A stretch of DNA of 64,000 nt from an uncultured Prevotellaceae bacterium (lineage in GTDB: Bacteria > Bacteroidota > Bacteroidia > Bacteroidales > Bacteroidaceae): positions 1 to 64,000 of the forward strand of contig CAMKTJ010000001.1 in NCBI GenBank assembly GCA_946415645.1, written 5' to 3'. Below, piece by piece: positions 1 through 64,000 of the stretch. Position numbers and translations under genes: made by a program. The notes below the pieces were generated by a model. That model was not told the DNA's origin, ran no database searches, and saw only the letters and a list, made by a program, of their open reading frames with translations. Within the stretch, counting starts at the first letter, position 1; each line of letters begins with the position of its first letter.

Positions 1-2
1 AC

Positions 3-1400
3 GGCCTGATGCACATAGGCAGAACTAAACTGCCAGGAGGAAGATGCGCAGAGCCCCCTAGCCTGCACCTGACAGAGAGTATTACACGCCATGGAATAAC
101 GGCTGGCAGAATGAAGACAGGAACCCCGGTGCGAATAAACGGAACATCTGTACACTTCGACGAGATGACGGTTCAGCCAGGGGATACCGACTTCCACAAA
201 TTTTCCTATATGGGAGAACCAAGGAACCTTCCACAACTGCCTTGCTGGATTACCTATACCAACAAGCAGGTACACGAGAGGTTGATGGCTTCCATAGCCG
301 ATTCGCCACTTTTTAATGGACAGATCCAGAGTATAGGGCCCCGTTATTGCCCCAGCATAGAGACAAAACTGGTTACATTTGCAGATAAAGATGAACATCA
401 GCTTTTCCTGGAGCCTGAAGGAACCAATACCAACGAGTATTATCTGAACGGCTTCAGTAGCAGTCTTCCTATAGACGCTCAGTTGGAGGCATTAAGGATG
501 ATACCTGCCTTCAGGGATCTGGAAGTGTATCGCCCTGGCTATGCCATAGAATACAACTACTTTGACCCAACACAATTAAAGCACTCTTTGGAGAGCAAGT
601 TGGTGGACGGTCTGTTTATGGCAGGACAAGTGAACGGAACCACCGGATATGAAGAAGCTGCCGGACAAGGCATTGTAGCAGGCATAAATGCAGCCAAAAA
701 GTGCGGTGGAAGCGAGCCTTTTACTATGAAGAGAGACCAGTCTTACATAGGCGTTCTGATAGACGATTTGGTAACAAAGGGTGTAGACGAGCCTTACCGC
801 ATGTTCACCAGTCGTGCTGAATACAGAATTCTTCTTAGACAAGATGATGCAGATGCACGTCTAACGGAATTAAGCCACAACCTGGGTCTTGCCTCAACAG
901 AAAGATGCAATCATTGGTTGAAGAAGAAAGCTGCAATAGAAGAATTGGAAAACTTCTGCCAGAACTACAGCGTGAAGGCTGCTTATATAAACGAAGGATT
1001 AAAAGCCTTAGGAAGTACAGAGCTGCAACGTGGCTGTAAACTGATTGATTTGATAGCACGGCCAGGACTTACATTAGATAACCTGTCAAATCTGATTCCT
1101 GCGCTGAAGGAAAAGATTGAATCCATTTCTGACAGAAAGGAAGAAATTGTAGAAGCTGCAGAAATCAAGATGAAGTATAGCGGCTACATTACAAGAGAAA
1201 GAGAATTGGCAGACAAAATGATAAGACTGGAAAATATCAAGATAAAAGGCAAATTCGACTACAACTCTCTGCAGTCTCTTTCAACAGAAGCACGTCAGAA
1301 ACTCACGCGTATAGATCCTGAAACTATGGCACAAGCCAGCCGTATTCCAGGCGTCAGTCCCAGCGATATAAATGTACTGCTGGTACTCATGAGAAGGTAA
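3..1400 (+). CDS. mnmG: tRNA uridine-5-carboxymethylaminomethyl modification enzyme MnmG (GidA), 5' truncated by window edge
   Basis: ORF open to the window start; GLMHIGRTKLPGGRCAEP, GQVNGTTGYEEAAGQG and MFTSRAEYRILLRQDDAD are MnmG signatures. Confidence 0.97.
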   Translation, partial: GLMHIGRTKLPGGRCAEPPSLHLTESITRHGITAGRMKTGTPVRINGTSVHFDEMTVQPGDTDFHKFSYMGEPRNLPQLPCWITYTNKQVHERLMASIADSPLFNGQIQSIGPRYCPSIETKLVTFADKDEHQLFLEPEGTNTNEYYLNGFSSSLPIDAQLEALRMIPAFRDLEVYRPGYAIEYNYFDPTQLKHSLESKLVDGLFMAGQVNGTTGYEEAAGQGIVAGINAAKKCGGSEPFTMKRDQSYIGVLIDDLVTKGVDEPYRMFTSRAEYRILLRQDDADARLTELSHNLGLASTERCNHWLKKKAAIEELENFCQNYSVKAAYINEGLKALGSTELQRGCKLIDLIARPGLTLDNLSNLIPALKEKIESISDRKEEIVEAAEIKMKYSGYITRERELADKMIRLENIKIKGKFDYNSLQSLSTEARQKLTRIDPETMAQASRIPGVSPSDINVLLVLMRR

Positions 1401-1493
1401 AGGAACACTTTAACATAAGTGCAAGTTTCACGTGAAACAAAATTATGCTACACGCCTGAAAATCAACAGATAACACAATTGAAATAAAAGCAT

Positions 1494-2024
1494 ATGAACA
1501 ATCCAAAATTACTTGAAAACCTAAGGGTGATACCCAATTTTCCCAAGGAGGGAATTATGTTTCAGGACATCAGCACACTCTTTGATAAAGCCGAATGCCT
1601 GAAGATAATGTGCGACGAAACTGTAGACCTATACAAGGATAAAGGAATCACAAAAATCGTTGGAATAGAGAGTCGTGGGTTCCTTCTGGCAAGTGCTGTT
1701 GCAAAAGAACTGAATGCTGGCGTTGTTATGTGCAGAAAACCTGGCAAATTACCTGGTGAAACTGTACAAATGACCTACGAAAAGGAATATGGAACAGATA
1801 CTGTATGCATCCATAAAGGCAGTATCTCTGAGGACGATGTAGTATTGTTGCATGACGATTTGTTAGCAACAGGTGGTTCGATGAAAGCGGCCTATGATCT
1901 GGTAAAGATGTTTAATCCCAAGAAAATATACATCAACTTCATTATAGAACTTACTATAGAAGGATTGCATGGACGCGATGTATTCGATAAGGATGTAGAA
2001 ATAACTACCCTATTGAAGGTATAA
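1494..2024 (+). CDS. apt: adenine phosphoribosyltransferase
   Basis: 176 aa; IPNFPKEGIMFQDISTL and the PRPP loop VVLLHDDLLATGGSM. Confidence 0.95.
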   Translation: MNNPKLLENLRVIPNFPKEGIMFQDISTLFDKAECLKIMCDETVDLYKDKGITKIVGIESRGFLLASAVAKELNAGVVMCRKPGKLPGETVQMTYEKEYGTDTVCIHKGSISEDDVVLLHDDLLATGGSMKAAYDLVKMFNPKKIYINFIIELTIEGLHGRDVFDKDVEITTLLKV

Positions 2025-2045
2025 ACCAAGAAAAGCAACAAAAGA

Positions 2046-3878
2046 ATGGCCAACTTATCGGAAAAAGAGAAGATTCAAGCCTATCTGAAGAGTATTGTGC
2101 TTAGCATGCCAGAAAAACCTGGCTGCTACCAATACTTCGATGAAAATGGCACAATCATATACGTTGGCAAAGCAAAAAAACTAAAGAGAAGAGTATATTC
2201 TTACTTTAGCAAAGAGCACGAGAATAGAAAAACAGCTATTCTTGTCAGTAAAATCAGAGATATCAAATATACCGTCGTAAATACCGAAGAAGACGCCCTT
2301 TTGTTGGAAAATAACCTGATAAAAGAGTGGAATCCCAGGTATAATATCCTCCTAAAAGACGGAAAAACCTACCCTAGCATCGTTGTAACCAATGAATTTC
2401 TGCCTCGCATCTTCCAAACCAGGAAAATCAACAAGAAATTTGGCACCTATTTTGGCCCATACAGCCACGTTCCAACGATGTATGCCCTACTGGATCTGAT
2501 TAAAAACCTGTACCCCCTAAGAAGATGCCATGAAATCATCACTCCAGAGAGCATCGAGAAGGGGAAACACAAGGAATGTCTGGAATACCATATAAAGAAC
2601 TGTAAAGCACCTTGTACGGGCCGGCAGAGCGTTGAGGAATACCTAAAGCATATTGCAGAAGCCAAGGAAATCCTGAAGGGAAATACAGCCGATTTGCAAC
2701 GCCAGATGATGGCAGAAATGAAGCAACTGGCCAGCGAACTGAGGTTTGAAGAGGCAGAAGTTATCAAAAAGAAGTACATGCTGCTGGAGAACTACAGAAG
2801 CCGTAGCGAGGTGGTAAGCAATACTCTGCACAACATAGACGTCTTCAATATAGAAAGCGACGAGAAGGTAGCCTACATCAACTTCCTGCACGTTACAAAT
2901 GGCTGTATCAACAAGGCATTTACCTTTGAATATGAGAAGAAAATGCAGGAAACCGACCAGGATCTGCTGGTTATGGGAATAGTTGAAATGAGGCAAAGGT
3001 ATGGTAGTGAAAGTAAGGAAGTTATAGTTCCGTTCCCCGTGGAACAATTCACGCAAAGCTTTAAGTTAACTGTTCCACAGAAAGGCGATAAAAAGGTGCT
3101 TTTGGACCTTAGCCGGCAAAACGTACTACAATACAAAAAAGACCGCATCAGCCAGGCCGAAAAGCTGAATCCGGAGCAGAAATCCACCCGTCTGATGAAA
3201 GAGCTACAGGATGCCTTACAGTTGCCTACCCTACCCATGCAGATAGAGTGTTTTGACAACTCTAACATCAGCGGAACAGATGCCGTTGCAGGCTGTATAG
3301 TCTTCAAGAAATGCAAGCCCAGCAAACAAGACTATCGCAAATACATTATAAAGGAGGTACAAGGCCCTGACGACTATGCCAGCATGCAGGAGGTGGTAAG
3401 ACGCAGATATAAGCGTATGATAGAGGAAGGAAGCGCCCTACCCGACCTTATTATTACGGATGGAGGAAAGGGCCAAATGGAGGTCGTAAGGAAGGTTGTA
3501 GAGGACGAATTAGGCCTGCAAATACCCATTGCCGGATTGGCTAAAGACGACAAGCACAGGACCAATGAACTGCTCTACGGATTTCCTCAGCAAGTGATAG
3601 GATTAAAGACTGACAGTCCCCTATTCCGCCTGCTGACACAGATACAGGACGAGGTACACAGATATGCTATTACCTTCCATCGCGACAAACGCAGTAAGCA
3701 TCAGATTGCCAGCGAGTTAGACACCATAGAAGGTATAGGACCAAAGACTAAGGAACTGCTCCTGAAGAAGCTTCATAGCGTGAAACGTATTAAGGAAGCA
3801 GAGAAGAGCGCTTTGGAGGAGCTTATAGGCCCATCTAAAGCACAAATCATATACAATCACTTTCATTCTATAGGCTAA
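2046..3878 (+). CDS. uvrC: excinuclease ABC subunit C
   Basis: 610 aa; N-terminal GIY-YIG (PGCYQYFDENGTIIYVGKAK), UVR region, RNase H-like ECFDNSNISGTDAVAG, C-terminal HhH. Confidence 0.97.
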   Translation: MANLSEKEKIQAYLKSIVLSMPEKPGCYQYFDENGTIIYVGKAKKLKRRVYSYFSKEHENRKTAILVSKIRDIKYTVVNTEEDALLLENNLIKEWNPRYNILLKDGKTYPSIVVTNEFLPRIFQTRKINKKFGTYFGPYSHVPTMYALLDLIKNLYPLRRCHEIITPESIEKGKHKECLEYHIKNCKAPCTGRQSVEEYLKHIAEAKEILKGNTADLQRQMMAEMKQLASELRFEEAEVIKKKYMLLENYRSRSEVVSNTLHNIDVFNIESDEKVAYINFLHVTNGCINKAFTFEYEKKMQETDQDLLVMGIVEMRQRYGSESKEVIVPFPVEQFTQSFKLTVPQKGDKKVLLDLSRQNVLQYKKDRISQAEKLNPEQKSTRLMKELQDALQLPTLPMQIECFDNSNISGTDAVAGCIVFKKCKPSKQDYRKYIIKEVQGPDDYASMQEVVRRRYKRMIEEGSALPDLIITDGGKGQMEVVRKVVEDELGLQIPIAGLAKDDKHRTNELLYGFPQQVIGLKTDSPLFRLLTQIQDEVHRYAITFHRDKRSKHQIASELDTIEGIGPKTKELLLKKLHSVKRIKEAEKSALEELIGPSKAQIIYNHFHSIG

Positions 3879-3951
3879 GATTTCAAGAGAAACAAGAGGC
3901 CTTTTCTGTTTTCTGTAATAGAAAAAGTATTTATTCAAGCACGTATTCTCT

Positions 3952-4031
3952 ATTCCAAAGTTTGGAATGGCCATTTCAGACTTTGGGATGTACATTCCAA
4001 ACTTTGGAATACACGTTTCAGACCCTGAAAT
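3952..4031. repeat. tetrad of 17-bp palindrome-like units with exact 21-bp period
   Basis: ATTCCAAAGTTTGGAAT / ATTTCAGACTTTGGGAT / ATTCCAAACTTTGGAAT / GTTTCAGACCCTGAAAT starting at 3952, 3973, 3994, 4015. Confidence 0.9.
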
Positions 4032-4147
4032 AGAAAATATCCCATAATGAAAAAAGAATTAAGACGGGCATGAAAAACATAAAAAAAGCAAAAAACAGAT
4101 AGGAATCAAATATTTATAGTACCTTTGCAATAAACAAAAAACAGAAT

Positions 4148-4600
4148 ATGAGAGTCGTCATACAAAGAGTTTCACACGCCAGCGTAACCATAGAAGGCCT
4201 GAGGAAAAGCCAGATAGGAGCAGGATTCCTTATCCTATTGGGTATAGAACAGGCTGATACACAGGAAGATATAGCGTGGCTAGTGCGCAAGATAATAGGG
4301 CTGCGTGTCTTTGACGACGAGAATGGTGTGATGAACAAGGATATCCTGGAAACAGGAGGCGACATTATTGTCGTCAGTCAGTTTACCCTGATGGCAAGTT
4401 ACAAGAAAGGGAACCGTCCCAGTTGGATCAGGGCAGCAGGTCACGAGGTGGCTATACCATTATATAATAGCTTCGTGAAACAGCTTACAGAGGCCCTTGG
4501 CAAGCCTGTTGGGACAGGCGAATTCGGTGCCGACATGAAGGTAGAACTCCTGAACGATGGCCCCGTTACAATATGTATGGACACAAAAAACAAGGAATAA
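4148..4600 (+). CDS. dtd: D-aminoacyl-tRNA deacylase
   Basis: 150 aa; MRVVIQRVSHASVTI, SQFTLMA and the C-terminal NDGPVTI motif. Confidence 0.96.
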   Translation: MRVVIQRVSHASVTIEGLRKSQIGAGFLILLGIEQADTQEDIAWLVRKIIGLRVFDDENGVMNKDILETGGDIIVVSQFTLMASYKKGNRPSWIRAAGHEVAIPLYNSFVKQLTEALGKPVGTGEFGADMKVELLNDGPVTICMDTKNKE

Positions 4601-4603
4601 AAG

Positions 4604-4855
4604 ATGAAGAAAGCAATTGACATCATTTATAATGTAGGGTTAGGCATATTTGTATTAGGGTTTGTATTAAAACGCCTTTTCAATTGGCCATATCATGAAT
4701 ATTTGTACTACATATTTGGCATAACATTAATAGCCAAATGGATATACAATATCTGTCATTGGAAGGAATTCAAAAATGAATGGAGTTACAAAAACGACTT
4801 GGTATTTATGACAATAATAACAATCCTTGTCTTCATATTTTTATTTATAAAATAA
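4604..4855 (+). CDS. small hydrophobic membrane protein of unknown function
   Basis: 83 aa, three hydrophobic segments; AT-rich; 4 nt after dtd stop and 8 nt before the next CDS. Confidence 0.6.
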   Translation: MKKAIDIIYNVGLGIFVLGFVLKRLFNWPYHEYLYYIFGITLIAKWIYNICHWKEFKNEWSYKNDLVFMTIITILVFIFLFIK

Positions 4856-4862
4856 GGTATCA

Positions 4863-5192
4863 ATGACCATTCGAGAAGCGCAAGATAAAGTAGATCAGTG
4901 GATTAAGACCTATGGCGTCAGGTATTTCAACGAGCTGACGAATATGGCCGTCCTGACAGAGGAAGTAGGAGAACTGGCCAGAATTATGGCTCGCAAATAT
5001 GGGGAACAATCCTTCAAGGAAGGCGAGAAACAAGACCCCAGCGAGGAAATAGCAGACATCCTATGGGTACTGATCTGCCTGGCCAACCAGACGGGCGTGG
5101 ACCTGACAGAAGCGCTTCAGAAAAGCTTTGAAAAGAAAACCTTACGTGATAAGGAAAGACATATAAACAACCCCAAACTGAAAGACATTTAA
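4863..5192 (+). CDS. MazG-family nucleotide pyrophosphohydrolase
   Basis: 109 aa; EEVGELARIMARKYGEQ and EEIADILWVLICLAN match the MazG EExxE...ExxD fold. Confidence 0.88.
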   Translation: MTIREAQDKVDQWIKTYGVRYFNELTNMAVLTEEVGELARIMARKYGEQSFKEGEKQDPSEEIADILWVLICLANQTGVDLTEALQKSFEKKTLRDKERHINNPKLKDI

Positions 5193-5204
5193 AAGAGAAA
5201 TATT

Positions 5205-6092
5205 ATGGAACAGAACAAGTACGAAGAGGCCCTTGCGAAGTACAATACTAAGCTGGACGATGCCGATGTAGCAAAGAAAGTTGCTCAAATCATCGAGGAA
5301 AAAGTACCTGAGAACGATACGCTGGAAGTGAAGAAATTCCTGATGGGAAGTGTTGAGCTGACCACCCTGAAGACAACAGACAGCGAGGAGAGTGTTCTGA
5401 AATTCACAGAGCGTGTGAACGACTTTGACAACACCTACCCCGACCTTCCACACGTAGCCACCATCTGTGTTTATCCCTGCTTTGCCAGCATCGTAAGTCA
5501 GAGCTTGGAGGTTGAAGGCGTTGAGGTAGCCTGCGTAAGCGGTTCCTTCCCCTCTTCTCAGGCCTGCATAGAGGTTAAGACCGTTGAGACAGCCTTAGCT
5601 GTAAGAGACGGAGCAACAGAGATAGACATCGTGATGAGCGTTGGCAAGTTCCTAAGTGGTGATTACGAGACACTTTGCGATGAAATCAGCGAATTAAAGG
5701 CCATCTGTGGCGAGAAGAAGATGAAGGTAATCCTGGAAACAGGTCTGCTGGGAAGTGCCGAGAACATCAAGAAGGCCAGCATCCTGGCCATGTACGCAGG
5801 AGCCGATTACATAAAGACCAGCACAGGCAAGGAAAAGCCGGCTGCCACACCTGAAGCTGCCTATGTAATGTGTCAGGCCATCAAGGAGTATTATGACCAG
5901 ACAGGAATCCAGATTGGTTTCAAACCAGCCGGAGGTCTGAACACGGTTCATGACGCCCTTGTTTATTATACAATAGTAAAAGAGGTGCTGGGAGAAAAAT
6001 GGCTCACCAACCAATACCTTCGTCTGGGAACAAGTCGACTGGCAAATCTGCTCTTGAGCGAAGTTGTTGGCGAAGAGGTGAAATTCTTCTGA
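5205..6092 (+). CDS. deoC: deoxyribose-phosphate aldolase
   Basis: 295 aa; ATEIDIVMSVGKFLSGDY, KVILETGLL and GADYIKTSTGK (Schiff-base Lys). Confidence 0.95.
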   Translation: MEQNKYEEALAKYNTKLDDADVAKKVAQIIEEKVPENDTLEVKKFLMGSVELTTLKTTDSEESVLKFTERVNDFDNTYPDLPHVATICVYPCFASIVSQSLEVEGVEVACVSGSFPSSQACIEVKTVETALAVRDGATEIDIVMSVGKFLSGDYETLCDEISELKAICGEKKMKVILETGLLGSAENIKKASILAMYAGADYIKTSTGKEKPAATPEAAYVMCQAIKEYYDQTGIQIGFKPAGGLNTVHDALVYYTIVKEVLGEKWLTNQYLRLGTSRLANLLLSEVVGEEVKFF

Positions 6093-6246
6093 TTTTGACA
6101 TCGTGACATTGCAAAATTCACGTGCAGATGGCAAGGAAGAAGAGAAGAATTCATTCTCGTGAGGCCTAAATCGGCTATATTCCGTTGTAGTTCAAAAGAT
6201 TGCGTGCTATAAATCCTGTATAAGAATTTATCTAATCTAGAAAGAA

Positions 6247-7071
6247 ATGAGAAAAATTGCAGTTTTACCCCTCGTTTTGGGATGCATTCTGCTATCATCA
6301 TGTGTGGTAAGCAAGAAAAAGTATGAAATTGCCGAAGCAGGAAGATGGGCTGCTCTTTATAGCAGAGACAGCCTGGCAGATCTGTTGGGTCAGAGCAGAG
6401 ACAGCTATGCCGCTCTTGACAAAAGATGCAACAGTCTGTTACGAGACACTACCCTACTGAAAGGAAGCATCAGAAACTACCAATCGCTGCTGGCCAACAA
6501 TCAGGACGAAAACAAAAAATTGATTGCCTCACTCTCTGAGCGCGAACGTACAATTGTTGAACTCCAGAACGTCATCAACGAACAGAACCAGAAAGTCAAG
6601 AATCTGCTGAATAGTGTCAAGGATGCGTTGAAAGGTTTCAGTAGCGATGAACTGACAGTCAGAGAGGAAGGCGGAAAGGTCTATGTGGCTATGAGCGACA
6701 AGCTACTCTTTGAATCAGGAAAAGCCATTGTGAACCAACAAGGCCAGGAGGCATTAGGCAAACTGGCAGAAGTGCTGAACAAGCAGACAGAGATAGAAGT
6801 GATGATTGAAGGACATACAGACAACGTACCCATCAAGACCGCTATCTATCAGGATAACTGGGACTTAAGTGTTATCCGTGCTACAAGTGTAGTAAGAATC
6901 CTGACAGAGACCTATGGCGTTAGTCCTTTGCAGATTCAGCCTTGTGGAAGAGGCGAATACAAACCTGTTGCAGACAATGAGACAGCAGAAGGAAAGTCGA
7001 AGAACCGTCGTACGGAGATAATAATGGCTCCCAAGTTGGACAAGCTCTTCAAGATGCTGGAGAACAATTAA
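6247..7071 (+). CDS. OmpA-family outer membrane lipoprotein (coiled coil plus OmpA C-terminal domain)
   Basis: Lipobox LLSSC; EVMIEGHTDNVPI and GRGEYKPVADNETAEGKSKNRRTEI. Confidence 0.92.
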   Translation: MRKIAVLPLVLGCILLSSCVVSKKKYEIAEAGRWAALYSRDSLADLLGQSRDSYAALDKRCNSLLRDTTLLKGSIRNYQSLLANNQDENKKLIASLSERERTIVELQNVINEQNQKVKNLLNSVKDALKGFSSDELTVREEGGKVYVAMSDKLLFESGKAIVNQQGQEALGKLAEVLNKQTEIEVMIEGHTDNVPIKTAIYQDNWDLSVIRATSVVRILTETYGVSPLQIQPCGRGEYKPVADNETAEGKSKNRRTEIIMAPKLDKLFKMLENN

Positions 7072-8042
7072 TACTTACGCTCAGCCACAAAGCTGACAAG
7101 TGAGTGTAGGGATTCTGCAACGGCAGGGTCCCTACATTCGTCTATAAGGCCGTCTGCCATCATACGGAACTCGTTCATAGCCCAATAAGCATATTCTATA
7201 CCACCGTTCTCTATAGTGAACGCAACCAGTTCCTCTATATCCTGCTTGGTAGCTTCTCCACGTCTGACTTTCAACGCTTTAGCAAGCATCTCCTCGTTCT
7301 TGGTCTTGTTTACTACATGAATGACAGGAAGGGTCAATTTGCCTTCCTTCATATCATTGCCGGCAGGTTTTCCTACATCCGTCTTGGCGTCATAGTCAAA
7401 GATATCGTCCTTCAATTGGAAACAAGTACCCACCAAATGACCAAAACGACGCATACGTTCAGCCCCCTCTTCAGAACCACCTGAAGCAAGAACGCCCAAC
7501 TGGGCAGCAACAGCAAACAGGCTGGATGTCTTCTTACGGATAACCATATAATAAGAGGCTTCGTCCAGCTTCTCGGCATCCAGATTGGCCAACTGCAACA
7601 GTTCGCCATCGGCTAATGTCTCGCCCAGATTGGCAACCACATCAACCACCTTTGCATCACCCGTCTGAGCAGCATGATGGAGGGCTCTGCTTAGGATAAA
7701 ATCCCCTACCAGAACGGCAATCTGATTCGTCATTAAAGCATTTACGGAAGCCTGTCCTCTGCGTCTGTCGCTCTCGTCTACCACATCATCATGCACCAAA
7801 CTGGCTGTATGCAGCAACTCCAGCGCCAAAGCCACATCATAAACCTTCTGATTCACCTTACCAAAAAGGCTGGCAGAGAGGAAGACAAGAGTTGGTCTGA
7901 CCAGCTTTCCCTTCTTCTGCAACAGGTGATCCAGGGCTTGCTGAAGCAATGCGTTATCGCTCTGAAGCGTAGCAACAAACTGCTGTTTGTATTGCTCCAA
8001 AAAGTCGGCAACAGGTTTTTGTAAGTCCTCTAATGAGTTCAT
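7068..8042 (-). CDS. polyprenyl (long-chain prenyl) diphosphate synthase
   Basis: 324 aa; first Asp-rich motif LVHDDVVDESDRRRG, second QLKDDIFDYD. Confidence 0.93.
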   Translation of the reverse strand: MNSLEDLQKPVADFLEQYKQQFVATLQSDNALLQQALDHLLQKKGKLVRPTLVFLSASLFGKVNQKVYDVALALELLHTASLVHDDVVDESDRRRGQASVNALMTNQIAVLVGDFILSRALHHAAQTGDAKVVDVVANLGETLADGELLQLANLDAEKLDEASYYMVIRKKTSSLFAVAAQLGVLASGGSEEGAERMRRFGHLVGTCFQLKDDIFDYDAKTDVGKPAGNDMKEGKLTLPVIHVVNKTKNEEMLAKALKVRRGEATKQDIEELVAFTIENGGIEYAYWAMNEFRMMADGLIDECRDPAVAESLHSLVSFVAERKY

Positions 8043-8131
8043 CTAATACACTTTTGAACTGCAAAAATACACAAAAATGATGACCATTTCACTTTTTTTC
8101 CATAATTTTACCGAATAAAATTCAATAATGT

Positions 8132-10921
8132 ATGCCCAAACTCTATCTTTTAGACGCTTATGCCCTTATTTACAGGGCGTATTATGCCTTTTTGAAGAAC
8201 CCCAGAATTAACTCGAAGGGAGAAAACACATCGGCCATTCTTGGCTTTGTGAACACCCTGGAGGAAGTTATACAGAAGGAGCACCCCACCCATCTGGGCG
8301 TTGCCTTCGACCCTTCTGGAGGCACATTCCGACATGAAGCCTACCCTGAATATAAAGCACAACGCGAGGAGACGCCAGAGGCTATCCGCTTTGCCGTACC
8401 TATTATAAAAAGGTTGCTTCAGGCATACAACATCCCTATTCTGGAAGAGCCCGGCTACGAGGCCGACGATGTGATAGGCACCCTATCCCATCAGGCAGAT
8501 CAGCAGGGGATAGATACCTATATGATGACGCCCGATAAGGACTACGGACAATTGGTAACAGAGCATGTAAAGATGTACCGTCCTGCCGTCGGAAAGAATG
8601 CCGAAGAGATTCTGGGCCCTGCTGAGGTAAGCCAAAAATGGGGTATCTCCTCCCCTACCCAAGTTATTGATATACTCGGACTTATGGGAGATGCTGTGGA
8701 CAATATCCCTGGTTGTCCTGGTGTAGGAGAGAAGACAGCCTCTAAGTTGGTTCAGGACTTTGGCAGCATAGAGAATCTGATACAGAACACAGACAAGCTG
8801 AAAGGCGCTCTGAAGGAAAAGGTAGAGAACAACATAGAGCAGATAAAGACCAGCAAATGGCTGGCCACCATCAAGACAGATGTACCCATACAGTTGGATA
8901 TGGAGATGCTCAAGGTGGAGGAACCCAACCAAGAAGCCTTGCAGAAAATCTTCGAGGAACTGGAGTTCCGTACCCTTATGCGCAAGAAGATAGCATCCCC
9001 TACTCCACTTCCGGCTTCCAAGCCCGAAAAAAAAGGAAATGCCATACAAGGCGACCTATTCAGCGGATTTGGTGATGAGGGCGAGACAGCAGAAGGTGCT
9101 GAGGAGACAACCATCAACAACGGCATGCTTCGTTACAGCAAGGAAACAGCTGATTATCAATTGGTTGATACACCAGAAAAGATGGACACCCTTGTGGCTA
9201 CCCTACAAGGAGCCAAAGAGATATGCCTGGATACAGAAACCACCAGCACAGATCCCATTCAGGCACGTCTGGTAGGCCTTAGTTTCAGCATTAAAGAGGG
9301 ACAGGCCTGGTATGTTCCTGTATTCGAGAACCAAGAGGCTGTAGAGCGCTTCCGTCCTGTCTATGAGAACCCTAATATAATAAAGGTAGGACAGAACCTG
9401 AAATACGACCTGCAGGTGCTGCAGAACCACGGCATAGAGCTGCAGGGGCGCATGTTCGACACCATGATTGCCCATTACCTACTCCACCCCGAAATGCGAC
9501 ATGGAATGGATTATCTGGCAGAAGCCTATCTGCACTATCAGACCATCCATATTGATGAGCTTATCGGAACAGGTAAGAAGCAGAAATCTATGGCTGACCT
9601 GAGTCCTGAAGAAGTCTGTGCCTATGCCTGCGAAGATGCGGATATCACACTGAGACTGAAGAACTTATTTGCTCCAGAACTGGAGAAAGAAGGACTGACA
9701 GACCTCTTCTGGCAGATAGAAATGCCACTGATGCCCGTCCTGGCCTATATGGAACGCAACGGTGTATGCATAGATACCAAAGGACTGAAGGAAACCTCTG
9801 TGCTGTATTCTCAGGAGATGCAACGCATAGAAGAAGAGATATACCAGCTGGCAGGCGTACACTTCAATATTGCCAGTCCTAAGCAGGTAGGCGAAATCCT
9901 CTTCGACCAGATGAAGATTACCAACAAGCCCAAAAAGACAAAGACGGGTCAGTATGCTACTACGGAAGAGATTCTAATCAGCCTGAAGAGCAAGAATCCT
10001 ATTGTCGGTAAGATTCTGGAATACAGGGGATTAAAGAAACTGCTCAATACATACATTGACGCCCTTCCCCTCTTGATAAATCCTGAGACAGGACATATAC
10101 ATACCTCGTTCAATCAGGCTGTGACCACAACAGGACGACTCTCTTCCTCTAACCCCAACCTACAGAATATCCCTGTCAGGGACGAACAAGGAAAAGAGGT
10201 CAGAAAAGCCTTTATACCAGAAGAGGGCCAGGAGTTCTTCTGTGCCGACTATAGCCAGATTGAGTTGCGTATTATGGCTCATCTGAGTGGCGATGAGAAT
10301 CTGATAGAAGCCTTCAATGCAGGACAGGATATCCATGCAGCCACAGCAGCCAAAATATTCCACAAGACCCTAGAGGAGGTCTCCAGCGATGAACGTCGTA
10401 AGGCCAAGACAGCTAACTTTGGTATCATCTATGGTATCTCTGCCTTTGGCTTGGCAGAGCGTATGGACGTTTCCAGAACAGAAGCTAAGGAGCTGATTGA
10501 CGGCTACTTCCTGACTTATCCGGGTGTGAAGGAGTATATGGACAAGAGCATTGCTATGGCTCGCGAGAAAGGTTATACAGAGACCATCTTCCGCAGACGT
10601 TGCTACTTGCCAGATATTAACTCCAACAACGCCAATGTCCGTGGTAATGCAGAGCGTAATGCCATCAATTCTCCCATCCAGGGAAGTGCTGCAGACATCA
10701 TAAAGATTGCTATGATTCGCGTTTACCAGCGTATGAAAGAAGAAAAGCTGCGCTCTAAGATGATTCTGCAGGTGCACGACGAACTTTGCTTCACCGTTGT
10801 GCCTGAGGAGAAGGAACGCCTGGAAAAGATTGTGATTGAGGAGATGCAGGCAGCATGCCAGATGCGTGTGCCCCTCATAGCCGACACAGGGTGGGGTAGC
10901 AACTGGTTAGAGGCCCACTAA
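8132..10921 (+). CDS. polA: DNA polymerase I (5'-3' exo, 3'-5' exo and polymerase domains)
   Basis: 929 aa; LDAYALIYRAYYAF, DTETTSTDP (exo I), DYSQIELRIMAHLSGD, QVHDELCF. Confidence 0.98.
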   Translation: MPKLYLLDAYALIYRAYYAFLKNPRINSKGENTSAILGFVNTLEEVIQKEHPTHLGVAFDPSGGTFRHEAYPEYKAQREETPEAIRFAVPIIKRLLQAYNIPILEEPGYEADDVIGTLSHQADQQGIDTYMMTPDKDYGQLVTEHVKMYRPAVGKNAEEILGPAEVSQKWGISSPTQVIDILGLMGDAVDNIPGCPGVGEKTASKLVQDFGSIENLIQNTDKLKGALKEKVENNIEQIKTSKWLATIKTDVPIQLDMEMLKVEEPNQEALQKIFEELEFRTLMRKKIASPTPLPASKPEKKGNAIQGDLFSGFGDEGETAEGAEETTINNGMLRYSKETADYQLVDTPEKMDTLVATLQGAKEICLDTETTSTDPIQARLVGLSFSIKEGQAWYVPVFENQEAVERFRPVYENPNIIKVGQNLKYDLQVLQNHGIELQGRMFDTMIAHYLLHPEMRHGMDYLAEAYLHYQTIHIDELIGTGKKQKSMADLSPEEVCAYACEDADITLRLKNLFAPELEKEGLTDLFWQIEMPLMPVLAYMERNGVCIDTKGLKETSVLYSQEMQRIEEEIYQLAGVHFNIASPKQVGEILFDQMKITNKPKKTKTGQYATTEEILISLKSKNPIVGKILEYRGLKKLLNTYIDALPLLINPETGHIHTSFNQAVTTTGRLSSSNPNLQNIPVRDEQGKEVRKAFIPEEGQEFFCADYSQIELRIMAHLSGDENLIEAFNAGQDIHAATAAKIFHKTLEEVSSDERRKAKTANFGIIYGISAFGLAERMDVSRTEAKELIDGYFLTYPGVKEYMDKSIAMAREKGYTETIFRRRCYLPDINSNNANVRGNAERNAINSPIQGSAADIIKIAMIRVYQRMKEEKLRSKMILQVHDELCFTVVPEEKERLEKIVIEEMQAACQMRVPLIADTGWGSNWLEAH

Positions 10922-10967
10922 GGAGGCCTCTGTCAATTCCCCCAAAGGGGGAAAGAAATACAGAAAA

Positions 10968-10999
10968 TTTGGTTATGTAAAATTAAAGCGGTAATTTTG
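10968..10999 (+). promoter_or_regulatory. Bacteroidota-type sigma-ABfr promoter for ychF
   Basis: TTTG at 10968-10971, 20-nt spacer, TAATTTTG at 10992-10999; 25 bp upstream of ychF ATG. Confidence 0.7.
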
Positions 11000-11024
11000 C
11001 ACCCAATTTAAGATTTGGAATAAG

Positions 11025-12122
11025 ATGAAAGCAGGTATAGTAGGATTGCCCAACGTAGGCAAATCAACACTTTTCAACTGTCTGAGTAGCGCTAAGGCAC
11101 AGGCAGCCAACTTCCCCTTTTGTACAATCGACGCCCAGTTGGGACAGGTTAGTGTGCCCGATGAGCGACTCACCAAACTGGCTGAGTTGGTTCATCCTGG
11201 TCGTATTGTCCCCGCTGTCTGCGACATTGTGGATATTGCCGGCCTTGTAAAAGGTGCCAGCAAGGGCGAAGGTCTGGGTAACCAGTTCCTGGCTAATATT
11301 CGTGAGTGCGATGCTATCATTCACGTCTTGCGTTGCTTCGACAACGGCAATATTGTACACGTTGACGGCTCTGTAGATCCTGTTCGCGACAAGGAGATTA
11401 TTGATACCGAACTTCAGCTGAAGGATTTGGAGACTGTAGAAGCCCGTATCAAGAAGGTTGAGAAAGCTGCTAGGGTAGGAGGCGACAAGCAGGCTAAGAT
11501 AGAACTGCAGGTGTTGGAGGCCTACCATGAGGCTTTGCTGCAAGGCAAGAGTGCCCGTACTGTAACCTTCGAGACAGAAGACGAGAATGCTGCCGCCAAG
11601 AGCCTTTTCCTGCTGACTACCAAGCCTGTGTTGTACGTTTGCAACGTAGATGATGCCAGTGCTTCAACTGGAAACAACTATACAGAAGCCGTAAAGAAAG
11701 CCATTGAAGGCGAGGATGCCGAGATGCTGATTATCAGCGCACAGACAGAAGCCGACATAGCAGAGCTTGAATCTTACGAGGAGAAGCAGATGTTCCTCGA
11801 GGACATGGGACTCTCTGAGAGCGGCTGTAATCGCCTTATAAAGGCTATCTATCACCTGCTTACCCTTCAGACATTCATCACAGCCGGAGAAATGGAGGTA
11901 AAAGCCTGGACATTCCGCAAGGGTTGGAAGGCTCCCCAGTGTGCCGGCGTTATCCATACCGACTTCGAGAAGGGCTTTATCCGTGCTGAGGTTATCAAGT
12001 ACGAGGACTACATCAAGTACGGTTCAGAAGCTGCTGTCCGCGAGGCAGGCAAGATGGGTGTAGAAGGTAAAGAATACGTCGTTCAGGACGGAGACATCAT
12101 GCACTTTAGATTTAATGTATAG
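11025..12122 (+). CDS. ychF: redox-regulated ATPase/GTPase YchF (OLA1 family)
   Basis: 365 aa; [42 protein letters not shown]-terminal TGS domain. Confidence 0.97.
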
Positions 12123-12170
12123 CCCCCTCCCCGCTCCCCCTTTGGGTGAGTGCTAAATTATAATTTTTTT

Positions 12171-13010
12171 ATGAATTACGCATTGTTCATCAATTGGAAT
12201 CCTGATGTAGTAGCCTTGGATCTAGGCTTCTTCGCCATTCGCTGGTACTCACTTTGCTGGTGTATAGGCTTGCTGGGCGTATACTGGCTCATGCATAGGC
12301 TGTACAAACAACAGGGGATTAGCGAAGAGAAGTTTGAACCTATGTTCATGTACTGCTTCCTAGGCATACTCATAGGTGCCCGATTGGGACATTGCCTTTT
12401 CTACGAACCCGGATATTTTCTCTCTCACCCTATAGAGATGGTGCTTCCCATCCGTCATCTTCCTGATGGCAGCTGGAAGTTTACCGGCTACGAGGGATTA
12501 GCCAGTCACGGAGGCACATGGGGCTTGATGCTGGCCCTTTGGCTTTATGCCCGCAATATGAAGCTCAATATCATGCATGTGCTTGATAATGTAGCTATTG
12601 TAACCCCCATCTGTGCTTGCGCTATACGTTTAGGCAATCTGATGAACTCAGAGATTATCGGTCGTCCTACTGATGTACCCTGGGCTTTCATCTTTGAGCG
12701 TGTAGATATGATTCCCCGTCACCCAGGACAACTTTATGAGGCTCTGTGCTATGCCTGCTTCTTCTTTGTAGGGTGGGTTATCTATAAGAAATATCCTCAG
12801 AAAGTGGGTACAGGATTCTTCTTTGGCCTCTGCCTCTTCCTGATTTTCACCAGTAGAATCTTCATTGAATATACCAAGGAGAATCAGGAAGCCTTTGAGA
12901 ACGGTATGCTCTTCAATATGGGACAGTTGCTTAGCGTTCCCTTCGTGCTGCTTGGCCTCTATTGTATGATGGGGGGTAAATGGTGCAAAAAGCTAGCGGA
13001 AAAGAAATAA
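12171..13010 (+). CDS. lgt: prolipoprotein diacylglyceryl transferase
   Basis: [52 protein letters not shown] at 12171 preferred over ORF start 12150. Confidence 0.95.
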
Positions 13011-13014
13011 TCGG

Positions 13015-16000
13015 TTAGTTCAGGAACTTATTTCCCTTATGAATTACAACTCCCTTGGCGGTAGACGTTGTACGTCTGCCTGAGAGGTCGTAACTGGCAT
13101 CTTCCTCCTGCTCTGTTTGGGGCAACAGGACAGATGTATGGCCTCCATGCTGTATATTTACCACACCAAAAGCAGGAACATCCTCTGTGGCTTGGAAGAC
13201 ACCCTTTAGCGTATAACCAGAGGTCGAAACATCCTTAGGTTCTGAAATTTCAATTCGGACATTCTCTAATGTGATAGGGGAGGGGAGTACATCGGTAGGA
13301 CGAATGCGGTAAGGCAACCCTGCCTTCATCTCACTTACTCTATAGAGGCCCAGTTCGTCAGGACAAAGACAGTCGGGCTGTTCTATCTCCATCCCCATCA
13401 CTTCCGTTCCCTTGCCGAAGATAGTTTCTATATCTGATTTGTTCAAGCTAAAGGGAAAACAGACATCCTGCCATTCGCCGTTGCTGAACGTTTTATTTAG
13501 GATTACCTTGTTAGTGTACGTCTGAGGCAAAATAACGTTGTCAGAGGCCGTTTCTGCGTATTCTACGGGCAAATCACTTACCTTCCAGGTACGAAGCAAA
13601 TCAACATAGAACTTTCCGTAGTTGGCTCCTGCCGTATTATTGGCCTCTGCACCATAACCTGCCTTAACACCCACTTCCAGATTCTTGCCTTCGCCAACCT
13701 CTACATCCAACGACATCTCATTCACCCTTCCTGTAGTAGTGCAGGCGGTAAGGTTGGCAAAAGTTGCCACCTCACCGTCTGTCAGAACATTCTGTGGATA
13801 TTTATCGGCCTTACCATAATACTGAACGCTACATTTGTCCCCTGCAGCACCATAGAGACGGGTAATGCCCAACTTGCTTTGATGCAGCCACATACGGGCA
13901 TTCACCTCATAGACACCAGGTGTGAGATTCTCTGCAGGAATGGTCTGATACAACTTGAAATCATTGGGGATAACACCACTGGTACTGGCAACGTATCCTG
14001 CCCATTTCCACTCCAGATTGGTACCGTCACTCACGCCACCGTAGTTGTCCGTCCATTCAGGGTAACATTGCCAACCCAGAATAGGTCCGTTGGCTGACTC
14101 GTTCTTTATTGTCTTCGTATTCCAATCGTAGGTATTGCCTTGAGGGTCTTTCTCGAAGGTGTAGTTGATAAGGTTCTTGTCGCAGAAAGCCTCTTGCGAC
14201 AAAGGTTTCTCTGTCAGCTTCTCTACGTGGAAATCATCCACAATGAAGTAACCTGCTCCTGCTTTGTCCGAAGCCTGGTTGGCGCTGTTGGTACGGATAC
14301 CCACCATCATATCATCACCATCCCTCAACGTGATGTAAACCACCATTCTCTGCATATTCTGTGTAGTGGTATTATTGAAGCCTCCTGCATGATTAGCGAA
14401 GGTGGTTCTGTAATCGGTGTAATTGATATTGTCGTATCCCGATGTACCATTCCTGTAATAAGCCTCTGTGGTCCAATACTGAACGTTGCAGTTGGTGCCC
14501 TCGCCATTGTCAGCAAACAAGCAGGCCGTTCCGTAATAGTCCTTCTCTATCCACATCTTACACGTAACCTTATATATGCCTGCTCCTAACTTCTCTGCAG
14601 GTATGCGTTGGTACAGCTTCAGCGGCTCATTGATGGTCTTTCCTGACTCAGGCTTGCAGACATAAGCCTTCTTGCCGTCCTTGTTGTTAGGATTGGCGCT
14701 GAGGCTGCGTTGCAAGGTTGTTCCTGCAGGCAATTCACTCCATCCGTAGGGAGGCTTGGCTGTGTTGGTATAAGCTGTCTCGAAAGAAGGATTCTGCAAC
14801 ACTCTACTGGTGATATCCACGGCAACGGAATTACCCTCAGCAGGCAACTCCTCAAAGCGCTCTACCTCCAAACCGTTCTCCAACTGCTTGATACACTTGG
14901 CAGGATCTACCTCCTGCACACATCCTTCGTGCTCGTCTATGGCCTGTATAGCGGCCAATGCCGTTGTCTCGCCCAGTACCATATAGACGGGTTCCATACG
15001 GATACTGCCGTAAGCGATATGAGAGGCAGAAAGGCAGACGGGTACAATGACGTTACGAGCCTCTTCCTCCTTGGGTGTAACAGCCCTGTAGGATATTCCA
15101 TAAGGGCCTGCTGTCAGATGGCGCTGTACATCACCCTCATTCTTCACCATTCCGTTTACCACATAGCGACCACAGTTATGCGAATCCATTGTATAGGCAC
15201 CCCACGCAATGGGGTCGTCAACGGCTTTTGTCTTCAGACAGTAATCCTCCGTCATCACCATACGACCCAGCATACGCCTTGCCTCACGGACATACAGCTG
15301 AGGTGTGAAGTTCTCATTGTCCTCGTATTCATCCAAGGGATAACCCCACTTCAGGAACTCTGCCTGAATGCTGGCAGGAACACGCTTGTCTGTCCATAGG
15401 ATATAGAGCAAGCCCTTGGTATAATCCTCGTGCAGTTTGGCGATGGAGTCGCGCTGCTCGTAGGTAGCTTCAGGGTAGTCCCAACTATAGCCAATCATAT
15501 CGGTAGAGAAACCACCATTATTGTTGTTATCTGTCTTCAGGGCGTTCCAACTATTAGGACCAGAGGAATCCTTCATGTAAGTCCATTTGATGCAGTCGCC
15601 ATAACCGCTCCAACCCTTCTTCTCCATCCAACGGAAGAGCAACTCATACTTGCTGGGGTCGTAATTATCAGGCACCTTATCCGTAATAGCACGGAAGGGA
15701 GTATTCTTGGTCAGCGTCAGACGATAGTTATAGGCCTGAATATGGTTGTCGCCCTCACCTTTCTTTCCCATAGGCTCAGGCATAATGCCCCAAAGCAGGC
15801 CGCTGCTGGGATCGCCAGGCACCACATAGGGGTCAACGCCATCACAGAACTGATGCTTATTCAGACACTGTACACCATTCTCAGGTTCTCCGTATTGCGA
15901 AGCCGGCTCTCTTCCCACCGTATATGAGATACCGGCACGAGCCATCAGGTCGCCCTCGTAGCTGCAGTCGATAAAGATTTTGGCATTGACGGTTCTGTGA

Positions 16001-16512
16001 GGTGTCACCTTGGGATTGGTACCGTCCTCCAGTTCGATGCTTCTCACATCGTTGCCCTCCTTGTGGGCACTGACGATACGCCACTCGTACCATATATCCT
16101 GGTTATCCTTGATGTCAGCATCGCTCAGGAATCCCTTGAAGGTTGCCAATGCCACCTTAGGTTCGAAGTAGAAGGTAGGGGAGGCCATTCCGTAGTGATG
16201 ACCTATACGACGATAGAACTCGCGCGCGAAACCTTTTATAATACGCCTGTGACTGGTGCTGTCGCCTATATCGGTCCAACCAAGACCGCCTGCAGTCATA
16301 CCGCCCAGTCGTTTGGTGGGCGATACCAGCAGCACGCTCTTGCCCTTCAGTTTAGCCGTATAGGCAGCCATAATGCCGGCTGGGGTACTGCCGTAAATGC
16401 AGATATCAACGTTTGCTTCTTGGATAGGTTCCGTCTCCTGTGCCACAGCCCCAAGAGACATTACTGCCAATGAGGAAAGCAGTAGTTTGCGGATAATGGA
16501 ATGAATTTGCAT
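13015..16512 (-). CDS. secreted FAD-dependent oxidoreductase (FAD_oxidored/xanthan lyase-like) with C-terminal carbohydrate-binding-like modules
   Basis: Signal peptide; ADICIYGSTPAGIMAAYTAKLKGKSVLLVSPTKRLGGMTAGGLGWTD; 1165 aa. Confidence 0.85.
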   Translation of the reverse strand: MQIHSIIRKLLLSSLAVMSLGAVAQETEPIQEANVDICIYGSTPAGIMAAYTAKLKGKSVLLVSPTKRLGGMTAGGLGWTDIGDSTSHRRIIKGFAREFYRRIGHHYGMASPTFYFEPKVALATFKGFLSDADIKDNQDIWYEWRIVSAHKEGNDVRSIELEDGTNPKVTPHRTVNAKIFIDCSYEGDLMARAGISYTVGREPASQYGEPENGVQCLNKHQFCDGVDPYVVPGDPSSGLLWGIMPEPMGKKGEGDNHIQAYNYRLTLTKNTPFRAITDKVPDNYDPSKYELLFRWMEKKGWSGYGDCIKWTYMKDSSGPNSWNALKTDNNNNGGFSTDMIGYSWDYPEATYEQRDSIAKLHEDYTKGLLYILWTDKRVPASIQAEFLKWGYPLDEYEDNENFTPQLYVREARRMLGRMVMTEDYCLKTKAVDDPIAWGAYTMDSHNCGRYVVNGMVKNEGDVQRHLTAGPYGISYRAVTPKEEEARNVIVPVCLSASHIAYGSIRMEPVYMVLGETTALAAIQAIDEHEGCVQEVDPAKCIKQLENGLEVERFEELPAEGNSVAVDITSRVLQNPSFETAYTNTAKPPYGWSELPAGTTLQRSLSANPNNKDGKKAYVCKPESGKTINEPLKLYQRIPAEKLGAGIYKVTCKMWIEKDYYGTACLFADNGEGTNCNVQYWTTEAYYRNGTSGYDNINYTDYRTTFANHAGGFNNTTTQNMQRMVVYITLRDGDDMMVGIRTNSANQASDKAGAGYFIVDDFHVEKLTEKPLSQEAFCDKNLINYTFEKDPQGNTYDWNTKTIKNESANGPILGWQCYPEWTDNYGGVSDGTNLEWKWAGYVASTSGVIPNDFKLYQTIPAENLTPGVYEVNARMWLHQSKLGITRLYGAAGDKCSVQYYGKADKYPQNVLTDGEVATFANLTACTTTGRVNEMSLDVEVGEGKNLEVGVKAGYGAEANNTAGANYGKFYVDLLRTWKVSDLPVEYAETASDNVILPQTYTNKVILNKTFSNGEWQDVCFPFSLNKSDIETIFGKGTEVMGMEIEQPDCLCPDELGLYRVSEMKAGLPYRIRPTDVLPSPITLENVRIEISEPKDVSTSGYTLKGVFQATEDVPAFGVVNIQHGGHTSVLLPQTEQEEDASYDLSGRRTTSTAKGVVIHKGNKFLN

Positions 16513-16637
16513 AATGTGTACGTTTTTAACTCGTTTTGGCTAAATAGTTGTAGAATTTTGTGCCAAAAGTACACATTTAGTTTGAACGATGCAAATATAG
16601 TGGCAGAAAAAGTGTAATTATAGGACAAAATAGTACA

Positions 16638-17924
16638 TTATTCTTCCTCTTTCTCTTCTATCTGTTCTGAATTCTGTTGCTGTTGCAACTGTTTCTTGCG
16701 CTTCGGATTCTGGCTGGCACCCATCTTCAACAATCGGGAAGCAGGTGTAAGGATGCTCTGGCCAGAGTCTGCTGTTATGGATTCTAACTTATCGAAGCTG
16801 TCCTGTGTCTTCTGCAGCTGCTGTTTTACACTTTCGAACCTTTCTGCAAACAGCTGCACGCGATCCACAATCATATTGGCGCATTCCATAATCTTCTGCT
16901 GGTTCTCCACCTGGCGAACTTGCTTCCAGGTCATCTCCAATACACGTAGCATGGTATAAAGGTTCTGACTGCCTGTGATGATGACACCTCTGTCGTAGGC
17001 ATCTTTCCAAAGGGTAGCATCGTTCGTGAGCGCCAACTGCAGGGCGGATTCCGAGAAGACGTACATCAGGACGAAATCCAACTTGGCGTGGCCCTCTGCA
17101 ATGTACTTCGAGTAGTTCTTTCTGGCCAACTCGTTCACATGATTGCGCATACTGGTCAGATGACGTTTCAGGGCATCCTGACGCTGAGCCTCCGTCTCGG
17201 CATTATGGTAGTCCTCGAAGGCTGTGAACGACATCTTAGAGTCTATTATCACATCCCTTTTATCAGGGAAATGCAGAATGGCATCGGGGATAAGGCGATG
17301 GCCCTCCTCCTCGTAAACCACATAGCCGTCCTTGTCTCTGATGGTTTCCTGTAGGGTAAACTGCTCACCTTCCTGAAGTCCCATACCTTCCAAGAGCTGC
17401 TTCAGTCGCAGTTCTCCAAAGTTGCCCTGTGTCTTGTTCTCTCCTGTCAGGGCTTGAGCCAGTTTATCTGCTCTTTCGCCTACCTGACGACTCTGCTCAA
17501 TGCTGGTCTTGATAGTAGCATCCAGTCGTTGCATCGTAGAGTTATGCTCACGGTCGGAACGCTCCACAGCCTCACGCATCTGCTGAATATGTGTCTGCAG
17601 GGGAGTAAGGATGCCTGAGAGTTGTTCCTTATTGACAGCCGACAACTGTTCAGCCCTCTCCTTCAGAATCTTCTCAGAGGTGGAATTCATCTGCTCGCGA
17701 AGCAAAGCCAGCTGCTGGCGCATCTGCTCCTCCTGCTGCTGACGCTCTTCCAGACGGACTTTCTTCTGTTCCTCCTGCAAAGCCTCATGCTGCTTCTTCT
17801 GCTCCTCTTGCTGCTGCTTCGTGATGTCCAGCAATTGCTGCACAGCACCCATCTTAGAGCGCATCACCATCCAAACGGCAAGGCCTCCCAACACAAGACC
17901 GATAAAAAGATATAGAAGTTCCAT
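16638..17924 (-). CDS. rmuC: DNA recombination protein RmuC family
   Basis: N-terminal TM, long Gln/Glu coiled coil, GNFGELRLKQLLEGMGL, DAILHFPDKRDVIIDSKMSFTAFEDY; internal ATG at 17924 preferred. Confidence 0.92.
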   Translation of the reverse strand: MELLYLFIGLVLGGLAVWMVMRSKMGAVQQLLDITKQQQEEQKKQHEALQEEQKKVRLEERQQQEEQMRQQLALLREQMNSTSEKILKERAEQLSAVNKEQLSGILTPLQTHIQQMREAVERSDREHNSTMQRLDATIKTSIEQSRQVGERADKLAQALTGENKTQGNFGELRLKQLLEGMGLQEGEQFTLQETIRDKDGYVVYEEEGHRLIPDAILHFPDKRDVIIDSKMSFTAFEDYHNAETEAQRQDALKRHLTSMRNHVNELARKNYSKYIAEGHAKLDFVLMYVFSESALQLALTNDATLWKDAYDRGVIITGSQNLYTMLRVLEMTWKQVRQVENQQKIMECANMIVDRVQLFAERFESVKQQLQKTQDSFDKLESITADSGQSILTPASRLLKMGASQNPKRKKQLQQQQNSEQIEEKEEE

Positions 17925-17946
17925 CGTGTAAAATATTATTTTCAAT

Positions 17947-19149
17947 TCAGCACTCACCCAAAGGGGGAGCGGGGAGGGGGCTTACCAAATCCTCATCTAT
18001 GAAAGCGATGAGGCGTTCTATGGCCTCTGCTTCAGGGATATTCTTCTCTACGCACTCTTTGTTCTTATAGAGCGAGACCTTGCCTCTGGCAGCACCCACA
18101 TAGCCATAATCCGCATCTGCCATCTCACCTGGGCCATTGACGATGCAACCCATGATGGCAATCTTCAGCGTATTGTACTGAGGGTTCACCTTGGCACGTT
18201 CGGCCACGGCAGCCTTCACACGGCGGATGGTATCCTGCAGGTCGTAGAGCGTACGTCCACAACCTGGGCAGCTGATGAACTCAGGCTTGCACATCTGCAC
18301 TCTGGCAGCTTGCAGGATGCTTTGGGCGACGGGAATCTCACATTCAGGCTCCTCGCTCAGAGAAACACGAATGGTATCTCCTATGCCGTCTATGAGTAAC
18401 GAGCCTATACCCACAGCACTCTTCAGACGTCCGTCTTCGCCTTCTCCAGCCTCTGTAACACCCAGATGCAAGGGATAATCCATTCCCTCCTTCTCCATCT
18501 CCTGACAGAGTAGGCGAACGCTCTGCACCATGATGACTGTATTGCTGGCCTTGATGCTGACAACAACGTCAGGGAACTTCTCACGCTCACAGATACGCAA
18601 GAACTCCATACAGCTCTCTACGATGCCCGCCGGGGTATCGCCGTAACGACTCATGATACGGTCGGACAGCGAGCCATGATTCACGCCTATACGGATGGCA
18701 GTACCATGTTCCTTACAAATGCTAAGGAAACGACAGAAACGCTCGTCCAGACGCTTCAGCTCCTGCTGGTACTCCTCATCAGTATATTCCAAGTGCTTGA
18801 ACTGACGGGCAGGATCAACGTAGTTACCTGGGTTGATACGTACCTTCTCCACTATGGTAGCAGCCACATCGGCTACATTGGGATTGAAGTGCACATCGGC
18901 ACACAAAGGGGTATCTCCGTAGCCACGGGCTATGAGTCCTGCCTTTATATTGCGCAGATTCTCAGCCTCGCGTGTTCCCTGGGTAGTGAGGCGAACCAAG
19001 TCGGCACCTGCATCTATGATACGAATGCACTGCTCTACGCAGCCCTCTGTATCCATAGTGCTACAGGTAGTCATGCTCTGAACGGCCACCTTGTTCTGAC
19101 CGCCAATGCGTAACTTGCCAATCTTGACCTCGTGTGTGGGTCTTCTCAT
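17947..19149 (-). CDS. ispG: 4-hydroxy-3-methylbut-2-en-1-yl diphosphate synthase
   Basis: 400 aa; GVTEAGEGEDGRLKSAVGIG, CPGCGRTLYDLQ, GCIVNGPGEMADADYGYVGAARGK. Confidence 0.96.
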   Translation of the reverse strand: MRRPTHEVKIGKLRIGGQNKVAVQSMTTCSTMDTEGCVEQCIRIIDAGADLVRLTTQGTREAENLRNIKAGLIARGYGDTPLCADVHFNPNVADVAATIVEKVRINPGNYVDPARQFKHLEYTDEEYQQELKRLDERFCRFLSICKEHGTAIRIGVNHGSLSDRIMSRYGDTPAGIVESCMEFLRICEREKFPDVVVSIKASNTVIMVQSVRLLCQEMEKEGMDYPLHLGVTEAGEGEDGRLKSAVGIGSLLIDGIGDTIRVSLSEEPECEIPVAQSILQAARVQMCKPEFISCPGCGRTLYDLQDTIRRVKAAVAERAKVNPQYNTLKIAIMGCIVNGPGEMADADYGYVGAARGKVSLYKNKECVEKNIPEAEAIERLIAFIDEDLVSPLPAPPLGEC

Positions 19150-19656
19150 TTAGTTTACCTTATAGTTATACTTAACCATTGCCAAATCCACGTTGGCCTT
19201 TACTATCTTCTGCTTCAGGTCTTCCTTGTAAGCCTTCAGCTTGATAGAGATTGAGTCGTCTCCAAGAGCCAACATCTCAGCTGCCAGGATGCCTGCATTC
19301 TGAGCAGCATTCACGCCAACTGTTGCTACGGGTATGCCAGGAGGCATCTGAATGATGCTCAGCATAGCGTCCAATCCATCCAGCATGCCCTTGACGGGAA
19401 CACCTATGACGGGTAGGGTAGTGCTGGCAGCAATAACGCCAGGCAGAGCGGCAGCCATGCCGGCTCCTGCTATGATGACCTTAATACCTCTCATCTCGGC
19501 ATTCTTGGCAAAGTCCTCAACCTCCTGAGGCGTTCTGTGGGCAGAGAGTGCATTCATCTCGAAGGGAATCTCCATCTCGTCCAGGAACTTAGCGGCTTTC
19601 TCCATAACGGGCAGATCGCTTGTGCTACCCATGATAATACTTACAACTGCTTTCAT
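19150..19656 (-). CDS. purE: N5-carboxyaminoimidazole ribonucleotide mutase
   Basis: 168 aa; IIMGSTSDLPVMEKAA, SAHRTPQEV, AGAGMAAALPGVIAA. Confidence 0.96.
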   Translation of the reverse strand: MKAVVSIIMGSTSDLPVMEKAAKFLDEMEIPFEMNALSAHRTPQEVEDFAKNAEMRGIKVIIAGAGMAAALPGVIAASTTLPVIGVPVKGMLDGLDAMLSIIQMPPGIPVATVGVNAAQNAGILAAEMLALGDDSISIKLKAYKEDLKQKIVKANVDLAMVKYNYKVN

Positions 19657-19670
19657 ATCTTATTTTTTTA

Positions 19671-19710
19671 AGTTGACAAGTTAACGAGTTTACAAGTTGA
19701 CGAGTTGTTA
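19671..19710. repeat. 8-bp word array
   Basis: AGTTGACA|AGTTAACG|AGTTTACA|AGTTGACG|AGTTGTTA. Confidence 0.85.
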
Positions 19711-19769
19711 CTGGTGCTAATCGGGCACAGCGGTAGCAAATTCTTCACTCTTCACTCTTCATTCTTCAC

Positions 19770-20381
19770 TTATATAAATATTATTCCAAAAAATCCACAC
19801 AATATACCTACCAGCGTGCCTACCAGCACCTGTGCAAGGCTATGTTGCAACAGCACCATACGACTGGTCATAACACAGCCCGACAGCAGGATTGTGCCAC
19901 ACAACCACCAGATGGGGTTGAAGCCGAAGATGGTAGAGTAGGCCACCAAGCCTCCTATAACGGCACCAGAGCCGGCCGAGTGCATACTCACCTTCCAGAA
20001 CATGTTTATGATGATGCAACACGTCTGTACCATCAGGGACACAAACAGGATAGCCGTTATGAAACGAGGCATGTGCATACTGTCCAGCAGATACATACAG
20101 CACAGGTAGCTCAGGAAGTGAATGGCATAGGGCACAAAGCGCTTGTGACGCTCGCGCAACTCCTGCAGTCGCCATCCCAGCAAACGACGGTACAGATAGG
20201 TTGTCAGCACGGGCAGCAGAACGGTAAAGAAGTACACAACGCCCAATACCATCAGTCGGAATGCCCAAGGAAACATGCTCATATACGTAAACGTGAGCAG
20301 TATGATGGTTCCTACGGTAGGGTAGTACATGGGTCGGAATATACTACTGAATCCTCTGGCTATGACTATATGTTTTCTCAT
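19770..20381 (-). CDS. phosphatase PAP2-family-like integral membrane protein
   Basis: 203 aa, multiple TM; SMHSAGSGAVIGGLVAY and SRMVLLQHSLAQVLVGTLVG resemble PAP2 motifs. Confidence 0.65.
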   Translation of the reverse strand: MRKHIVIARGFSSIFRPMYYPTVGTIILLTFTYMSMFPWAFRLMVLGVVYFFTVLLPVLTTYLYRRLLGWRLQELRERHKRFVPYAIHFLSYLCCMYLLDSMHMPRFITAILFVSLMVQTCCIIINMFWKVSMHSAGSGAVIGGLVAYSTIFGFNPIWWLCGTILLSGCVMTSRMVLLQHSLAQVLVGTLVGILCGFFGIIFI

Positions 20382-20390
20382 TTATTCTGA

Positions 20391-20414
20391 GCGGTTAGCG
20401 GTTAGCGGTTAGCG
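20391..20414. repeat. heptamer array (GCGGTTA)n
   Basis: GCGGTTA x3 plus partial, between PAP2-like gene and rpoN. Confidence 0.85.
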
Positions 20415-20415
20415 T

Positions 20416-21891
20416 TCACTTACGCATGCGTGCAATTGGTATCTTCATTAACTCCCTATATTTGGCAATGGTGCGTCGGGCTATGTCATAGCCCTTCTGC
20501 TTCAGCAGAGAGGCCAGCTTCTCATCGCTTAGAGGGTTCTTTTTGTCTTCTGCGTCTATCAGTTCCTGTATAGATGCCATCACCTGTCTCTGGGTTGCCA
20601 TCTCTGCATCGTCCTTCTGCACGGCCTTATGGGTAAAGAAATGCTTCAGGGAATAGATGCCGAAGGGTGTCTGTACGTATTTGCTGTTGCAGACACGGCT
20701 GACGGTACTGATGTCGTAACCAGCCAGCTCCGACACATCCTCCAGTTTCATGGGCTTTAGCAACGTATCATCTCCTTCCAGGAAGAAGGGCCTCTGCAGC
20801 TTTATGATGGCGTTCATAGTCCTGATCATACTCTCCCTGCGTTGGGCAAGGGCATCTATGAAGAGCTGACCACGCTCTACGTACTCGCGTGTGAACCTTA
20901 TGTCCTCCTGTACAGCCTTGGTCAACTGACTATCCTTTAGCTTGGCATAGGCCTGTAGTTTCTCTGTGGCATCCGGACTTATCATCAGGGCCGACCCATT
21001 GCCGCCATTCAGCTGTACGGTGATGTGGCCGTCCTCGTCGGTATCCACTATGAAGTCGGGCGTTATCTGATGCCCCAATACTATGCTCTTCTCGCCAAGG
21101 GATGAGCCTGGACGGGGATTCAGACGCTTTATCTCGCGTTTCAGTTCCTCTACCTGCAAGGGCGACAGCTTCAGCTTTTGTTGGATGCGTTCCCAGCGCT
21201 TGTGTATGAATTCGTCAAAGTAGCGCTCCATCACCTTCGTCAGCAGGGGGCGATAGGGATTCTTCTCATCGCGCTTTATCTGCAGGAGCAGACATTCCTG
21301 TAATGTACGGGCGCCAACGCCAGCAGGGTCAAACTGTTGCAGGATGCCCAGCACATGCAGCAGCTCGCGCTCATTGGTTTCTATGCCCTGATAGATTTCC
21401 GCCTCGTCCACTATCTGATAGAGTGGCTTCCCTAGCAGGCCGCTGTCGTCCAACTCACCTATCAGGTATTCCAACAGCATACGGTCGCGCTCCGTCAGTT
21501 CGAAGTCGGCCATCTGCTCCTTCAGTTTATCATAGAAGGATAGGGTATCACCGTATTCCACACTCTCAGGCGTTGATTTGGCATAGGTGGGGCGCAACAT
21601 GTAGTCAGGGATATCATCCTCCGAGCGGTAGTCATATTCTGCGCCGGATTCTCCGGATTCGTCAGAATTTCCAGCCTCCCCAGAAAATCCGGATTCGTCA
21701 TCAACCCCTTCCCGCTTCTCCAACCAAGGATTTTCCAGACACTCGTTCTCTATGCGCTGCTGCAGAGCTTCTATGGGCATTTCGGTCAGTCGCACCAACA
21801 TCACCTGCTGGGGCGAAAGCGTCTGCACCTGCACCTGCTGCTGCGCCTGTACTTGTACTTGATTTTGTGTCTGTCGGTTGTCTTGTGCCAT
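20416..21891 (-). CDS. rpoN: RNA polymerase sigma-54 factor
   Basis: Gln-rich N-terminus, GVGARTLQECLLLQ, RPFFLEGDD, C-terminal RpoN-box-like ARRTIAKYRELMKIPIARMRK. Confidence 0.95.
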   Translation of the reverse strand: MAQDNRQTQNQVQVQAQQQVQVQTLSPQQVMLVRLTEMPIEALQQRIENECLENPWLEKREGVDDESGFSGEAGNSDESGESGAEYDYRSEDDIPDYMLRPTYAKSTPESVEYGDTLSFYDKLKEQMADFELTERDRMLLEYLIGELDDSGLLGKPLYQIVDEAEIYQGIETNERELLHVLGILQQFDPAGVGARTLQECLLLQIKRDEKNPYRPLLTKVMERYFDEFIHKRWERIQQKLKLSPLQVEELKREIKRLNPRPGSSLGEKSIVLGHQITPDFIVDTDEDGHITVQLNGGNGSALMISPDATEKLQAYAKLKDSQLTKAVQEDIRFTREYVERGQLFIDALAQRRESMIRTMNAIIKLQRPFFLEGDDTLLKPMKLEDVSELAGYDISTVSRVCNSKYVQTPFGIYSLKHFFTHKAVQKDDAEMATQRQVMASIQELIDAEDKKNPLSDEKLASLLKQKGYDIARRTIAKYRELMKIPIARMRK

Positions 21892-22090
21892 ATCTAATGC
21901 GAAGGTACGACAATTTCCTAATACAGACAACGAAAGCACCCAATTTTTTATTCGAGAGAGGGATTCCCCGATTTTTATTTCTATTAATAAAAGTTAAATT
22001 CTGACAGAATGGAGAAGTTTTTATGCTTCTTTTTAGGCATTGCTTTCCCTTGCCACATAATTTTGCAGCAGAAAACAACACAAACGCGAT

Positions 22091-22549
22091 ATGAAAACAA
22101 CGAACAGACGAGAGTCAATCCTCAGCAAGACGGAATACGACATTATGTCCATCATCTGGGACATCAACCACTCTGTCTCAGCACGCGAGATCTACGACCA
22201 GCTGCCAGAGCCTAAGCCTGCCTACACCACCTTGGCTACGGAGATGCGCACACTCTATGAGAAAGGTTTTGTTGACCACTTCAAGAAAGACGGCGAGGGC
22301 AAGACGCATCATTATATGGCTAGGGTAGGGCGAGCCGAATACGTTCGCAAGGCTATGCACGATGTCAAGCGCACCTTCTTCGGAGGCAGCCTCCGCTCTA
22401 TGCTCAGCTACTTCATTCGCGAAGAAGAGATTTCGGAGGAAGAATTAATAAGCTTCCTGCACGAATTAGAGGAGGCCCCCTCCGACTCCCCCTTTGGGGG
22501 AGTGAACGAACGCTCAACTCTAAACTCAGATACTGACTCTAAACAATAA
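22091..22549 (+). CDS. BlaI/MecI-family winged-helix repressor
   Basis: ILSKTEYDIMSIIWDINHSVSAREIYDQLPEPKPAYTTLATEMRTLYEKGFVDH. Confidence 0.9.
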   Translation: MKTTNRRESILSKTEYDIMSIIWDINHSVSAREIYDQLPEPKPAYTTLATEMRTLYEKGFVDHFKKDGEGKTHHYMARVGRAEYVRKAMHDVKRTFFGGSLRSMLSYFIREEEISEEELISFLHELEEAPSDSPFGGVNERSTLNSDTDSKQ

Positions 22550-22594
22550 ACACTCAATAATCACTCCCCCAAAGGGGGAGACGGAGGGGGCTTT

Positions 22595-24052
22595 ATGTCA
22601 CAACTACTCATCTACGCAATCAAGTCGGCCATACTGCTAACGTTGCTGTTTGTGCCTGGTATATTCCTGATTTTCAGGGAGAAGATGTTCCGTTTCAACA
22701 GGTTGACGTTGCTGGCTATCCTTGTGCTGAGCCTGGTATTGCCGCTCTGCAACTTCAGTCTTATCTCTATGGATACCATGCCAGCCGTACAGACCTTAGA
22801 GAAAGGTTTGCTGGAAATGGGAGTACCCGTCGAGATGCCAGGCCTCACCCCATACCCCTCTCCCGTGGGCGAGGGGAACCTGGAGAAACCTTTTCCCTGG
22901 TTCTACGTCGTAAGCATTCTGTATGCCATCGGAGCCCTTACCATCTTAGGCATCCGCTTACGCGAGGTACTCTCTATGGGACGTATCATCCGAAGGGGAA
23001 GTATCTGGACGAAGGACGACCCCTCTGGTATCCGCATCTATTGCCATGCAGAGAATGTGGCACCCTTCAGTTGGCTGCGTAGCATTGTAATCAGCGAGAA
23101 AGACTACATAGAGAGCGGACGCGAGATTATCCTGCACGAGAAAGCTCATATCCTCTACCGTCACTCCCTGGACATCATCCTGCTGACCCTCGTAGAGGCC
23201 ATCCAGTGGTGGAATCCCTTTGCTTACCTATTAGGCATCTATATGCGTGATGTACACGAGTACGAAGCGGACGACTATGTCCTCCGCGAGGGCATTTCCG
23301 CTCATTCCTATTCCCAATTGATAATAAAGAAGGCTGTTGGCGCCAGCACCTATACTTTTGCAAACAATTTTAATCACAGTCTAACAAAAAAAAGAATCAG
23401 TATGATGCTTAAGACAAATCCCCATCGGAGCAGACGCAGCCGCGTGCTGTACCTGCTGCCCATGATTGCACTGGCCCTCAGCGCCTTTGCCACCTCAGAG
23501 TTCAGTAAAGCAAGTTCAGTCATCGAAGATGTAGTGCAAACGCCCATTCCGGATGACAAAGAAATGGCGGTAGAAATTTATATTAACAGTAACCACGAAG
23601 CTACCCTATTCACCCTTGATGGCAAAATAATGGATCCTGTGGAAGGAGAAAAGTTTCTGAAAGGTCGCTTACGCGAAGGTGTAAAGGCAACCGTAAATCT
23701 TACAACCGAGGTTGCACTACCCAAAGTGGAACGGGAGATTAAGAATCTCACCAATCCTAACCTTACCATCAACTATAAGGTTGTTCCTAAAGAAGATGCT
23801 TCAGACAAAACGGGTAACATCCGCATTCACATCGACAGCGAAGGAAAACTGTTCAGTAGCATAGAAGGTGCAGAGTTGAAACCCATCACACCCGTAGAGC
23901 TGATGCAACTGATCAGCAAATACAAAGACACAGAATCCATCATCAGTATCACCACTGATAAAAAAATGGAACACTTGGAACAAGTGGCAAAGGAAGCCTG
24001 CCGTAAGAATAATCTATTGAAAATCAATTATTCGGTACTAAACAAAGAGTAA
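22595..24052 (+). CDS. M56-family (BlaR1/MecR1-like) membrane metallopeptidase
   Basis: Hydrophobic N-terminus, zinc motif ILHEKAHILYRHSLDIILLTLVEAIQWWNPFAY; follows BlaI-like gene. Confidence 0.9.
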   Translation: MSQLLIYAIKSAILLTLLFVPGIFLIFREKMFRFNRLTLLAILVLSLVLPLCNFSLISMDTMPAVQTLEKGLLEMGVPVEMPGLTPYPSPVGEGNLEKPFPWFYVVSILYAIGALTILGIRLREVLSMGRIIRRGSIWTKDDPSGIRIYCHAENVAPFSWLRSIVISEKDYIESGREIILHEKAHILYRHSLDIILLTLVEAIQWWNPFAYLLGIYMRDVHEYEADDYVLREGISAHSYSQLIIKKAVGASTYTFANNFNHSLTKKRISMMLKTNPHRSRRSRVLYLLPMIALALSAFATSEFSKASSVIEDVVQTPIPDDKEMAVEIYINSNHEATLFTLDGKIMDPVEGEKFLKGRLREGVKATVNLTTEVALPKVEREIKNLTNPNLTINYKVVPKEDASDKTGNIRIHIDSEGKLFSSIEGAELKPITPVELMQLISKYKDTESIISITTDKKMEHLEQVAKEACRKNNLLKINYSVLNKE

Positions 24053-24070
24053 CATCACCCCAATATGCAA

Positions 24071-24103
24071 AGCAGCCCAAGGACATCCCCTGGGCTGTTT
24101 TTT
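24071..24103 (+). terminator. Rho-independent terminator after M56 gene
   Basis: CAGCCCAaggacatccccTGGGCTG followed by TTTTTTT. Confidence 0.85.
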
Positions 24104-24158
24104 TATCCTACCCCACGACAAAATTTTGGGGAAGAAAGTAAAAAAAATTCTAAAATTC

Positions 24159-24190
24159 TTGGAGAGAACTGAACAAATGCATTATCTTTG
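24159..24190 (+). promoter_or_regulatory. Bacteroidota-type promoter of the rSAM/lipoprotein operon
   Basis: TTG(G) at 24159, about 21 nt, TATCTTTG at 24183-24190; ATG at 24227. Confidence 0.6.
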
Positions 24191-24226
24191 TATGCGAAAA
24201 TACACATTTTAAAGACTAAAAAGGGT

Positions 24227-24688
24227 ATGAAAACAAAAATTTATCGTTTGTATGGCGCCGTCCTGTCGGTTCTGCTTTCTGTTTTAGGGTTCAGCAGTTG
24301 CTCAGAAGATGATTATCCATGTGAATACGGTTCTCCTAATGCCGACTACGTCATTGGTGGTATCGTAACCGATGAGGAGGGGAATGAAATCAACGGAATC
24401 TTGGTATCAGCTGAATCATACCAAGATGTGAGTGACGGAAGATATTGGTATAATCACGCCTCAAAGAAGACAAACTACCAGGGTGAATATTATCTTTCAT
24501 ATAGAGAATATGGAATTAATACAAAATTAATTGTTCAGGACGTTGACGGTGAGGCCAACGGAGGAGAATTCGCCAACGATACCATAGATATTGACTACGA
24601 ATCAGCCATACAAACTAAAAAGGGCGATGGCAAGTGGTATGGTGGCGTTTATAGCATCACCCAGAATATCAAGCTGAAGAAGAAATAA
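24227..24688 (+). CDS. putative lipoprotein of the rSAM/lipoprotein system
   Basis: Lipobox GFSSC; EYGSPNADYVIGGIVTDEEGNEINGI; immediately precedes rSAM gene; resembles TIGR04134 as I recall it. Confidence 0.8.
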   Translation: MKTKIYRLYGAVLSVLLSVLGFSSCSEDDYPCEYGSPNADYVIGGIVTDEEGNEINGILVSAESYQDVSDGRYWYNHASKKTNYQGEYYLSYREYGINTKLIVQDVDGEANGGEFANDTIDIDYESAIQTKKGDGKWYGGVYSITQNIKLKKK

Positions 24689-25767
24689 TGAAGGCCACGC
24701 CTCTGACCCTTCGGAAGAAGCTGGCCCTTGAACTCTGGCGACAGAAGGAGAACATCCTCAGGAAGGAGCACCCGCTGAAGCAGCTCTTCTGGGAATGTAC
24801 ATCGCGTTGCGACCTGAAGTGCCGCCATTGCGGCAGCGACTGCAAAATGCAGCCCGAGAGCAAGGATATGCCCAAGGAGGACTTCCTGCGCGTACTGGAC
24901 AGCATTGCCCGTAAGACCGACCCGCACAAGGTCTTCGTCATCATCACAGGTGGCGAGGCGCTGATGCGTAAAGACCTGGAGGAATGCGGACGTGCCATCT
25001 ACCAGAAAGGCTTCCCATGGGGATTGGTCACCAACGCCCTGCATCTTACGCCACAGCGATGGATAAGCCTCCAGAAGGCAGGCATCCACACCATGACCAT
25101 CAGCCTGGACGGCTTGGAGGAAGACCACAACTGGATGCGAGGCAACGGGCAGAGCTTTCAGATGGTCAGCAAGGCCATAGATATGCTGGTGGCCAAGAAG
25201 GGGTTCGTCTTTGACATAGTAACCTGCGTGAACCGTCGCAACTACACGAAGCTGAACGATATCAAGGAGTTCCTTATCAGCAAGGGCGTAAAGAGCTGGA
25301 GGCTCTTCACCGTCTTCCCTGTGGGACGTGCTGTCAACGACCCCGATATGAAGCTCACCAACGAGGAATTCCGTGGTGTCTTTGATTTTATAAAACGTAC
25401 GCGCGAGGAAGGTCGTATTCGCGCGGATTACGGATGCGAGGGCTTCCTGGGCAATTACGAGGGCGATGTGCGTGACCATTTCTTCTCTTGCCAAGCAGGT
25501 ATTTCCGTAGGCTCCGTGATGGCCGACGGCTCCATTGCCGCCTGCGCCAGCATCCGCTCAGATTACAATCAGGGCAACATCTACCAGGACGACTTCATGG
25601 AGGTGTGGGAGAAGCGCTATGCTCCCTACAGAGACCGCGAATGGATGCGCACAGACGAGTGCAAGGACTGCAAATACTTCCGCTATTGCCGTGGAAACGG
25701 CATGCATCTGCGTGATGGCAACGGCAAACTGCTGCTTTGTCACCTGAAAAGGATACAGCAAGCTTAG
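24688..25767 (+). CDS. radical SAM/SPASM protein of the rSAM/lipoprotein system
   Basis: CTSRCDLKCRHC cluster motif, GGEALMRKDLEECG, C-terminal Cys-rich SPASM (CQAG...CASIRSD...CKDCKYFRYCRGNGMH); resembles TIGR04133. Confidence 0.88.
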   Translation: MKATPLTLRKKLALELWRQKENILRKEHPLKQLFWECTSRCDLKCRHCGSDCKMQPESKDMPKEDFLRVLDSIARKTDPHKVFVIITGGEALMRKDLEECGRAIYQKGFPWGLVTNALHLTPQRWISLQKAGIHTMTISLDGLEEDHNWMRGNGQSFQMVSKAIDMLVAKKGFVFDIVTCVNRRNYTKLNDIKEFLISKGVKSWRLFTVFPVGRAVNDPDMKLTNEEFRGVFDFIKRTREEGRIRADYGCEGFLGNYEGDVRDHFFSCQAGISVGSVMADGSIAACASIRSDYNQGNIYQDDFMEVWEKRYAPYRDREWMRTDECKDCKYFRYCRGNGMHLRDGNGKLLLCHLKRIQQA

Positions 25768-25782
25768 TTTACATTCACAATA

Positions 25783-25813
25783 CAGCCCCGAAGGTCGACC
25801 TTCGGGGCTGCTA
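25783..25813. terminator. bidirectional hairpin terminator between convergent genes
   Basis: Perfect palindrome AGCCCCGAAGGTCGACCTTCGGGGCT. Confidence 0.8.
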
Positions 25814-25836
25814 TTTATATGAGTGAATAGGAGAGA

Positions 25837-26619
25837 TTAAAACAGAATTGAGATCTTGCCCCAGTGGGTAGTGCCACTAGCGTTACCATTGACAATATAG
25901 TCCAGATTGTAGCTTAGCGCAAAATGTCCCCCTATCTCAATGCCAGCGCAGAAATCAAGACCGAAGCAGTCAGCATCACCCTTCAGCCTGCCCCAGCCGG
26001 AAATATACGAATCCAGATAAACATGGGTATAGCCAGGTGTAACCTCAGCAAAGAGTCTGCAAGGCTCAAGTTCGGGTGTGTATAATCTAATTCCCAATGC
26101 CCTAACATTAATGATACCCATGCTACTAGGGCCATCATAACCATGCCAGCCAGACATATAGGATACACCTGCAACGTTTATTCCGACATACGGATTCAGC
26201 TCACGCCTTAGCATCAGTCCTACACCCCATGCGTCTTGAACGAGGAAGTCAAACTGACAGGTCATTTTCCTGCGACCACCACAAACTATACCTGTTAAGG
26301 GAGAATCGTCCGGATCCTGAGAACCGAAGCGCTGAGTATTACCGTTCTCATAACGGACATAGAACATATCAGAACTCTTAGCAACGTGCTCTTCGCCGCT
26401 ATTGTCACCGTACAACCGATACTTTACCTCGTTGGGAGTAGCGCTGAGAACTACAACTTTCTTTTGTTCAAGGTTCTTGAACATCAGGATATCCTGAGCT
26501 TTCAGGCTTACAGAAGAAAAAGAAAGAGCCACCAGAAGTAATACGTTTCTTACATAAGCCTTGCTCATGAAGGCTTTTAGTCTTGGGCTCTGAATGCCCA
26601 GTGATGTGTTTTTACTCAT
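25837..26619 (-). CDS. exported outer-membrane-like protein of unknown function
   Basis: Signal-peptide-like N-terminus, glycine/aromatic alternating C-terminal region ending in ISILF; start at MSKNTSLG preferred. Confidence 0.6.
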   Translation of the reverse strand: MSKNTSLGIQSPRLKAFMSKAYVRNVLLLVALSFSSVSLKAQDILMFKNLEQKKVVVLSATPNEVKYRLYGDNSGEEHVAKSSDMFYVRYENGNTQRFGSQDPDDSPLTGIVCGGRRKMTCQFDFLVQDAWGVGLMLRRELNPYVGINVAGVSYMSGWHGYDGPSSMGIINVRALGIRLYTPELEPCRLFAEVTPGYTHVYLDSYISGWGRLKGDADCFGLDFCAGIEIGGHFALSYNLDYIVNGNASGTTHWGKISILF

Positions 26620-26845
26620 CTTGACAAAAAAAGTTAAATTTACGTTTTTGCGATACAAAGATATGAAGAATTTCCGAAACCGTGTACCTCTTCTCCCAAT
26701 TATTTGCAAACTAGATATAAAAAAAAGAATGATAAGAGGTAGTTTTACACTAGAAAAAATCTGTACTACACTATTCTGGCTTCAGTAAGATATTGAAATA
26801 TCTTTACACAGAAATCAAGCTTTATCAGGCAACAGAAATGGACCA

Positions 26846-27123
26846 ACGAAGGAAAATTTGTTCCCTCACTAGGGAATTTTTGCGCCCTAGTGTAGTAGCG
26901 ATTGTTACTATTAATAGCCGCAAAATGGCGCATTTTACGGGTAATGGGAATGCTTAGAAAAATCAGGACAGAGAGACGCCACCATTCACAGTTTCACAGT
27001 TTCACAGTTTATTTTTAAAGCCCCCACCCGAGGAAAACCTGCGTACTGAATGTTAATATATGTTATTCTCTTCCGAGGGGGTACCCCTTTAATTTTTAAC
27101 TGTGAATTGTGAAAACTGTGAAT
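26846..27123. repeat. dispersed intergenic repeat family A, copy 1
   Basis: Matches 53608-53938: CTCACTAGGGAATTTTTGCGCC, TTCACAGTTTCACAGTTTCACAGTTTATTTTT, ACCCGAGGAAAAC, TTCCGAGG..GGTACCCC, AACTGTGAA. Confidence 0.85.
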
Positions 27124-27195
27124 ACACCATTTCCCCCTTATTTCTACAAATGAATATTAAATAACCTGCGTAATTGTTAATTAATGTCTTTATGC

Positions 27196-27227
27196 TTGGA
27201 CGGGTATATCAGAAAATAGTATATTTG
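27196..27227 (+). promoter_or_regulatory. Bacteroidota-type promoter
   Basis: TTGG at 27196, TATATTTG at 27220-27227; 36 bp upstream of ATG 27264. Confidence 0.6.
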
Positions 27228-27263
27228 GGGTAGAGAAACCACAAAACGAACATAAATAGCAAG

Positions 27264-28100
27264 ATGAAAACAAAGAAATCGCAGTATGTAGGCTCTATAG
27301 AAAGGGAATCCATAACGGTTACAATCCTTTTACTGTTGGCAGCCTCACTGCTACTGACAACATCATGTTCATCGACTTCTAAAGTCGCAACTTCCAACAC
27401 CAAGACTTCCAAGAGCGCTTCCCTAGAAGGTCACAAATATGTAGATCTGGGCTTGCCCAGCAAGACATTATGGGCTACCTGCAACGTAGGAGCCCAGAAG
27501 GCCGAGGAGTATGGCAACTTCTATGCCTGGGGCGAGACACAACCCAAGAACGAATATAGCTGGAAGACCTATACCCTGCCTTATGAAAAATCATTAGCCA
27601 GCAAGCCCGTACAGGGCGATAAGGGTTTCACGGATAAGTGGACTTACCATCGTCTGACGGGCCCCTATACCATGGATACAGAGACCAAGACCCTGCAGCC
27701 CGAGGATGATGCCGCCACCATAAACTGGGGACAGAAATGGTCGACTCCCACACTGGAGCAATGGCGCGAGCTCTGCGATACGACCCTCTGCCGATGGACG
27801 CAGCAGAAGAAAGGCTTCTTGGTTACCAGCAAGAAGAACGGCAAGAGCATCTTCCTGCCCGCCTGCGGCATGTGTAATGGAACGGAAGCGCCAGAGACAT
27901 TCCTGAACGAGGGCGATAGCGTAAGATACGATGGCCTCTATTGGTCAGGCACACTATCTGGCAAGAATAAGCCTGGCAACGAAGTTTCGTATCTGCGTTT
28001 CAATACGGGCTATCAGCGAATGAACCTTCCGTATATAACTTCTGCGTATGAACTCTACCTTGGCATGAGCGTTCGGCCAGTAGCTAAACTTCCTGAATAA
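27264..28100 (+). CDS. lipoprotein with FISUMP-like (Fibrobacter succinogenes major paralogous) domain
   Basis: Lipobox LLTTSC; HKYVDLGLPSKTLWATCNVGAQKAEEYGNFYAWGET...WSTPTLEQWREL. Confidence 0.8.
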   Translation: MKTKKSQYVGSIERESITVTILLLLAASLLLTTSCSSTSKVATSNTKTSKSASLEGHKYVDLGLPSKTLWATCNVGAQKAEEYGNFYAWGETQPKNEYSWKTYTLPYEKSLASKPVQGDKGFTDKWTYHRLTGPYTMDTETKTLQPEDDAATINWGQKWSTPTLEQWRELCDTTLCRWTQQKKGFLVTSKKNGKSIFLPACGMCNGTEAPETFLNEGDSVRYDGLYWSGTLSGKNKPGNEVSYLRFNTGYQRMNLPYITSAYELYLGMSVRPVAKLPE

Positions 28101-28124
28101 ACCTCTAACATTCACAGATAAAAC

Positions 28125-28157
28125 AAAGGACTGTCCATATTGGGCAGTCCTTTGCTG
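28125..28157. terminator. hairpin terminator between convergent genes
   Basis: AAAGGACTGtccatattgggCAGTCCTTT stem-loop. Confidence 0.75.
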
Positions 28158-28179
28158 TTTCTATTATTGCGTACAATAA

Positions 28180-28578
28180 TTACTTTTTACGCTTCCATGT
28201 CTGAGTCTCGTAGAAGACACCAAGGTAACCTCTTACCTTCAGTTCTTCACCCTCCAGCCACATGGTGCACTTGTAGCTCTTGCCGTTCTTGGGATTGTAG
28301 ATCTTGCCGCCTTCCCATTTGTCCTTACCTTTCTGAAGGCCAGAGAGTATGTTCACACCCATCAGCTTGCGGCTCTGCAGCTTCTTGTCGGGGTTGTGGG
28401 TATCCTTTGTCTCGGGACCCTTCTGCAACCAGATAATCTTGCCGTTCATCTTGTCGCCGGCCTGATAGATTTCTACTTGGGCATCGCCAGCCTCTGTGTA
28501 CCACTTACCCAAAACATCCTGTGAATAGCCTGCTACTGAAACCAGCGCCATGGCTATCATCAACATCATTTTCTTCAT
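28180..28578 (-). CDS. DUF2147-like exported protein
   Basis: 132 aa, signal peptide; DVLGKWYTEAGDAQVEIYQ...GKIIWL...GGKIYNPKNGKSYKC. Confidence 0.85.
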   Translation of the reverse strand: MKKMMLMIAMALVSVAGYSQDVLGKWYTEAGDAQVEIYQAGDKMNGKIIWLQKGPETKDTHNPDKKLQSRKLMGVNILSGLQKGKDKWEGGKIYNPKNGKSYKCTMWLEGEELKVRGYLGVFYETQTWKRKK

Positions 28579-28611
28579 TTTACCTTAAACTTTTATTTAT
28601 AACATTATATC

Positions 28612-28785
28612 ATTGAAGTTTCGTATATTTCTCAACTTCCTTGGAGTTAAGGAGTTAAGTAGTTATCGCTTCGCTCGTCCTTCGGACAGTAGTTAAGCCG
28701 TTACTATGCTCAACTGTAATCTCTATGACAAAGAAATGGCTTAACTACTTAACTACTGTCTACTTAACTACTTCAGAAAATTGAA
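28612..28785. repeat. dispersed palindromic element family B, copy 1 (core orientation 1)
   Basis: About 174 bp matching 31180-31353; arms rich in AGTTAAGTAGTTAAG; 38-bp core 28700-28737 is inverted relative to copy 2. Confidence 0.9.
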
Positions 28786-30873
28786 TTACTTTAGTATATT
28801 ATCGTCAAAGACAATATTATCTAATTCCTTGTCAATTTTAAAAAAAGGTAAATCTACCTTTATGGTCTCACCAGGCTTAATGGTGTAGGTCTTCAGGGTA
28901 TTGTTCCTACTTACTACATTTACCACCAACTTGTTAGCACCCTTTCTTACCACCTCTATGCCGAAGGGGGCCCATGTGCAGGCGTAGATATTATCCAAGC
29001 GATAATTGTCCCACTCGGTAGGCATCTGAGGGGTGAGGGTGAAGGTACGTAAGCCTGTAGGACGGAAACCCAGCAAGCCCTCTGTGATGATACGGCAATA
29101 GAGTCCGCTTTCAGCTGCCAGATGGCGCTGTCCACCCTCTGGCCAAGCCTCTACTACGTAGGGAACATGCTCGCCCAGAAGACGGATGGTAGAGAATTTC
29201 TTCAGGTATTCCAATGCCTTATCGGCATACCCGGCAGCAAAGGCACCACGGAGGCCGTAGAGGGTAGAGCGGTCCCAGAATATCTTGTCGCCACTCTGCG
29301 AGAGCATACCGTTCTCTGTCCACAGCTGGGGCGAGAACATAGCCTCCAGCGTTCCCTTGGCTCTGTCATAAATACCCATCGTCAGGGGAATACATATCCA
29401 GGAGCGCAACACATCATTCCCCTCATAGTATCTGTACGTATCGTACCCCTCGACTTTTGCATGAAAGAATTTATCTATATTCTTGCGCAATGTTGCTGCC
29501 TGCTTCCTGTAGGTAGCAGCATTAGCCAAACTCTTAAACCCTTTAACTTTTAAACCTTTTAACTCTTCAAGGAGATAGGCACTACTCAGAAGGGCATCGT
29601 AGTAAAGGCTGCTGGTACAGAGGTTGGCATCTCCACTGGGCAGACGATGCTCCAACTCGTCGGCATCGCTGGCAACAACGCCATTCTTATTGAGCTTGCG
29701 ATGGCAATATTCCAGACACCATTCTATCAGGGGCCAAACATCCTTGGCTATCTTCTCATCACCTCTCTCTAAGCAATAACGGCTGGCTCCGTATGCCAAC
29801 ATAGCTGCATCGCCACGGTCGAAAGGACCAAAGACATCATCGCCTCCACAGATAATACTCCAAGGAACGAATTTATATTCAGGGTTGATGTATTTCAGGT
29901 ACCACTTCCAAGTGGTCATGGCACTCTCGTTACCCTTATCGTAACCCAAGAAGGGGAAGAAGGGATTGACATATTCAGCCTGATCATTGCACCACATAGC
30001 AGCATAATACGACTCACCTCCAGGGGCGTGCATCAGTCCTCCCTGGGTGTAGAAGATACTCTCGCTGGTACGAATCTTACTCATCTCAAAGAGCGTATTG
30101 ATGGTGTTATCTGGACAGACAAAACGCAATTTCTTACTGGTGACTTCCTCAACAAACTCACCTCTTCTCTTCAGTTCCTGCTCTGCGTCTATAGCTGTTT
30201 CCTTTTCATCAGCAGGGGCATAAGCCTGTACAGAAGCGTAGAAGTTGGTATAATCACCTGGCTTCAAGGTTACCTTCCAATCCTGCTGAAACTCTGTCTG
30301 AGCCACCAGACAATAACTGCCACGGGTACCCTCTTCCTTGTTGGTAGTACGCACAGAACGAAGGGCAGGCACAATGATGGTCTCCACCTTATTGCCAATA
30401 TTCTTGATGGTATACTTCTCGCATACAGCAGCCTTCTGAGTGCTGGGGAAGAAGATACGCGTCAGTTCAAAGTCGTTGTTATCACCCTTCAGCGTTCCAT
30501 AGACAGTCAACAGGCCGTTGATAGTAACAACCTTCACCTCCTGCTCTGTCAGGCTTCTATTGTTGGCAGTCATTCCCTTCAGGAAATCCACATCACATCT
30601 GGGCATCCAGCTGGCATGCGTATTATTGGGAATGGTTCTGAGCATAGGGAATACCAAGTGACGATTCATGTGGAACTGCTTCTGGCCATCTACGCCCCAA
30701 TAGTAAACCACAGAGGCACGTAGGCCCGACATCTCTATATGGTCGTTGTAGGGCAGCTTGCCGTCTGTTGTATTCCATCTTACAGAATGGTTACCTTGTA
30801 TCTGCCATCTGTTTTCTACTGCCTGAAGTGTCAGGGCACAGAGAAGGGAAAAGAAAAGGATAAAATGTCTCAT
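28786..30873 (-). CDS. exported six-hairpin glycosidase-like protein
   Basis: 695 aa, signal peptide; GGDDVFGPFDRGDAAMLAYGASRYCLERGD, LEHRLPSGDANLCTSSLYYDALLSSAYL (alpha/alpha toroid type). Confidence 0.7.
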   Translation of the reverse strand: MRHFILFFSLLCALTLQAVENRWQIQGNHSVRWNTTDGKLPYNDHIEMSGLRASVVYYWGVDGQKQFHMNRHLVFPMLRTIPNNTHASWMPRCDVDFLKGMTANNRSLTEQEVKVVTINGLLTVYGTLKGDNNDFELTRIFFPSTQKAAVCEKYTIKNIGNKVETIIVPALRSVRTTNKEEGTRGSYCLVAQTEFQQDWKVTLKPGDYTNFYASVQAYAPADEKETAIDAEQELKRRGEFVEEVTSKKLRFVCPDNTINTLFEMSKIRTSESIFYTQGGLMHAPGGESYYAAMWCNDQAEYVNPFFPFLGYDKGNESAMTTWKWYLKYINPEYKFVPWSIICGGDDVFGPFDRGDAAMLAYGASRYCLERGDEKIAKDVWPLIEWCLEYCHRKLNKNGVVASDADELEHRLPSGDANLCTSSLYYDALLSSAYLLEELKGLKVKGFKSLANAATYRKQAATLRKNIDKFFHAKVEGYDTYRYYEGNDVLRSWICIPLTMGIYDRAKGTLEAMFSPQLWTENGMLSQSGDKIFWDRSTLYGLRGAFAAGYADKALEYLKKFSTIRLLGEHVPYVVEAWPEGGQRHLAAESGLYCRIITEGLLGFRPTGLRTFTLTPQMPTEWDNYRLDNIYACTWAPFGIEVVRKGANKLVVNVVSRNNTLKTYTIKPGETIKVDLPFFKIDKELDNIVFDDNILK

Positions 30874-30882
30874 TTTTAGGTT

Positions 30883-31170
30883 CTATTTATTCTTGAAAAA
30901 ATCATTATAGATTTTGATGCCAAAGACAATGCAGCTGCAAGTTGAGGTAATGAGATTAGTCAGGAACAGCGACCATATAATCTCGGGCTTATGCAACAAT
31001 CCCTGCAGCATGAAGGAAAAGGCACCTATAGCCATCATCAGGAAGGTTGGCAAGGCTATGCCGTCAGTATTACGTGTACGAATAGTCTGAATGGCCTGAG
31101 GCAGATATCCTAAAACCATGCAGACGCTGGCTACGATTCCACAAATCTCATAAAATCCCCCTTGTTCCAT
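30883..31170 (-). CDS. SemiSWEET-family sugar transporter
   Basis: About 95 aa, three TM; VCMVLGYLPQAIQTIRTRNTDGIALPTFLMMAIGAFSFMLQG. Confidence 0.85.
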   Translation of the reverse strand: MEQGGFYEICGIVASVCMVLGYLPQAIQTIRTRNTDGIALPTFLMMAIGAFSFMLQGLLHKPEIIWSLFLTNLITSTCSCIVFGIKIYNDFFKNK

Positions 31171-31179
31171 AATATTATT

Positions 31180-31355
31180 ATTGAAATTTCGCATGTTTCT
31201 CAACTTCTTTGTAGTTAAGAAGTTAAGTAGTCATCGCTTCGCTCATCCTTCGGATAGTAGTTAAGCCAATACTTTGTCATTGAGATTACAGTTGAGCATA
31301 GTAACGGCTTAACTACTTAACTACTGCCTACTTAACTACTTCAGAAAGTTGAATA
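31180..31355. repeat. dispersed palindromic element family B, copy 2 (core orientation 2)
   Basis: Matches 28612-28785 in flanks; core 31268-31305 is reverse complement of copy 1 core (35/38 by eye). Confidence 0.9.
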
Positions 31356-31363
31356 TTATTTTT

Positions 31364-32140
31364 CTAATAGCTTACACTACACTCAAAGCCTGCCTGCCTT
31401 ATCTGCTCGGCTATACCGTCCAAGACCTCAGGTTTGGCCTTCTGCAAGCCCTGTACAGGTGTTTCACGGTCTATGGTGTAAATCATTACCTTGCTGGGCT
31501 TGATGCGTTTCAGCGCCTCTATATAGGGTTCTACATAGTCGGGGGTGGTATTGCAGACACTTTCCCCGTCCAGCATTCCATCCATAAACATTGTCTGAAT
31601 GATTACATGACCATTAAAGAGCGATAGGTTACGGATTTGCTCCTCTACATCATAATGACCCTGTGGACGGTCCACCTTATTTATATATAAGGCCGAGACA
31701 GTATCCAGCTTCTGAATGTTATTGTCGAACTTCATGAGCGTCTCCCTAATCTCAGGCCTGTGAATCTGCGTGGCATTGCTGAGGATGCTGATCTTGGCAT
31801 TAGGGCAATATTCATTTCTTATCCTGATGACTCTTTCCACCACCTCTGGGAAGTGCGGATTCAGCGTAGGCTCTCCATTGCCGGCAAAGGTAAATACATC
31901 AGGTGTAATATTATCATCTTTTAATTCCTGAATTTTTTCTATCAGAGCTGTTTCCACTTCATCAGCAGAGGGTAGGGGATTATGAGTTCTGCGTTCACGG
32001 TTCAAACCGCACTCGCAATACACACAGTCAAAGCTACAGAACTTTCCACCCTTAGGCAGTAAATTTATTCCTAAAGAGATTCCCAACCTACGACTATGAA
32101 TAGGGCCGAAGATGGGTGAAGGATAGATAATTGTACTCAT
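31364..32140 (-). CDS. radical SAM protein
   Basis: GPIHSRRLGISLGINLLP...CSFDCVYCECGLNRE; TFAGNGEPTLNPHF. Confidence 0.88.
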   Translation of the reverse strand: MSTIIYPSPIFGPIHSRRLGISLGINLLPKGGKFCSFDCVYCECGLNRERRTHNPLPSADEVETALIEKIQELKDDNITPDVFTFAGNGEPTLNPHFPEVVERVIRIRNEYCPNAKISILSNATQIHRPEIRETLMKFDNNIQKLDTVSALYINKVDRPQGHYDVEEQIRNLSLFNGHVIIQTMFMDGMLDGESVCNTTPDYVEPYIEALKRIKPSKVMIYTIDRETPVQGLQKAKPEVLDGIAEQIRQAGFECSVSY

Positions 32141-32198
32141 AACATGGGCAAAGTTATGAAAAAAAATTAAACAAAGTTTAAACATTGAGTGCAGAACA

Positions 32199-32228
32199 TT
32201 GAGCATTGAACATTATTTCTTATTTTTG
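32199..32228 (+). promoter_or_regulatory. Bacteroidota-type promoter
   Basis: TTG at 32199-32201, 19-nt spacer, TATTTTTG at 32221-32228; precedes MRNFFFIF at 32238. Confidence 0.55.
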
Positions 32229-32237
32229 CATCCGAAA

Positions 32238-32882
32238 ATGAGAAATTTCTTCTTTATATTCAGTTTATTCCTCCTTCTTTCTAATGTTGCAAGAGCACAG
32301 GGAGAGGATTTGGGTGACCTTGTTATTCCACAGGAGCCACGAGCATATAAACTGAAAATTCAACGCTACAGATATAAGAATCCAACCATAGAAAACGGAG
32401 ATACCATCTGGACCTATACCTGGGAACCAGGTGTATATTATTTTGCGCCCATCAAGTTCAAGAACGAAAAGCAAAGAAGGGATTTCAACAAGCTTGTTTA
32501 TAACGTCAAGAAAGTACTGCCTATTGCTCAACGTGTGAATAGCATCATTGGCGAAACCTACGAGATACTGGAGACGCTGCCCGACAAAAAATCCAAGCAG
32601 CAGCATATAGCCAATGTTGAAAGGGATATAAAGCAACAGTACACACCAGAAATGAAAAAACTTACCTATAGTCAAGGTAAGTTGTTAATAAAACTGGTTG
32701 ACAGAGAATGCAACCAGAATTCCTACGAGATAGTAAAAGCTTTCTTCGGTCCTACCAAAGCAACCTTCTATCAGATCTTTGCCTGGACATTCCGTGCCTC
32801 ACTGAAGAAAGAATATAAGCCTGAAGATGACGACAAACTTATTGAGCGGGTTGTCCTTTTAGTAGAAACTGGTCAGCTATAG
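32238..32882 (+). CDS. DUF4294 domain-containing exported protein
   Basis: MRNFFFIFSLFLLLSNVARAQ signal; RDFNKLVYNVKKVLPIAQRVNSIIGETYE; TYSQGKLLIKLVDREC. Confidence 0.85.
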   Translation: MRNFFFIFSLFLLLSNVARAQGEDLGDLVIPQEPRAYKLKIQRYRYKNPTIENGDTIWTYTWEPGVYYFAPIKFKNEKQRRDFNKLVYNVKKVLPIAQRVNSIIGETYEILETLPDKKSKQQHIANVERDIKQQYTPEMKKLTYSQGKLLIKLVDRECNQNSYEIVKAFFGPTKATFYQIFAWTFRASLKKEYKPEDDDKLIERVVLLVETGQL

Positions 32883-33387
32883 ACCATATTATAATACCAG
32901 CCGTTACGCTAACGTTCATACTGTGCTTGGTTCCGAACTGAGGAATCTCTATACAGCCGTCGCACATATCAACAACCTCTTGCTGAACACCTTTCACCTC
33001 GTTGCCCAATACCACGGCATATTTTTTATTCTTATCAGGTTGAAAGTTCTGCAGCATGGTACTGCCCTCGCATTGTTCAATAGCCAAAACGGTATAACCC
33101 ATAGTTTTCAACCACTCTACAGCATCCTGTGTCTGCTGAAAGTACTTCCATTCTACACTATCCTCAGCTCCAAGGGCCGTCTTGTGTATCTCTGGATGAG
33201 GAGGCTGGGCAGTAATACCACAAAGACAAATACCCTGTACCAGGAAGGCATCACTAGTACGAAATACACTTCCTACATTATACAAGCTTCTTACATGATC
33301 CAGTACAACTACCAACGGAAGTTTGTTAGAGTCCTTGAACTCCTCAACACTCTTCCTGCCCATTTCTGTTACCTTCAGTTTCCTCAT
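32839..33387 (-). CDS. TrmH/SpoU-family RNA methyltransferase
   Basis: VVLDHVRSLYNVGSVFRTSDAF, KYAVVLGNEVKGVQQEVVDMCDGCIEIPQFGTKHSMNVSVTAGIIIW; ATG at 33387 (ORF extends to GTG 33405). Confidence 0.94.
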   Translation of the reverse strand: MRKLKVTEMGRKSVEEFKDSNKLPLVVVLDHVRSLYNVGSVFRTSDAFLVQGICLCGITAQPPHPEIHKTALGAEDSVEWKYFQQTQDAVEWLKTMGYTVLAIEQCEGSTMLQNFQPDKNKKYAVVLGNEVKGVQQEVVDMCDGCIEIPQFGTKHSMNVSVTAGIIIWSIADQFLLKGQPAQ

Positions 33388-33397
33388 CCAATCAAAG

Positions 33398-33844
33398 TTT
33401 TCCACAAAATTAACAAAATATGTTGATAACTATGGTAAAACCCTGTGGAAATATATTGGATTATTAACAAAAAAGTGTGCATAACCCTGCCTAAAATAGT
33501 TATTAACAAAAGGCAGGAAAGATATTAAAGCCGTTTCAACACAATTTTCTTGAGTTATTAAACCAATATATGAGATAAAATTTTTATATTTGCAAGTTAT
33601 AAACAGGTGTTGAAAACTTTCTTCCAAAAAGTTGAAGCAGAACATATAAAAAGAAGTAAAAGAGCAAGTTAAAGAGCAATGAGGTATAATGAATGATTGT
33701 TGATAAGTATGTTGATAAGAGCACGGAAATGTGAATTGTATATTTATGCAGCATATTATCCTTAGTTATTAACATTATCAACACCCCATCATCATCATCA
33801 TTAAGTATTCTTTTTAAAAGAGGAAAAATAAAATATAATAATAT
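33398..33844. other. oriC: candidate chromosomal replication origin (oriC)
   Basis: Long AT-rich divergent intergenic region; DnaA-box-like sites TTTTCCACA 33398-33406, TGTTGATAA 33421-33429, TGTGGAAAT 33444-33452, TTATTAACA 33461-33469, TGTGCATAA (=TTATGCACA) 33476-33484, TGTTGATAA 33698-33706 and 33710-33718, TTATCAACA 33775-33783. Confidence 0.6.
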
Positions 33845-34837
33845 ATGGTTGATAAAAAGTGGAAAGAACTGGGATATATAGATGAACCCATCCCAGAGGG
33901 AGTAGATATTAAGGCCGAGATTAAGCGTATGTGTAAAGAGAAGAATGCCGTTATTATGGCACACTATTACACAGACGGGGCCATTCAGGATATAGCAGAT
34001 TTTATTGGCGACAGTCTTGCCCTTGCCCAGAAAGCAGCCAAGACGGATGCCGACATCATAGTAATGTGTGGTGTTCACTTCATGGGTGAGACCAACAAGA
34101 TTCTTTGCCCCAATAAGGTGGTGTTGGTTCCTGATCTGAATGCTACCTGTTCACTGGCTGAGAGTTGTCCTGCAGATGAGTTCTCTGCCTTTGTAAAGGC
34201 TCATCCAGGTCATACGGTTATAAGCTATGTAAATACCACAGCTGCCACAAAGGCTGTTACGGATGTTGTTGTAACCAGCAGCAATGCCAAGCAGATTGTA
34301 GAGAGTTTCCCAAAGGATGAGAAGATAATATTCGGTCCTGATGAGAACCTGGGAAATTTCATCAACAGTATTACTGGCCGTAATATGGTATTGTGGAATG
34401 GATGCTGCCATGTTCATGCTAAGTTCTCCTTGGAGAAGATACTGAAGCTGAAGGCTGAACATCCCAAGGCTAAGGTACTGGTGCATCCTGAATGTAAGGG
34501 TGCTGTGGTGAAGGTAGCTGATAAGGTAGGCAGTACAGCAGCCTTGCTGAAGTTCAGTATCAGCGATGAGGCAACAGAGTTTATTGTAGCAACAGAGAGT
34601 GGTATCCTGCATGAGATGCAGAAGGCCTGCCCACAGAAGACCTTCATTCCTGCTCCGCCAGACGACAGTACCTGTGCCTGCAACGAGTGCAATTACATGA
34701 AGCTTATCACCATGCAGAAACTCTACAACTGCCTGAAATACGAATGGCCAACAGTAGAGGTGGATAAGGATGTAGCAACCAAAGCTGTTAAGTCCATCAA
34801 CAAAATGCTAAAGATTTCAGAGAAGTTAGGATTGTAG
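33845..34837 (+). CDS. nadA: quinolinate synthase
   Basis: 330 aa; KNAVIMAHYYTDGAIQDIADFIGDSLALAQ, CGVHFMGETNKILCP, CACNECNYMKL. Confidence 0.97.
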   Translation: MVDKKWKELGYIDEPIPEGVDIKAEIKRMCKEKNAVIMAHYYTDGAIQDIADFIGDSLALAQKAAKTDADIIVMCGVHFMGETNKILCPNKVVLVPDLNATCSLAESCPADEFSAFVKAHPGHTVISYVNTTAATKAVTDVVVTSSNAKQIVESFPKDEKIIFGPDENLGNFINSITGRNMVLWNGCCHVHAKFSLEKILKLKAEHPKAKVLVHPECKGAVVKVADKVGSTAALLKFSISDEATEFIVATESGILHEMQKACPQKTFIPAPPDDSTCACNECNYMKLITMQKLYNCLKYEWPTVEVDKDVATKAVKSINKMLKISEKLGL

Positions 34838-34884
34838 ATAAAATTTAATAAACTCCCCTAAAGGGGGAGCTGGAGGGGGCTTTT

Positions 34885-37137
34885 ATGGAAGAACTTCCAC
34901 ACCTTATAATAGACCTTGCCTACATACTGATAGTAGCTGGTGCCGTAACAATCATCTTCAAGAAGTTACGTCAGCCGCTGGTATTGGGTTATATTGTAGC
35001 AGGTTTTCTGGCTGGCCCTCATATGCCTTATACACCGTCCATAATGGACAGTACAAGCATAGACGACTGGAGTCAGATAGGTGTGATATTCCTGATGTTC
35101 ACTTTGGGACTGGAGTTCTCCTTCAGGCGTATCGTAAAGATGGGCTTGCGACCTATCATATCTGCCTTGCTTGTCATGGCCTGTATGATAAGTGTGGGTA
35201 GTGAGGTAGGATGGCTCTTTGGTTGGAGTGATATGGACCGACTCTTCCTGGGAGGTATGCTGGCCATGAGTTCTACTACCATCATCTATAAGGCTTTTGA
35301 TGATTTAGGACTGCGCATGCAACCCTTTGCCTCTAATGTGCTGTCGGTACTGATACTGGAGGATATACTGGGTATTTTGCTGATGGTAGTGCTTAGTGCC
35401 TTGGCTGTCAGTCGTAAGTTAGAGGGTGTGGAACTTGTCAACAGTCTGCTGACACTGGGTTTCTTCCTGCTGCTATGGTTCCTGGTAGGAGTATTCCTGA
35501 TACCTCTTTTATTACGCAGGTTCAGAAAGTACATCAATACCGAGACCTTGCTGATAGTAAGTGTAGGTTTATGTTTTATGATGGCTGTTATAGCTACGGA
35601 TGTAGGTTACAGCCCTGCCTTCGGAGCCTTCATGATGGGAAGTATAATGGCTGAGACAACGGATTCGGAACGTATTATAAGTTCCATCAGTTCGCTGAAG
35701 GATTTCTTCGGAGCCATTTTCTTCGTTAGTGTGGGCATGTTGGTAGATCCTAATATCCTGATGGAATACTGGCTGCCCATCATAGCTATTACATTTGCCG
35801 TTATACTGGGTCAGATGATATTCGGAAGTTTAAGCTTCCTGGTGGCAGGTAACAATCTGAAGGATTCCGTCAAGTGTGGTTTTTCGCTTGTTCAGATAGG
35901 CGAGTTTGCCTTCATCATTGCTGCTTTGGGTGAATCTTTGGGTGTAACCAGCAAGTTTATCTATCCTGTGGTGGTAGCTGTAAGTATCATCACAACTTTC
36001 TTTACACCTTATATTATTAAGCTGTCCGACCCCTTCTTCAAAAGGTTAGAGAAAATTATTCCCCAGAACATTTCCAATAGGAAGTTTGCCTATTTGAAGC
36101 GTAAGCACTCTGTCATCCAAAAGAAGTACAATATCCGCAATGCTTGGAAGTATCTGATGAAGTCTATTCTCATTCAGACGGTTTCCTATCTTACACTTTG
36201 TTCGGCCATTGTAGGAGCTAGTTTCTCCAGTCTTCTGCCTCTTTCTCGTCAGCTATGCGGACATTGGTATGGCAATATTGTTTGTGGCGTTATAACCATA
36301 CTGTTGGTGGCACCTTGCATCAGGCCTGTTGTGGTACGCAAGAATAATTCCATAGAGGCTAAATACATCCGCAAGTTCAACAAGTTTCATCGTCTGATGC
36401 TCAGACTGGTAATAGCCTTAAAGTTCTATTTAGGCTGTTCGGTTATCTATTACATACTGGACTTCCTTTCTCCGCTCTGGTGGTTCTGGCATATTGTCAT
36501 AAGCATTATACTGATGACGGGTATCATCTACAACAGACGTATCAAGCTAATGAGCATCCGCATAGAACGTACCTTCCGCAATAACCTGCAGAGTAAGGAA
36601 GAAAACAAGCGTTTACCTTCCTATATGCGCAAACTGAAGGGTAGGGACTTACAGATTTCCAGCTTTACCATTCCCCAGAATACCAAATGGGGTGGTAAGA
36701 CACTATCGCAATTGAACTTTGGACGCACAGAACACATTCATATTGCTGCCATTACGCGAGGCAACCAGCGTATCAACATCCCTGGCGGTAACAACAGAAT
36801 TTATCCGGGCGACATCATAGAGATTGTATCGGACGAGGACGGTACACGTTCCTTCCAGATGAAGATGGCTCAGTCAGTCATCCTGGTTGACGAGAGTAAT
36901 TTGGCAAAGAACAAGCTCTCCATCATCAAGATAGATATTTCCAACATGAGCCCTCTTTGTGGCAAGACGCTTATAGAAATTGATTTCCGTAGTCGTTACA
37001 ACTGTATGGTTGTGGGCATAGAGGATGATATGGGCAACCTACAAGTTACAGAGGCCCAGCGCAAGTTCCAGGCAGGCGAACGCATCTGGGTAGTAGGCGA
37101 GGAAGCCGACCTGGCAATGCTAAAGATGGGGATTTAA
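34885..37137 (+). CDS. CPA2-family cation:proton antiporter with C-terminal TrkA-C-like domain(s)
   Basis: 750 aa; VTIIFKKLRQPLVLGYIVAGFLAGPH, DDWSQIGVIFLMFTLGLEFSFRR, LEDILGILLMVVLSA; C-terminal GDIIEIVSDEDG/AGERIWVVGEEADL. Confidence 0.9.
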   Translation: MEELPHLIIDLAYILIVAGAVTIIFKKLRQPLVLGYIVAGFLAGPHMPYTPSIMDSTSIDDWSQIGVIFLMFTLGLEFSFRRIVKMGLRPIISALLVMACMISVGSEVGWLFGWSDMDRLFLGGMLAMSSTTIIYKAFDDLGLRMQPFASNVLSVLILEDILGILLMVVLSALAVSRKLEGVELVNSLLTLGFFLLLWFLVGVFLIPLLLRRFRKYINTETLLIVSVGLCFMMAVIATDVGYSPAFGAFMMGSIMAETTDSERIISSISSLKDFFGAIFFVSVGMLVDPNILMEYWLPIIAITFAVILGQMIFGSLSFLVAGNNLKDSVKCGFSLVQIGEFAFIIAALGESLGVTSKFIYPVVVAVSIITTFFTPYIIKLSDPFFKRLEKIIPQNISNRKFAYLKRKHSVIQKKYNIRNAWKYLMKSILIQTVSYLTLCSAIVGASFSSLLPLSRQLCGHWYGNIVCGVITILLVAPCIRPVVVRKNNSIEAKYIRKFNKFHRLMLRLVIALKFYLGCSVIYYILDFLSPLWWFWHIVISIILMTGIIYNRRIKLMSIRIERTFRNNLQSKEENKRLPSYMRKLKGRDLQISSFTIPQNTKWGGKTLSQLNFGRTEHIHIAAITRGNQRINIPGGNNRIYPGDIIEIVSDEDGTRSFQMKMAQSVILVDESNLAKNKLSIIKIDISNMSPLCGKTLIEIDFRSRYNCMVVGIEDDMGNLQVTEAQRKFQAGERIWVVGEEADLAMLKMGI

Positions 37138-38522
37138 AGTTTGTTCTGTTTCAGCTTCTCTACAAAATCATCTACATTAGCTAACAGCCTTGGGATATCT
37201 AATTGCTGAGGGCAATGAGGAACGCAGACACGGCATTGGATACAATGATTGGCCTGACGCAACTTAGGAACACTTCTGTCATACCCAACCAGGAAGGCTC
37301 TGCGTGCCTCTTGATAGTTCTTAGCCTGCTGACTCTCTGGCACATTTCCCTTGTTAACGCACTTGTTGTAATGCACAAAGATGGCAGGGATATCCAGGCC
37401 ATAGGGACAAGGCATACAGTACTTACAGTCGTTACAATCTATGGTAGGATAGCTGTTGATAAGTGTGGCTGTCTCACCCTCTAACCACTCCTGTTCTTCC
37501 TGCGAGAGTGGCTTTAGAGGCGAATAAGTACGTATATTATCCTCCAGGTGTTCCATATAGGTCATACCACTCAGAACAGTCAGGATATTGGGTTTACTGC
37601 CAATATAGCGGAAGGCCCAACTGGCAACACTACTCTCAGGATCACGTTGTTTCAGATGTGCTACTACATGGTCGGGCACTTTGCTTAGGCGTCCACCTAG
37701 AAGAGGTTCCATGATAACGGCAGGAATCTCCAGTTCCTCTAACCTATTGTAAAGATATTCGCCAGAACGACCCTTATCCTTATCGTTGTGCCAGTCGCAA
37801 TAGTTGGCTTGAATCTGCACAAAGTCCCATTCATATTCATCATGATGATCCAGCATCCAGTCATAGACGGCTACATCGCCATGGAAGGAGAATCCCAGAT
37901 TGCGGATACGTCCTGCCTCTCTTTGCTCCATCAGCCAATCTAGCAGGCCGTTATCCAAATAACGCTGGTGCAGGTTCTGCATTCCTCCACCTCCGATAGA
38001 GTGCAATAGCAGGTAATCCACATAGTCTGTTTTCAGGTACTTCAGACTATTCTCGAACATCTCCTTACCAGCCTCAAAGCTATACTGACTGGGACTGAAG
38101 TTAGACAGCTTTGTAGCCAGGAAGTATTGGTCTCTGCGATAGCCGCTCTTCTCCAGGGCTATACCCAGGGATTCCTCACTTTTACCCCTACAATAGGCTG
38201 GTGATGTGTCGAAGTAGTTAACACCATGATCCAGGGCATATTTACAGAGACGGTTGCATTGCTCCTGATCTATCACATCCTCGTTCTCCACCTTCTTGGT
38301 CGGCAGACGCATCCATCCGTAACCCAAGATACTTACTTTCTCGTTAGTCTTAGGATTCACCCTGTAGGTCATCTTATCTGTAGGAACCTTACCGGTATGG
38401 TGACCCATATAATCTATCTTTCCGTTACCCTCAGTACCACCGGCACCACAACTTGCCAAAGCTGTAGTAGCTGCCACAGTACCTGTAACCTTCAGAAAAT
38501 CTCGTCTATTATATTGTTTCAT
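37134..38522 (-). CDS. aldo/keto reductase with C-terminal ferredoxin-type 4Fe-4S domain and Tat/lipobox-like N-terminus
   Basis: RRDFLKVTGTVAATTALASCG; NYFDTSPAYCRGKSEESLG; CIQCRVCVPHCPQ. Confidence 0.9.
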   Translation of the reverse strand: MKQYNRRDFLKVTGTVAATTALASCGAGGTEGNGKIDYMGHHTGKVPTDKMTYRVNPKTNEKVSILGYGWMRLPTKKVENEDVIDQEQCNRLCKYALDHGVNYFDTSPAYCRGKSEESLGIALEKSGYRRDQYFLATKLSNFSPSQYSFEAGKEMFENSLKYLKTDYVDYLLLHSIGGGGMQNLHQRYLDNGLLDWLMEQREAGRIRNLGFSFHGDVAVYDWMLDHHDEYEWDFVQIQANYCDWHNDKDKGRSGEYLYNRLEELEIPAVIMEPLLGGRLSKVPDHVVAHLKQRDPESSVASWAFRYIGSKPNILTVLSGMTYMEHLEDNIRTYSPLKPLSQEEQEWLEGETATLINSYPTIDCNDCKYCMPCPYGLDIPAIFVHYNKCVNKGNVPESQQAKNYQEARRAFLVGYDRSVPKLRQANHCIQCRVCVPHCPQQLDIPRLLANVDDFVEKLKQNKL

Positions 38523-38526
38523 AACT

Positions 38527-38554
38527 ACTCTAAACTCTAAACACTAAACTCTCA
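38527..38554. repeat. heptamer array (ACTCTAA)n
   Basis: ACTCTAA|ACTCTAA|ACACTAA|ACTCTCA. Confidence 0.8.
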
Positions 38555-38555
38555 A

Positions 38556-40100
38556 CTAAATCTCCCTATGCACCTCATGCCCCTCTACGTAGATAGCGCT
38601 GAAGGGACGTGATGGACAAAGATTCTCGCAGGCACCACAACCAATACACTTCTCCTCGTTTACTACAGGGATGAGTAATACCCGTTCGCGAGGAATTTCC
38701 TGATTGTCGGCATCCAACCAACGACCTCCGTCTTGGTGAACGCCTGACTGCAAAGGAACCATCTGAATAGCCTGAGCAGGACAATGACGGGCACAGTTGC
38801 CACAAGGGATGCCATCGGTGGCTGGCAAACAGTTATCCTTTATCCAAACGGCATGTCCCACCTGTATGGCTGTCTTCTGCTCCTTGGTAATGGGCTTGAT
38901 GGCGCCAGTAGGACAGACATTACTACAACGGGTACATTCTGGTCGACAGTAGCCACGTTCATAGCTCACCTCTGGCTGCATAAAGCGATCCAGGCTGTTG
39001 CTGGGGCGCAAGACATCATTGGGACAGCTGTTGATACACAACTGACAAGAGGTACAATGTTCTGCCAAATTCCTGGCTGATATAGAGCCTGGAGGGGTTA
39101 TAAGTTTCTCTCGTTCAGGCTTCTTCTTATCTTCAATCTCAGCCAAACCACCATCCGTGGTCTTCTCCTGAGCCTTCAGTAGGGAAGTACCAGCCAACAA
39201 TGCCATACCTGTTAGAACGGCACGACGTCCTTCATCAGGGGAACATTGAGAATTGTCTTTTTCTTGGCTATCTTGAATTTTGAATTTTGAATTTTGAATT
39301 TTGAATTGAATAGCTTTCTGACTACACTTCTCTATGCAGTCTCCACAAACTACACAACGACTGTAATCTATCTCGTGCGTCTTGGCATTGATACAAGAGG
39401 CCTTACAGTTGCGTTCGCACTTACGACAACCATTGCAGGCGTTGGTGTCTATGGCAATCTTCAGACGTGAATACTTAGCCAGTATTCCTAGGAAGGTTCC
39501 CACAGGACAGATAGTGTTGCACCAGGTTCGTCCACCCCTCCAAGCCAGAATGCCAATGATAATCCATGCAGCAAGGGCAGCTATGAGGGCAGGAATACTC
39601 TTCAGCCACACATCCACCTCGTAGAAGGCATAGCTGCCATAGTGTTCAGCAATCATGGCTAAACCATTATTGGCCAGTTTATAGAGTGGGGAGAAGATGG
39701 TTCCCACAATCTTGCCATAGGTGCTGTAGGGAGCTATAAGACCTACTATCCAAGCCAGATTGGTGGTCAGCAGAAAACCTGTCAGAGCTAAGATAGATGC
39801 CCTAAGGATGCCTTTCTCCTCAGAGTAACTGTACTTGTTTCTTTTCTTACGGAACCATGCTATTACATCCTGCATCACACCTAAGGGGCAGATGATGGAG
39901 CAATAGATACGGCCGAATAGCAATGTCAGGGCCACAATAAAGAGCAAGGCTCCTATGTTCATGGCTATCAAGGCAGGTAGGAACTGAATCTTAGCCATCC
40001 ATCCTAGGTACATATGAGCCGTACCAGTAAAGTCTACCAGCAGCCATGTAATCAGAATCCAGAAGATGAGGGCAAGAGTGATTCGGACTTTTCTAAGCAT
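38556..40100 (-). CDS. NapH-like membrane ferredoxin fused to Tat-like/NapG-like multi-4Fe-4S domain
   Basis: Multiple TM, GRIYCSIICPLGVMQD, CNGCRKCERNC, CVVCGDCIEKC, internal RRAVLTGMALLAG, CTSCQLCINSCP, CIGCGACENLCPSRP. Confidence 0.85.
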   Translation of the reverse strand: MLRKVRITLALIFWILITWLLVDFTGTAHMYLGWMAKIQFLPALIAMNIGALLFIVALTLLFGRIYCSIICPLGVMQDVIAWFRKKRNKYSYSEEKGILRASILALTGFLLTTNLAWIVGLIAPYSTYGKIVGTIFSPLYKLANNGLAMIAEHYGSYAFYEVDVWLKSIPALIAALAAWIIIGILAWRGGRTWCNTICPVGTFLGILAKYSRLKIAIDTNACNGCRKCERNCKASCINAKTHEIDYSRCVVCGDCIEKCSQKAIQFKIQNSKFKIQDSQEKDNSQCSPDEGRRAVLTGMALLAGTSLLKAQEKTTDGGLAEIEDKKKPEREKLITPPGSISARNLAEHCTSCQLCINSCPNDVLRPSNSLDRFMQPEVSYERGYCRPECTRCSNVCPTGAIKPITKEQKTAIQVGHAVWIKDNCLPATDGIPCGNCARHCPAQAIQMVPLQSGVHQDGGRWLDADNQEIPRERVLLIPVVNEEKCIGCGACENLCPSRPFSAIYVEGHEVHREI

Positions 40101-40265
40101 AAAGTATGAAATTGGTTAATATTGAGTTAAAAATGGGTCTCAGACTTTAATTATGCACTATGAACTATTATGGGGGGCAAAGCTATGGATTATTTTTGAT
40201 TATCAAGGATAATCATCCTACTTTTTTTAAGAAAGGACCCTAAAAATGAATGATATTCTGCCAAT

Positions 40266-40322
40266 AAACAATAAATCCACGAATGGCGATGTGCCTCTCG
40301 CGGATTCATTCCTTTATTATTA
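40266..40322 (-). terminator. hairpin terminator family C, copy 1
   Basis: AATAAATCCACGAATGGCGATGTGCCTCTCGCGGATT; 3' of minus-strand gene 40344-41129; near-identical copy at 42498. Confidence 0.7.
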
Positions 40323-40343
40323 TAAACCAAATGTATTTATCTG

Positions 40344-41129
40344 CTACTTTGTTTTCAAGTTATCAGGAATCTGAACAGGAGTGGTAATGAGGTTTATTTC
40401 ATCATGGCTAGAGAAGTCAATCTCTACTTTCTTCAGATTAGAACGTGATTTGTTTGTCAAGCTGTGAATATCAACCACTTTACCATCCAGTTTAACTGTA
40501 GCGGTTTTGGGGTCAAAGAATTGATGAGACTTAATAGGTTGCTTTACAATATAGGATTCCTTTTTATCACCGTTTTGACTCTCTACCCATGTTCCAACAG
40601 GAATATTAACAACGAATACCTTTCCATTATTTGATATAAGAATCAAAGCTTCTTTAGAGTTCTCTGTGGTATCACCTTCAAAAGGAATTTGAACAGATTC
40701 AGTAATCAGGTTTATTTCCCTTTCGTGTGCGTTCTGTTCCATCTTCTTCAGTTCGGAAGCAGGTATATCGGCTAACTCGTGAGGATCTACCACCTTACCA
40801 TTCAGTTTTAATGTAACACCTCCGGGACCCCAGTATGGACTCTTGGTTGACTTCTCCTGAATAAAAGATTTGTTAACATCGTAAGTTTTTCCTTTATCAG
40901 TTACTCCTGTATATTTTGCCTCTCTCCATATACCCTTGGGGATGGTTATAGCAAATCTATTAGGATTATCCTCTTTAAATGTGATTAGCTTCTCGCTACT
41001 ATTCTGCGTTTCCTGCAGATTTTCTTCTTCTTTAGGTTTGGCAAAGGCAACAACGGCTAATGCCATCAGAGCGGGAAGGACGATGGCTTTGGTCATCATC
41101 CAACGGTTGGATCTGTTCTTGTGCATCAT
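40344..41129 (-). CDS. exported protein with M56-derived N-terminal TM segment and two plug-like domain repeats
   Basis: N-terminus MMHKNRSNRWMMTKAIVLPALMALAVVAFAKPKEEE matches internal M56 segment at about 43.47-43.57 kb; two [LNGKVVD...L.KK.E...INLIT..VQIP] repeats. Confidence 0.75.
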   Translation of the reverse strand: MMHKNRSNRWMMTKAIVLPALMALAVVAFAKPKEEENLQETQNSSEKLITFKEDNPNRFAITIPKGIWREAKYTGVTDKGKTYDVNKSFIQEKSTKSPYWGPGGVTLKLNGKVVDPHELADIPASELKKMEQNAHEREINLITESVQIPFEGDTTENSKEALILISNNGKVFVVNIPVGTWVESQNGDKKESYIVKQPIKSHQFFDPKTATVKLDGKVVDIHSLTNKSRSNLKKVEIDFSSHDEINLITTPVQIPDNLKTK

Positions 41130-41188
41130 TTTGATTTGTTTTTTTAGAGTTGATATTTTATTGCATCGATGCCTTTTTGTTCAGATTT

Positions 41189-41863
41189 TTACAATCCGTA
41201 ATACATGCTTTCAGGGATTTCTACAGGCGTTGTGATGATGTTTATCATTCTTCCTTGGTTAAAGTGAATCTCAATCTTCTTTACCTCTGATGCCGGTAAT
41301 TTAGGTAGCCTGTTGATATCTATATACTCTCCGTTGAGTTGTATATGGGCCTTATGGTCGCCATTGATCTGTAGGGCAGGAGAATGTACTATGGGATTGT
41401 CCTCTATGAAGGAGATATTGTCCGTCTCGACCCAAGTCTTCTTGAGCCAGGTTATGATAATCCTTTCTCCGTCTTCTGTTAGTTCAAAGATTCTCTCGTC
41501 AGCAAATTCCTGATATTCTGTATGCTGTTTCTGTAGCTTCAGCGTATAGGAATGGTAGGCAGCAAAGGAGAGTCCACCCAGGAAGACACCAGCTATAAAG
41601 ATGGCTGCAACACGCATCCAGCGAGGCAGGAGCCTTCTTTGCTTATAGTTCTTCTGCTCAAACCGTTGCCAAGCCGCTTCAACATCCTCTGGCTGATTTG
41701 TCTGCTTTTGGCGATAGCCTTGTTTGGCTGCTGCCATCAGACGGTATGCCTGGCGGGTCTCATCGTCACTATTGATGATGTCATGGATTTCCTGCTCGGT
41801 ATAGGTACTGGGGGTATCAAGCATTTCCAGTAGTCGGTTCATGTTTTCGTTTGTCTTTTCCAT
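41189..41863 (-). CDS. single-pass membrane protein, putative anti-sigma factor with plug-like C-terminal domain
   Basis: Directly downstream of ECF sigma gene; cytoplasmic-like N-terminus, one TM (VAAIFIAGVFLGGLSFAAY), C-terminal LNGEYIDINRLPKLPASEVKKIEI...MINIITTPVEIP. Confidence 0.7.
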   Translation of the reverse strand: MEKTNENMNRLLEMLDTPSTYTEQEIHDIINSDDETRQAYRLMAAAKQGYRQKQTNQPEDVEAAWQRFEQKNYKQRRLLPRWMRVAAIFIAGVFLGGLSFAAYHSYTLKLQKQHTEYQEFADERIFELTEDGERIIITWLKKTWVETDNISFIEDNPIVHSPALQINGDHKAHIQLNGEYIDINRLPKLPASEVKKIEIHFNQGRMINIITTPVEIPESMYYGL

Positions 41864-41875
41864 AACTTCTGCGGT

Positions 41876-42364
41876 TTAGAGTCTGAATTGTTCTTGAATG
41901 CTTTTGATGGATTGGCTAAGGTACTTATAGACGGTCTTCAGGTTCATATCCAACCTGCTGGCAATATCCTTTAGCATCAGGTCTTCCTGGAATCGTAAAC
42001 GGAAGATGGTAAGATGCGGTTCCTCCAGATGGGTCTCGGCATAGTCGCAGACGGCCTCTATGGTTGACATCCGTTGTTCTATCTGCTGCCAGTCGGATGC
42101 TGTATCCTGCGAGTACAGCTCTCGTACCTTCTCGGCCAGCGTCTTCTGCCTGATACGATTGATGCAACTGTTGCGCACTGCAGTCAGCAGGTAGGCCCTT
42201 GCCTTGTCGTCGGTAGGCAGGATGTTACCCTCCATAAGCCTTACGAATATATCTTGTACCACATCCTCGGCTTCTGAATCATCGTACAGGAGTGTTCTGG
42301 CCAGATGAATCATCTCGCTGTAGTGGTGGCTGAATAGTCCGTGTAGTCTTTTCTTGTCAATCAT
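41876..42364 (-). CDS. ECF-type RNA polymerase sigma factor
   Basis: 162 aa; DSEAEDVVQDIFVRLMEG, RAYLLTAVRNSCINRIR, LKDIASRLDMNLKTVYKYLSQSIKSIQ. Confidence 0.92.
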   Translation of the reverse strand: MIDKKRLHGLFSHHYSEMIHLARTLLYDDSEAEDVVQDIFVRLMEGNILPTDDKARAYLLTAVRNSCINRIRQKTLAEKVRELYSQDTASDWQQIEQRMSTIEAVCDYAETHLEEPHLTIFRLRFQEDLMLKDIASRLDMNLKTVYKYLSQSIKSIQEQFRL

Positions 42365-42497
42365 AGAATGTTCTTTTCTCGCTCCCTTTTTGGAGGGTGC
42401 TTCTATACTATATACAATCTGGAGAATGGTTTTTCTACGGAAATCCCACTTTTTTTATTCTTGCTCACTTTTTTATATTGCAGAACCATCCTGAATA

Positions 42498-42556
42498 CAA
42501 TAAATCCACGAAAGACGATGTGTCTCTCGCGGATTTATTCATTCCTTTATTATTAA
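42498..42556 (-). terminator. hairpin terminator family C, copy 2
   Basis: AATAAATCC..AGACGATGTGTCT..GGATTTATT, 3' side of minus-strand M56 gene. Confidence 0.7.
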
Positions 42557-42562
42557 CAATCA

Positions 42563-42634
42563 TTTCTCTGAAAGCGATACGCCGTTTCTCTGTCAGTAAC
42601 ATGCCGTTTCTCTGCCAACGAAACGCCGTTTTGC
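42563..42634. repeat. 22-bp-period degenerate tandem array
   Basis: TTTCTCTGAAAGCGATACGCCG / TTTCTCTGTCAGTAACATGCCG / TTTCTCTGCCAACGAAACGCCG / TTTTGC, starting at 42563, 42585, 42607, 42629. Confidence 0.85.
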
Positions 42635-42643
42635 TAAACAAGG

Positions 42644-44428
42644 TTACTCTTTAGGCTTTTGTTCGGTCTGTGCAGGAGGGAGTCTAAACGTTATAGGAAG
42701 ACGGTAATTACAGCGTACAGGTTTATCCATTTGCGTGGCAGGCTTCCATTTAGGCATAGCAGATACCACGCGGATGGCCTCTTGAGAAAGTCTGTCATCA
42801 GGTGAACGTAATGCCTTTACATTAGTTACTGAGCCATCCACTTCAATTACAAAACTTAAAGTTACACGTCCCTGAATACCCTTTGCTTTACATTCCTCTG
42901 GGTATTTGATATGATCTGCTATCCACTTGTACATAGCTTCCGCACCACCAGGGAACTCAGCACTAGTTTCATAATCTACGAAGACTCTTTCTTCAACAGT
43001 CTCTGTAATAGGTTTTTCTGTCGGTTCACTTGTAACAGTTTTCTGTGTATTAGGGAGTCTGAAGACAATGGGGAGTCTGAAGTGGGAACGTACAACCTTT
43101 CCTTTATCCTTGGCAGGCTTCCATTTGGGCATAGCCTTAACTACACGGATGGCTTCTTCAGAAAGCAAGGCACTAGGTGATTTGAGAACTTTTACATCTG
43201 TGATGGAACCATCCTTATTGACTACAAATTGAATCATTACACGCCCTTGTATACCCTTTTCCCTACATTCCTCTGGGTATTGGAGATGATTTGCTATCCA
43301 CTTGTACATAGCTGCATCACCACCAGGGAACTGAGCGTTTTCCTCTACTATATCGTAGATTTTATCGTCATCTGCTGGCAGGGACACTTCTGTGTTCACC
43401 TCAGGGGGTGTAGTACTCTCTTCCACAATGGGTTCAGTAATTTCTTCAGTAGCAGGGATTTCCTCTACTTTAGGTTTGGCAAAGGCAACAACTGCTAATG
43501 CCATCAGAGCGGGCAGGACGACGGCTTTGGTCATCATCCAGCGATTAGAATTTGTTTTGTGCATCATTTTAATTCGCTTTTTTAGTGAATGGTGACTCAG
43601 ATTGTTGCCAAGGGTCTGCAGTCGATTGCCAACGGCCTTTGTCACGAGTAAAAGTTGATATGTCTTTGCATCGATGCCTTGATTAAGTACAGCGTTGTCG
43701 GCCTCGTATTCGTGAACGGCCTTCAGGTCGCGCCCCAACAGATAGACAAAGGGGTTGAACCACTGGATGGCTTTCACTACCTCCAGGAGCAGCAGATCCC
43801 AAGAGTGACCCAGCCGGATGTGTGCCTGTTCGTGAGCCAGAATTGGCTTACGCAGACGCTCGTAATCCGAAACGCTTATTATTATATAATGTAGGAAGCT
43901 ATAGGGCGCAAATTCGCCACCACGTATCACTATGGTATTCCCTTCCTCATCACGGGTGCTTGTACCACCCTTAGTATCTCGCCAGAAGCGGAACAGTTGG
44001 AACAGGAAGAATCCAACGGAAGCAAATAAGCCTGCAAGATATAAAGCCCCCTCCCAGCTCCCCCTTTGGGGGAGTGCCTTTTCACTTTTGGCTTTATTGT
44101 CAGATTCGAAGGGGATTATCTGTTCGTTTTCTGTAATGAGGCTGTTCTCTTCGTCCATGGGAGATGGGTTAGGGGTGAGGTCTTCTTTTGTTTCAAAGAA
44201 ACTATCCCAAAGTTCAATGGCGGATTCCTGTGCATTTACTGCACTCCCCCAAAGGGGGAGCTGGGAGGGGGCTTTAATTTGTATGGCTGGCAGCACTAGC
44301 GAAGCTATCATAGTGGTAAGCAATGCTATACGGTTGAACCTATGAAAGGTCTCCTTACTCAACAGCAAAGCAAATCCTCCATACAGGAGTGCCAGCAACA
44401 AAGCAGACTTTATTAAATAGATTATCAT
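42644..44428 (-). CDS. M56-family (BlaR1-like) membrane metallopeptidase with two tandem TonB C-terminal domains
   Basis: ILAHEQAHIRLGHSWDLLLLEVVKAIQWFNPF; two copies of FPGG..AMYKWIA.H..YPEEC..KGIQGRV. Confidence 0.93.
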   Translation of the reverse strand: MIIYLIKSALLLALLYGGFALLLSKETFHRFNRIALLTTMIASLVLPAIQIKAPSQLPLWGSAVNAQESAIELWDSFFETKEDLTPNPSPMDEENSLITENEQIIPFESDNKAKSEKALPQRGSWEGALYLAGLFASVGFFLFQLFRFWRDTKGGTSTRDEEGNTIVIRGGEFAPYSFLHYIIISVSDYERLRKPILAHEQAHIRLGHSWDLLLLEVVKAIQWFNPFVYLLGRDLKAVHEYEADNAVLNQGIDAKTYQLLLVTKAVGNRLQTLGNNLSHHSLKKRIKMMHKTNSNRWMMTKAVVLPALMALAVVAFAKPKVEEIPATEEITEPIVEESTTPPEVNTEVSLPADDDKIYDIVEENAQFPGGDAAMYKWIANHLQYPEECREKGIQGRVMIQFVVNKDGSITDVKVLKSPSALLSEEAIRVVKAMPKWKPAKDKGKVVRSHFRLPIVFRLPNTQKTVTSEPTEKPITETVEERVFVDYETSAEFPGGAEAMYKWIADHIKYPEECKAKGIQGRVTLSFVIEVDGSVTNVKALRSPDDRLSQEAIRVVSAMPKWKPATQMDKPVRCNYRLPITFRLPPAQTEQKPKE

Positions 44429-44439
44429 AAATCTGATAA

Positions 44440-44520
44440 GCGGTTAGCGGTTAGTGTTTAGCGGTTAGCGACAATTCTCAATTCTCAATTGAAGCGTTGC
44501 GTCCTTAATTCTCAATTAAA
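44440..44520. repeat. mixed heptamer arrays (GCGGTTA)n then (TTCTCAA)n
   Basis: GCGGTTAGCGGTTAGTGTTTAGCGGTTAGCG followed by ACAATTCTCAATTCTCAATTGAAGCG...TTAATTCTCAATTA. Confidence 0.8.
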
Positions 44521-44888
44521 TGAAGTATCTCCTGGAGATCTTCATTTGATAAATCTTCGTTCTGAATCAGGAACGAGCAGAAGCGTTTGGCAGAGTTGCC
44601 AAAGAGAGTAGTCTTGACATCGTTCAGCACCTGGGTGGTGTACTTCTCGCGCGTGAGCATGGGCGAATAATAAAAGGTACGACCCGTAACATCCTTTCTG
44701 TGATGCTCTACATAGCCCTTGGCCTCCAGAATCTTCAGGAAAGTACCTACTGTTGTGTAGGCAGGCTGAGGTTCGGGGTACTGAGCTACAATCTCGTGAA
44801 CGGTAAGTGCCTGTGATACGTCCCATAGTACATTCATTACCTCCATTTCCGCTTTGGTCAGCGCTTTCATTACCTTATTATTATTCAT
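44505..44888 (-). CDS. BlaI/MecI-family winged-helix repressor
   Basis: LTKAEMEVMNVLWDVSQALTVHEIVAQYPEPQPAYTTVGTFLKILEAKGYVEHHRK. Confidence 0.92.
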   Translation of the reverse strand: MNNNKVMKALTKAEMEVMNVLWDVSQALTVHEIVAQYPEPQPAYTTVGTFLKILEAKGYVEHHRKDVTGRTFYYSPMLTREKYTTQVLNDVKTTLFGNSAKRFCSFLIQNEDLSNEDLQEILHLIEN

Positions 44889-45168
44889 GTGTCTGTTGTT
44901 AGTTTTTCTACTGCAAAGTTAGGGAAATAGCATATTGGCTCAGAAAAAGAACAAAAAAAAGAGGGCAGAACCCTTATTTTTTAACATTTGTATTTAGTTT
45001 GCTAAGAACTATTATTAGTTGTTAACATTTCGCAGACCACTTTTGTCTATAAAAACATTACCCAAGAATAATTTTACTAAGATATTTTGATAATAATAAA
45101 TAAAAATCCGTAACTTAGCAGCAGAAAACATACAAACCAGGTATTAAAACTAATACACAACACACAAA

Positions 45169-46455
45169 ATGAAAAAGATTTTCGCCGTATTGCTGTTTGC
45201 TATGAATGCCCTTGTGGGGAATGCTCAGGAGGGAAAATGGAGTGGCATGCTTGACTTGGGAGACGTTAAGTTTCCCTTGGTCTTTAACTTTACCAGCGAA
45301 GGCTGTACCGTTGATTTCCCTGCTCAGAGACAGAAGAACATCAGGGCAGAAAAGAGCTACACAACAGACGGGAAGCTGAGAGTGAACATCCCTGCAATCA
45401 ATCTTGCATTCGAAGGCGTTGTGGCAGAGGATGCAATCTCTGGTAATTTTATTCAGGAAGGCGTGTCCTTTCCTTTCATACTAAAACCCGGTGAGATTGA
45501 AGTGAAACAGAATCGTCCGCAAACACCCAAGGAGCCTTTCCCCTATCAGACAGAGGAAGTAACCTTCCAGAGCGATAAGTACACCTTGCATGGTACCCTA
45601 TCGTTACCTCAGAACTGCAACGCCAAGACACCCGTTGTTCTCCTGATTAGTAGAATGGGACAGTATGATAGGGATCAGGAAAAATATGATCATAAGCCTT
45701 TTGCCGTCATAGCCGATGCCCTTGCCCGTAATGGCATAGCCTCGTTGAGGTACGATACCCGTTGCTGGGGTGATACCATAGATTTCTACAATACCTTTAC
45801 TGCGTATGATATGAAGAATGATGCTGAGGCCGGCATCAAGTTTCTGCGCAAGCGTTTCAAGAAGGTTGGGGTTATCGGTCACCAGGTGGGTGGTACTATT
45901 GGCCTCATGCTGGCAGCCGAGGGAAAGACGGACTTTGTTGTCTCCCTTGCAGGGGTTATAGTAGGATTCAAGGAGACTCTTATATGGCAGAACTGTGTAG
46001 CCTTGATTTCTCAAGGATATTCAGACGAGGATATAAAACAGTTTATGGATGCTTGTGAATCGGCCTATGATAGTATTGCCGTTGATAAGCCGGTTAAACT
46101 GGCAACAGTATCAGAGAATCTGAAGCCAGGGCTAGAGTGGTCCGTAGGGCAGGTTTCGAAGACTTATTTCAAGAGTTTGCTTGGGCTGAATGTCAGTCAG
46201 TCGTTGCTGAAGATAAAGTGTCCCGTCCTAGGCCTGCATGGTGAGAAGGATGAAGAGGTGAATGGCCGGAATAACCTTTCGATGTTAGACAAAAGGCTTG
46301 ATGCCTCCAAGCATGAGGTTATGTCAATGCCGGAGCTGAACCATCTTTTCCAGCATTGCACATCAGGCATTGCCGGCAACTATCCGATAATTGAGGAAAC
46401 CTTTGCCCCAGAAGCCCTTCAGAAAATCATAGATTGGATTAAAGAAGGGAAATAG
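45169..46455 (+). CDS. exported alpha/beta-hydrolase-fold protein, predicted nucleophile lost (GHQVGG)
   Basis: Signal peptide; paralogue of 54067-55314; VGVIGHQVGGTIGL in place of VGVIGHSEGGLIGF. Confidence 0.85.
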   Translation: MKKIFAVLLFAMNALVGNAQEGKWSGMLDLGDVKFPLVFNFTSEGCTVDFPAQRQKNIRAEKSYTTDGKLRVNIPAINLAFEGVVAEDAISGNFIQEGVSFPFILKPGEIEVKQNRPQTPKEPFPYQTEEVTFQSDKYTLHGTLSLPQNCNAKTPVVLLISRMGQYDRDQEKYDHKPFAVIADALARNGIASLRYDTRCWGDTIDFYNTFTAYDMKNDAEAGIKFLRKRFKKVGVIGHQVGGTIGLMLAAEGKTDFVVSLAGVIVGFKETLIWQNCVALISQGYSDEDIKQFMDACESAYDSIAVDKPVKLATVSENLKPGLEWSVGQVSKTYFKSLLGLNVSQSLLKIKCPVLGLHGEKDEEVNGRNNLSMLDKRLDASKHEVMSMPELNHLFQHCTSGIAGNYPIIEETFAPEALQKIIDWIKEGK

Positions 46456-46489
46456 GGTTAGTGGTTAGCGGTTAGCAAACACAGCGACA

Positions 46490-46541
46490 GCAAATTGACT
46501 TTCCCCTTCGGGCCGTCGAGCTAAACCTTCTTCACTCTTCA
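46490..46541 (+). repeat. left copy of 52-bp perfect inverted repeat
   Basis: gcaaattgactttccccttcgggccgtcgagctaaaccttcttcactcttca; reverse complement at 51151-51202. Confidence 0.95.
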
Positions 46542-47042
46542 TTATTCACTCTTCACTTTTAATGGTGTCCAGTTCTTAAAGAAGCGGAGCACCTTCTCTT
46601 TGTCGTACCCCTGCCCTTCCTCTAGGAAGCTGGAGTCTTGGATATGAAGTACCTTTCCCTCTGTGTCTAATACTACGAAGACGGGGAAGCCAAAGCGTCC
46701 TGGGTTGTTCAGTCTTCGGAGCATGGGCTTAGCCTTGGCCTCTGCCTCCTTGTTGCGTGGGTTGTAGTTGACGTGAATATACTCGTAGTTCTCCTTAATG
46801 AGGGTGCTAATGGTAGTATCCTTGTTAATAAAGTCGGCAAAGCGCAGACACCAAGGGCACCAGTTGCCTCCCACCTGACAGACAACGAACTTCCCCTCTG
46901 CCTTGGCTTTCACCAGCGCTCCGTCTATCTGCTCCATAGGGTCAATCTCCTCGTTATATACCTTCTTCAATCCCGTCTGGGCACTTATGGTGATGGCAAA
47001 CATGGCTGCCATCATAGTTGTCAGTATTCTTGTTGCTTTCAT
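46542..47042 (-). CDS. exported thioredoxin-fold protein
   Basis: Signal peptide; VCQVGGNWCPWCLRFADFINKD; VFVVLDTEGKVLHIQDS. Confidence 0.88.
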   Translation of the reverse strand: MKATRILTTMMAAMFAITISAQTGLKKVYNEEIDPMEQIDGALVKAKAEGKFVVCQVGGNWCPWCLRFADFINKDTTISTLIKENYEYIHVNYNPRNKEAEAKAKPMLRRLNNPGRFGFPVFVVLDTEGKVLHIQDSSFLEEGQGYDKEKVLRFFKNWTPLKVKSE

Positions 47043-47060
47043 ATTGTTATGATGCTATTC

Positions 47061-49055
47061 TTACTTTAACTTTGTAGTGATGATATTTACGCTGAAGGGG
47101 GCTACGGGGAAGGTGAGCTGTCTGCCCTCTTCTGCTATCTGAATCTTAGCCGGACGGGGGACAATGTTATTGGGATACTGCATGGTGTTCTCGTCTTCAC
47201 CGCTCATACCTGCCAGACGGACCATCTCGGCCTTTTCTGCTGTTCCGTTGGCAAGGTTCAGGGTGCCCCGAGTGCCTGTGCTGCAGAGGTTCACAATCTT
47301 GGTATAGAGGGTGTTGGTCTTCTCGTCTAGGGTGCTGTTGCAGTAAACGCCATGCAGTTGCCCTTCCTCTTGCAGGGGGATGTTCCATTGCAAGTCTGTC
47401 TTTACCAGACGGTTGCCCACATGGTTGGGGAAGAGCTGCTGTACCCAGTAGCTGGGGGTACCGAACGACTGGCTGCTGTTGAACCTGATCATATCTGGTT
47501 GCCACTGCATGCTGTTCTCGTTGGCAAAGATGGGTGCATAGCTGCTCATACGGACTATGTCGGCATTGTTCTCCATACCTATCATAAAGACGGCCTCGCC
47601 CATGGCGGCATTCATGTTGCCTGTGGTGCCGAAGCCCTGTGTAACAGCATATTCGCCTGGGTAGATGATGGGCCCACGGCGGTCATAGTTGTCGAAGCGG
47701 TTATACTGACTTACAAACCATGCGGGGTTGCGGTAGTAATGCTCGTCCAGAATGTCAACGGGATGGCTGTTCCTCCACTTGGGCGTATCTGTGCCCCAAG
47801 ACTCTACGTTGCCTATACATTGTACCTCAGGGAAGCGGGCCTTGATGGCATCATAGAACATACGGTAGCGTTCAGGGTAGTGGTCGCTCTGGTCGCGATT
47901 GTCCTCCATGTGCCAGTTGTAGTTCTCATTACCTATTTCTATATAGGCGATGTTGAAGGGCTCAGGATGTCCGTTCTCGGCTCTCATTTTACCGTAATGA
48001 CTGGTAACAGGTCCGTTGGCATACTCCAGGGCACCCAGGCACTCGTCAATCCAAGGCTGCAAGCTGTCTAGTGGTGCACATCCTCCGTGCCAGATACCTA
48101 TATTTACCACATAGAGGGGTTTGGCGTTAAGATCCTCGCAGAGTTGCAGGAACTCATGGAATCCCAAACCGTCGGTGGTGGGATAGCCCCAGTTGGCATT
48201 CATGTGGCCGGGTCGGCGTTCAATGGGGCCAACGGTACGTTCCCAGTGGTAGGCGTTCTCTGGCTTGTGGCTACCCTCCACATAGCAACCACCAGGGAAG
48301 CGCATAAAGGCAGGATGCAAGGCCTGCAGCTTCTCAGCCAAATCTATACGGCATCCGTTCTCTCTGCCCTTAAAGGTGGGAGGGAACAGGCTCACTACGT
48401 CCAACAGAACGGTACATTTCCCGTCGAACCACAAATGGAATTCGGCCTGCGGATCGGAAGCCTCAGGGACAATGGTAGTCTCTATCTTCTGCCAACCTTT
48501 CCCTTTGCCTTCCCCTTTGCCTTTTGAATTTTGAATTTTTGAATTTTGAATTTTAATCAGTGTCTCGCCCAAGATCTTTCCATCCTTGCTCCTAAGGGAA
48601 GCACGCATGGGAATCTCTCCCCCTCGGGGGAGTTGGAGAGGGGTCACCCAGAACGACAGTTTGTACTGCGTTCCTGCCACCGTATTGATACCCCAATAGC
48701 CTATATTGCTGATGCCGCCGCCTGCATCCGTGGTCTTTACCTTCAGGGCGTGACCCTGCTTCTCGTTGAGCAAGTTACTCCTTACCGTATCGATATCTGC
48801 GCCCTTATGCCTCCAGCAACTAAGCAACGTGAATCCCTCGCCCTGCGCAAATTCCTCAAAAGAGCGGTTCGCAATCAGCTCGGCATACAAACCTCCGTCT
48901 GAGGCAAAGTTGATATCCTCGTAGAAGATGCCGTACAATGTAGGACTGATTTCTATGCCTTTCTGTGCAACATCCACACCTATATTTACTTGTGCTGTTG
49001 TGTTCATGCAAAAACAAGCTGCATGCAATGCAATAATTGTCTTAAAACTATTCAT
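47061..49055 (-). CDS. exported alpha-L-arabinofuranosidase, GH51-like
   Basis: SPTLYGIFYEDINFASDGGLYAELIANRSFE; PAFMRFPGGCYVEG; YIEIGNENYN; YPGEYAVTQG. Confidence 0.92.
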   Translation of the reverse strand: MNSFKTIIALHAACFCMNTTAQVNIGVDVAQKGIEISPTLYGIFYEDINFASDGGLYAELIANRSFEEFAQGEGFTLLSCWRHKGADIDTVRSNLLNEKQGHALKVKTTDAGGGISNIGYWGINTVAGTQYKLSFWVTPLQLPRGGEIPMRASLRSKDGKILGETLIKIQNSKIQNSKGKGEGKGKGWQKIETTIVPEASDPQAEFHLWFDGKCTVLLDVVSLFPPTFKGRENGCRIDLAEKLQALHPAFMRFPGGCYVEGSHKPENAYHWERTVGPIERRPGHMNANWGYPTTDGLGFHEFLQLCEDLNAKPLYVVNIGIWHGGCAPLDSLQPWIDECLGALEYANGPVTSHYGKMRAENGHPEPFNIAYIEIGNENYNWHMEDNRDQSDHYPERYRMFYDAIKARFPEVQCIGNVESWGTDTPKWRNSHPVDILDEHYYRNPAWFVSQYNRFDNYDRRGPIIYPGEYAVTQGFGTTGNMNAAMGEAVFMIGMENNADIVRMSSYAPIFANENSMQWQPDMIRFNSSQSFGTPSYWVQQLFPNHVGNRLVKTDLQWNIPLQEEGQLHGVYCNSTLDEKTNTLYTKIVNLCSTGTRGTLNLANGTAEKAEMVRLAGMSGEDENTMQYPNNIVPRPAKIQIAEEGRQLTFPVAPFSVNIITTKLK

Positions 49056-49242
49056 GGATTCAGATGTTTAATGTGAATTTCCCGACAAAGATAGCCGAAA
49101 GATGTCAAACGGCAAAAAAAGTGGAAGGAAACCTTGCCGACCCCAACGGAAAATACTATTTTTGCAGGCGTGAAACGTATTTCTATATGAAAAAAGCCTA
49201 ATTTCACTAACCATATTAAGCTAAATTTAAACCATTATATTT

Positions 49243-51153
49243 ATGAATAAGATGAATTCCATTTTCCACCATCTTTTTCCCTTCCTTTTGGGAGGGGTTA
49301 GGGGTAGGCTGCTATTAGCTTTGACCCTTGTCAGTACTTTCGTATGGGCTGTTCCCAGAGCAGAGTATCCACGTCCACAGTTCGAGCGTCAGGACTGGGT
49401 GAACCTGAATGGCGAATGGAGCTACGCCTTTGATTTCGTTGGCTCCGGAGTAGAGAAACGTATGTACGAGAGCAAGGGCTTCAATGGCAAGATTATCGTT
49501 CCCTTTGCCCCTGAGAGCAAACTCTCTGGCGTGGGTTATACTGATTTCATTAACAATATCTGGTACCATCGCCAGATTCAGATGCCTGCTGACTGGGCAG
49601 GACGTAATGTTATGCTCAACTTCCAGGCTGTTTATTACAACTCAGAGGTTTATGTGGATGGTAAGTTGGCTGGTCGTCACTTTGGTGGCAGCACAGGCTT
49701 TGCCGTTGATGTTACCCGTTTCCTGAAGGATGGTAAGGCACACAACTTGGTAGTGCATGCCTACAGCGATACCCGTACCCTGAAGCAGTCGGCAGGTAAG
49801 CAGAATGTCCGCTACAGCCAGTTCGAGTGTATGTACACCCGTACTACAGGTATCTGGCAGACTGTCTGGATGGAGCCCGTTGCTCCCAAGGGCCTAAAGA
49901 ATGCACAGGTCATCACGGATATCGACCAGAAGCAGGTCATCGTGCACCCCCACTTCTATGCTCAGGATGGTGGTACCGTTACTGTTACCCTGAAGGATGG
50001 CAAGAAGGTGGTAGCCAGCAAGACTGCCAATGCTACGGATGCCTCAACAATCATCCTGCCCGTCAAGGCTCCTAAGTTGTGGAGTCCTGAGAGTCCCTTC
50101 CTCTACGACCTTACCTACGAAGTAAAGGATGCTCAGGGTAATATTATAGATAAGGTATCTTCTTATATTGGCATGAGAAAATTCCATTGCGTAGGCAACA
50201 AGACATACCTCAATAATGAGCCCTTCTACCAGCGTCTGGTTCTCGACCAGGGGTTCTATCCTGATGGTATTTGGACGGCTCCCTCTGATGAGGCTCTCAA
50301 GCATGATATTGAGCTCTCTATGCAGGCAGGTTTCAATGGTGCCCGTCTGCACCAGAAGGTCTTCGAGGAGCGCTTCCACTATTGGGCAGACAAGTTGGGT
50401 TATATCACTTGGGGCGAGGCTCCCTCTTGGGGTATGAATGCCAATGACCCTGAGGTGGCTCGTAACTTCACGGCTGAGTGGACAGAGGAGATTGTTCGCG
50501 ACCGCAACCACCCCAGCATCGTTACCTGGACACCTATGAACGAGGAGTTTTGGCCCGACCGTGTTCAGTTCCCTCGCTTCGTAACTGATTTGTATAATCT
50601 GACTAAGCAGCTCGACCCCACTCGTCCCTTCCATGATGTCAGTGGTGGTGTGCATGTCAAGACGGATATCTACTCAACCCATAACTACGAGCAGAATCCT
50701 CAGCGTCTGCAGGAGCAGATTTACAAGGATGGTAAGTGGTTCCAGGTTCCTCACGGACCCATCGACCTGTATTGGACCAATGTCGGCTACAACCGTCCTA
50801 CTGATGTGAACCGCTACGAATACCCTCGCTATACAGAACCTACCATGCCTTACATCCTGGATGAGTTTGGTGGCATCAAGTGGGTGAAGGGTCAGGATAA
50901 GGCCACTGGCAACAGCAATGCCTCTTGGGGTTATGGCGAACCGCCTCATTCCTTGGAGGAGTTCTATGCCCGTCTGGAGGGACAGGTGGATGCCCTCATG
51001 AATATCTCTGAGAATGTATGGGGTTACTGCTATACCCAGCTTACCGACGTAGAGCAGGAGCAGAACGGTATCTATTTCTATGATCGTACCTCTAAGTTCG
51101 ATATGGCGAGAATAAAAGCTATCTTCTCGAAGAAGCCAGCCACAAGTAAGTGA
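49243..51153 (+). CDS. exported glycoside hydrolase family 2 protein
   Basis: ARAEYPRPQFERQDWVNLNGEWSYAFD; IVRDRNHPSIVTWTPMNEEFWP; YILDEFGGI. Confidence 0.93.
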   Translation: MNKMNSIFHHLFPFLLGGVRGRLLLALTLVSTFVWAVPRAEYPRPQFERQDWVNLNGEWSYAFDFVGSGVEKRMYESKGFNGKIIVPFAPESKLSGVGYTDFINNIWYHRQIQMPADWAGRNVMLNFQAVYYNSEVYVDGKLAGRHFGGSTGFAVDVTRFLKDGKAHNLVVHAYSDTRTLKQSAGKQNVRYSQFECMYTRTTGIWQTVWMEPVAPKGLKNAQVITDIDQKQVIVHPHFYAQDGGTVTVTLKDGKKVVASKTANATDASTIILPVKAPKLWSPESPFLYDLTYEVKDAQGNIIDKVSSYIGMRKFHCVGNKTYLNNEPFYQRLVLDQGFYPDGIWTAPSDEALKHDIELSMQAGFNGARLHQKVFEERFHYWADKLGYITWGEAPSWGMNANDPEVARNFTAEWTEEIVRDRNHPSIVTWTPMNEEFWPDRVQFPRFVTDLYNLTKQLDPTRPFHDVSGGVHVKTDIYSTHNYEQNPQRLQEQIYKDGKWFQVPHGPIDLYWTNVGYNRPTDVNRYEYPRYTEPTMPYILDEFGGIKWVKGQDKATGNSNASWGYGEPPHSLEEFYARLEGQVDALMNISENVWGYCYTQLTDVEQEQNGIYFYDRTSKFDMARIKAIFSKKPATSK

Positions 51154-51202
51154 AGAGTGAAGAAGGTTTAGCTCGACGGCCCGAAGGGGAAAGTCAATTT
51201 GC
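51151..51202 (-). repeat. right copy of 52-bp perfect inverted repeat
   Basis: Reverse complement of 46490-46541. Confidence 0.95.
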
Positions 51203-51293
51203 TTCCGCTTTGCTCGCTAACACTAACTAATAACTCCTTACCGGTTCTCCCTCCATTACGGGAGGGGCCGTGGGAGGGTCTAATAACTGTTTA

Positions 51294-53474
51294 ATGAATA
51301 TAAAGAATAACTATTTTTCCCTCCCCTCGGGGAGGGTCAGGGTAGGGGTTGCTCTCTTATTTGTGGCTCTTGCCGCAAATGGGGCTGACCTTACCAAATA
51401 TTGTAACCCATTCCTTGGTACCGCTACATTGTGGACACCAGAGGATTTGGGCTATACCCGTACTGAGGTGAAGCGTGCCTGGGGAGCTGAGACTTTCCCT
51501 GGTGCTTCCGTTCCCAATGCTATGGTGCAATGTACACCCGTTACTATGTATCATAGTGGTAGCGGCTATCAGTACGAGGACCATCAGATCTATGGCTTTG
51601 CCCACTCCAGCAAAGGACATTGGGACCAGTTGCACATCCCCATGCTGCCTGTTACAGGACGGTTCTATCCCTATAACTACTGCTCGTGGTTCAGTCATGA
51701 GCAGGAAGAGGCACACCCTGGCTACTATAGTGTTTTCCTGCAACGATACAATGTAAAGGCTGAACTGACTACCACCTTGCGCTGTGCCTACCATAGATAT
51801 ACATTCCGTCCGCAGGACGAGAAGCGTCTTTTGGTGGATATCACCAAGAACAATGCTCATCCCCGTCGTTGGCGTATCGAGAAGGCTACGGCCGCAAATG
51901 CCTTCCAGGGCTTTCAGGACGGACACGGACGCATGTACTTCTATGCTACTGCCAATCTACCTGTCAAGGACGTTCAGCTGCTGACAGAGAAGAAGCAGAC
52001 CATTGCCGTGGTGGATTTCCAGAACAACAAGGGTGCCGAGCCTCTGGAGCTGAAGATAGGTTTCAGCTTTGTCAGCATAGAGAATGCCAAGGAGAACTTG
52101 GAGGCAGAACTGCCCGCTAACATTGGTTTTGCCGATGTCTACAAGGCTGCTGATGAGACTTGGGAGAAGATTTTCTCGCACATTCAGGTGGAGGGTGGTA
52201 CCGAGCGTCAGAAGGGCCTCCTCTACAGCACCCTCTATCGTGCCTTCCTATGGCCTGTGCTCCGTAGCGATGTCAATGGTGAGTATTTGGATGCCCGTAA
52301 TCAGGTGGTGAAGGGCGACTTCCGCTACTATACCGACCCCTCCTTCTGGGATACTTATCGCAACAAGTTGCAGCTCTTGGCTATGATAACGCCTGATGTG
52401 GCTTGCGATATCCTGAAGTCCTGCATCGACAGGGGCGAGAAGCATGGCGGCTATATGCCTACCTTCTTCCATGGCGACCATGCCAGCACGATGGTTAGCG
52501 GCATGTGGGGCAGAGGCATTCAGGACTTCCCCTTGGAGAGGGCTTATAAGTTGATGCTGAAGAACGCTACCGTTCCTGGCAGAGGTGGTCGTCCCTTCTT
52601 GGAGGAATACATCCAGCGTGGATGGATAGCTGAGAAGGATACTACCAATGTGCCTACCGAGGATGAGTACAAGGCAGCTGTTACCAAGACGCAGGAATAT
52701 GCCTATGACGACTATGCTGTGGCTCAGGTGGCCAAGGTTTTGGGCGACAAGAAGAACTACAAACTGCTCATGCAACGCTCTGGCAACTACAAGAACCTCT
52801 TCGACCCTTCCACAGGTTTCTGGCGAGGCCGAATAGAGAGTGGCGAGTGGATAAAGGACTTTGACCCCTACTATCCCTATTATGCCTATATGTATCGTGA
52901 GGCCAACGCTTGGCAGAGCCTCTTCTTTGCCCCTCATGACCCAGAGGGTATGGTAGCCCTCTATCCTAACAAAGCAGCTGTAGAGGCTAAGTTGGACAGC
53001 CTCTTTACAGAACCTTGGCGAGGCTACGAGGCTTGGAACATGACGGGCTTCATGGGTAACTATTGTCATGGCAACCAGCCCGACCATAGCGTTCCCTATA
53101 CCTATTATTTTATAGATAAGCAGGAGAAGACCCAGCATATCCTCAATGAGTTGATGGACAAGTACTATGATATGGGCGAGGATCATCTGGCTTATGCAGG
53201 AATGGACGATGCAGGCGAGACTTCCTCGTGGTATGTCCTGAATGCCATTGGCCTCTATACCTATTCGCCTGCCGACCCAGAGTACATCGTCACCGTTCCC
53301 CTCTTCCCCAAGGTCCGTTTCACGATGGGCGATGGCAGAAGCGTTACCATCCAGCGTCAGGGAAATGGCGAGAAGATAACCCGCATCCTTTGTGGCAACA
53401 AACCCCTCAAAGGTTGGTTTATCAACCACAACGATATGCTAAAAGCAGGTAATCTGACCATCATAACAGAATAA
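51294..53474 (+). CDS. exported GH92-family alpha-mannosidase-like protein
   Basis: DLTKYCNPFLGTATLWTPED...GHWDQLHIPMLPVTG; SFWDTYRNKLQLLAMITPD; GNQPDHSVPYTYYF; AGMDDAGETSSWYVLNAIGLY. Confidence 0.95.
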   Translation: MNIKNNYFSLPSGRVRVGVALLFVALAANGADLTKYCNPFLGTATLWTPEDLGYTRTEVKRAWGAETFPGASVPNAMVQCTPVTMYHSGSGYQYEDHQIYGFAHSSKGHWDQLHIPMLPVTGRFYPYNYCSWFSHEQEEAHPGYYSVFLQRYNVKAELTTTLRCAYHRYTFRPQDEKRLLVDITKNNAHPRRWRIEKATAANAFQGFQDGHGRMYFYATANLPVKDVQLLTEKKQTIAVVDFQNNKGAEPLELKIGFSFVSIENAKENLEAELPANIGFADVYKAADETWEKIFSHIQVEGGTERQKGLLYSTLYRAFLWPVLRSDVNGEYLDARNQVVKGDFRYYTDPSFWDTYRNKLQLLAMITPDVACDILKSCIDRGEKHGGYMPTFFHGDHASTMVSGMWGRGIQDFPLERAYKLMLKNATVPGRGGRPFLEEYIQRGWIAEKDTTNVPTEDEYKAAVTKTQEYAYDDYAVAQVAKVLGDKKNYKLLMQRSGNYKNLFDPSTGFWRGRIESGEWIKDFDPYYPYYAYMYREANAWQSLFFAPHDPEGMVALYPNKAAVEAKLDSLFTEPWRGYEAWNMTGFMGNYCHGNQPDHSVPYTYYFIDKQEKTQHILNELMDKYYDMGEDHLAYAGMDDAGETSSWYVLNAIGLYTYSPADPEYIVTVPLFPKVRFTMGDGRSVTIQRQGNGEKITRILCGNKPLKGWFINHNDMLKAGNLTIITE

Positions 53475-53501
53475 AACAATCTTTCTAATAAGCCTAAAGA
53501 G

Positions 53502-53536
53502 ATGTGTCTGACGCTATTGTCAGGCACATTTTTTTG
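53502..53536 (+). terminator. Rho-independent terminator after GH92
   Basis: ATGTGTCTGACgctattGTCAGGCACATTTTTTT. Confidence 0.88.
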
Positions 53537-53607
53537 TCCTCACACTTTCCGTCAAAGAAAAATCATTACATCGCACAGAGGGCACACAAGCCCCCGCAAT
53601 TTCCTAT

Positions 53608-53938
53608 ACGAGGGAAAATTTACTGCCTCACTAGGGAATTTTTGCGCCATAGTATAGTAGCAAGTGTTACTATTAATACCAGCAAAACGGCGTATTTTAC
53701 GACCACTCAAAGCTTTTCGAAAAATCAGGACACTATAACGTCGCTTTTCACAGTTTCACAGTTTCACAGTTTATTTTTTAAGCCCCAACCCGAGGAAAAC
53801 ATGCGTGCCAAATGTTAATATATGTTTATATATATTAATATATATTTATAATTATATAGATATAATAAGGTATATCTATCTCTCTTCCGAGGGGTACCCC
53901 CTTTAAATTTTAACTGTGAAACTGTGAAACTGTGAAAA
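53608..53938. repeat. dispersed intergenic repeat family A, copy 2
   Basis: Same landmarks as 26846-27123, with an extra AT-rich stretch (about 53824-53880) of TATATA-type sequence. Confidence 0.85.
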
Positions 53939-54011
53939 CGCCCCTTGGCTACAATGTAAGGCATTTTTGTTTTTTTAAGAATAGCCTTGCCGTATTTCTA
54001 AGAATAATCTC

Positions 54012-54019
54012 TATCTTTG
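54012..54019 (+). promoter_or_regulatory. -7 element of Bacteroidota-type promoter
   Basis: TATCTTTG at 54012-54019, 48 bp upstream of ATG 54067; TTGC at 53987 is a possible -33. Confidence 0.5.
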
Positions 54020-54066
54020 CATCCAACGAACTTAAAAACTACACACACACTAACAACAAAAACAAA

Positions 54067-55314
54067 ATGAAGAAGACTCTTCTTTTTGCATTGCTTGCAG
54101 CCATCGCGATGACTAGCTGGGCACAGGTTAATCCTACTTCTGCCTTGGTTGGCTCGTGGTCGGGCAAACTTGAAGGAGGACCTATGACTCTGACAATAGT
54201 ATTTAATCTGGAGCAGGCCGATGGTTACGTAAAGGTCACAATGGACTGCCCCGACCATGCCGTACAGGGCCTTTCCGCCAAGAAGGAATGTCTGACGGAC
54301 GACTCGCTGGCTGTGAAGATTGAATCCCTGGGCATCACTTATTGCGCCCGGCTGAAGGATGGCAAGCTCGACGGTACTTTCTCGCAGAGGGGCTCCACGG
54401 CTCCCCTTGTGCTGGAAGAACTAAAGCGTCCACAGCATCCGCAACCACCCTATCCCTACACGACAGAAGAAGTCTCGTTCCGAAACGAAAGGGACAGCGC
54501 AACATTGGCCGGAACATTGTGCTGGCCTGTTGGCTATAACCCGAAGGCGAAGAAAAAGCCCGCTGTTGTGCTGTTCATCTCTGGTAGTGGGCAGGAGAAC
54601 CGTGACGAGGAAATCTACGACCACAAGCCATTCCTCGTTATCGCCGACTATCTGGCCCGTCAGGGCATTGCCTCACTTCGCTACGACGACCGCGCTTTTG
54701 GTGCCTCCAAAGGAGGAGATTTACGGAATGCCACATCCGAGGACTTCGCAAGAGATGCCGCAGCCGGACTCGAATATCTGCGCAGCAGGAAGGCTTTCGG
54801 GAAAGTCGGCGTGATTGGACACAGCGAAGGCGGCCTTATCGGCTTCATACTCGGAGCACAAGGACTGACCGACTTCCTCGTCTCTTTGGCAGGACCGGGT
54901 GTGAAGGGCGACACACTCTCTGCTTCTCAACAGAATCGTGCATTGGAACTTATGGGTATGCCTGCCAATGTAACAGCAGAGAAAGTCCGTCAAAATGAAA
55001 TGATTCAAAAGAGACCTTGGCTAAGGTGGTTCATCGACTATGACCCGTCCGAGAACATCAGCAAGACCAAATGTCCCGTCTTTGCCCTCAATGGCGACCT
55101 CGACTGGCAGGTTATCTCCTCGTTGAACCTGCCTGGCATCGAACGGAATTTGCTGAAGTCGAAGAAAAACCGTATCAAGGAATATCCCGGGCTCAACCAC
55201 CTTTTCCAGCATTGCACCACAGGTGCCACCAATGAATATCGCCAAATAGAGGAAACCATCTCGCCCGAAGTCCTCAGCGACATCGCAGAGTGGATTAATG
55301 GCTTAAAAAAGTGA
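54067..55314 (+). CDS. exported alpha/beta hydrolase
   Basis: MKKTLLFALLAAIAMTSWAQ signal; LFISGSGQENRDE, VGVIGHSEGG nucleophile elbow, GLNHLFQHC. Confidence 0.92.
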   Translation: MKKTLLFALLAAIAMTSWAQVNPTSALVGSWSGKLEGGPMTLTIVFNLEQADGYVKVTMDCPDHAVQGLSAKKECLTDDSLAVKIESLGITYCARLKDGKLDGTFSQRGSTAPLVLEELKRPQHPQPPYPYTTEEVSFRNERDSATLAGTLCWPVGYNPKAKKKPAVVLFISGSGQENRDEEIYDHKPFLVIADYLARQGIASLRYDDRAFGASKGGDLRNATSEDFARDAAAGLEYLRSRKAFGKVGVIGHSEGGLIGFILGAQGLTDFLVSLAGPGVKGDTLSASQQNRALELMGMPANVTAEKVRQNEMIQKRPWLRWFIDYDPSENISKTKCPVFALNGDLDWQVISSLNLPGIERNLLKSKKNRIKEYPGLNHLFQHCTTGATNEYRQIEETISPEVLSDIAEWINGLKK

Positions 55315-55330
55315 TTTAATGAAGAATAGT

Positions 55331-56734
55331 ATGAAGAGAAACATCCTTATCGCATTGTTTGCAGCCATCGCAATGATGGGACAGGCACAGGATACTATTA
55401 ACAAGAATGTACTTGGTCGTACAAAGAACAGCATCACCTTTGTGGTAGACAAGCATTTGGAGCCAATAGAGGATAAGTATCCCAGTATCTATGATGGTGA
55501 AAAAATAGCCCATTATTGGGTATCTGGGGAGAATATCTCAATGGACTATCATAACATTCTGGCTATTAGCTTTGCCAACAAGAAGAGTATGAATTATATG
55601 GGGAAGGATGCCTTCTACCAAAGTATCAAGCACGCATACGAGAAACATAAAGGCTTGGTGCTGTCACCTGACATGATATGGCTGGCCATCAGTCAAGGCT
55701 TTGCCCGATACGTGAATGCGCACCCCGAGGAGATGCGCCACCAGCTTGCGAACCATGAGGGAAAGTTGGATCTGGTGATATATTCGGACGGCAATACCGA
55801 TTGGCCTCAGTTGGTAAACAACTTTGCTGCAGAGATTGCCAAATATACCAAGAATGATGTTGCACAGACCCTAACGGCCGACTTCACGACAACCACGGCA
55901 GCAGAACGCATAGCATCGCAGATTACGCTGATGGAGAGTGTGAAGACATACTTCCAGTATAAAGAATATTATGGAGCCTGCGGTATCCCCCACATTACGC
56001 TGAGGGGAACGCCCGAGGACTGGCAGAAGGTGCTGGACAAGACCCTTAAACTGGGTGTGGGCAAATTAGCAAAATGGACAAATAGCCTGGAGCCGATACT
56101 GACGGAATTCATCCTTACCGCCAAGGGACAACCCAATGTTAAGTTCTGGAAAGACATTGTAAAGAAGCGGTCCGTTTATGAACTGGAAGGCGGTGGCTGC
56201 AGCTTTAAGACACCAACCAAACTGGATGGGTGGTTCTTGAAGCTATTCCCAGATGAGAACGGCAAGACACTTGATAATATCTATCATACACAAGATATGC
56301 CTGCCGAATATGTGCGTGTAGGATTTAAGCGCTGCGGTATAGACCCTACAACAGGTGATATTAAGGAAGAGACAGATATGGAACTCTGGGCAGGTTTCGT
56401 TGGAGCCATAGAGGATACCGTCAAGAATACCATAATCCCTAAGATTGGATGGCTGGTACGCAAGGCTGAGAGTGATCAGGATGTCTTTAACAAACTTAGT
56501 GCTGCCAATGAGAACGGTATGATAGACCTTCGTGTACAGCAAGTGCCCCAGGCTCTCAGCTGGATTAAGCATATAAAGAGCCTGAAGTTGGAATTCACGA
56601 CAGAAGATGTTGAGTTGCCCGAATGGATGGATAAAATAACCATAGACAAATTCAGCATCTGCGGCAAAATATCGGAGGAAAAGAAAGAAGCTATAAAGAA
56701 GCGCTTCCCCCAAGTAGAATTCACGAAGTGGTGA
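55331..56734 (+). CDS. DUF4419-like exported protein
   Basis: Signal MKRNILIALFAAIAMMGQAQ; HKGLVLSPDMIWLAISQGFARYVNAHPEEMR; ELEGGGCSFKTPTKLDGWFLKLFP. Confidence 0.82.
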   Translation: MKRNILIALFAAIAMMGQAQDTINKNVLGRTKNSITFVVDKHLEPIEDKYPSIYDGEKIAHYWVSGENISMDYHNILAISFANKKSMNYMGKDAFYQSIKHAYEKHKGLVLSPDMIWLAISQGFARYVNAHPEEMRHQLANHEGKLDLVIYSDGNTDWPQLVNNFAAEIAKYTKNDVAQTLTADFTTTTAAERIASQITLMESVKTYFQYKEYYGACGIPHITLRGTPEDWQKVLDKTLKLGVGKLAKWTNSLEPILTEFILTAKGQPNVKFWKDIVKKRSVYELEGGGCSFKTPTKLDGWFLKLFPDENGKTLDNIYHTQDMPAEYVRVGFKRCGIDPTTGDIKEETDMELWAGFVGAIEDTVKNTIIPKIGWLVRKAESDQDVFNKLSAANENGMIDLRVQQVPQALSWIKHIKSLKLEFTTEDVELPEWMDKITIDKFSICGKISEEKKEAIKKRFPQVEFTKW

Positions 56735-56752
56735 AAAATAACTCAAAGAACT

Positions 56753-57772
56753 ATGAAAAGAAACATCCTTATTGCATTGCTGGCACTCGTGAATCTGACG
56801 TGTTGGGCACAAGAGAAATCCAAGGTAAATCCCGGTTGGCTATGGGAAATCAGTGGTAATGGGCTTGCCCAGAAATCTTATCTGTTTGGTACTTGTCATG
56901 GAGAAGGACACAATTTTACCAATGAAGAGATTTATGGCAGCATCTATGGCCTTGCTGACGCTGTGAATCAGGCGGAAACTCTTTTCCTTGAAGTTTCTGA
57001 CAACCAGAAACTGAAGGCCGAATTAAACAAGGAAGATATGGAGAAATTCAAGGAGATGATGGATAAACTCAAGAACCCTGGGCCTGAGTCCATGATGCCA
57101 GAAGGGGTGTATTACAAACCTTTCTTCGACAGTCTATCCCACTTTAATGAATTTCATTCGTTTATGACATACAAGATGAAGGATCCTGAATATTGGAAGA
57201 AAAATCCAAGCTACTGGAGTATGCGATTGAGCTTATATTTTTTTACAATGCCAAGAAAAAACGTCAGGACGGTTGATGGCGCCATGCGAGAAGAGTTTCT
57301 GAAAAGAGGAAAAGAGGTGGGAGGTCTTGAATCTAGTGCTTTTGGATTTTCTAAAGTATTGTCAAAGTACATGAATACATCCAGCCTGGATACAATGTCT
57401 ATGAAGAATCAGGTGAATCTTGTTTATGCTTTTTCAAAAATCTGCAACAACGACAGCCTGTTTCAAGGCAATACATCATATAAAAACTATCTTGTCAATG
57501 ATACTTGTTATTTCAGCAGGTGTTTACAGGAAGGGCAGAATGAAATGAAGAAAAAGATAGGAGATCAAACATATAAGGCCCTTGAAGAATCGAGAGAATA
57601 CGAAAACCAGCATCTTCTGAAGGAAAGAAACGAGGCATGGATTCCTATTATCCGAGAAAACATTGCCCAGCGTCCCTGCCTGATAGCCGTCGGTTGCAAA
57701 CATCTGATGGGCGACATTGGCTTAATAGCGATGCTTCGCAGAAAAGGCTATACCGTAACGCCAGTGTTCTAA
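56753..57772 (+). CDS. TraB/GumN-family exported protein
   Basis: SYLFGTCHGEGHNF near N-terminus; RPCLIAVGCKHLMGDIGLIAMLRRKGYTVTPV at C-terminus. Confidence 0.88.
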   Translation: MKRNILIALLALVNLTCWAQEKSKVNPGWLWEISGNGLAQKSYLFGTCHGEGHNFTNEEIYGSIYGLADAVNQAETLFLEVSDNQKLKAELNKEDMEKFKEMMDKLKNPGPESMMPEGVYYKPFFDSLSHFNEFHSFMTYKMKDPEYWKKNPSYWSMRLSLYFFTMPRKNVRTVDGAMREEFLKRGKEVGGLESSAFGFSKVLSKYMNTSSLDTMSMKNQVNLVYAFSKICNNDSLFQGNTSYKNYLVNDTCYFSRCLQEGQNEMKKKIGDQTYKALEESREYENQHLLKERNEAWIPIIRENIAQRPCLIAVGCKHLMGDIGLIAMLRRKGYTVTPVF

Positions 57773-57797
57773 GTCTCCTCTCAATGGAGACTTTTTT
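57772..57797 (+). terminator. Rho-independent terminator
   Basis: AGTCTCCtctcaatGGAGACTTTTTT. Confidence 0.85.
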
Positions 57798-57875
57798 GTG
57801 CCATAAATTCTTTTCCCTAAGGATAAAACATTCCTATACGCGATAAAAAGATATGAAACTCTAAGGGAAAAACTA

Positions 57876-57955
57876 TTTTCAAGCTTTGAAAATTTATAAC
57901 CAAGCCTTGAAAATAAATAACCAAACCATGAAAATATATTTTCAAGCCTTGAAAA
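57876..57955. repeat. second tetrad of 17-bp palindrome-like units with exact 21-bp period
   Basis: TTTTCAAGCTTTGAAAA / TAACCAAGCCTTGAAAA / TAACCAAACCATGAAAA / TTTTCAAGCCTTGAAAA starting at 57876, 57897, 57918, 57939. Confidence 0.9.
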
Positions 57956-58188
57956 TAGTTTTGTTAGGCGTATTAAACTCTTTTCTCCTTAGGATTCCCA
58001 TGTTTTGTCCCTAAGGGAGAAAAGGTTTCTGACGAGAAGAGGAAAAGGAACTAATTTAGAACCTCCCCAAAGTACGCTAAATAATTGCATTGTCTCCTAA
58101 TCGCTTCAAATATTTAAATAAAATTAGCAATCAGGGAGACGGGATATTATTCTTTGTTATATCTTTGTGGTCAAAAATTAAAAATAAT

Positions 58189-59121
58189 ATGGTTGTTACC
58201 TCAAAATTTGACTCTAAGGGAATCAAGGGAAATCTGGTTACGTTCTTGGTTGCTGCACTTATGCTTGTAGGTAGTCATCTGACGTTTGCTCGCAAACGCG
58301 AGATTATTATATCGCTCATCGTGGTAAGTATTGCAGAAGTCGTTGCCCTATTGATCTGGGCTATTCGACTGAAGGTAATAACGGTAGTTGATCAGGGGTT
58401 TGAAGTGAGGCGTATTTGCTTTCCTTTCCTGAAAAGATTTTATCGTTTTGCAGAGTTCGATTTTTATGTAATTGAGCAAAATGAAGCAAGAGAGGGCTTC
58501 TATTTGTTGAGTCAGGGAAAACGTATAGTATCCTTCTCTTCAAAGGAATACGAGAATTATGAAGAGTTGAAAAGCCTTCTGTCTGTAGTAGGTACGAAGG
58601 AATGGGGTACAGACGACAATCGTGCTGTTGATTCTGTGCTTACAAAGAAGCTTCTTGCGGGTGTTTTTTTTAGTCTTATTTTGATGCTATTTCTTGTTTC
58701 TGCGCCTATTTTTGAATATATTTTTGATGGACAGGTAACTTTAAGAACCTGTTGCTTCGCATATGTGCCTGGGCTGTTTTTTCTCTTACTTCTCATATAT
58801 ACCCTATATGCCGGCAGACGACTCACCATTTGGCGTGGAAACATAGAGATACGTAGTTTGCTATGCCCTTGGAAAGTGAGATGCTATTCGCTTAGGGACT
58901 TCGATTATGCTTTGGAAGTCTTTACGCCTGGTCAATATGGTTCTGATGAGGTGTCATTGTGGCTTATTCGCGATAATAAGTTGGTCTTAAGCATCTCACA
59001 GGACGTCTATGCCAACTATGATGTGTTAACGCATGCTATTGGCATTAAGCCTGCCAAAACCGTTACAATGCAATGGAACCAGAAACTGAGATATCGTTTT
59101 GGAAAGACAATTCAGATTTAA
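58189..59121 (+). CDS. membrane protein of unknown function with two TM-pair/PH-like halves
   Basis: Four hydrophobic segments in two pairs, each followed by a soluble region (FEVRRICFPFLKRFYRFAEFDFYVI / IEIRSLLCPWKVRCYSLRDFDYAL); TATCTTTG at 58160. Confidence 0.6.
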   Translation: MVVTSKFDSKGIKGNLVTFLVAALMLVGSHLTFARKREIIISLIVVSIAEVVALLIWAIRLKVITVVDQGFEVRRICFPFLKRFYRFAEFDFYVIEQNEAREGFYLLSQGKRIVSFSSKEYENYEELKSLLSVVGTKEWGTDDNRAVDSVLTKKLLAGVFFSLILMLFLVSAPIFEYIFDGQVTLRTCCFAYVPGLFFLLLLIYTLYAGRRLTIWRGNIEIRSLLCPWKVRCYSLRDFDYALEVFTPGQYGSDEVSLWLIRDNKLVLSISQDVYANYDVLTHAIGIKPAKTVTMQWNQKLRYRFGKTIQI

Positions 59122-59148
59122 GTGGAATGGTGTAAAATTATGTTAATT

Positions 59149-59190
59149 ATTCTTTTAGCATAATTCTTTTAGCATAATTTTATTGGCATA
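59149..59190 (+). repeat. three tandem 14-bp direct repeats in promoter region
   Basis: ATTCTTTTAGCATA at 59149 and 59163, ATTTTATTGGCATA at 59177. Confidence 0.9.
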
Positions 59191-59213
59191 ATAATGAAGA
59201 ATCCATATCTTTG
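59183..59213 (+). promoter_or_regulatory. Bacteroidota-type promoter of the AAA ATPase gene
   Basis: TTG 59183-59185, 20-nt spacer, TATCTTTG 59206-59213; ATG at 59238. Confidence 0.75.
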
Positions 59214-59237
59214 CCACAGCAATTTAAAAGAAATGAT

Positions 59238-60368
59238 ATGGAAATTAATCCCTTCATCATTGCAGGCAAGATTCCTGCACCCTATTTCTGTGACCGTCAA
59301 GATGAATTGAAGCGCCTCACACGGTGCATTCAGAATCAAGAGAATGTTGTGTTAGTGTCTCCGCGACGCGTTGGTAAGACGGGGCTTATTAATCATTGTT
59401 TTGACCAACCAGATATCTCTGAGAAATACATAACTATTAATATAGACATCCTGCATACATCTTCTTTGCGTGAGTTTATTCTGGAATTAGGAGCAGGTGT
59501 CTATCGGAAAGTAGCCAGTCGTAGTGACCGACTTTTGAAATTATTTGCAGCTACTATGCGTTCCTTGAGTGCCAGTTTTGGTTACGATTCCGTTCAGGGA
59601 ACACCTACATTTGATATAAAAATTGGCGATATTTCTGTTCCGGAATATACGTTAGAGGAGATTTTTAATTATCTGGAGCAGGCCGATCGTCGCTGCATTA
59701 TTGCTATTGACGAGTTTCAGCAGATAATCTATTATCCAGAGAAGAACGTTGAGGCACTATTACGGTCGCATATCCAGCGGCTGACAAATGCCAACTTTAT
59801 TTTTGCAGGCAGTGAACGACGCGTAATGTCTGAAATGTTCTATGCTTCTAATCGCCCGTTTTTCCAGAGTGCTACGTCTATTCAGTTAGATCCTATTTCT
59901 CTTCCTGTATATACAGACTTTGTACGACATCATTTCCATAAAGCCACAAAGAAAATAGATGCAGAAACCATAGAAATGGTATATAAAAGTTTCTGTGGGG
60001 TAACACTCTATGTTCAACGAATTATGCATGATGCCTATGCTGCGATTGGACAGGGAGAGACTTGCACTTTAGATTTGGCACAGCAACTTATAGAACAGTT
60101 TGTATCTGAAAACGCCACACGCCTACGTGAACAAATGGCGTATATCTCAGAGCAGCAAAAAGAACTTCTCTATGCAATCCATCACGAAGGGAAAGCTGAG
60201 CGTATTACATCTTCTGCTTTTATAAAGAAACATCGTCTTCGTTCGGCCAGTGCCGTTCAATCAGCAGAAAAGAGATTATTGGAATACGATCTAATTTCCA
60301 AACGTGAGCGTACCTATTTCATTTCTGATCCTTTACTGGAACTTTGGATGAAACAGCAGGGTTTCTAA
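59238..60368 (+). CDS. AAA-family (archaeal-type STAND-like) ATPase
   Basis: FCDRQDELKRLTRCIQNQENVVLVSPRRVGKTGLINH (Walker A), RRCIIAIDEFQQI (Walker B), C-terminal wHTH-like. Confidence 0.85.
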   Translation: MEINPFIIAGKIPAPYFCDRQDELKRLTRCIQNQENVVLVSPRRVGKTGLINHCFDQPDISEKYITINIDILHTSSLREFILELGAGVYRKVASRSDRLLKLFAATMRSLSASFGYDSVQGTPTFDIKIGDISVPEYTLEEIFNYLEQADRRCIIAIDEFQQIIYYPEKNVEALLRSHIQRLTNANFIFAGSERRVMSEMFYASNRPFFQSATSIQLDPISLPVYTDFVRHHFHKATKKIDAETIEMVYKSFCGVTLYVQRIMHDAYAAIGQGETCTLDLAQQLIEQFVSENATRLREQMAYISEQQKELLYAIHHEGKAERITSSAFIKKHRLRSASAVQSAEKRLLEYDLISKRERTYFISDPLLELWMKQQGF

Positions 60369-60390
60369 CTAAGATTCATCCTTTGTCAGC

Positions 60391-62337
60391 ATGAAACGAT
60401 GTATCATTCTTTTGGCCCTCTGCTGCCTTACCATATCCGCAAGTGCTCAGAGTCAGTATTCCTGGGATGACTTTGTACAGGAATATGCTGCTGACGATGA
60501 AACGCTTCTAGATGAGGAGGAACGACTGGTGTACCTGGAGGAACTGAAGCTTCTGCACGAACATCCTCTGAACATCAATACTACCAGCATAGAGGATTTT
60601 CAGCAGATACCTTTCCTAAATGAACAACAGATAGAATCCATTCATGCCTATATCTATCTGCACGGACAGATGCAGACATTGGGCGAACTGCTGTTGTTGC
60701 CTCTCATAGATGCACAAACCTATCGTTGGCTGCATCTGTTTGTTTATGCCGGAGAAGCAGAAAAGAAGGAGAAGGAGGGACTTTTCAGTCATCTCAAGAA
60801 TGATTTCTCTACCAGAATAGATATCCCCTTTTATAAAAGAAAAGGCTATAGCGCCACCAACGGCTATGCTGGCAATCCGCTCTATCAACGCATCAGATAC
60901 GAGGTGGGCAACAGCAAACACTTCCGTGCAGGTTTCCATACGGAGAAGGATCCAGGCGAGCGTTATTTTGATTTCTATAGCGGCTTTGCCCAATTGAAGG
61001 ATGTAGGTATCCTAAAGACTGCCGTAGTGGGTGATTATCGCATTGGTTTGGGTGAGGGAGTAGCCCTGGGCGGAAGCAATTGGTTTAGCAAATCAGCTCC
61101 TGCTAGTAAGATGCAGTCAGGCATCAAACCCCTCAGCAGTACTGATGAGATCAACTTCTTGAGAGGAGCTGCTGCTACCCTGAGACTTGGGAAAAAGTGG
61201 GAACTGACCACTTTCGCCTCCTACAGACAAAAAGATGCAACCATAAATAAGGATGGGGAGATTCAGACCTTGCAGACATCGGGCTACCACAGGACAACAT
61301 CGGAACAGAAGAACAAGAATAGCGCTACGGCTACTACAGCTGGTGGTGGGTTGGCTTGGCAGGACAAAGGGTTCCACTTAGGTGCCACAGGTTACTATAT
61401 GCACTTTGATAAGGTAATGAATCCTGGCACAGCCACCTATCGGCTTTACTACCCCAAGGGGCAGAACTTCGGAGTAGGGAGCCTTTACTACGGCTACAGC
61501 AAATACCGTCTCTCTCTGGCAGGCGAAACGGCTTACAGCACAGAGAAGGGTGGCATTGGAACCCTGAACCGCATGCAATGGATTATCAGCAAACGCTACA
61601 CGCTCTCTGCCGTTCAGCGTTTCTATGGCTACAAGTATTATTCTTTCCTAAGCGGAGCCTTTGCAGAGAACTCTTCTGTACAGAACGAGAGTGGTGTGTT
61701 GCTGCATCTGAAAGCGCAACCCTGGCAACGTTGGCAGTTTATCTGCTATGTGGATTTCTTCCATAACCCTTGGCCACGCTATCGCATGACTCGCGCCAGC
61801 ACAGGTCAGGAGTTCATGTTACAGGCCATACATAAGTTGAACACCCACAACACGCTGGAGGTGCGATACCAGTTGAAACGTAAGGAACAGGCAGACATAA
61901 TGGAACCTCATCATCGTGCCAAGATGCAATGGACCTGCACACCTTCCTCTATCTGGAAGCTACAGACAACAGGTTGGCTGCATACAGTACTGGGTAGCAC
62001 AGGATGGAGCCTGCAACAGACGGCCAGTTGCAACATTCCCAAACCCAACATCCGTCTGGCATTGATGGCGGCCTATTTTAATACTGATGATTACAATTGC
62101 CGCATCTACCTGTATGAGCCTTCGCTCTACAGTAGCGTTTCCTCTGGTCAATACTTCGGCAAGGGTATTCATAGTGTCCTTGCTGCCAGATGGACAAGTC
62201 GCAACAAGCATTGGATGTTAGAAGGCAAGTATGCACTCTGCAAGTACTTCGACCGCACAGAGATTAGTTCCGGTCATCAAACTATCTTCAGTTCCTGGAA
62301 AAACGATGTTTCGCTTCAGGTTAGAATAGTGTTTTAA
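60391..62337 (+). CDS. exported helix-hairpin-helix (ComEA-like N-terminus) plus beta-rich outer-membrane-like protein
   Basis: Signal peptide; EHPLNINTTSIEDFQQIPFLNEQQIESIHAYI; C-terminal half alternating aromatic strands ending in LQVRIVF. Confidence 0.8.
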   Translation: MKRCIILLALCCLTISASAQSQYSWDDFVQEYAADDETLLDEEERLVYLEELKLLHEHPLNINTTSIEDFQQIPFLNEQQIESIHAYIYLHGQMQTLGELLLLPLIDAQTYRWLHLFVYAGEAEKKEKEGLFSHLKNDFSTRIDIPFYKRKGYSATNGYAGNPLYQRIRYEVGNSKHFRAGFHTEKDPGERYFDFYSGFAQLKDVGILKTAVVGDYRIGLGEGVALGGSNWFSKSAPASKMQSGIKPLSSTDEINFLRGAAATLRLGKKWELTTFASYRQKDATINKDGEIQTLQTSGYHRTTSEQKNKNSATATTAGGGLAWQDKGFHLGATGYYMHFDKVMNPGTATYRLYYPKGQNFGVGSLYYGYSKYRLSLAGETAYSTEKGGIGTLNRMQWIISKRYTLSAVQRFYGYKYYSFLSGAFAENSSVQNESGVLLHLKAQPWQRWQFICYVDFFHNPWPRYRMTRASTGQEFMLQAIHKLNTHNTLEVRYQLKRKEQADIMEPHHRAKMQWTCTPSSIWKLQTTGWLHTVLGSTGWSLQQTASCNIPKPNIRLALMAAYFNTDDYNCRIYLYEPSLYSSVSSGQYFGKGIHSVLAARWTSRNKHWMLEGKYALCKYFDRTEISSGHQTIFSSWKNDVSLQVRIVF

Positions 62338-63238
62338 CAGGAAGTGGAGGCATAGCACCATTCTGCGTACATACATAAGCACTTACCTGAACAGCTATGC
62401 CGTGGGCCTCAGCAACATTCTTTCCTTTCAGAATAGAGGCTACAAAGGAGCCTGTGAAGGAATCGCCTGCTCCCACGGTATCTGCCACCTGCACCTTAGG
62501 AGTCGACTGAAACGAGACATTGCCGGGGGTAAAGACATAAGAGCCGTTTGTGCCACAGGTAAGCACTAACATATCCAGATTGTATTTGCCCAGGATAAGC
62601 CAGCATTTATTCTCAAAATCCAGATCAGGGTATCCGAACAGTTGTCCAACAAGTTCCAGTTCCTCATCATTAATCTTAAGGATGTTACAATGGCGGATGC
62701 TATCTTGAATAATCTCTTTGTTGTAGAAATGCTGGCGCAAGTTGATGTCGAAGACCTTCAGACAATTGGCAGGCGTAGCATCCAGGAACTGATGGATGGT
62801 AGTGCGACTGACACTATTACGCTGAGCCAGAGAGCCAAAGCATACAGCCTGACAGTTGCGGGCAATGTCGGCAATATCATCATTGAAGGGAATATTGTCC
62901 CAGGCAACATTTTCCTTTATTTCATAAGAGGGGATTCCTTGTCCGTCAAGTGTCACCTGAACGGTTCCTGTGGGATATGGAACACGAGGCAATAAGTAGT
63001 TCAATTGGTGTTGCTTCAATGCTTCAACAGTCTCTTCTGCCAGAGGGTCATCGCCCAAGGCACTGACGGCTATAGTATTATCCATACCAAGGAACTGCCC
63101 GGCATGATAAGCAAAGTTGGCAGGTGCTCCACCTAGTTTCTTACCTTCAGGAAGTACATCCCATAAGACTTCTCCCAATCCTACAACATATCTTTTCATT
63201 GTTTTCATTTGATTACGTTTCTGGTTACAAAGATACAA
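62321..63238 (-). CDS. PfkB-family carbohydrate kinase (fructokinase-like)
   Basis: VGLGEVLWDVLPEGKKLGGAPANFAYHAGQFLG; VADTVGAGDSFTGSFVASIL. Confidence 0.93.
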   Translation of the reverse strand: MYLCNQKRNQMKTMKRYVVGLGEVLWDVLPEGKKLGGAPANFAYHAGQFLGMDNTIAVSALGDDPLAEETVEALKQHQLNYLLPRVPYPTGTVQVTLDGQGIPSYEIKENVAWDNIPFNDDIADIARNCQAVCFGSLAQRNSVSRTTIHQFLDATPANCLKVFDINLRQHFYNKEIIQDSIRHCNILKINDEELELVGQLFGYPDLDFENKCWLILGKYNLDMLVLTCGTNGSYVFTPGNVSFQSTPKVQVADTVGAGDSFTGSFVASILKGKNVAEAHGIAVQVSAYVCTQNGAMPPLPVKTLF

Positions 63239-63280
63239 TGAAGTGAGTTAATAACCAAATGAAAGAAGGGGATAAAACAA

Positions 63281-63310
63281 AAGTAAGGGGACTTCACAGC
63301 TCCCTTACTT
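63281..63310. terminator. strong stem-loop (terminator or attenuator-like)
   Basis: AAGTAAGGGgacttcacagctCCCTTACTT. Confidence 0.5.
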
Positions 63311-63522
63311 CTTAAAACTAAACCTTAACTATGAAAAAATCTAATGTAATGCAAAATAAGGGATAATTAAGCAAACAGACAAGTATATAACCATGAAAAA
63401 CATATTAAATTCACACTTTTTAACTTAATTATGGCGAATGGAAAGGCATTTCTGAAGAAAAACAAGCGAAATGTGGCGAAAAAGCAGTACCTTTGCAGCG
63501 CGAAATGCGCTTTCGGTTTTAA

Positions 63523-64000
63523 ATGAAGAAATTACTGATAGAGACATACGGCTGCCAAATGAATGTAGCCGATAGTGAAGTTGTAGCCAGCGTGATGGGT
63601 ATGGCAGGCTATGAACTGACGGAAAATATGGATGAGGCTGATGCAGTTTTCCTGAATACTTGTTCCGTTAGAGACAATGCCGAACAGAAGATTATCAGTC
63701 GGCTGGAATTCCTGTATAGCTTGCAGAAGAAAGGAAGGCGTATCATCATAGGCGTGTTAGGCTGTATGGCAGAACGCGTAAAGGATGAGTTGATAGAGAA
63801 GCATCACGCTGATATAGTGGTAGGTCCGGATGCCTATATGTCTTTGCCCGACCTGATTGCTCAGGTGGAGTGCGGACACAAGGCTATCAACGTAGAACTT
63901 TCTACCACAGAAACCTACAAGGATATTATCCCCCAACGTATTTGCGGAACCCATATAGGAGGTTTTGTGACCATTATGCGTGGTTGCAACAACTTCTGCC
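63523..64000 (+). CDS. miaB: tRNA-2-methylthio-N6-dimethylallyladenosine synthase, 3' truncated by window edge
   Basis: MKKLLIETYGCQMNVADSEVVASVMGMAGYEL; FLNTCSVRDNAEQKI; GVLGCMAERVKDEL; MRGCNNFC; TACCTTTG promoter element at 63488. Confidence 0.95.
   Translation, partial: MKKLLIETYGCQMNVADSEVVASVMGMAGYELTENMDEADAVFLNTCSVRDNAEQKIISRLEFLYSLQKKGRRIIIGVLGCMAERVKDELIEKHHADIVVGPDAYMSLPDLIAQVECGHKAINVELSTTETYKDIIPQRICGTHIGGFVTIMRGCNNFC

Follow-up and report, generated by a model that had tools for sequence, protein, structure and literature searches.

Introduction

Among the described systems close to the locus considered here are the spliceases, in which the SPASM enzyme PlpX excises tyramine at an XYG site and leaves a ketoamide (PMC10533398, PMC11002830). 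PlpX needs no RiPP leader and accepts leader-free substrates; one tested tag, derived from PlpA2, was PIRPLYGLPI, and GYGVVFP tags were also built on PlpX recognition motifs, so that a proline at position +3 from the tyrosine is not required by known substrates (PMC10533398). The enzyme belongs to IPR026482 (PMC11002830), and spliceotide ketoamides have been reported as protease inhibitors (PMC11117315, PMC10373908). In spliceotide systems the formation of the ketoamide entails a loss of 135.0757 Da, there is a PlpY-type RRE partner, and the precursors carry a Nif11 or nitrile-hydratase leader. We take IPR026482 to be the same family as TIGR04103, which agrees with our data because the type of precursor (with a Nif11 leader) matches.

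Several other SPASM systems bear comparison. The TIGR03913 GDL-motif/DUF1843 maturases have a homologous enzyme and several small tandem precursors, some of which carry YG near the N-terminus (PYGVAI), though YG is variable there, with YA and YM also seen, and DUF1843 peptides are not secreted lipoproteins. The anaerobic sulfatase-maturating enzyme anSME (4k39) has the closest solved fold and is a SPASM enzyme acting on an entire exported protein ahead of its export, but it converts Cys or Ser in CxPxR to formylglycine and is only 21% identical to the enzyme studied here. PqqE, SuiB, SkfB and MftC, SPASM enzymes with a comparable fold or score, also modify peptides, but they depend on dedicated precursor peptides, mostly on an RRE as well, and have different substrate motifs.

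The two families of interest here, TIGR04133 (rSAM_w_lipo) and TIGR04134, are already known and named in NCBIfam, where both are listed as 'hypoth_equivalog' with neither function, site nor chemistry given. In the literature library that was searched, no paper names either of them.

Results

Organisation of the two-gene unit

We analysed a 64,000-nucleotide stretch of DNA from an uncultured Prevotellaceae bacterium (the window), in which a lipoprotein gene adjoins a radical SAM gene (Table 1). A preliminary description had likened the pair to TIGR04134 and TIGR04133, and it was correct in this, as both proteins exceed the NCBIfam cut-offs by a wide margin: against cut-offs of 425 and 39.8 bits respectively, the enzyme scores 576.8 bits over profile positions 1–350 of 350 and the lipoprotein scores 105 bits. 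The pairing of the genes is also identical to that of the named families. The lipoprotein TAA (24686–24688) overlaps the ATG of the enzyme gene (24688) in the TAATG at 24686–24690, as already noted; an alternative TTG start at 24188 would lengthen the lipoprotein by 13 residues. The promoter-like element proposed earlier is borne out by TTGG (24159–24162) and TATCTTTG (24183–24190), which at a spacing of 20 bp match the Bacteroidetes −33/−7 pattern; the window holds 7 copies of TTGG-N18-22-TANNTTTG, where 0.93 would be expected, and 0 of 100 shuffles gave as many. The palindrome downstream is perfect, as claimed, but measures 28 bp rather than 26; its stem has a folding energy of about −26 kcal/mol, with a weak T run on the 3′ side.

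Just upstream, at 22091–24052, lies a gene pair for a BlaI-type repressor (PF03965) and an M56/BlaR1-type peptidase, and this operon ends in its own hairpin and T7 (about 24072–24104). BlaI/M56-like genes were seen near the TIGR04133 enzyme in just a couple of other loci. When six other genes of the window were tested for occurrence beside enzyme homologues, each gave 0–2 matches and none was conserved, so the two-gene unit can be regarded as isolated, in agreement with the preliminary description; comparison of the homologous loci gave no conserved third gene in the unit. An Rfam scan of positions 20000–30000 returned no RNA element. Further downstream (27264–28100) is a predicted 278-residue lipoprotein with a YVDLGLPSKTLWATCNVGA-type domain, presumably FISUMP-like, and its own promoter-like pair (TTGG/TATATTTG); a Pfam search of this protein gave nothing over the cut-off.

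Table 1. Features of the lipoprotein/radical SAM unit, in window coordinates.
Feature	Position	Strand	Basis
Bacteroidetes-type promoter-like element, TTGG ... TATCTTTG	24159..24190	+	sequence and shuffle count
TIGR04134 lipoprotein, 153 aa (ATG start), proposed substrate	24227..24688	+	NCBIfam, lipobox LGFSSC, AF2
LGF motif in signal peptide, residues 20–22, candidate recognition element	24284..24292	+	LG[FIY] enrichment
Codon of lipidated Cys25, signal peptidase II site	24299..24301	+	invariant in partner alignment A2; lipobox partly selected for
E-Y-G-S-P-N-A-D-Y, residues 33–41, proposed modification site	24323..24349	+	conserved Tyr34-Gly35-x-Pro37, aromatic at +7
Beta-sandwich domain (CarboxypepD_reg/transthyretin-like)	24341..24688	+	AF2 and Foldseek
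TIGR04133 radical SAM/SPASM enzyme, 359 aa	24688..25767	+	NCBIfam, Pfam, AF2
CX3CX2C radical SAM motif (C41, C45, C48) and C52, CDLKCRHCGSDC	24808..24843	+	invariant in 91 aligned homologues
SPASM auxiliary-cluster region: C250, C268, C286, C325, C328, C334, C351	25435..25740	+	invariant in 91 homologues
Perfect palindrome of 28 bp, terminator-like hairpin	25783..25810	.	sequence CAGCCCCGAAGGTCGACCTTCGGGGCTG, folding

The enzyme and the lipoprotein

The enzyme matches Radical_SAM (PF04055, 68.4 bits) and SPASM (PF13186, 30.0 bits) in Pfam. Its AF2 model (pLDDT 94) consists of a radical SAM barrel and a SPASM domain, with a short N-terminal helix before the barrel and no RRE domain, and the closest solved folds are anSME, SuiB, SkfB and PqqE. 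When set against TIGR04103 and MftC comparators, TIGR04133 is missing one SPASM ligand cysteine and has C52 and C250 in addition; comparable cysteines occur at L181 and L230. In a tree of related enzymes TIGR04133 forms a separate clade, and the deep branches are not resolved, so that a phylogenetic tie between TIGR04133 and the spliceases was set aside. AhbD (TIGR04545) was sought in Bacteroidales as an outgroup for the tree and none was found. Three of the gathered loci (L172, L173 and L174) encode distant radical SAM enzymes, 31–34% identical and below the HMM cut-off, that carry CxLxCKxCTC in place of HCGS and have no YG partner nearby; these probably represent a different family.

In the AF2 model of the lipoprotein (pLDDT 92) a signal helix (2–22) is followed by a loop (23–37) and a beta sandwich (38–145), for which Foldseek gives weak matches to beta sandwiches of the transthyretin and intradiol-dioxygenase type. 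Acidic residues right behind the lipidated cysteine are a feature looked for in Bacteroidetes lipoproteins that are exported to the cell surface, and the window protein has CSEDD at this place. At least two D/E at positions +1 to +6 after the cysteine are found in 69 of 132 long partners compared to 31 of 189 background lipoproteins, but in just 1 of 37 short partners.

Partner genes at related loci

We gathered 165 related loci, 80 of them named, with one place present twice (L028 = L175). An adjacent partner gene is found at about 156 of the 165, counting truncated ones, and none was found at five (L030, L072, L091, L123 and L143); of the rest, one runs into a contig edge, and three are L172–L174, which are not family members. 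Regular occurrence of the enzyme without its partner, which the preliminary description had named as grounds for abandoning its proposal, is thus not what is seen. The partner usually lies upstream, but in the closest relatives (L041–L043, 87% identical) and in Phocaeicola (L104–L106) it is downstream, the gene order being flipped and the pairing kept.

Four partner architectures can be distinguished: beta-sandwich lipoproteins of about 120–190 residues like that of the window, mini-lipoproteins of 51–119 residues that hold little beyond a signal peptide, a tether and the motif discussed below, signal-peptidase-I proteins of about 240–300 residues, and a membrane-anchored form (L093) with the motif YGPPPTEY. 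The beta-sandwich domain, missing from the 51–119-residue partners, is dispensable in these, and many partners score below the TIGR04134 cut-off or are without its beta domain. In the signal-peptidase-I proteins the predicted mature N-terminus is Gln-Tyr-Gly (A|QYG), where the glutamine agrees with the Bacteroidetes 'Q-rule' (PMC5837995). One locus (L028/L175, G129:C61) has five tandem YG partner genes, mini or full, beside a single enzyme, and one peptide (L131) has three YG motifs. The genome of L028/L175 also has further YG lipoproteins elsewhere (L206 and L208) and one that has lost YG (L207). The partner is thus not always the upstream, full-size lipoprotein that was first assumed, since it may also be downstream, tiny, non-lipidated or present in several copies.

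A conserved Tyr-Gly element and a signal-peptide motif

Among 62 aligned full-size partners, which were selected partly by YG motif and lipobox, the only invariant columns are Cys25, Tyr34, Gly35 and Pro37. Because of this selection we built an HMM solely from the beta domain, downstream of the motif, and counted partners within 2.5 kb of an enzyme; the test is less biased, though not free of bias, since the training rows carried YG. It identifies 139 enzyme-adjacent partners, all on the strand of the enzyme, and most of the upstream ones overlap the enzyme gene or stop no more than 50 bp short of it. YG stands directly before the domain in 136 of the 139 and YG.{1,2}P in 131, compared to YG..?P in 5 of 189 other lipoproteins from the same loci, which served as background. 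The three that lack YG are L077 (at a contig edge), L167 (a CYA variant) and L171 (a weak match that adjoins a gene with CYAPAP). YS replaces YG in three mini-partners (L110, L113 and L119).

The same HMM matched 25 proteins away from an enzyme, and several of these lack YG (L207, L215, L221, L222 and L225), two of them (L221 in G086 and L225 in G098) in genomes without a member-level TIGR04133 match. Most of the distant matches that do bear YG come from genomes with the enzyme elsewhere or lie beside a broken or contig-end enzyme; the exception is G227, with YG lipoproteins and no detectable TIGR04133 gene. In one broken case (L220/L250, G022:C80, about 9485–10188) a YG lipoprotein lies beside a TIGR04133 gene missing most of its middle, matching profile positions 1–41 and then 248–349 within 400 bp; here the enzyme has decayed and the substrate has been left behind.

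The 128 unique motifs (for instance YGVPPVHY, YGAPPVTF and, in the window, YGSPNADY) have an aromatic residue at +7 from the tyrosine in 102 cases, the position being non-aromatic in about 20% of long partners, and the residue before the tyrosine is E in 72, M in 20 and C in 19. YG is common to all four architectures, and in the mini-partners without a beta domain little else is conserved. Based on these alignments, Tyr-Gly is very probably where the enzyme acts. The preliminary description had pointed to the post-lipobox region EDDYPCEYGSPNADYVIGG and to the lysine-rich C-terminal tail. The former holds as far as Tyr-Gly-x-Pro is concerned, but its cysteine (C32) and acidic residues vary among partners, and short partners have no such tail; neither can therefore be a general site, and both Cys32 and the lysine tail were dropped as candidates.

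A second motif, LG[FIY] in the hydrophobic stretch of the signal peptide before the cysteine, is present in 108 of 169 partners compared to 5 of the 189 other lipoproteins (Fisher p 2e-35, unique sequences) and in most of the signal-peptidase-I partners listed. It is a candidate for a leader-like recognition element.

Comparison with spliceases

Like the PlpX systems, the unit combines a SPASM enzyme with a Tyr-Gly target, here EYG. The PlpX tag, with LYGLPI, fits the partner motif YGxP(xxx[YF]), as does the precursor of a complete TIGR04103 locus that we observed on a plasmid of Nostoc sp. C057 (L227, 4645–6466). The enzyme there scores 853 bits against TIGR04103 (cut-off 725), and the adjacent Nif11 precursor ends in IALYGLPPELF, matching YGxPxxx[YF] with proline at +3 and an aromatic at +7; a 71-residue protein occupies the place where a PlpY-like partner would be expected. 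TIGR04133 is the third- or fourth-best family match of TIGR04103/TIGR03913-type enzymes, and two features recur in all three families, HCGS following the radical SAM motif and a motif of the type G-[YF]-x-G-x-x-E, both missing from the MftC and TIGR04053 comparators.

The differences are also clear. The window enzyme reaches only 124.4 bits against TIGR04103 (cut-off 725) and was therefore not assigned to that family, and its auxiliary-cluster cysteines differ from those of the spliceases. The unit has no gene for a PlpY or RRE partner, and in place of Nif11 or nitrile-hydratase leaders the partners carry Sec/SPII, SPI or TM signals, the proposed substrates being exported lipoproteins.

Another locus (L181 in G165, 1468–3599) encodes a radical SAM/SPASM enzyme that falls between TIGR03913 and TIGR04103 (233 and 218 bits, below both cut-offs), and the next gene encodes a 214-residue protein ending in five KYGYPC repeats and a terminal KYGYPGC. 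It is a candidate for a spliceotide-like system with a repeat core in the window's own bacterial family.

Distribution

TIGR04133 scores above the cut-off in 61 of 295 evenly drawn Bacteroidales genomes, about a fifth, including common gut and rumen genera. A draw of 396 genomes across the phylum gave just three matches, namely the genome of the window, a second one of its order and a third that lies outside the class. None of the viral contigs searched for the enzyme encodes TIGR04133, and phages searched for a related TIGR03913/TIGR04103-like enzyme gave no match. Plasmid pTS1 of the spirochaete Treponema saccharophilum (L226, 4607–6083) carries a TIGR04133 enzyme and a lipoprotein with CYGMPENYY and the signal motif LGI, adjoined on the opposite strand by a gene for an Mpi-family serine recombinase; this is an apparent transfer from Bacteroidota.

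Discussion

The pairing at about 156 of 165 loci and the conserved YG(xP) argue strongly that the lipoprotein is the substrate of the enzyme, as the preliminary description had supposed. We propose, with a probability of roughly 0.5, that the TIGR04133 family consists of leaderless spliceases that work on proteins, here at the Tyr-Gly of the lipoprotein; by analogy with PlpX, the excision of tyramine at Tyr34-Gly35 has about an even chance of being the reaction. The enzyme would act in the cytoplasm on the lipoprotein precursor before export, with the hydrophobic signal peptide and its LGF motif standing in for a RiPP leader. The tyrosine of Tyr34-Gly35-x-Pro would be cut out as tyramine and the chain rejoined to give a ketoamide, after which the modified protein would pass through Sec export, signal peptidase II cleavage and lipidation. 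The electrophilic ketoamide would then be displayed about 8–9 residues from the lipid anchor, near the mature N-terminus, where it could plausibly inhibit proteases covalently while tethered, or act as a reactive tag. The inhibitor role is speculative, but reasonable given the reported inhibition of proteases by spliceotide ketoamides, and the residue before the tyrosine would in that case set the protease preference. The wider picture, in which TIGR04133 represents the Bacteroidales whole-protein spliceases of exported proteins, with a Sec signal peptide as leader and a ketoamide in the envelope, is put forward tentatively, at slightly under even odds.

Since the tree does not group TIGR04133 with TIGR04103/TIGR03913, it is the substrate motif that carries the argument for splicing. 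Counted against it are this lack of a demonstrated sister relationship, the differing SPASM ligands and the missing PlpY/RRE partner, together with the YA (L167, L171) and YS (L110, L113, L119) partners, the five partnerless enzyme loci, G227 and the fact that known PlpX substrates can do without a proline at +3. The enzyme may instead carry out another radical reaction at YG(xP), such as a cross-link from Tyr34 to a neighbour or to the +7 aromatic, an oxidation or dehydrogenation of Tyr or Gly, or an epimerisation. This is a possible though less favoured explanation, which would fit the ligands unlike those of TIGR04103, the 102 of 128 motifs with an aromatic at +7, and the cross-links and oxidations performed by SPASM enzymes of like score or fold (PqqE, SuiB, anSME and MftC). 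However, a three-residue cyclophane needs a C-beta at the third position, where glycine or proline may stand (YGGP, YGPA), the residue at +7 is non-aromatic in about a fifth of long partners, and the sole strongly conserved pair is Tyr-Gly, the signature of spliceases.

It is improbable that YG(xP) serves just for docking, with the enzyme modifying the lipoprotein elsewhere, another protein or a small molecule. The heme and cofactor enzymes AhbD and NirJ2 score about as high as the peptide maturases, and the lipoprotein and the enzyme end up in different compartments, but hardly any residue besides this motif is conserved in the mini-partners, and the repeated YG (L131) and tandem precursor genes (L028/L175), which resemble RiPP cores, typify substrates rather than adaptors. 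A purely structural role as a linker into the beta sandwich, unrelated to the enzyme, is very unlikely: in the model the motif does lie just before the first strand, with the +7 aromatic at its start, but YG persists in partners without the domain and is missing in domain relatives from enzyme-free genomes (L221, L225). The faintest prospect is that the two proteins do not interact and are merely co-regulated, for which one might cite the roughly 3% of loci where the enzyme has no partner; all 139 partners nevertheless share its strand, most upstream ones being within 50 bp or overlapping, and the pair stays together where the order is flipped (L041–L043, L104–L106).

As far as our tools show, what is new is the YG(xP) common to all types of partner, the existence of partners that are mini-sized or carry no lipid, the signal-peptide motif LGF and the proposal of a splicease. 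With Tyr-Gly named as the target and an exact change in mass predicted, work on a hypothetical family comes down to one co-expression experiment. If splicing by TIGR04133 enzymes is true, protein labelling would gain a tool that consists of one enzyme and works without a leader, and the gut microbiota would hold natural backbone-edited, ketoamide-bearing envelope proteins, possibly a set of protease inhibitors displayed on the surface. In many Bacteroidales of gut and rumen, the envelope would then routinely contain backbone-edited (beta-amino-acid) proteins.

Follow-up and report, generated by a model that had tools for sequence, protein, structure and literature searches.

A putative chromosomal replication origin between spoU and nadA in an uncultured Prevotellaceae bacterium, with a variant triplet motif and altered DnaA pocket residues

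The basal unwinding system (BUS) of Bacillus subtilis relies on DnaA-trios with the consensus 3'-GAT-5', of which R202 and E228 of DnaA capture the guanine and N187 captures the adenine, and I190 and I193 adjoin the third base (PMC10721633). According to PMC8287927, a BUS can be searched for as a DnaA box with ≤2 mismatches, usually in tandem, a spacer of ≤16 bp, and ≥3 3'-NAN-5' triplets; in the published set, the spacer averages 4 bp (PMC6669920, PMC8287927, PMC10721633). The B. subtilis origin also needs a distal subregion of boxes (PMC6669920). For Bacteroidetes, PMC4755523 describes oriC as commonly located far from dnaA and places the predicted oriC of chromosome I of Prevotella intermedia OMA14 at 1,498,452-1,498,927. 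Here, we analysed a window of 64,000 nucleotides (positions 1 to 64,000 of contig CAMKTJ010000001.1) from an uncultured Prevotellaceae bacterium, for which a sequence-only reading had suggested a candidate chromosomal origin between an RNA methyltransferase gene and nadA. Skew, box density, synteny and a conserved core support this suggestion, and 33388-33844 is very probably the chromosomal replication origin (oriC), for which we propose a scheme of opening and of base capture by DnaA.

A cluster of DnaA boxes at a GC-skew switch

Based on Pfam domain matches, the gap is flanked by the divergent genes spoU and nadA (Table 1), as in the earlier description of about 440 bp of AT-rich, noncoding DNA between divergent genes. 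The SpoU ORF has a GTG start at 33405 and, as compared with Phocaeicola vulgatus, a conserved ATG start (MRKL...) at 33387; because the GTG lies upstream of the conserved MRKL start, we took 33388-33844 as the noncoding gap.

Table 1. Features of the putative origin and its flanking genes (window coordinates)
Feature	Position	Strand	Remarks
SpoU-family RNA methyltransferase gene	32839-33387	-	PF00588; left flank, recurrent beside the proposed Bacteroidales origin
Putative oriC region	33388-33844	.	457 bp, 74% AT, intergenic, about 12 DnaA-box-like 9-mers
Distal box pair	33398-33406 and 33421-33429	+ and -	TTTTCCACA (33398-33406, +) and TTATCAACA (33421-33429, -)
Further boxes	33444-33508		ATTTCCACA 33444 -; TTATTAACA 33461 +; TTATGCACA 33476 -; TTATTAACA 33500 +
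Converging weak boxes	33597-33616		TTATAAACA 33597 +; TTTTCAACA 33608 -; kept in close relatives
TTATCAACA box pair	33698-33718	-	left-facing, starts 12 bp apart
Tandem co-oriented DnaA boxes TTATTAACA and TTATCAACA	33766-33783	+	proposed anchor of the unwinding element
GC-rich spacer CCCC	33784-33787	+	4 nt, length conserved
Trio-like repeat ATC ATC ATC ATC ATT	33788-33802	+	bottom strand 3'-TAG TAG TAG TAG TAA-5'
Proposed duplex-unwinding element	33796-33845	.	least stable 50 bp of the locus
nadA, quinolinate synthase	33845-34837	+	PF02445; right flank, recurrent beside the proposed origin

All 9-mers listed in the sequence-only reading were found at the given position and strand, including the two reverse-complement boxes 12 bp apart (TTATCAACA at 33698 and 33710), while two weaker boxes, TTATAAACA and TTTTCAACA, were absent from that list. 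The box cluster is well above chance, as expected for a DnaA-dependent oriC. Six boxes in the gap have ≤1 mismatch to TTATCCACA, whereas dinucleotide shuffles average 0.20 (0 of 2,000 shuffles reached six), and TTATNNACA is present nine times, compared with 0.29 in dinucleotide shuffles (0 of 2,000 reached nine). No box occurs in the 11 further windows of the 196-kb contig that are AT-rich (≥0.68), so that box density, a comparison on which the earlier proposal was to be judged, is far higher in the gap. The 2.885-Mb assembly has 58 TTATCAACA sites, of which 4 lie within 363 bp in the gap. Among 55 distinct gaps, TTATNNACA has a mean of 3.6 per gap versus 0.24 after shuffling, and a left-facing box is located ≤150 bp from spoU in 35. 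The blocks around the boxes are almost unchanged among close relatives, and the distal pair at 33398-33429 is near-invariant in the six closest relatives.

The gap also contains a strongly conserved TTTTTATATTTGCAA at window positions 33581-33595, inside the putative origin, and a conserved TATATTTGC beside the weak boxes at 33597-33616. We take TATATTTGC/TTTTTATATTTGCAA to fit the -7 element of Bacteroidota promoters (consensus TAnnTTTG), and the nadA transcription start may lie inside oriC.

GC skew was computed on the whole 196-kb contig, in a draft genome of 80 contigs that is 87% complete, and on sampled stretches of relatives. On this one contig, the cumulative minimum is at 33,414, within the interval of 33.4 to 33.8 kb in which it should fall if the sequence-only reading were correct. 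Because gene orientation also creates skew, we fitted the third-position skew (GC3) of 141 predicted genes by regression, with strand and side as predictors, and tried 88 breakpoints; the best breakpoint, first of the 88, fell at 34,000, and side had an effect with a t of 6.1 at the gap. At the homologous gap, two Paraprevotella contigs had a t of 15.2 and 11.7, a Bacteroides contig 10.1, and a Phocaeicola contig 7.8, in each case with the break ≤2.5 kb from the gap. The signal was weak in three close Prevotella-type contigs (G125, G050, and G127; t of 1.9 to 3.6, best break elsewhere) and mixed in five contigs of other families. Among the latter, G095 had a t of 7.4 but its best break 30 kb off, G074 and G100 had a t of about 2.2, G114 had a t of 3.1, and G088 (37 kb) had no break; the raw cumulative minimum was ≤0.6 kb from the core described below in G088, G100, and G114 (in G114 at the edge of the stretch).

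The cleanest case among the genomes compared is the complete chromosome of P. vulgatus, in which the stretches sampled at 0.1 to 1.5 Mb have a negative skew, as have those at 4.4 and 4.9 Mb, whereas the skew is positive between 1.54 and 3.9 Mb. The local minimum at 1,539,822 is beside spoU (1,538,751-1,539,275) and 40 bp from the core, whereas the record begins with dnaA, at a distance of 1.54 Mb. Thus, the switch from negative to positive skew expected at a DnaA-dependent oriC is present at this locus. In the genome analysed here, dnaA is on a contig other than that of the gap.

A box-spacer-triplet core and the DnaA pocket

The most informative part of the gap, which was absent from the sequence-only reading, is the repeat of ATC triplets that immediately follows the tandem boxes. 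Positions 33766-33802 fit the BUS search rule with the boxes TTATTAACA and TTATCAACA, a spacer of 4, and five 3'-NAN-5' triplets; the boxes are in tandem and within 16 bp of the triplets, and the number of triplets is above the minimum of three. Based on nearest-neighbour energies, 33796-33845 ranks as the 44th least stable of 195,718 on the contig and overlaps, then extends past, the triplets, providing a candidate for the adjacent duplex-unwinding element expected of a DnaA-dependent oriC. Of the two unwinding elements proposed earlier, the right one is the stronger (least stable 50 bp from 33796) and the left one (approximately 33541-33600) comes second.

The layout on the nadA-proximal side is shared among relatives and consists of the boxes TTATnnACA and nTATYAACA, a 4-nt spacer, four to five ATY triplets, and a T/A tract. 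The core with its fixed 4-nt spacer is present in approximately 53 of the 55 distinct gaps. Within the triplets, the A is kept in 95 to 100%, the T in 76 to 98%, and the third base is mostly C/T, percentages that are somewhat flattering, since in each gap they refer to the position with the highest score. At 33766, a matrix built from this core gives 50 bits, or 48.8 bits with the own clade left out of the matrix; the next-best score on either strand of the contig is 7.6 bits. Among 20 other families of the order, nine have a core of 26 to 40 bits upstream of nadA, at -42 to -105 from its start, with every other position of these nine loci at ≤7 bits. Because these 20 families are not in the matrix, they provide out-of-sample support for the core. 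In a pattern search of 158 genomes of the order, 98 had a match, which is commoner than for the reversed-pattern control, many of the one-mismatch matches surely being chance.

In G162, two exact copies of TATCAACACACCATTATCATTAT (box plus triplet) face each other about 40 bp apart on two contigs (C261:1562-1626 and C288:2713-2775); they could represent an unwinding element that is double and symmetrical, or belong to a mobile element.

The triplet motif deviates from the consensus of the sole mechanism with a solved complex. The consensus 3'-GAT-5' is replaced by 3'-TA(G/A)-5' in the 55 distinct gaps, and the repeat in the window is devoid of any 3'-GA-5'. We also considered the repeat, read as CAT, as a classical DnaA-trio and rejected this because CTA, the top-strand form of 3'-GAT-5', occurs in none of its frames.

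We aligned the DnaA encoded by this genome with that of B. subtilis, for which a structure is solved (8btg), and with a panel of DnaA proteins, in which the Bacteroidota rows are of the Bacteroidales type only. At the positions of N187, I190, I193, R202, and E228, this DnaA has V, T, I, M, and A, respectively; P. vulgatus has V, T, V, I, and T, and Parabacteroides distasonis has V, T, I, L, and T. Three faecal sequences, which are filed as phage but are DnaA-like and nearest to Bacteroidales, have T/S/A, T/Q, V/Y, I, and T/A. Altogether, the eight Bacteroidales-type proteins have V/T/S/A, T/Q, I/V/Y, M/I/L, and A/T, whereas those from other phyla (E. coli, Priestia, Monoglobus, Acetoanaerobium, Arthrobacter, Nonomuraea, Paracoccus, Thermotoga, and Aquifex) have N/Q/Y, I/V, I/L/M, R/K, and E. 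Thus, the residues of the BUS-type pocket are not kept in Bacteroidales, and the arginine finger R264 is kept across the rows compared. The contact at which the Bacteroidales site departs from that of Bacillus is therefore also the one at which the reader departs, and the change in the pocket and the change in the triplet may be causally linked.

Because the core fits the BUS rule and the least stable DNA lies beyond it, we infer that DnaA binds and opens the strands at the core by anchoring, extension, and AT-rich opening. In the proposed scheme, DnaA would bind the box cluster of the gap, and a pair of DnaA molecules on the co-oriented boxes at 33766-33783 would serve as the anchor from which a DnaA-ATP oligomer would grow rightwards across the 4-nt GC spacer and grip the bottom strand of the triplets at 33788-33802. 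The very weak duplex at 33796-33845 would then melt, the helicase would be loaded, and replication would proceed bidirectionally. The boxes on the spoU side, notably the pair at 33398-33429, may form a distal subregion from which DnaA is supplied to the core. The single-strand motif in Bacteroidales would be 3'-TA(G/A)-5', and the base-capture pocket of DnaA would be altered at the matching contacts.

Alternatively, the gap could be an oriC in which the ATC repeat is not a trio contacted by DnaA and opening depends on another single-strand motif or on the AT-rich stretch alone, as in the loop-back scheme of E. coli. The difference of the triplet from 3'-GAT-5' and the lack, in Bacteroidales DnaA, of the residues that capture 3'-GA-5' are in agreement with this possibility. 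However, the 4-nt spacing to the co-oriented boxes is fixed, the triplet period is kept over four to five units, and the A and T positions are near-invariant in the 55 distinct gaps and in other families, a combination that is hard to explain without an in-register, sequence-specific contact. Moreover, it is the positions of the initiator specific motif (ISM) pocket that have changed, while the arginine finger has been kept. We therefore consider opening without a trio unlikely. We lean slightly towards the reading that origin opening in Bacteroidales has been re-coded from 3'-GAT-5' to 3'-TA(G/A)-5' together with the DnaA pocket (N187, R202, and E228 lost), with the geometry of boxes, spacer, and triplets kept.

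Gene context in relatives

Among 80 named nadA loci, spoU is divergent from and adjoins nadA in 41, with a gap that is nearly always 350 to 530 bp. The arrangement of spoU, AT-rich gap, and nadA thus occupies a conserved position across the order, with losses, as expected for a DnaA-dependent oriC, and the core and the skew switch recur with it in relatives, so that the comparison of synteny and box conservation suggested with the earlier proposal turns out in its favour. A DUF4294 gene (window 32220-32882) adjoins spoU, and P. vulgatus has a similar gene on the left side of spoU (L148 3112-3708); therefore, the conserved block looks like DUF4294 - spoU - oriC - nadA.

In most loci, the core is located 42 to 105 bp ahead of the nadA start, which, like the conservation of the promoter-like TATATTTGC in the gap, would also fit a control region (operator or leader) of nadA or spoU rather than an origin. 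Three observations argue against this. First, no divergent spoU adjoins nadA in 39 of the named loci, of which 28 score <10 bits across the whole locus, and the core therefore does not travel with nadA. Second, the core and nadA of P. vulgatus are separated by a gene encoding an outer-membrane beta-barrel protein (OMP_b-brl_3), and both the core (27.9 bits, at 1,539,782) and the skew minimum lie on the side of spoU, at a distance of 2.6 kb from nadA; because they stay together away from nadA, the element belongs to the origin and not to nadA. Third, a genome-scale skew switch is not expected from a nadA operator. In addition, an Rfam search of the locus gave no match and found no leader. We therefore regard a control region as very improbable.

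In P. vulgatus ATCC 8482, a stretch of approximately 45 bp from the origin's right end (atttctttttttgaaagaaggagaaaaaatatagatataat) flanks the OMP_b-brl_3 gene on both sides (L148 4782-7420; 1,539,782-1,542,420), as if the insertion had duplicated the edge of the origin.

In P. bivia, P. denticola, and Hallella bergensis, which were chosen as large-contig controls, nadA and spoU are separate and neither has the core or DnaA boxes; therefore, the origin is elsewhere in these species and has evidently lost the spoU/nadA gene context. The skew samples of P. bivia were noisy.

E. coli has box clusters that are not origins, and the gap could likewise be a DnaA-titrating, datA-like cluster with the true origin elsewhere, but this is the least credible reading of all, given that the skew switches at the locus in this and several other genomes and that the gap is both the sole TTATCAACA cluster of the assembly (no other two sites are ≤1 kb apart) and the sole match to the core pattern in its genome.

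Comparison with known origins

As an origin, the locus is ordinary, Bacteroidota origins away from dnaA having been published already, as PMC4755523 documents, and databases of predicted origins probably hold it for complete relatives. Our search of the freely accessible literature found no paper on a Bacteroides/Bacteroidetes oriC with nadA, DnaA-trio, BUS, or initiator specific motif. The variant triplet and the changed pocket were likewise not found in the literature searched, which covered the main text of PMC8287927; the supplementary figures of that paper span nine phyla, and a phylum-level trio logo may already exist.

The result locates the origin in Prevotella and other Bacteroidales, which are among the commonest gut and rumen bacteria and in which dnaA is no landmark, and knowledge of its position aids coverage-based estimates of growth rate and genome finishing. 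The model of nucleobase capture in origin opening can also be tested on this natural variation: the positions at which initiator and site depart from those of Bacillus are precisely the ones in contact, so that swaps of residues and triplets between the two systems could reveal the specificity determinants.

The predicted oriC of P. intermedia OMA14, from the same broad group, is similar to the present locus in having approximately 0.48 kb and several DnaA boxes and in being located at a GC-skew transition far from dnaA (PMC4755523). The E. coli oriC is similar in its cluster of same-type 9-mer boxes beside an unstable AT-rich region, whereas the flanks here are spoU and nadA. With the BUS of B. 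subtilis (boxes #6/#7 and DnaA-trios), as described in PMC6669920, PMC8287927, and PMC10721633, the locus shares two adjacent co-oriented boxes, a short GC-rich spacer, ≥3 bottom-strand 3'-NAN-5' triplets, AT-rich DNA beyond these, and a distal box subregion. It differs from the BUS in that the triplets are 3'-TA(G/A)-5' rather than the 3'-GAT-5' of Bacillus, the better-matching box is the downstream one rather than, as is typical, the upstream one, oriC is not beside dnaA, and the DnaA residues that capture 3'-GA-5' (N187, R202, and E228) are replaced.
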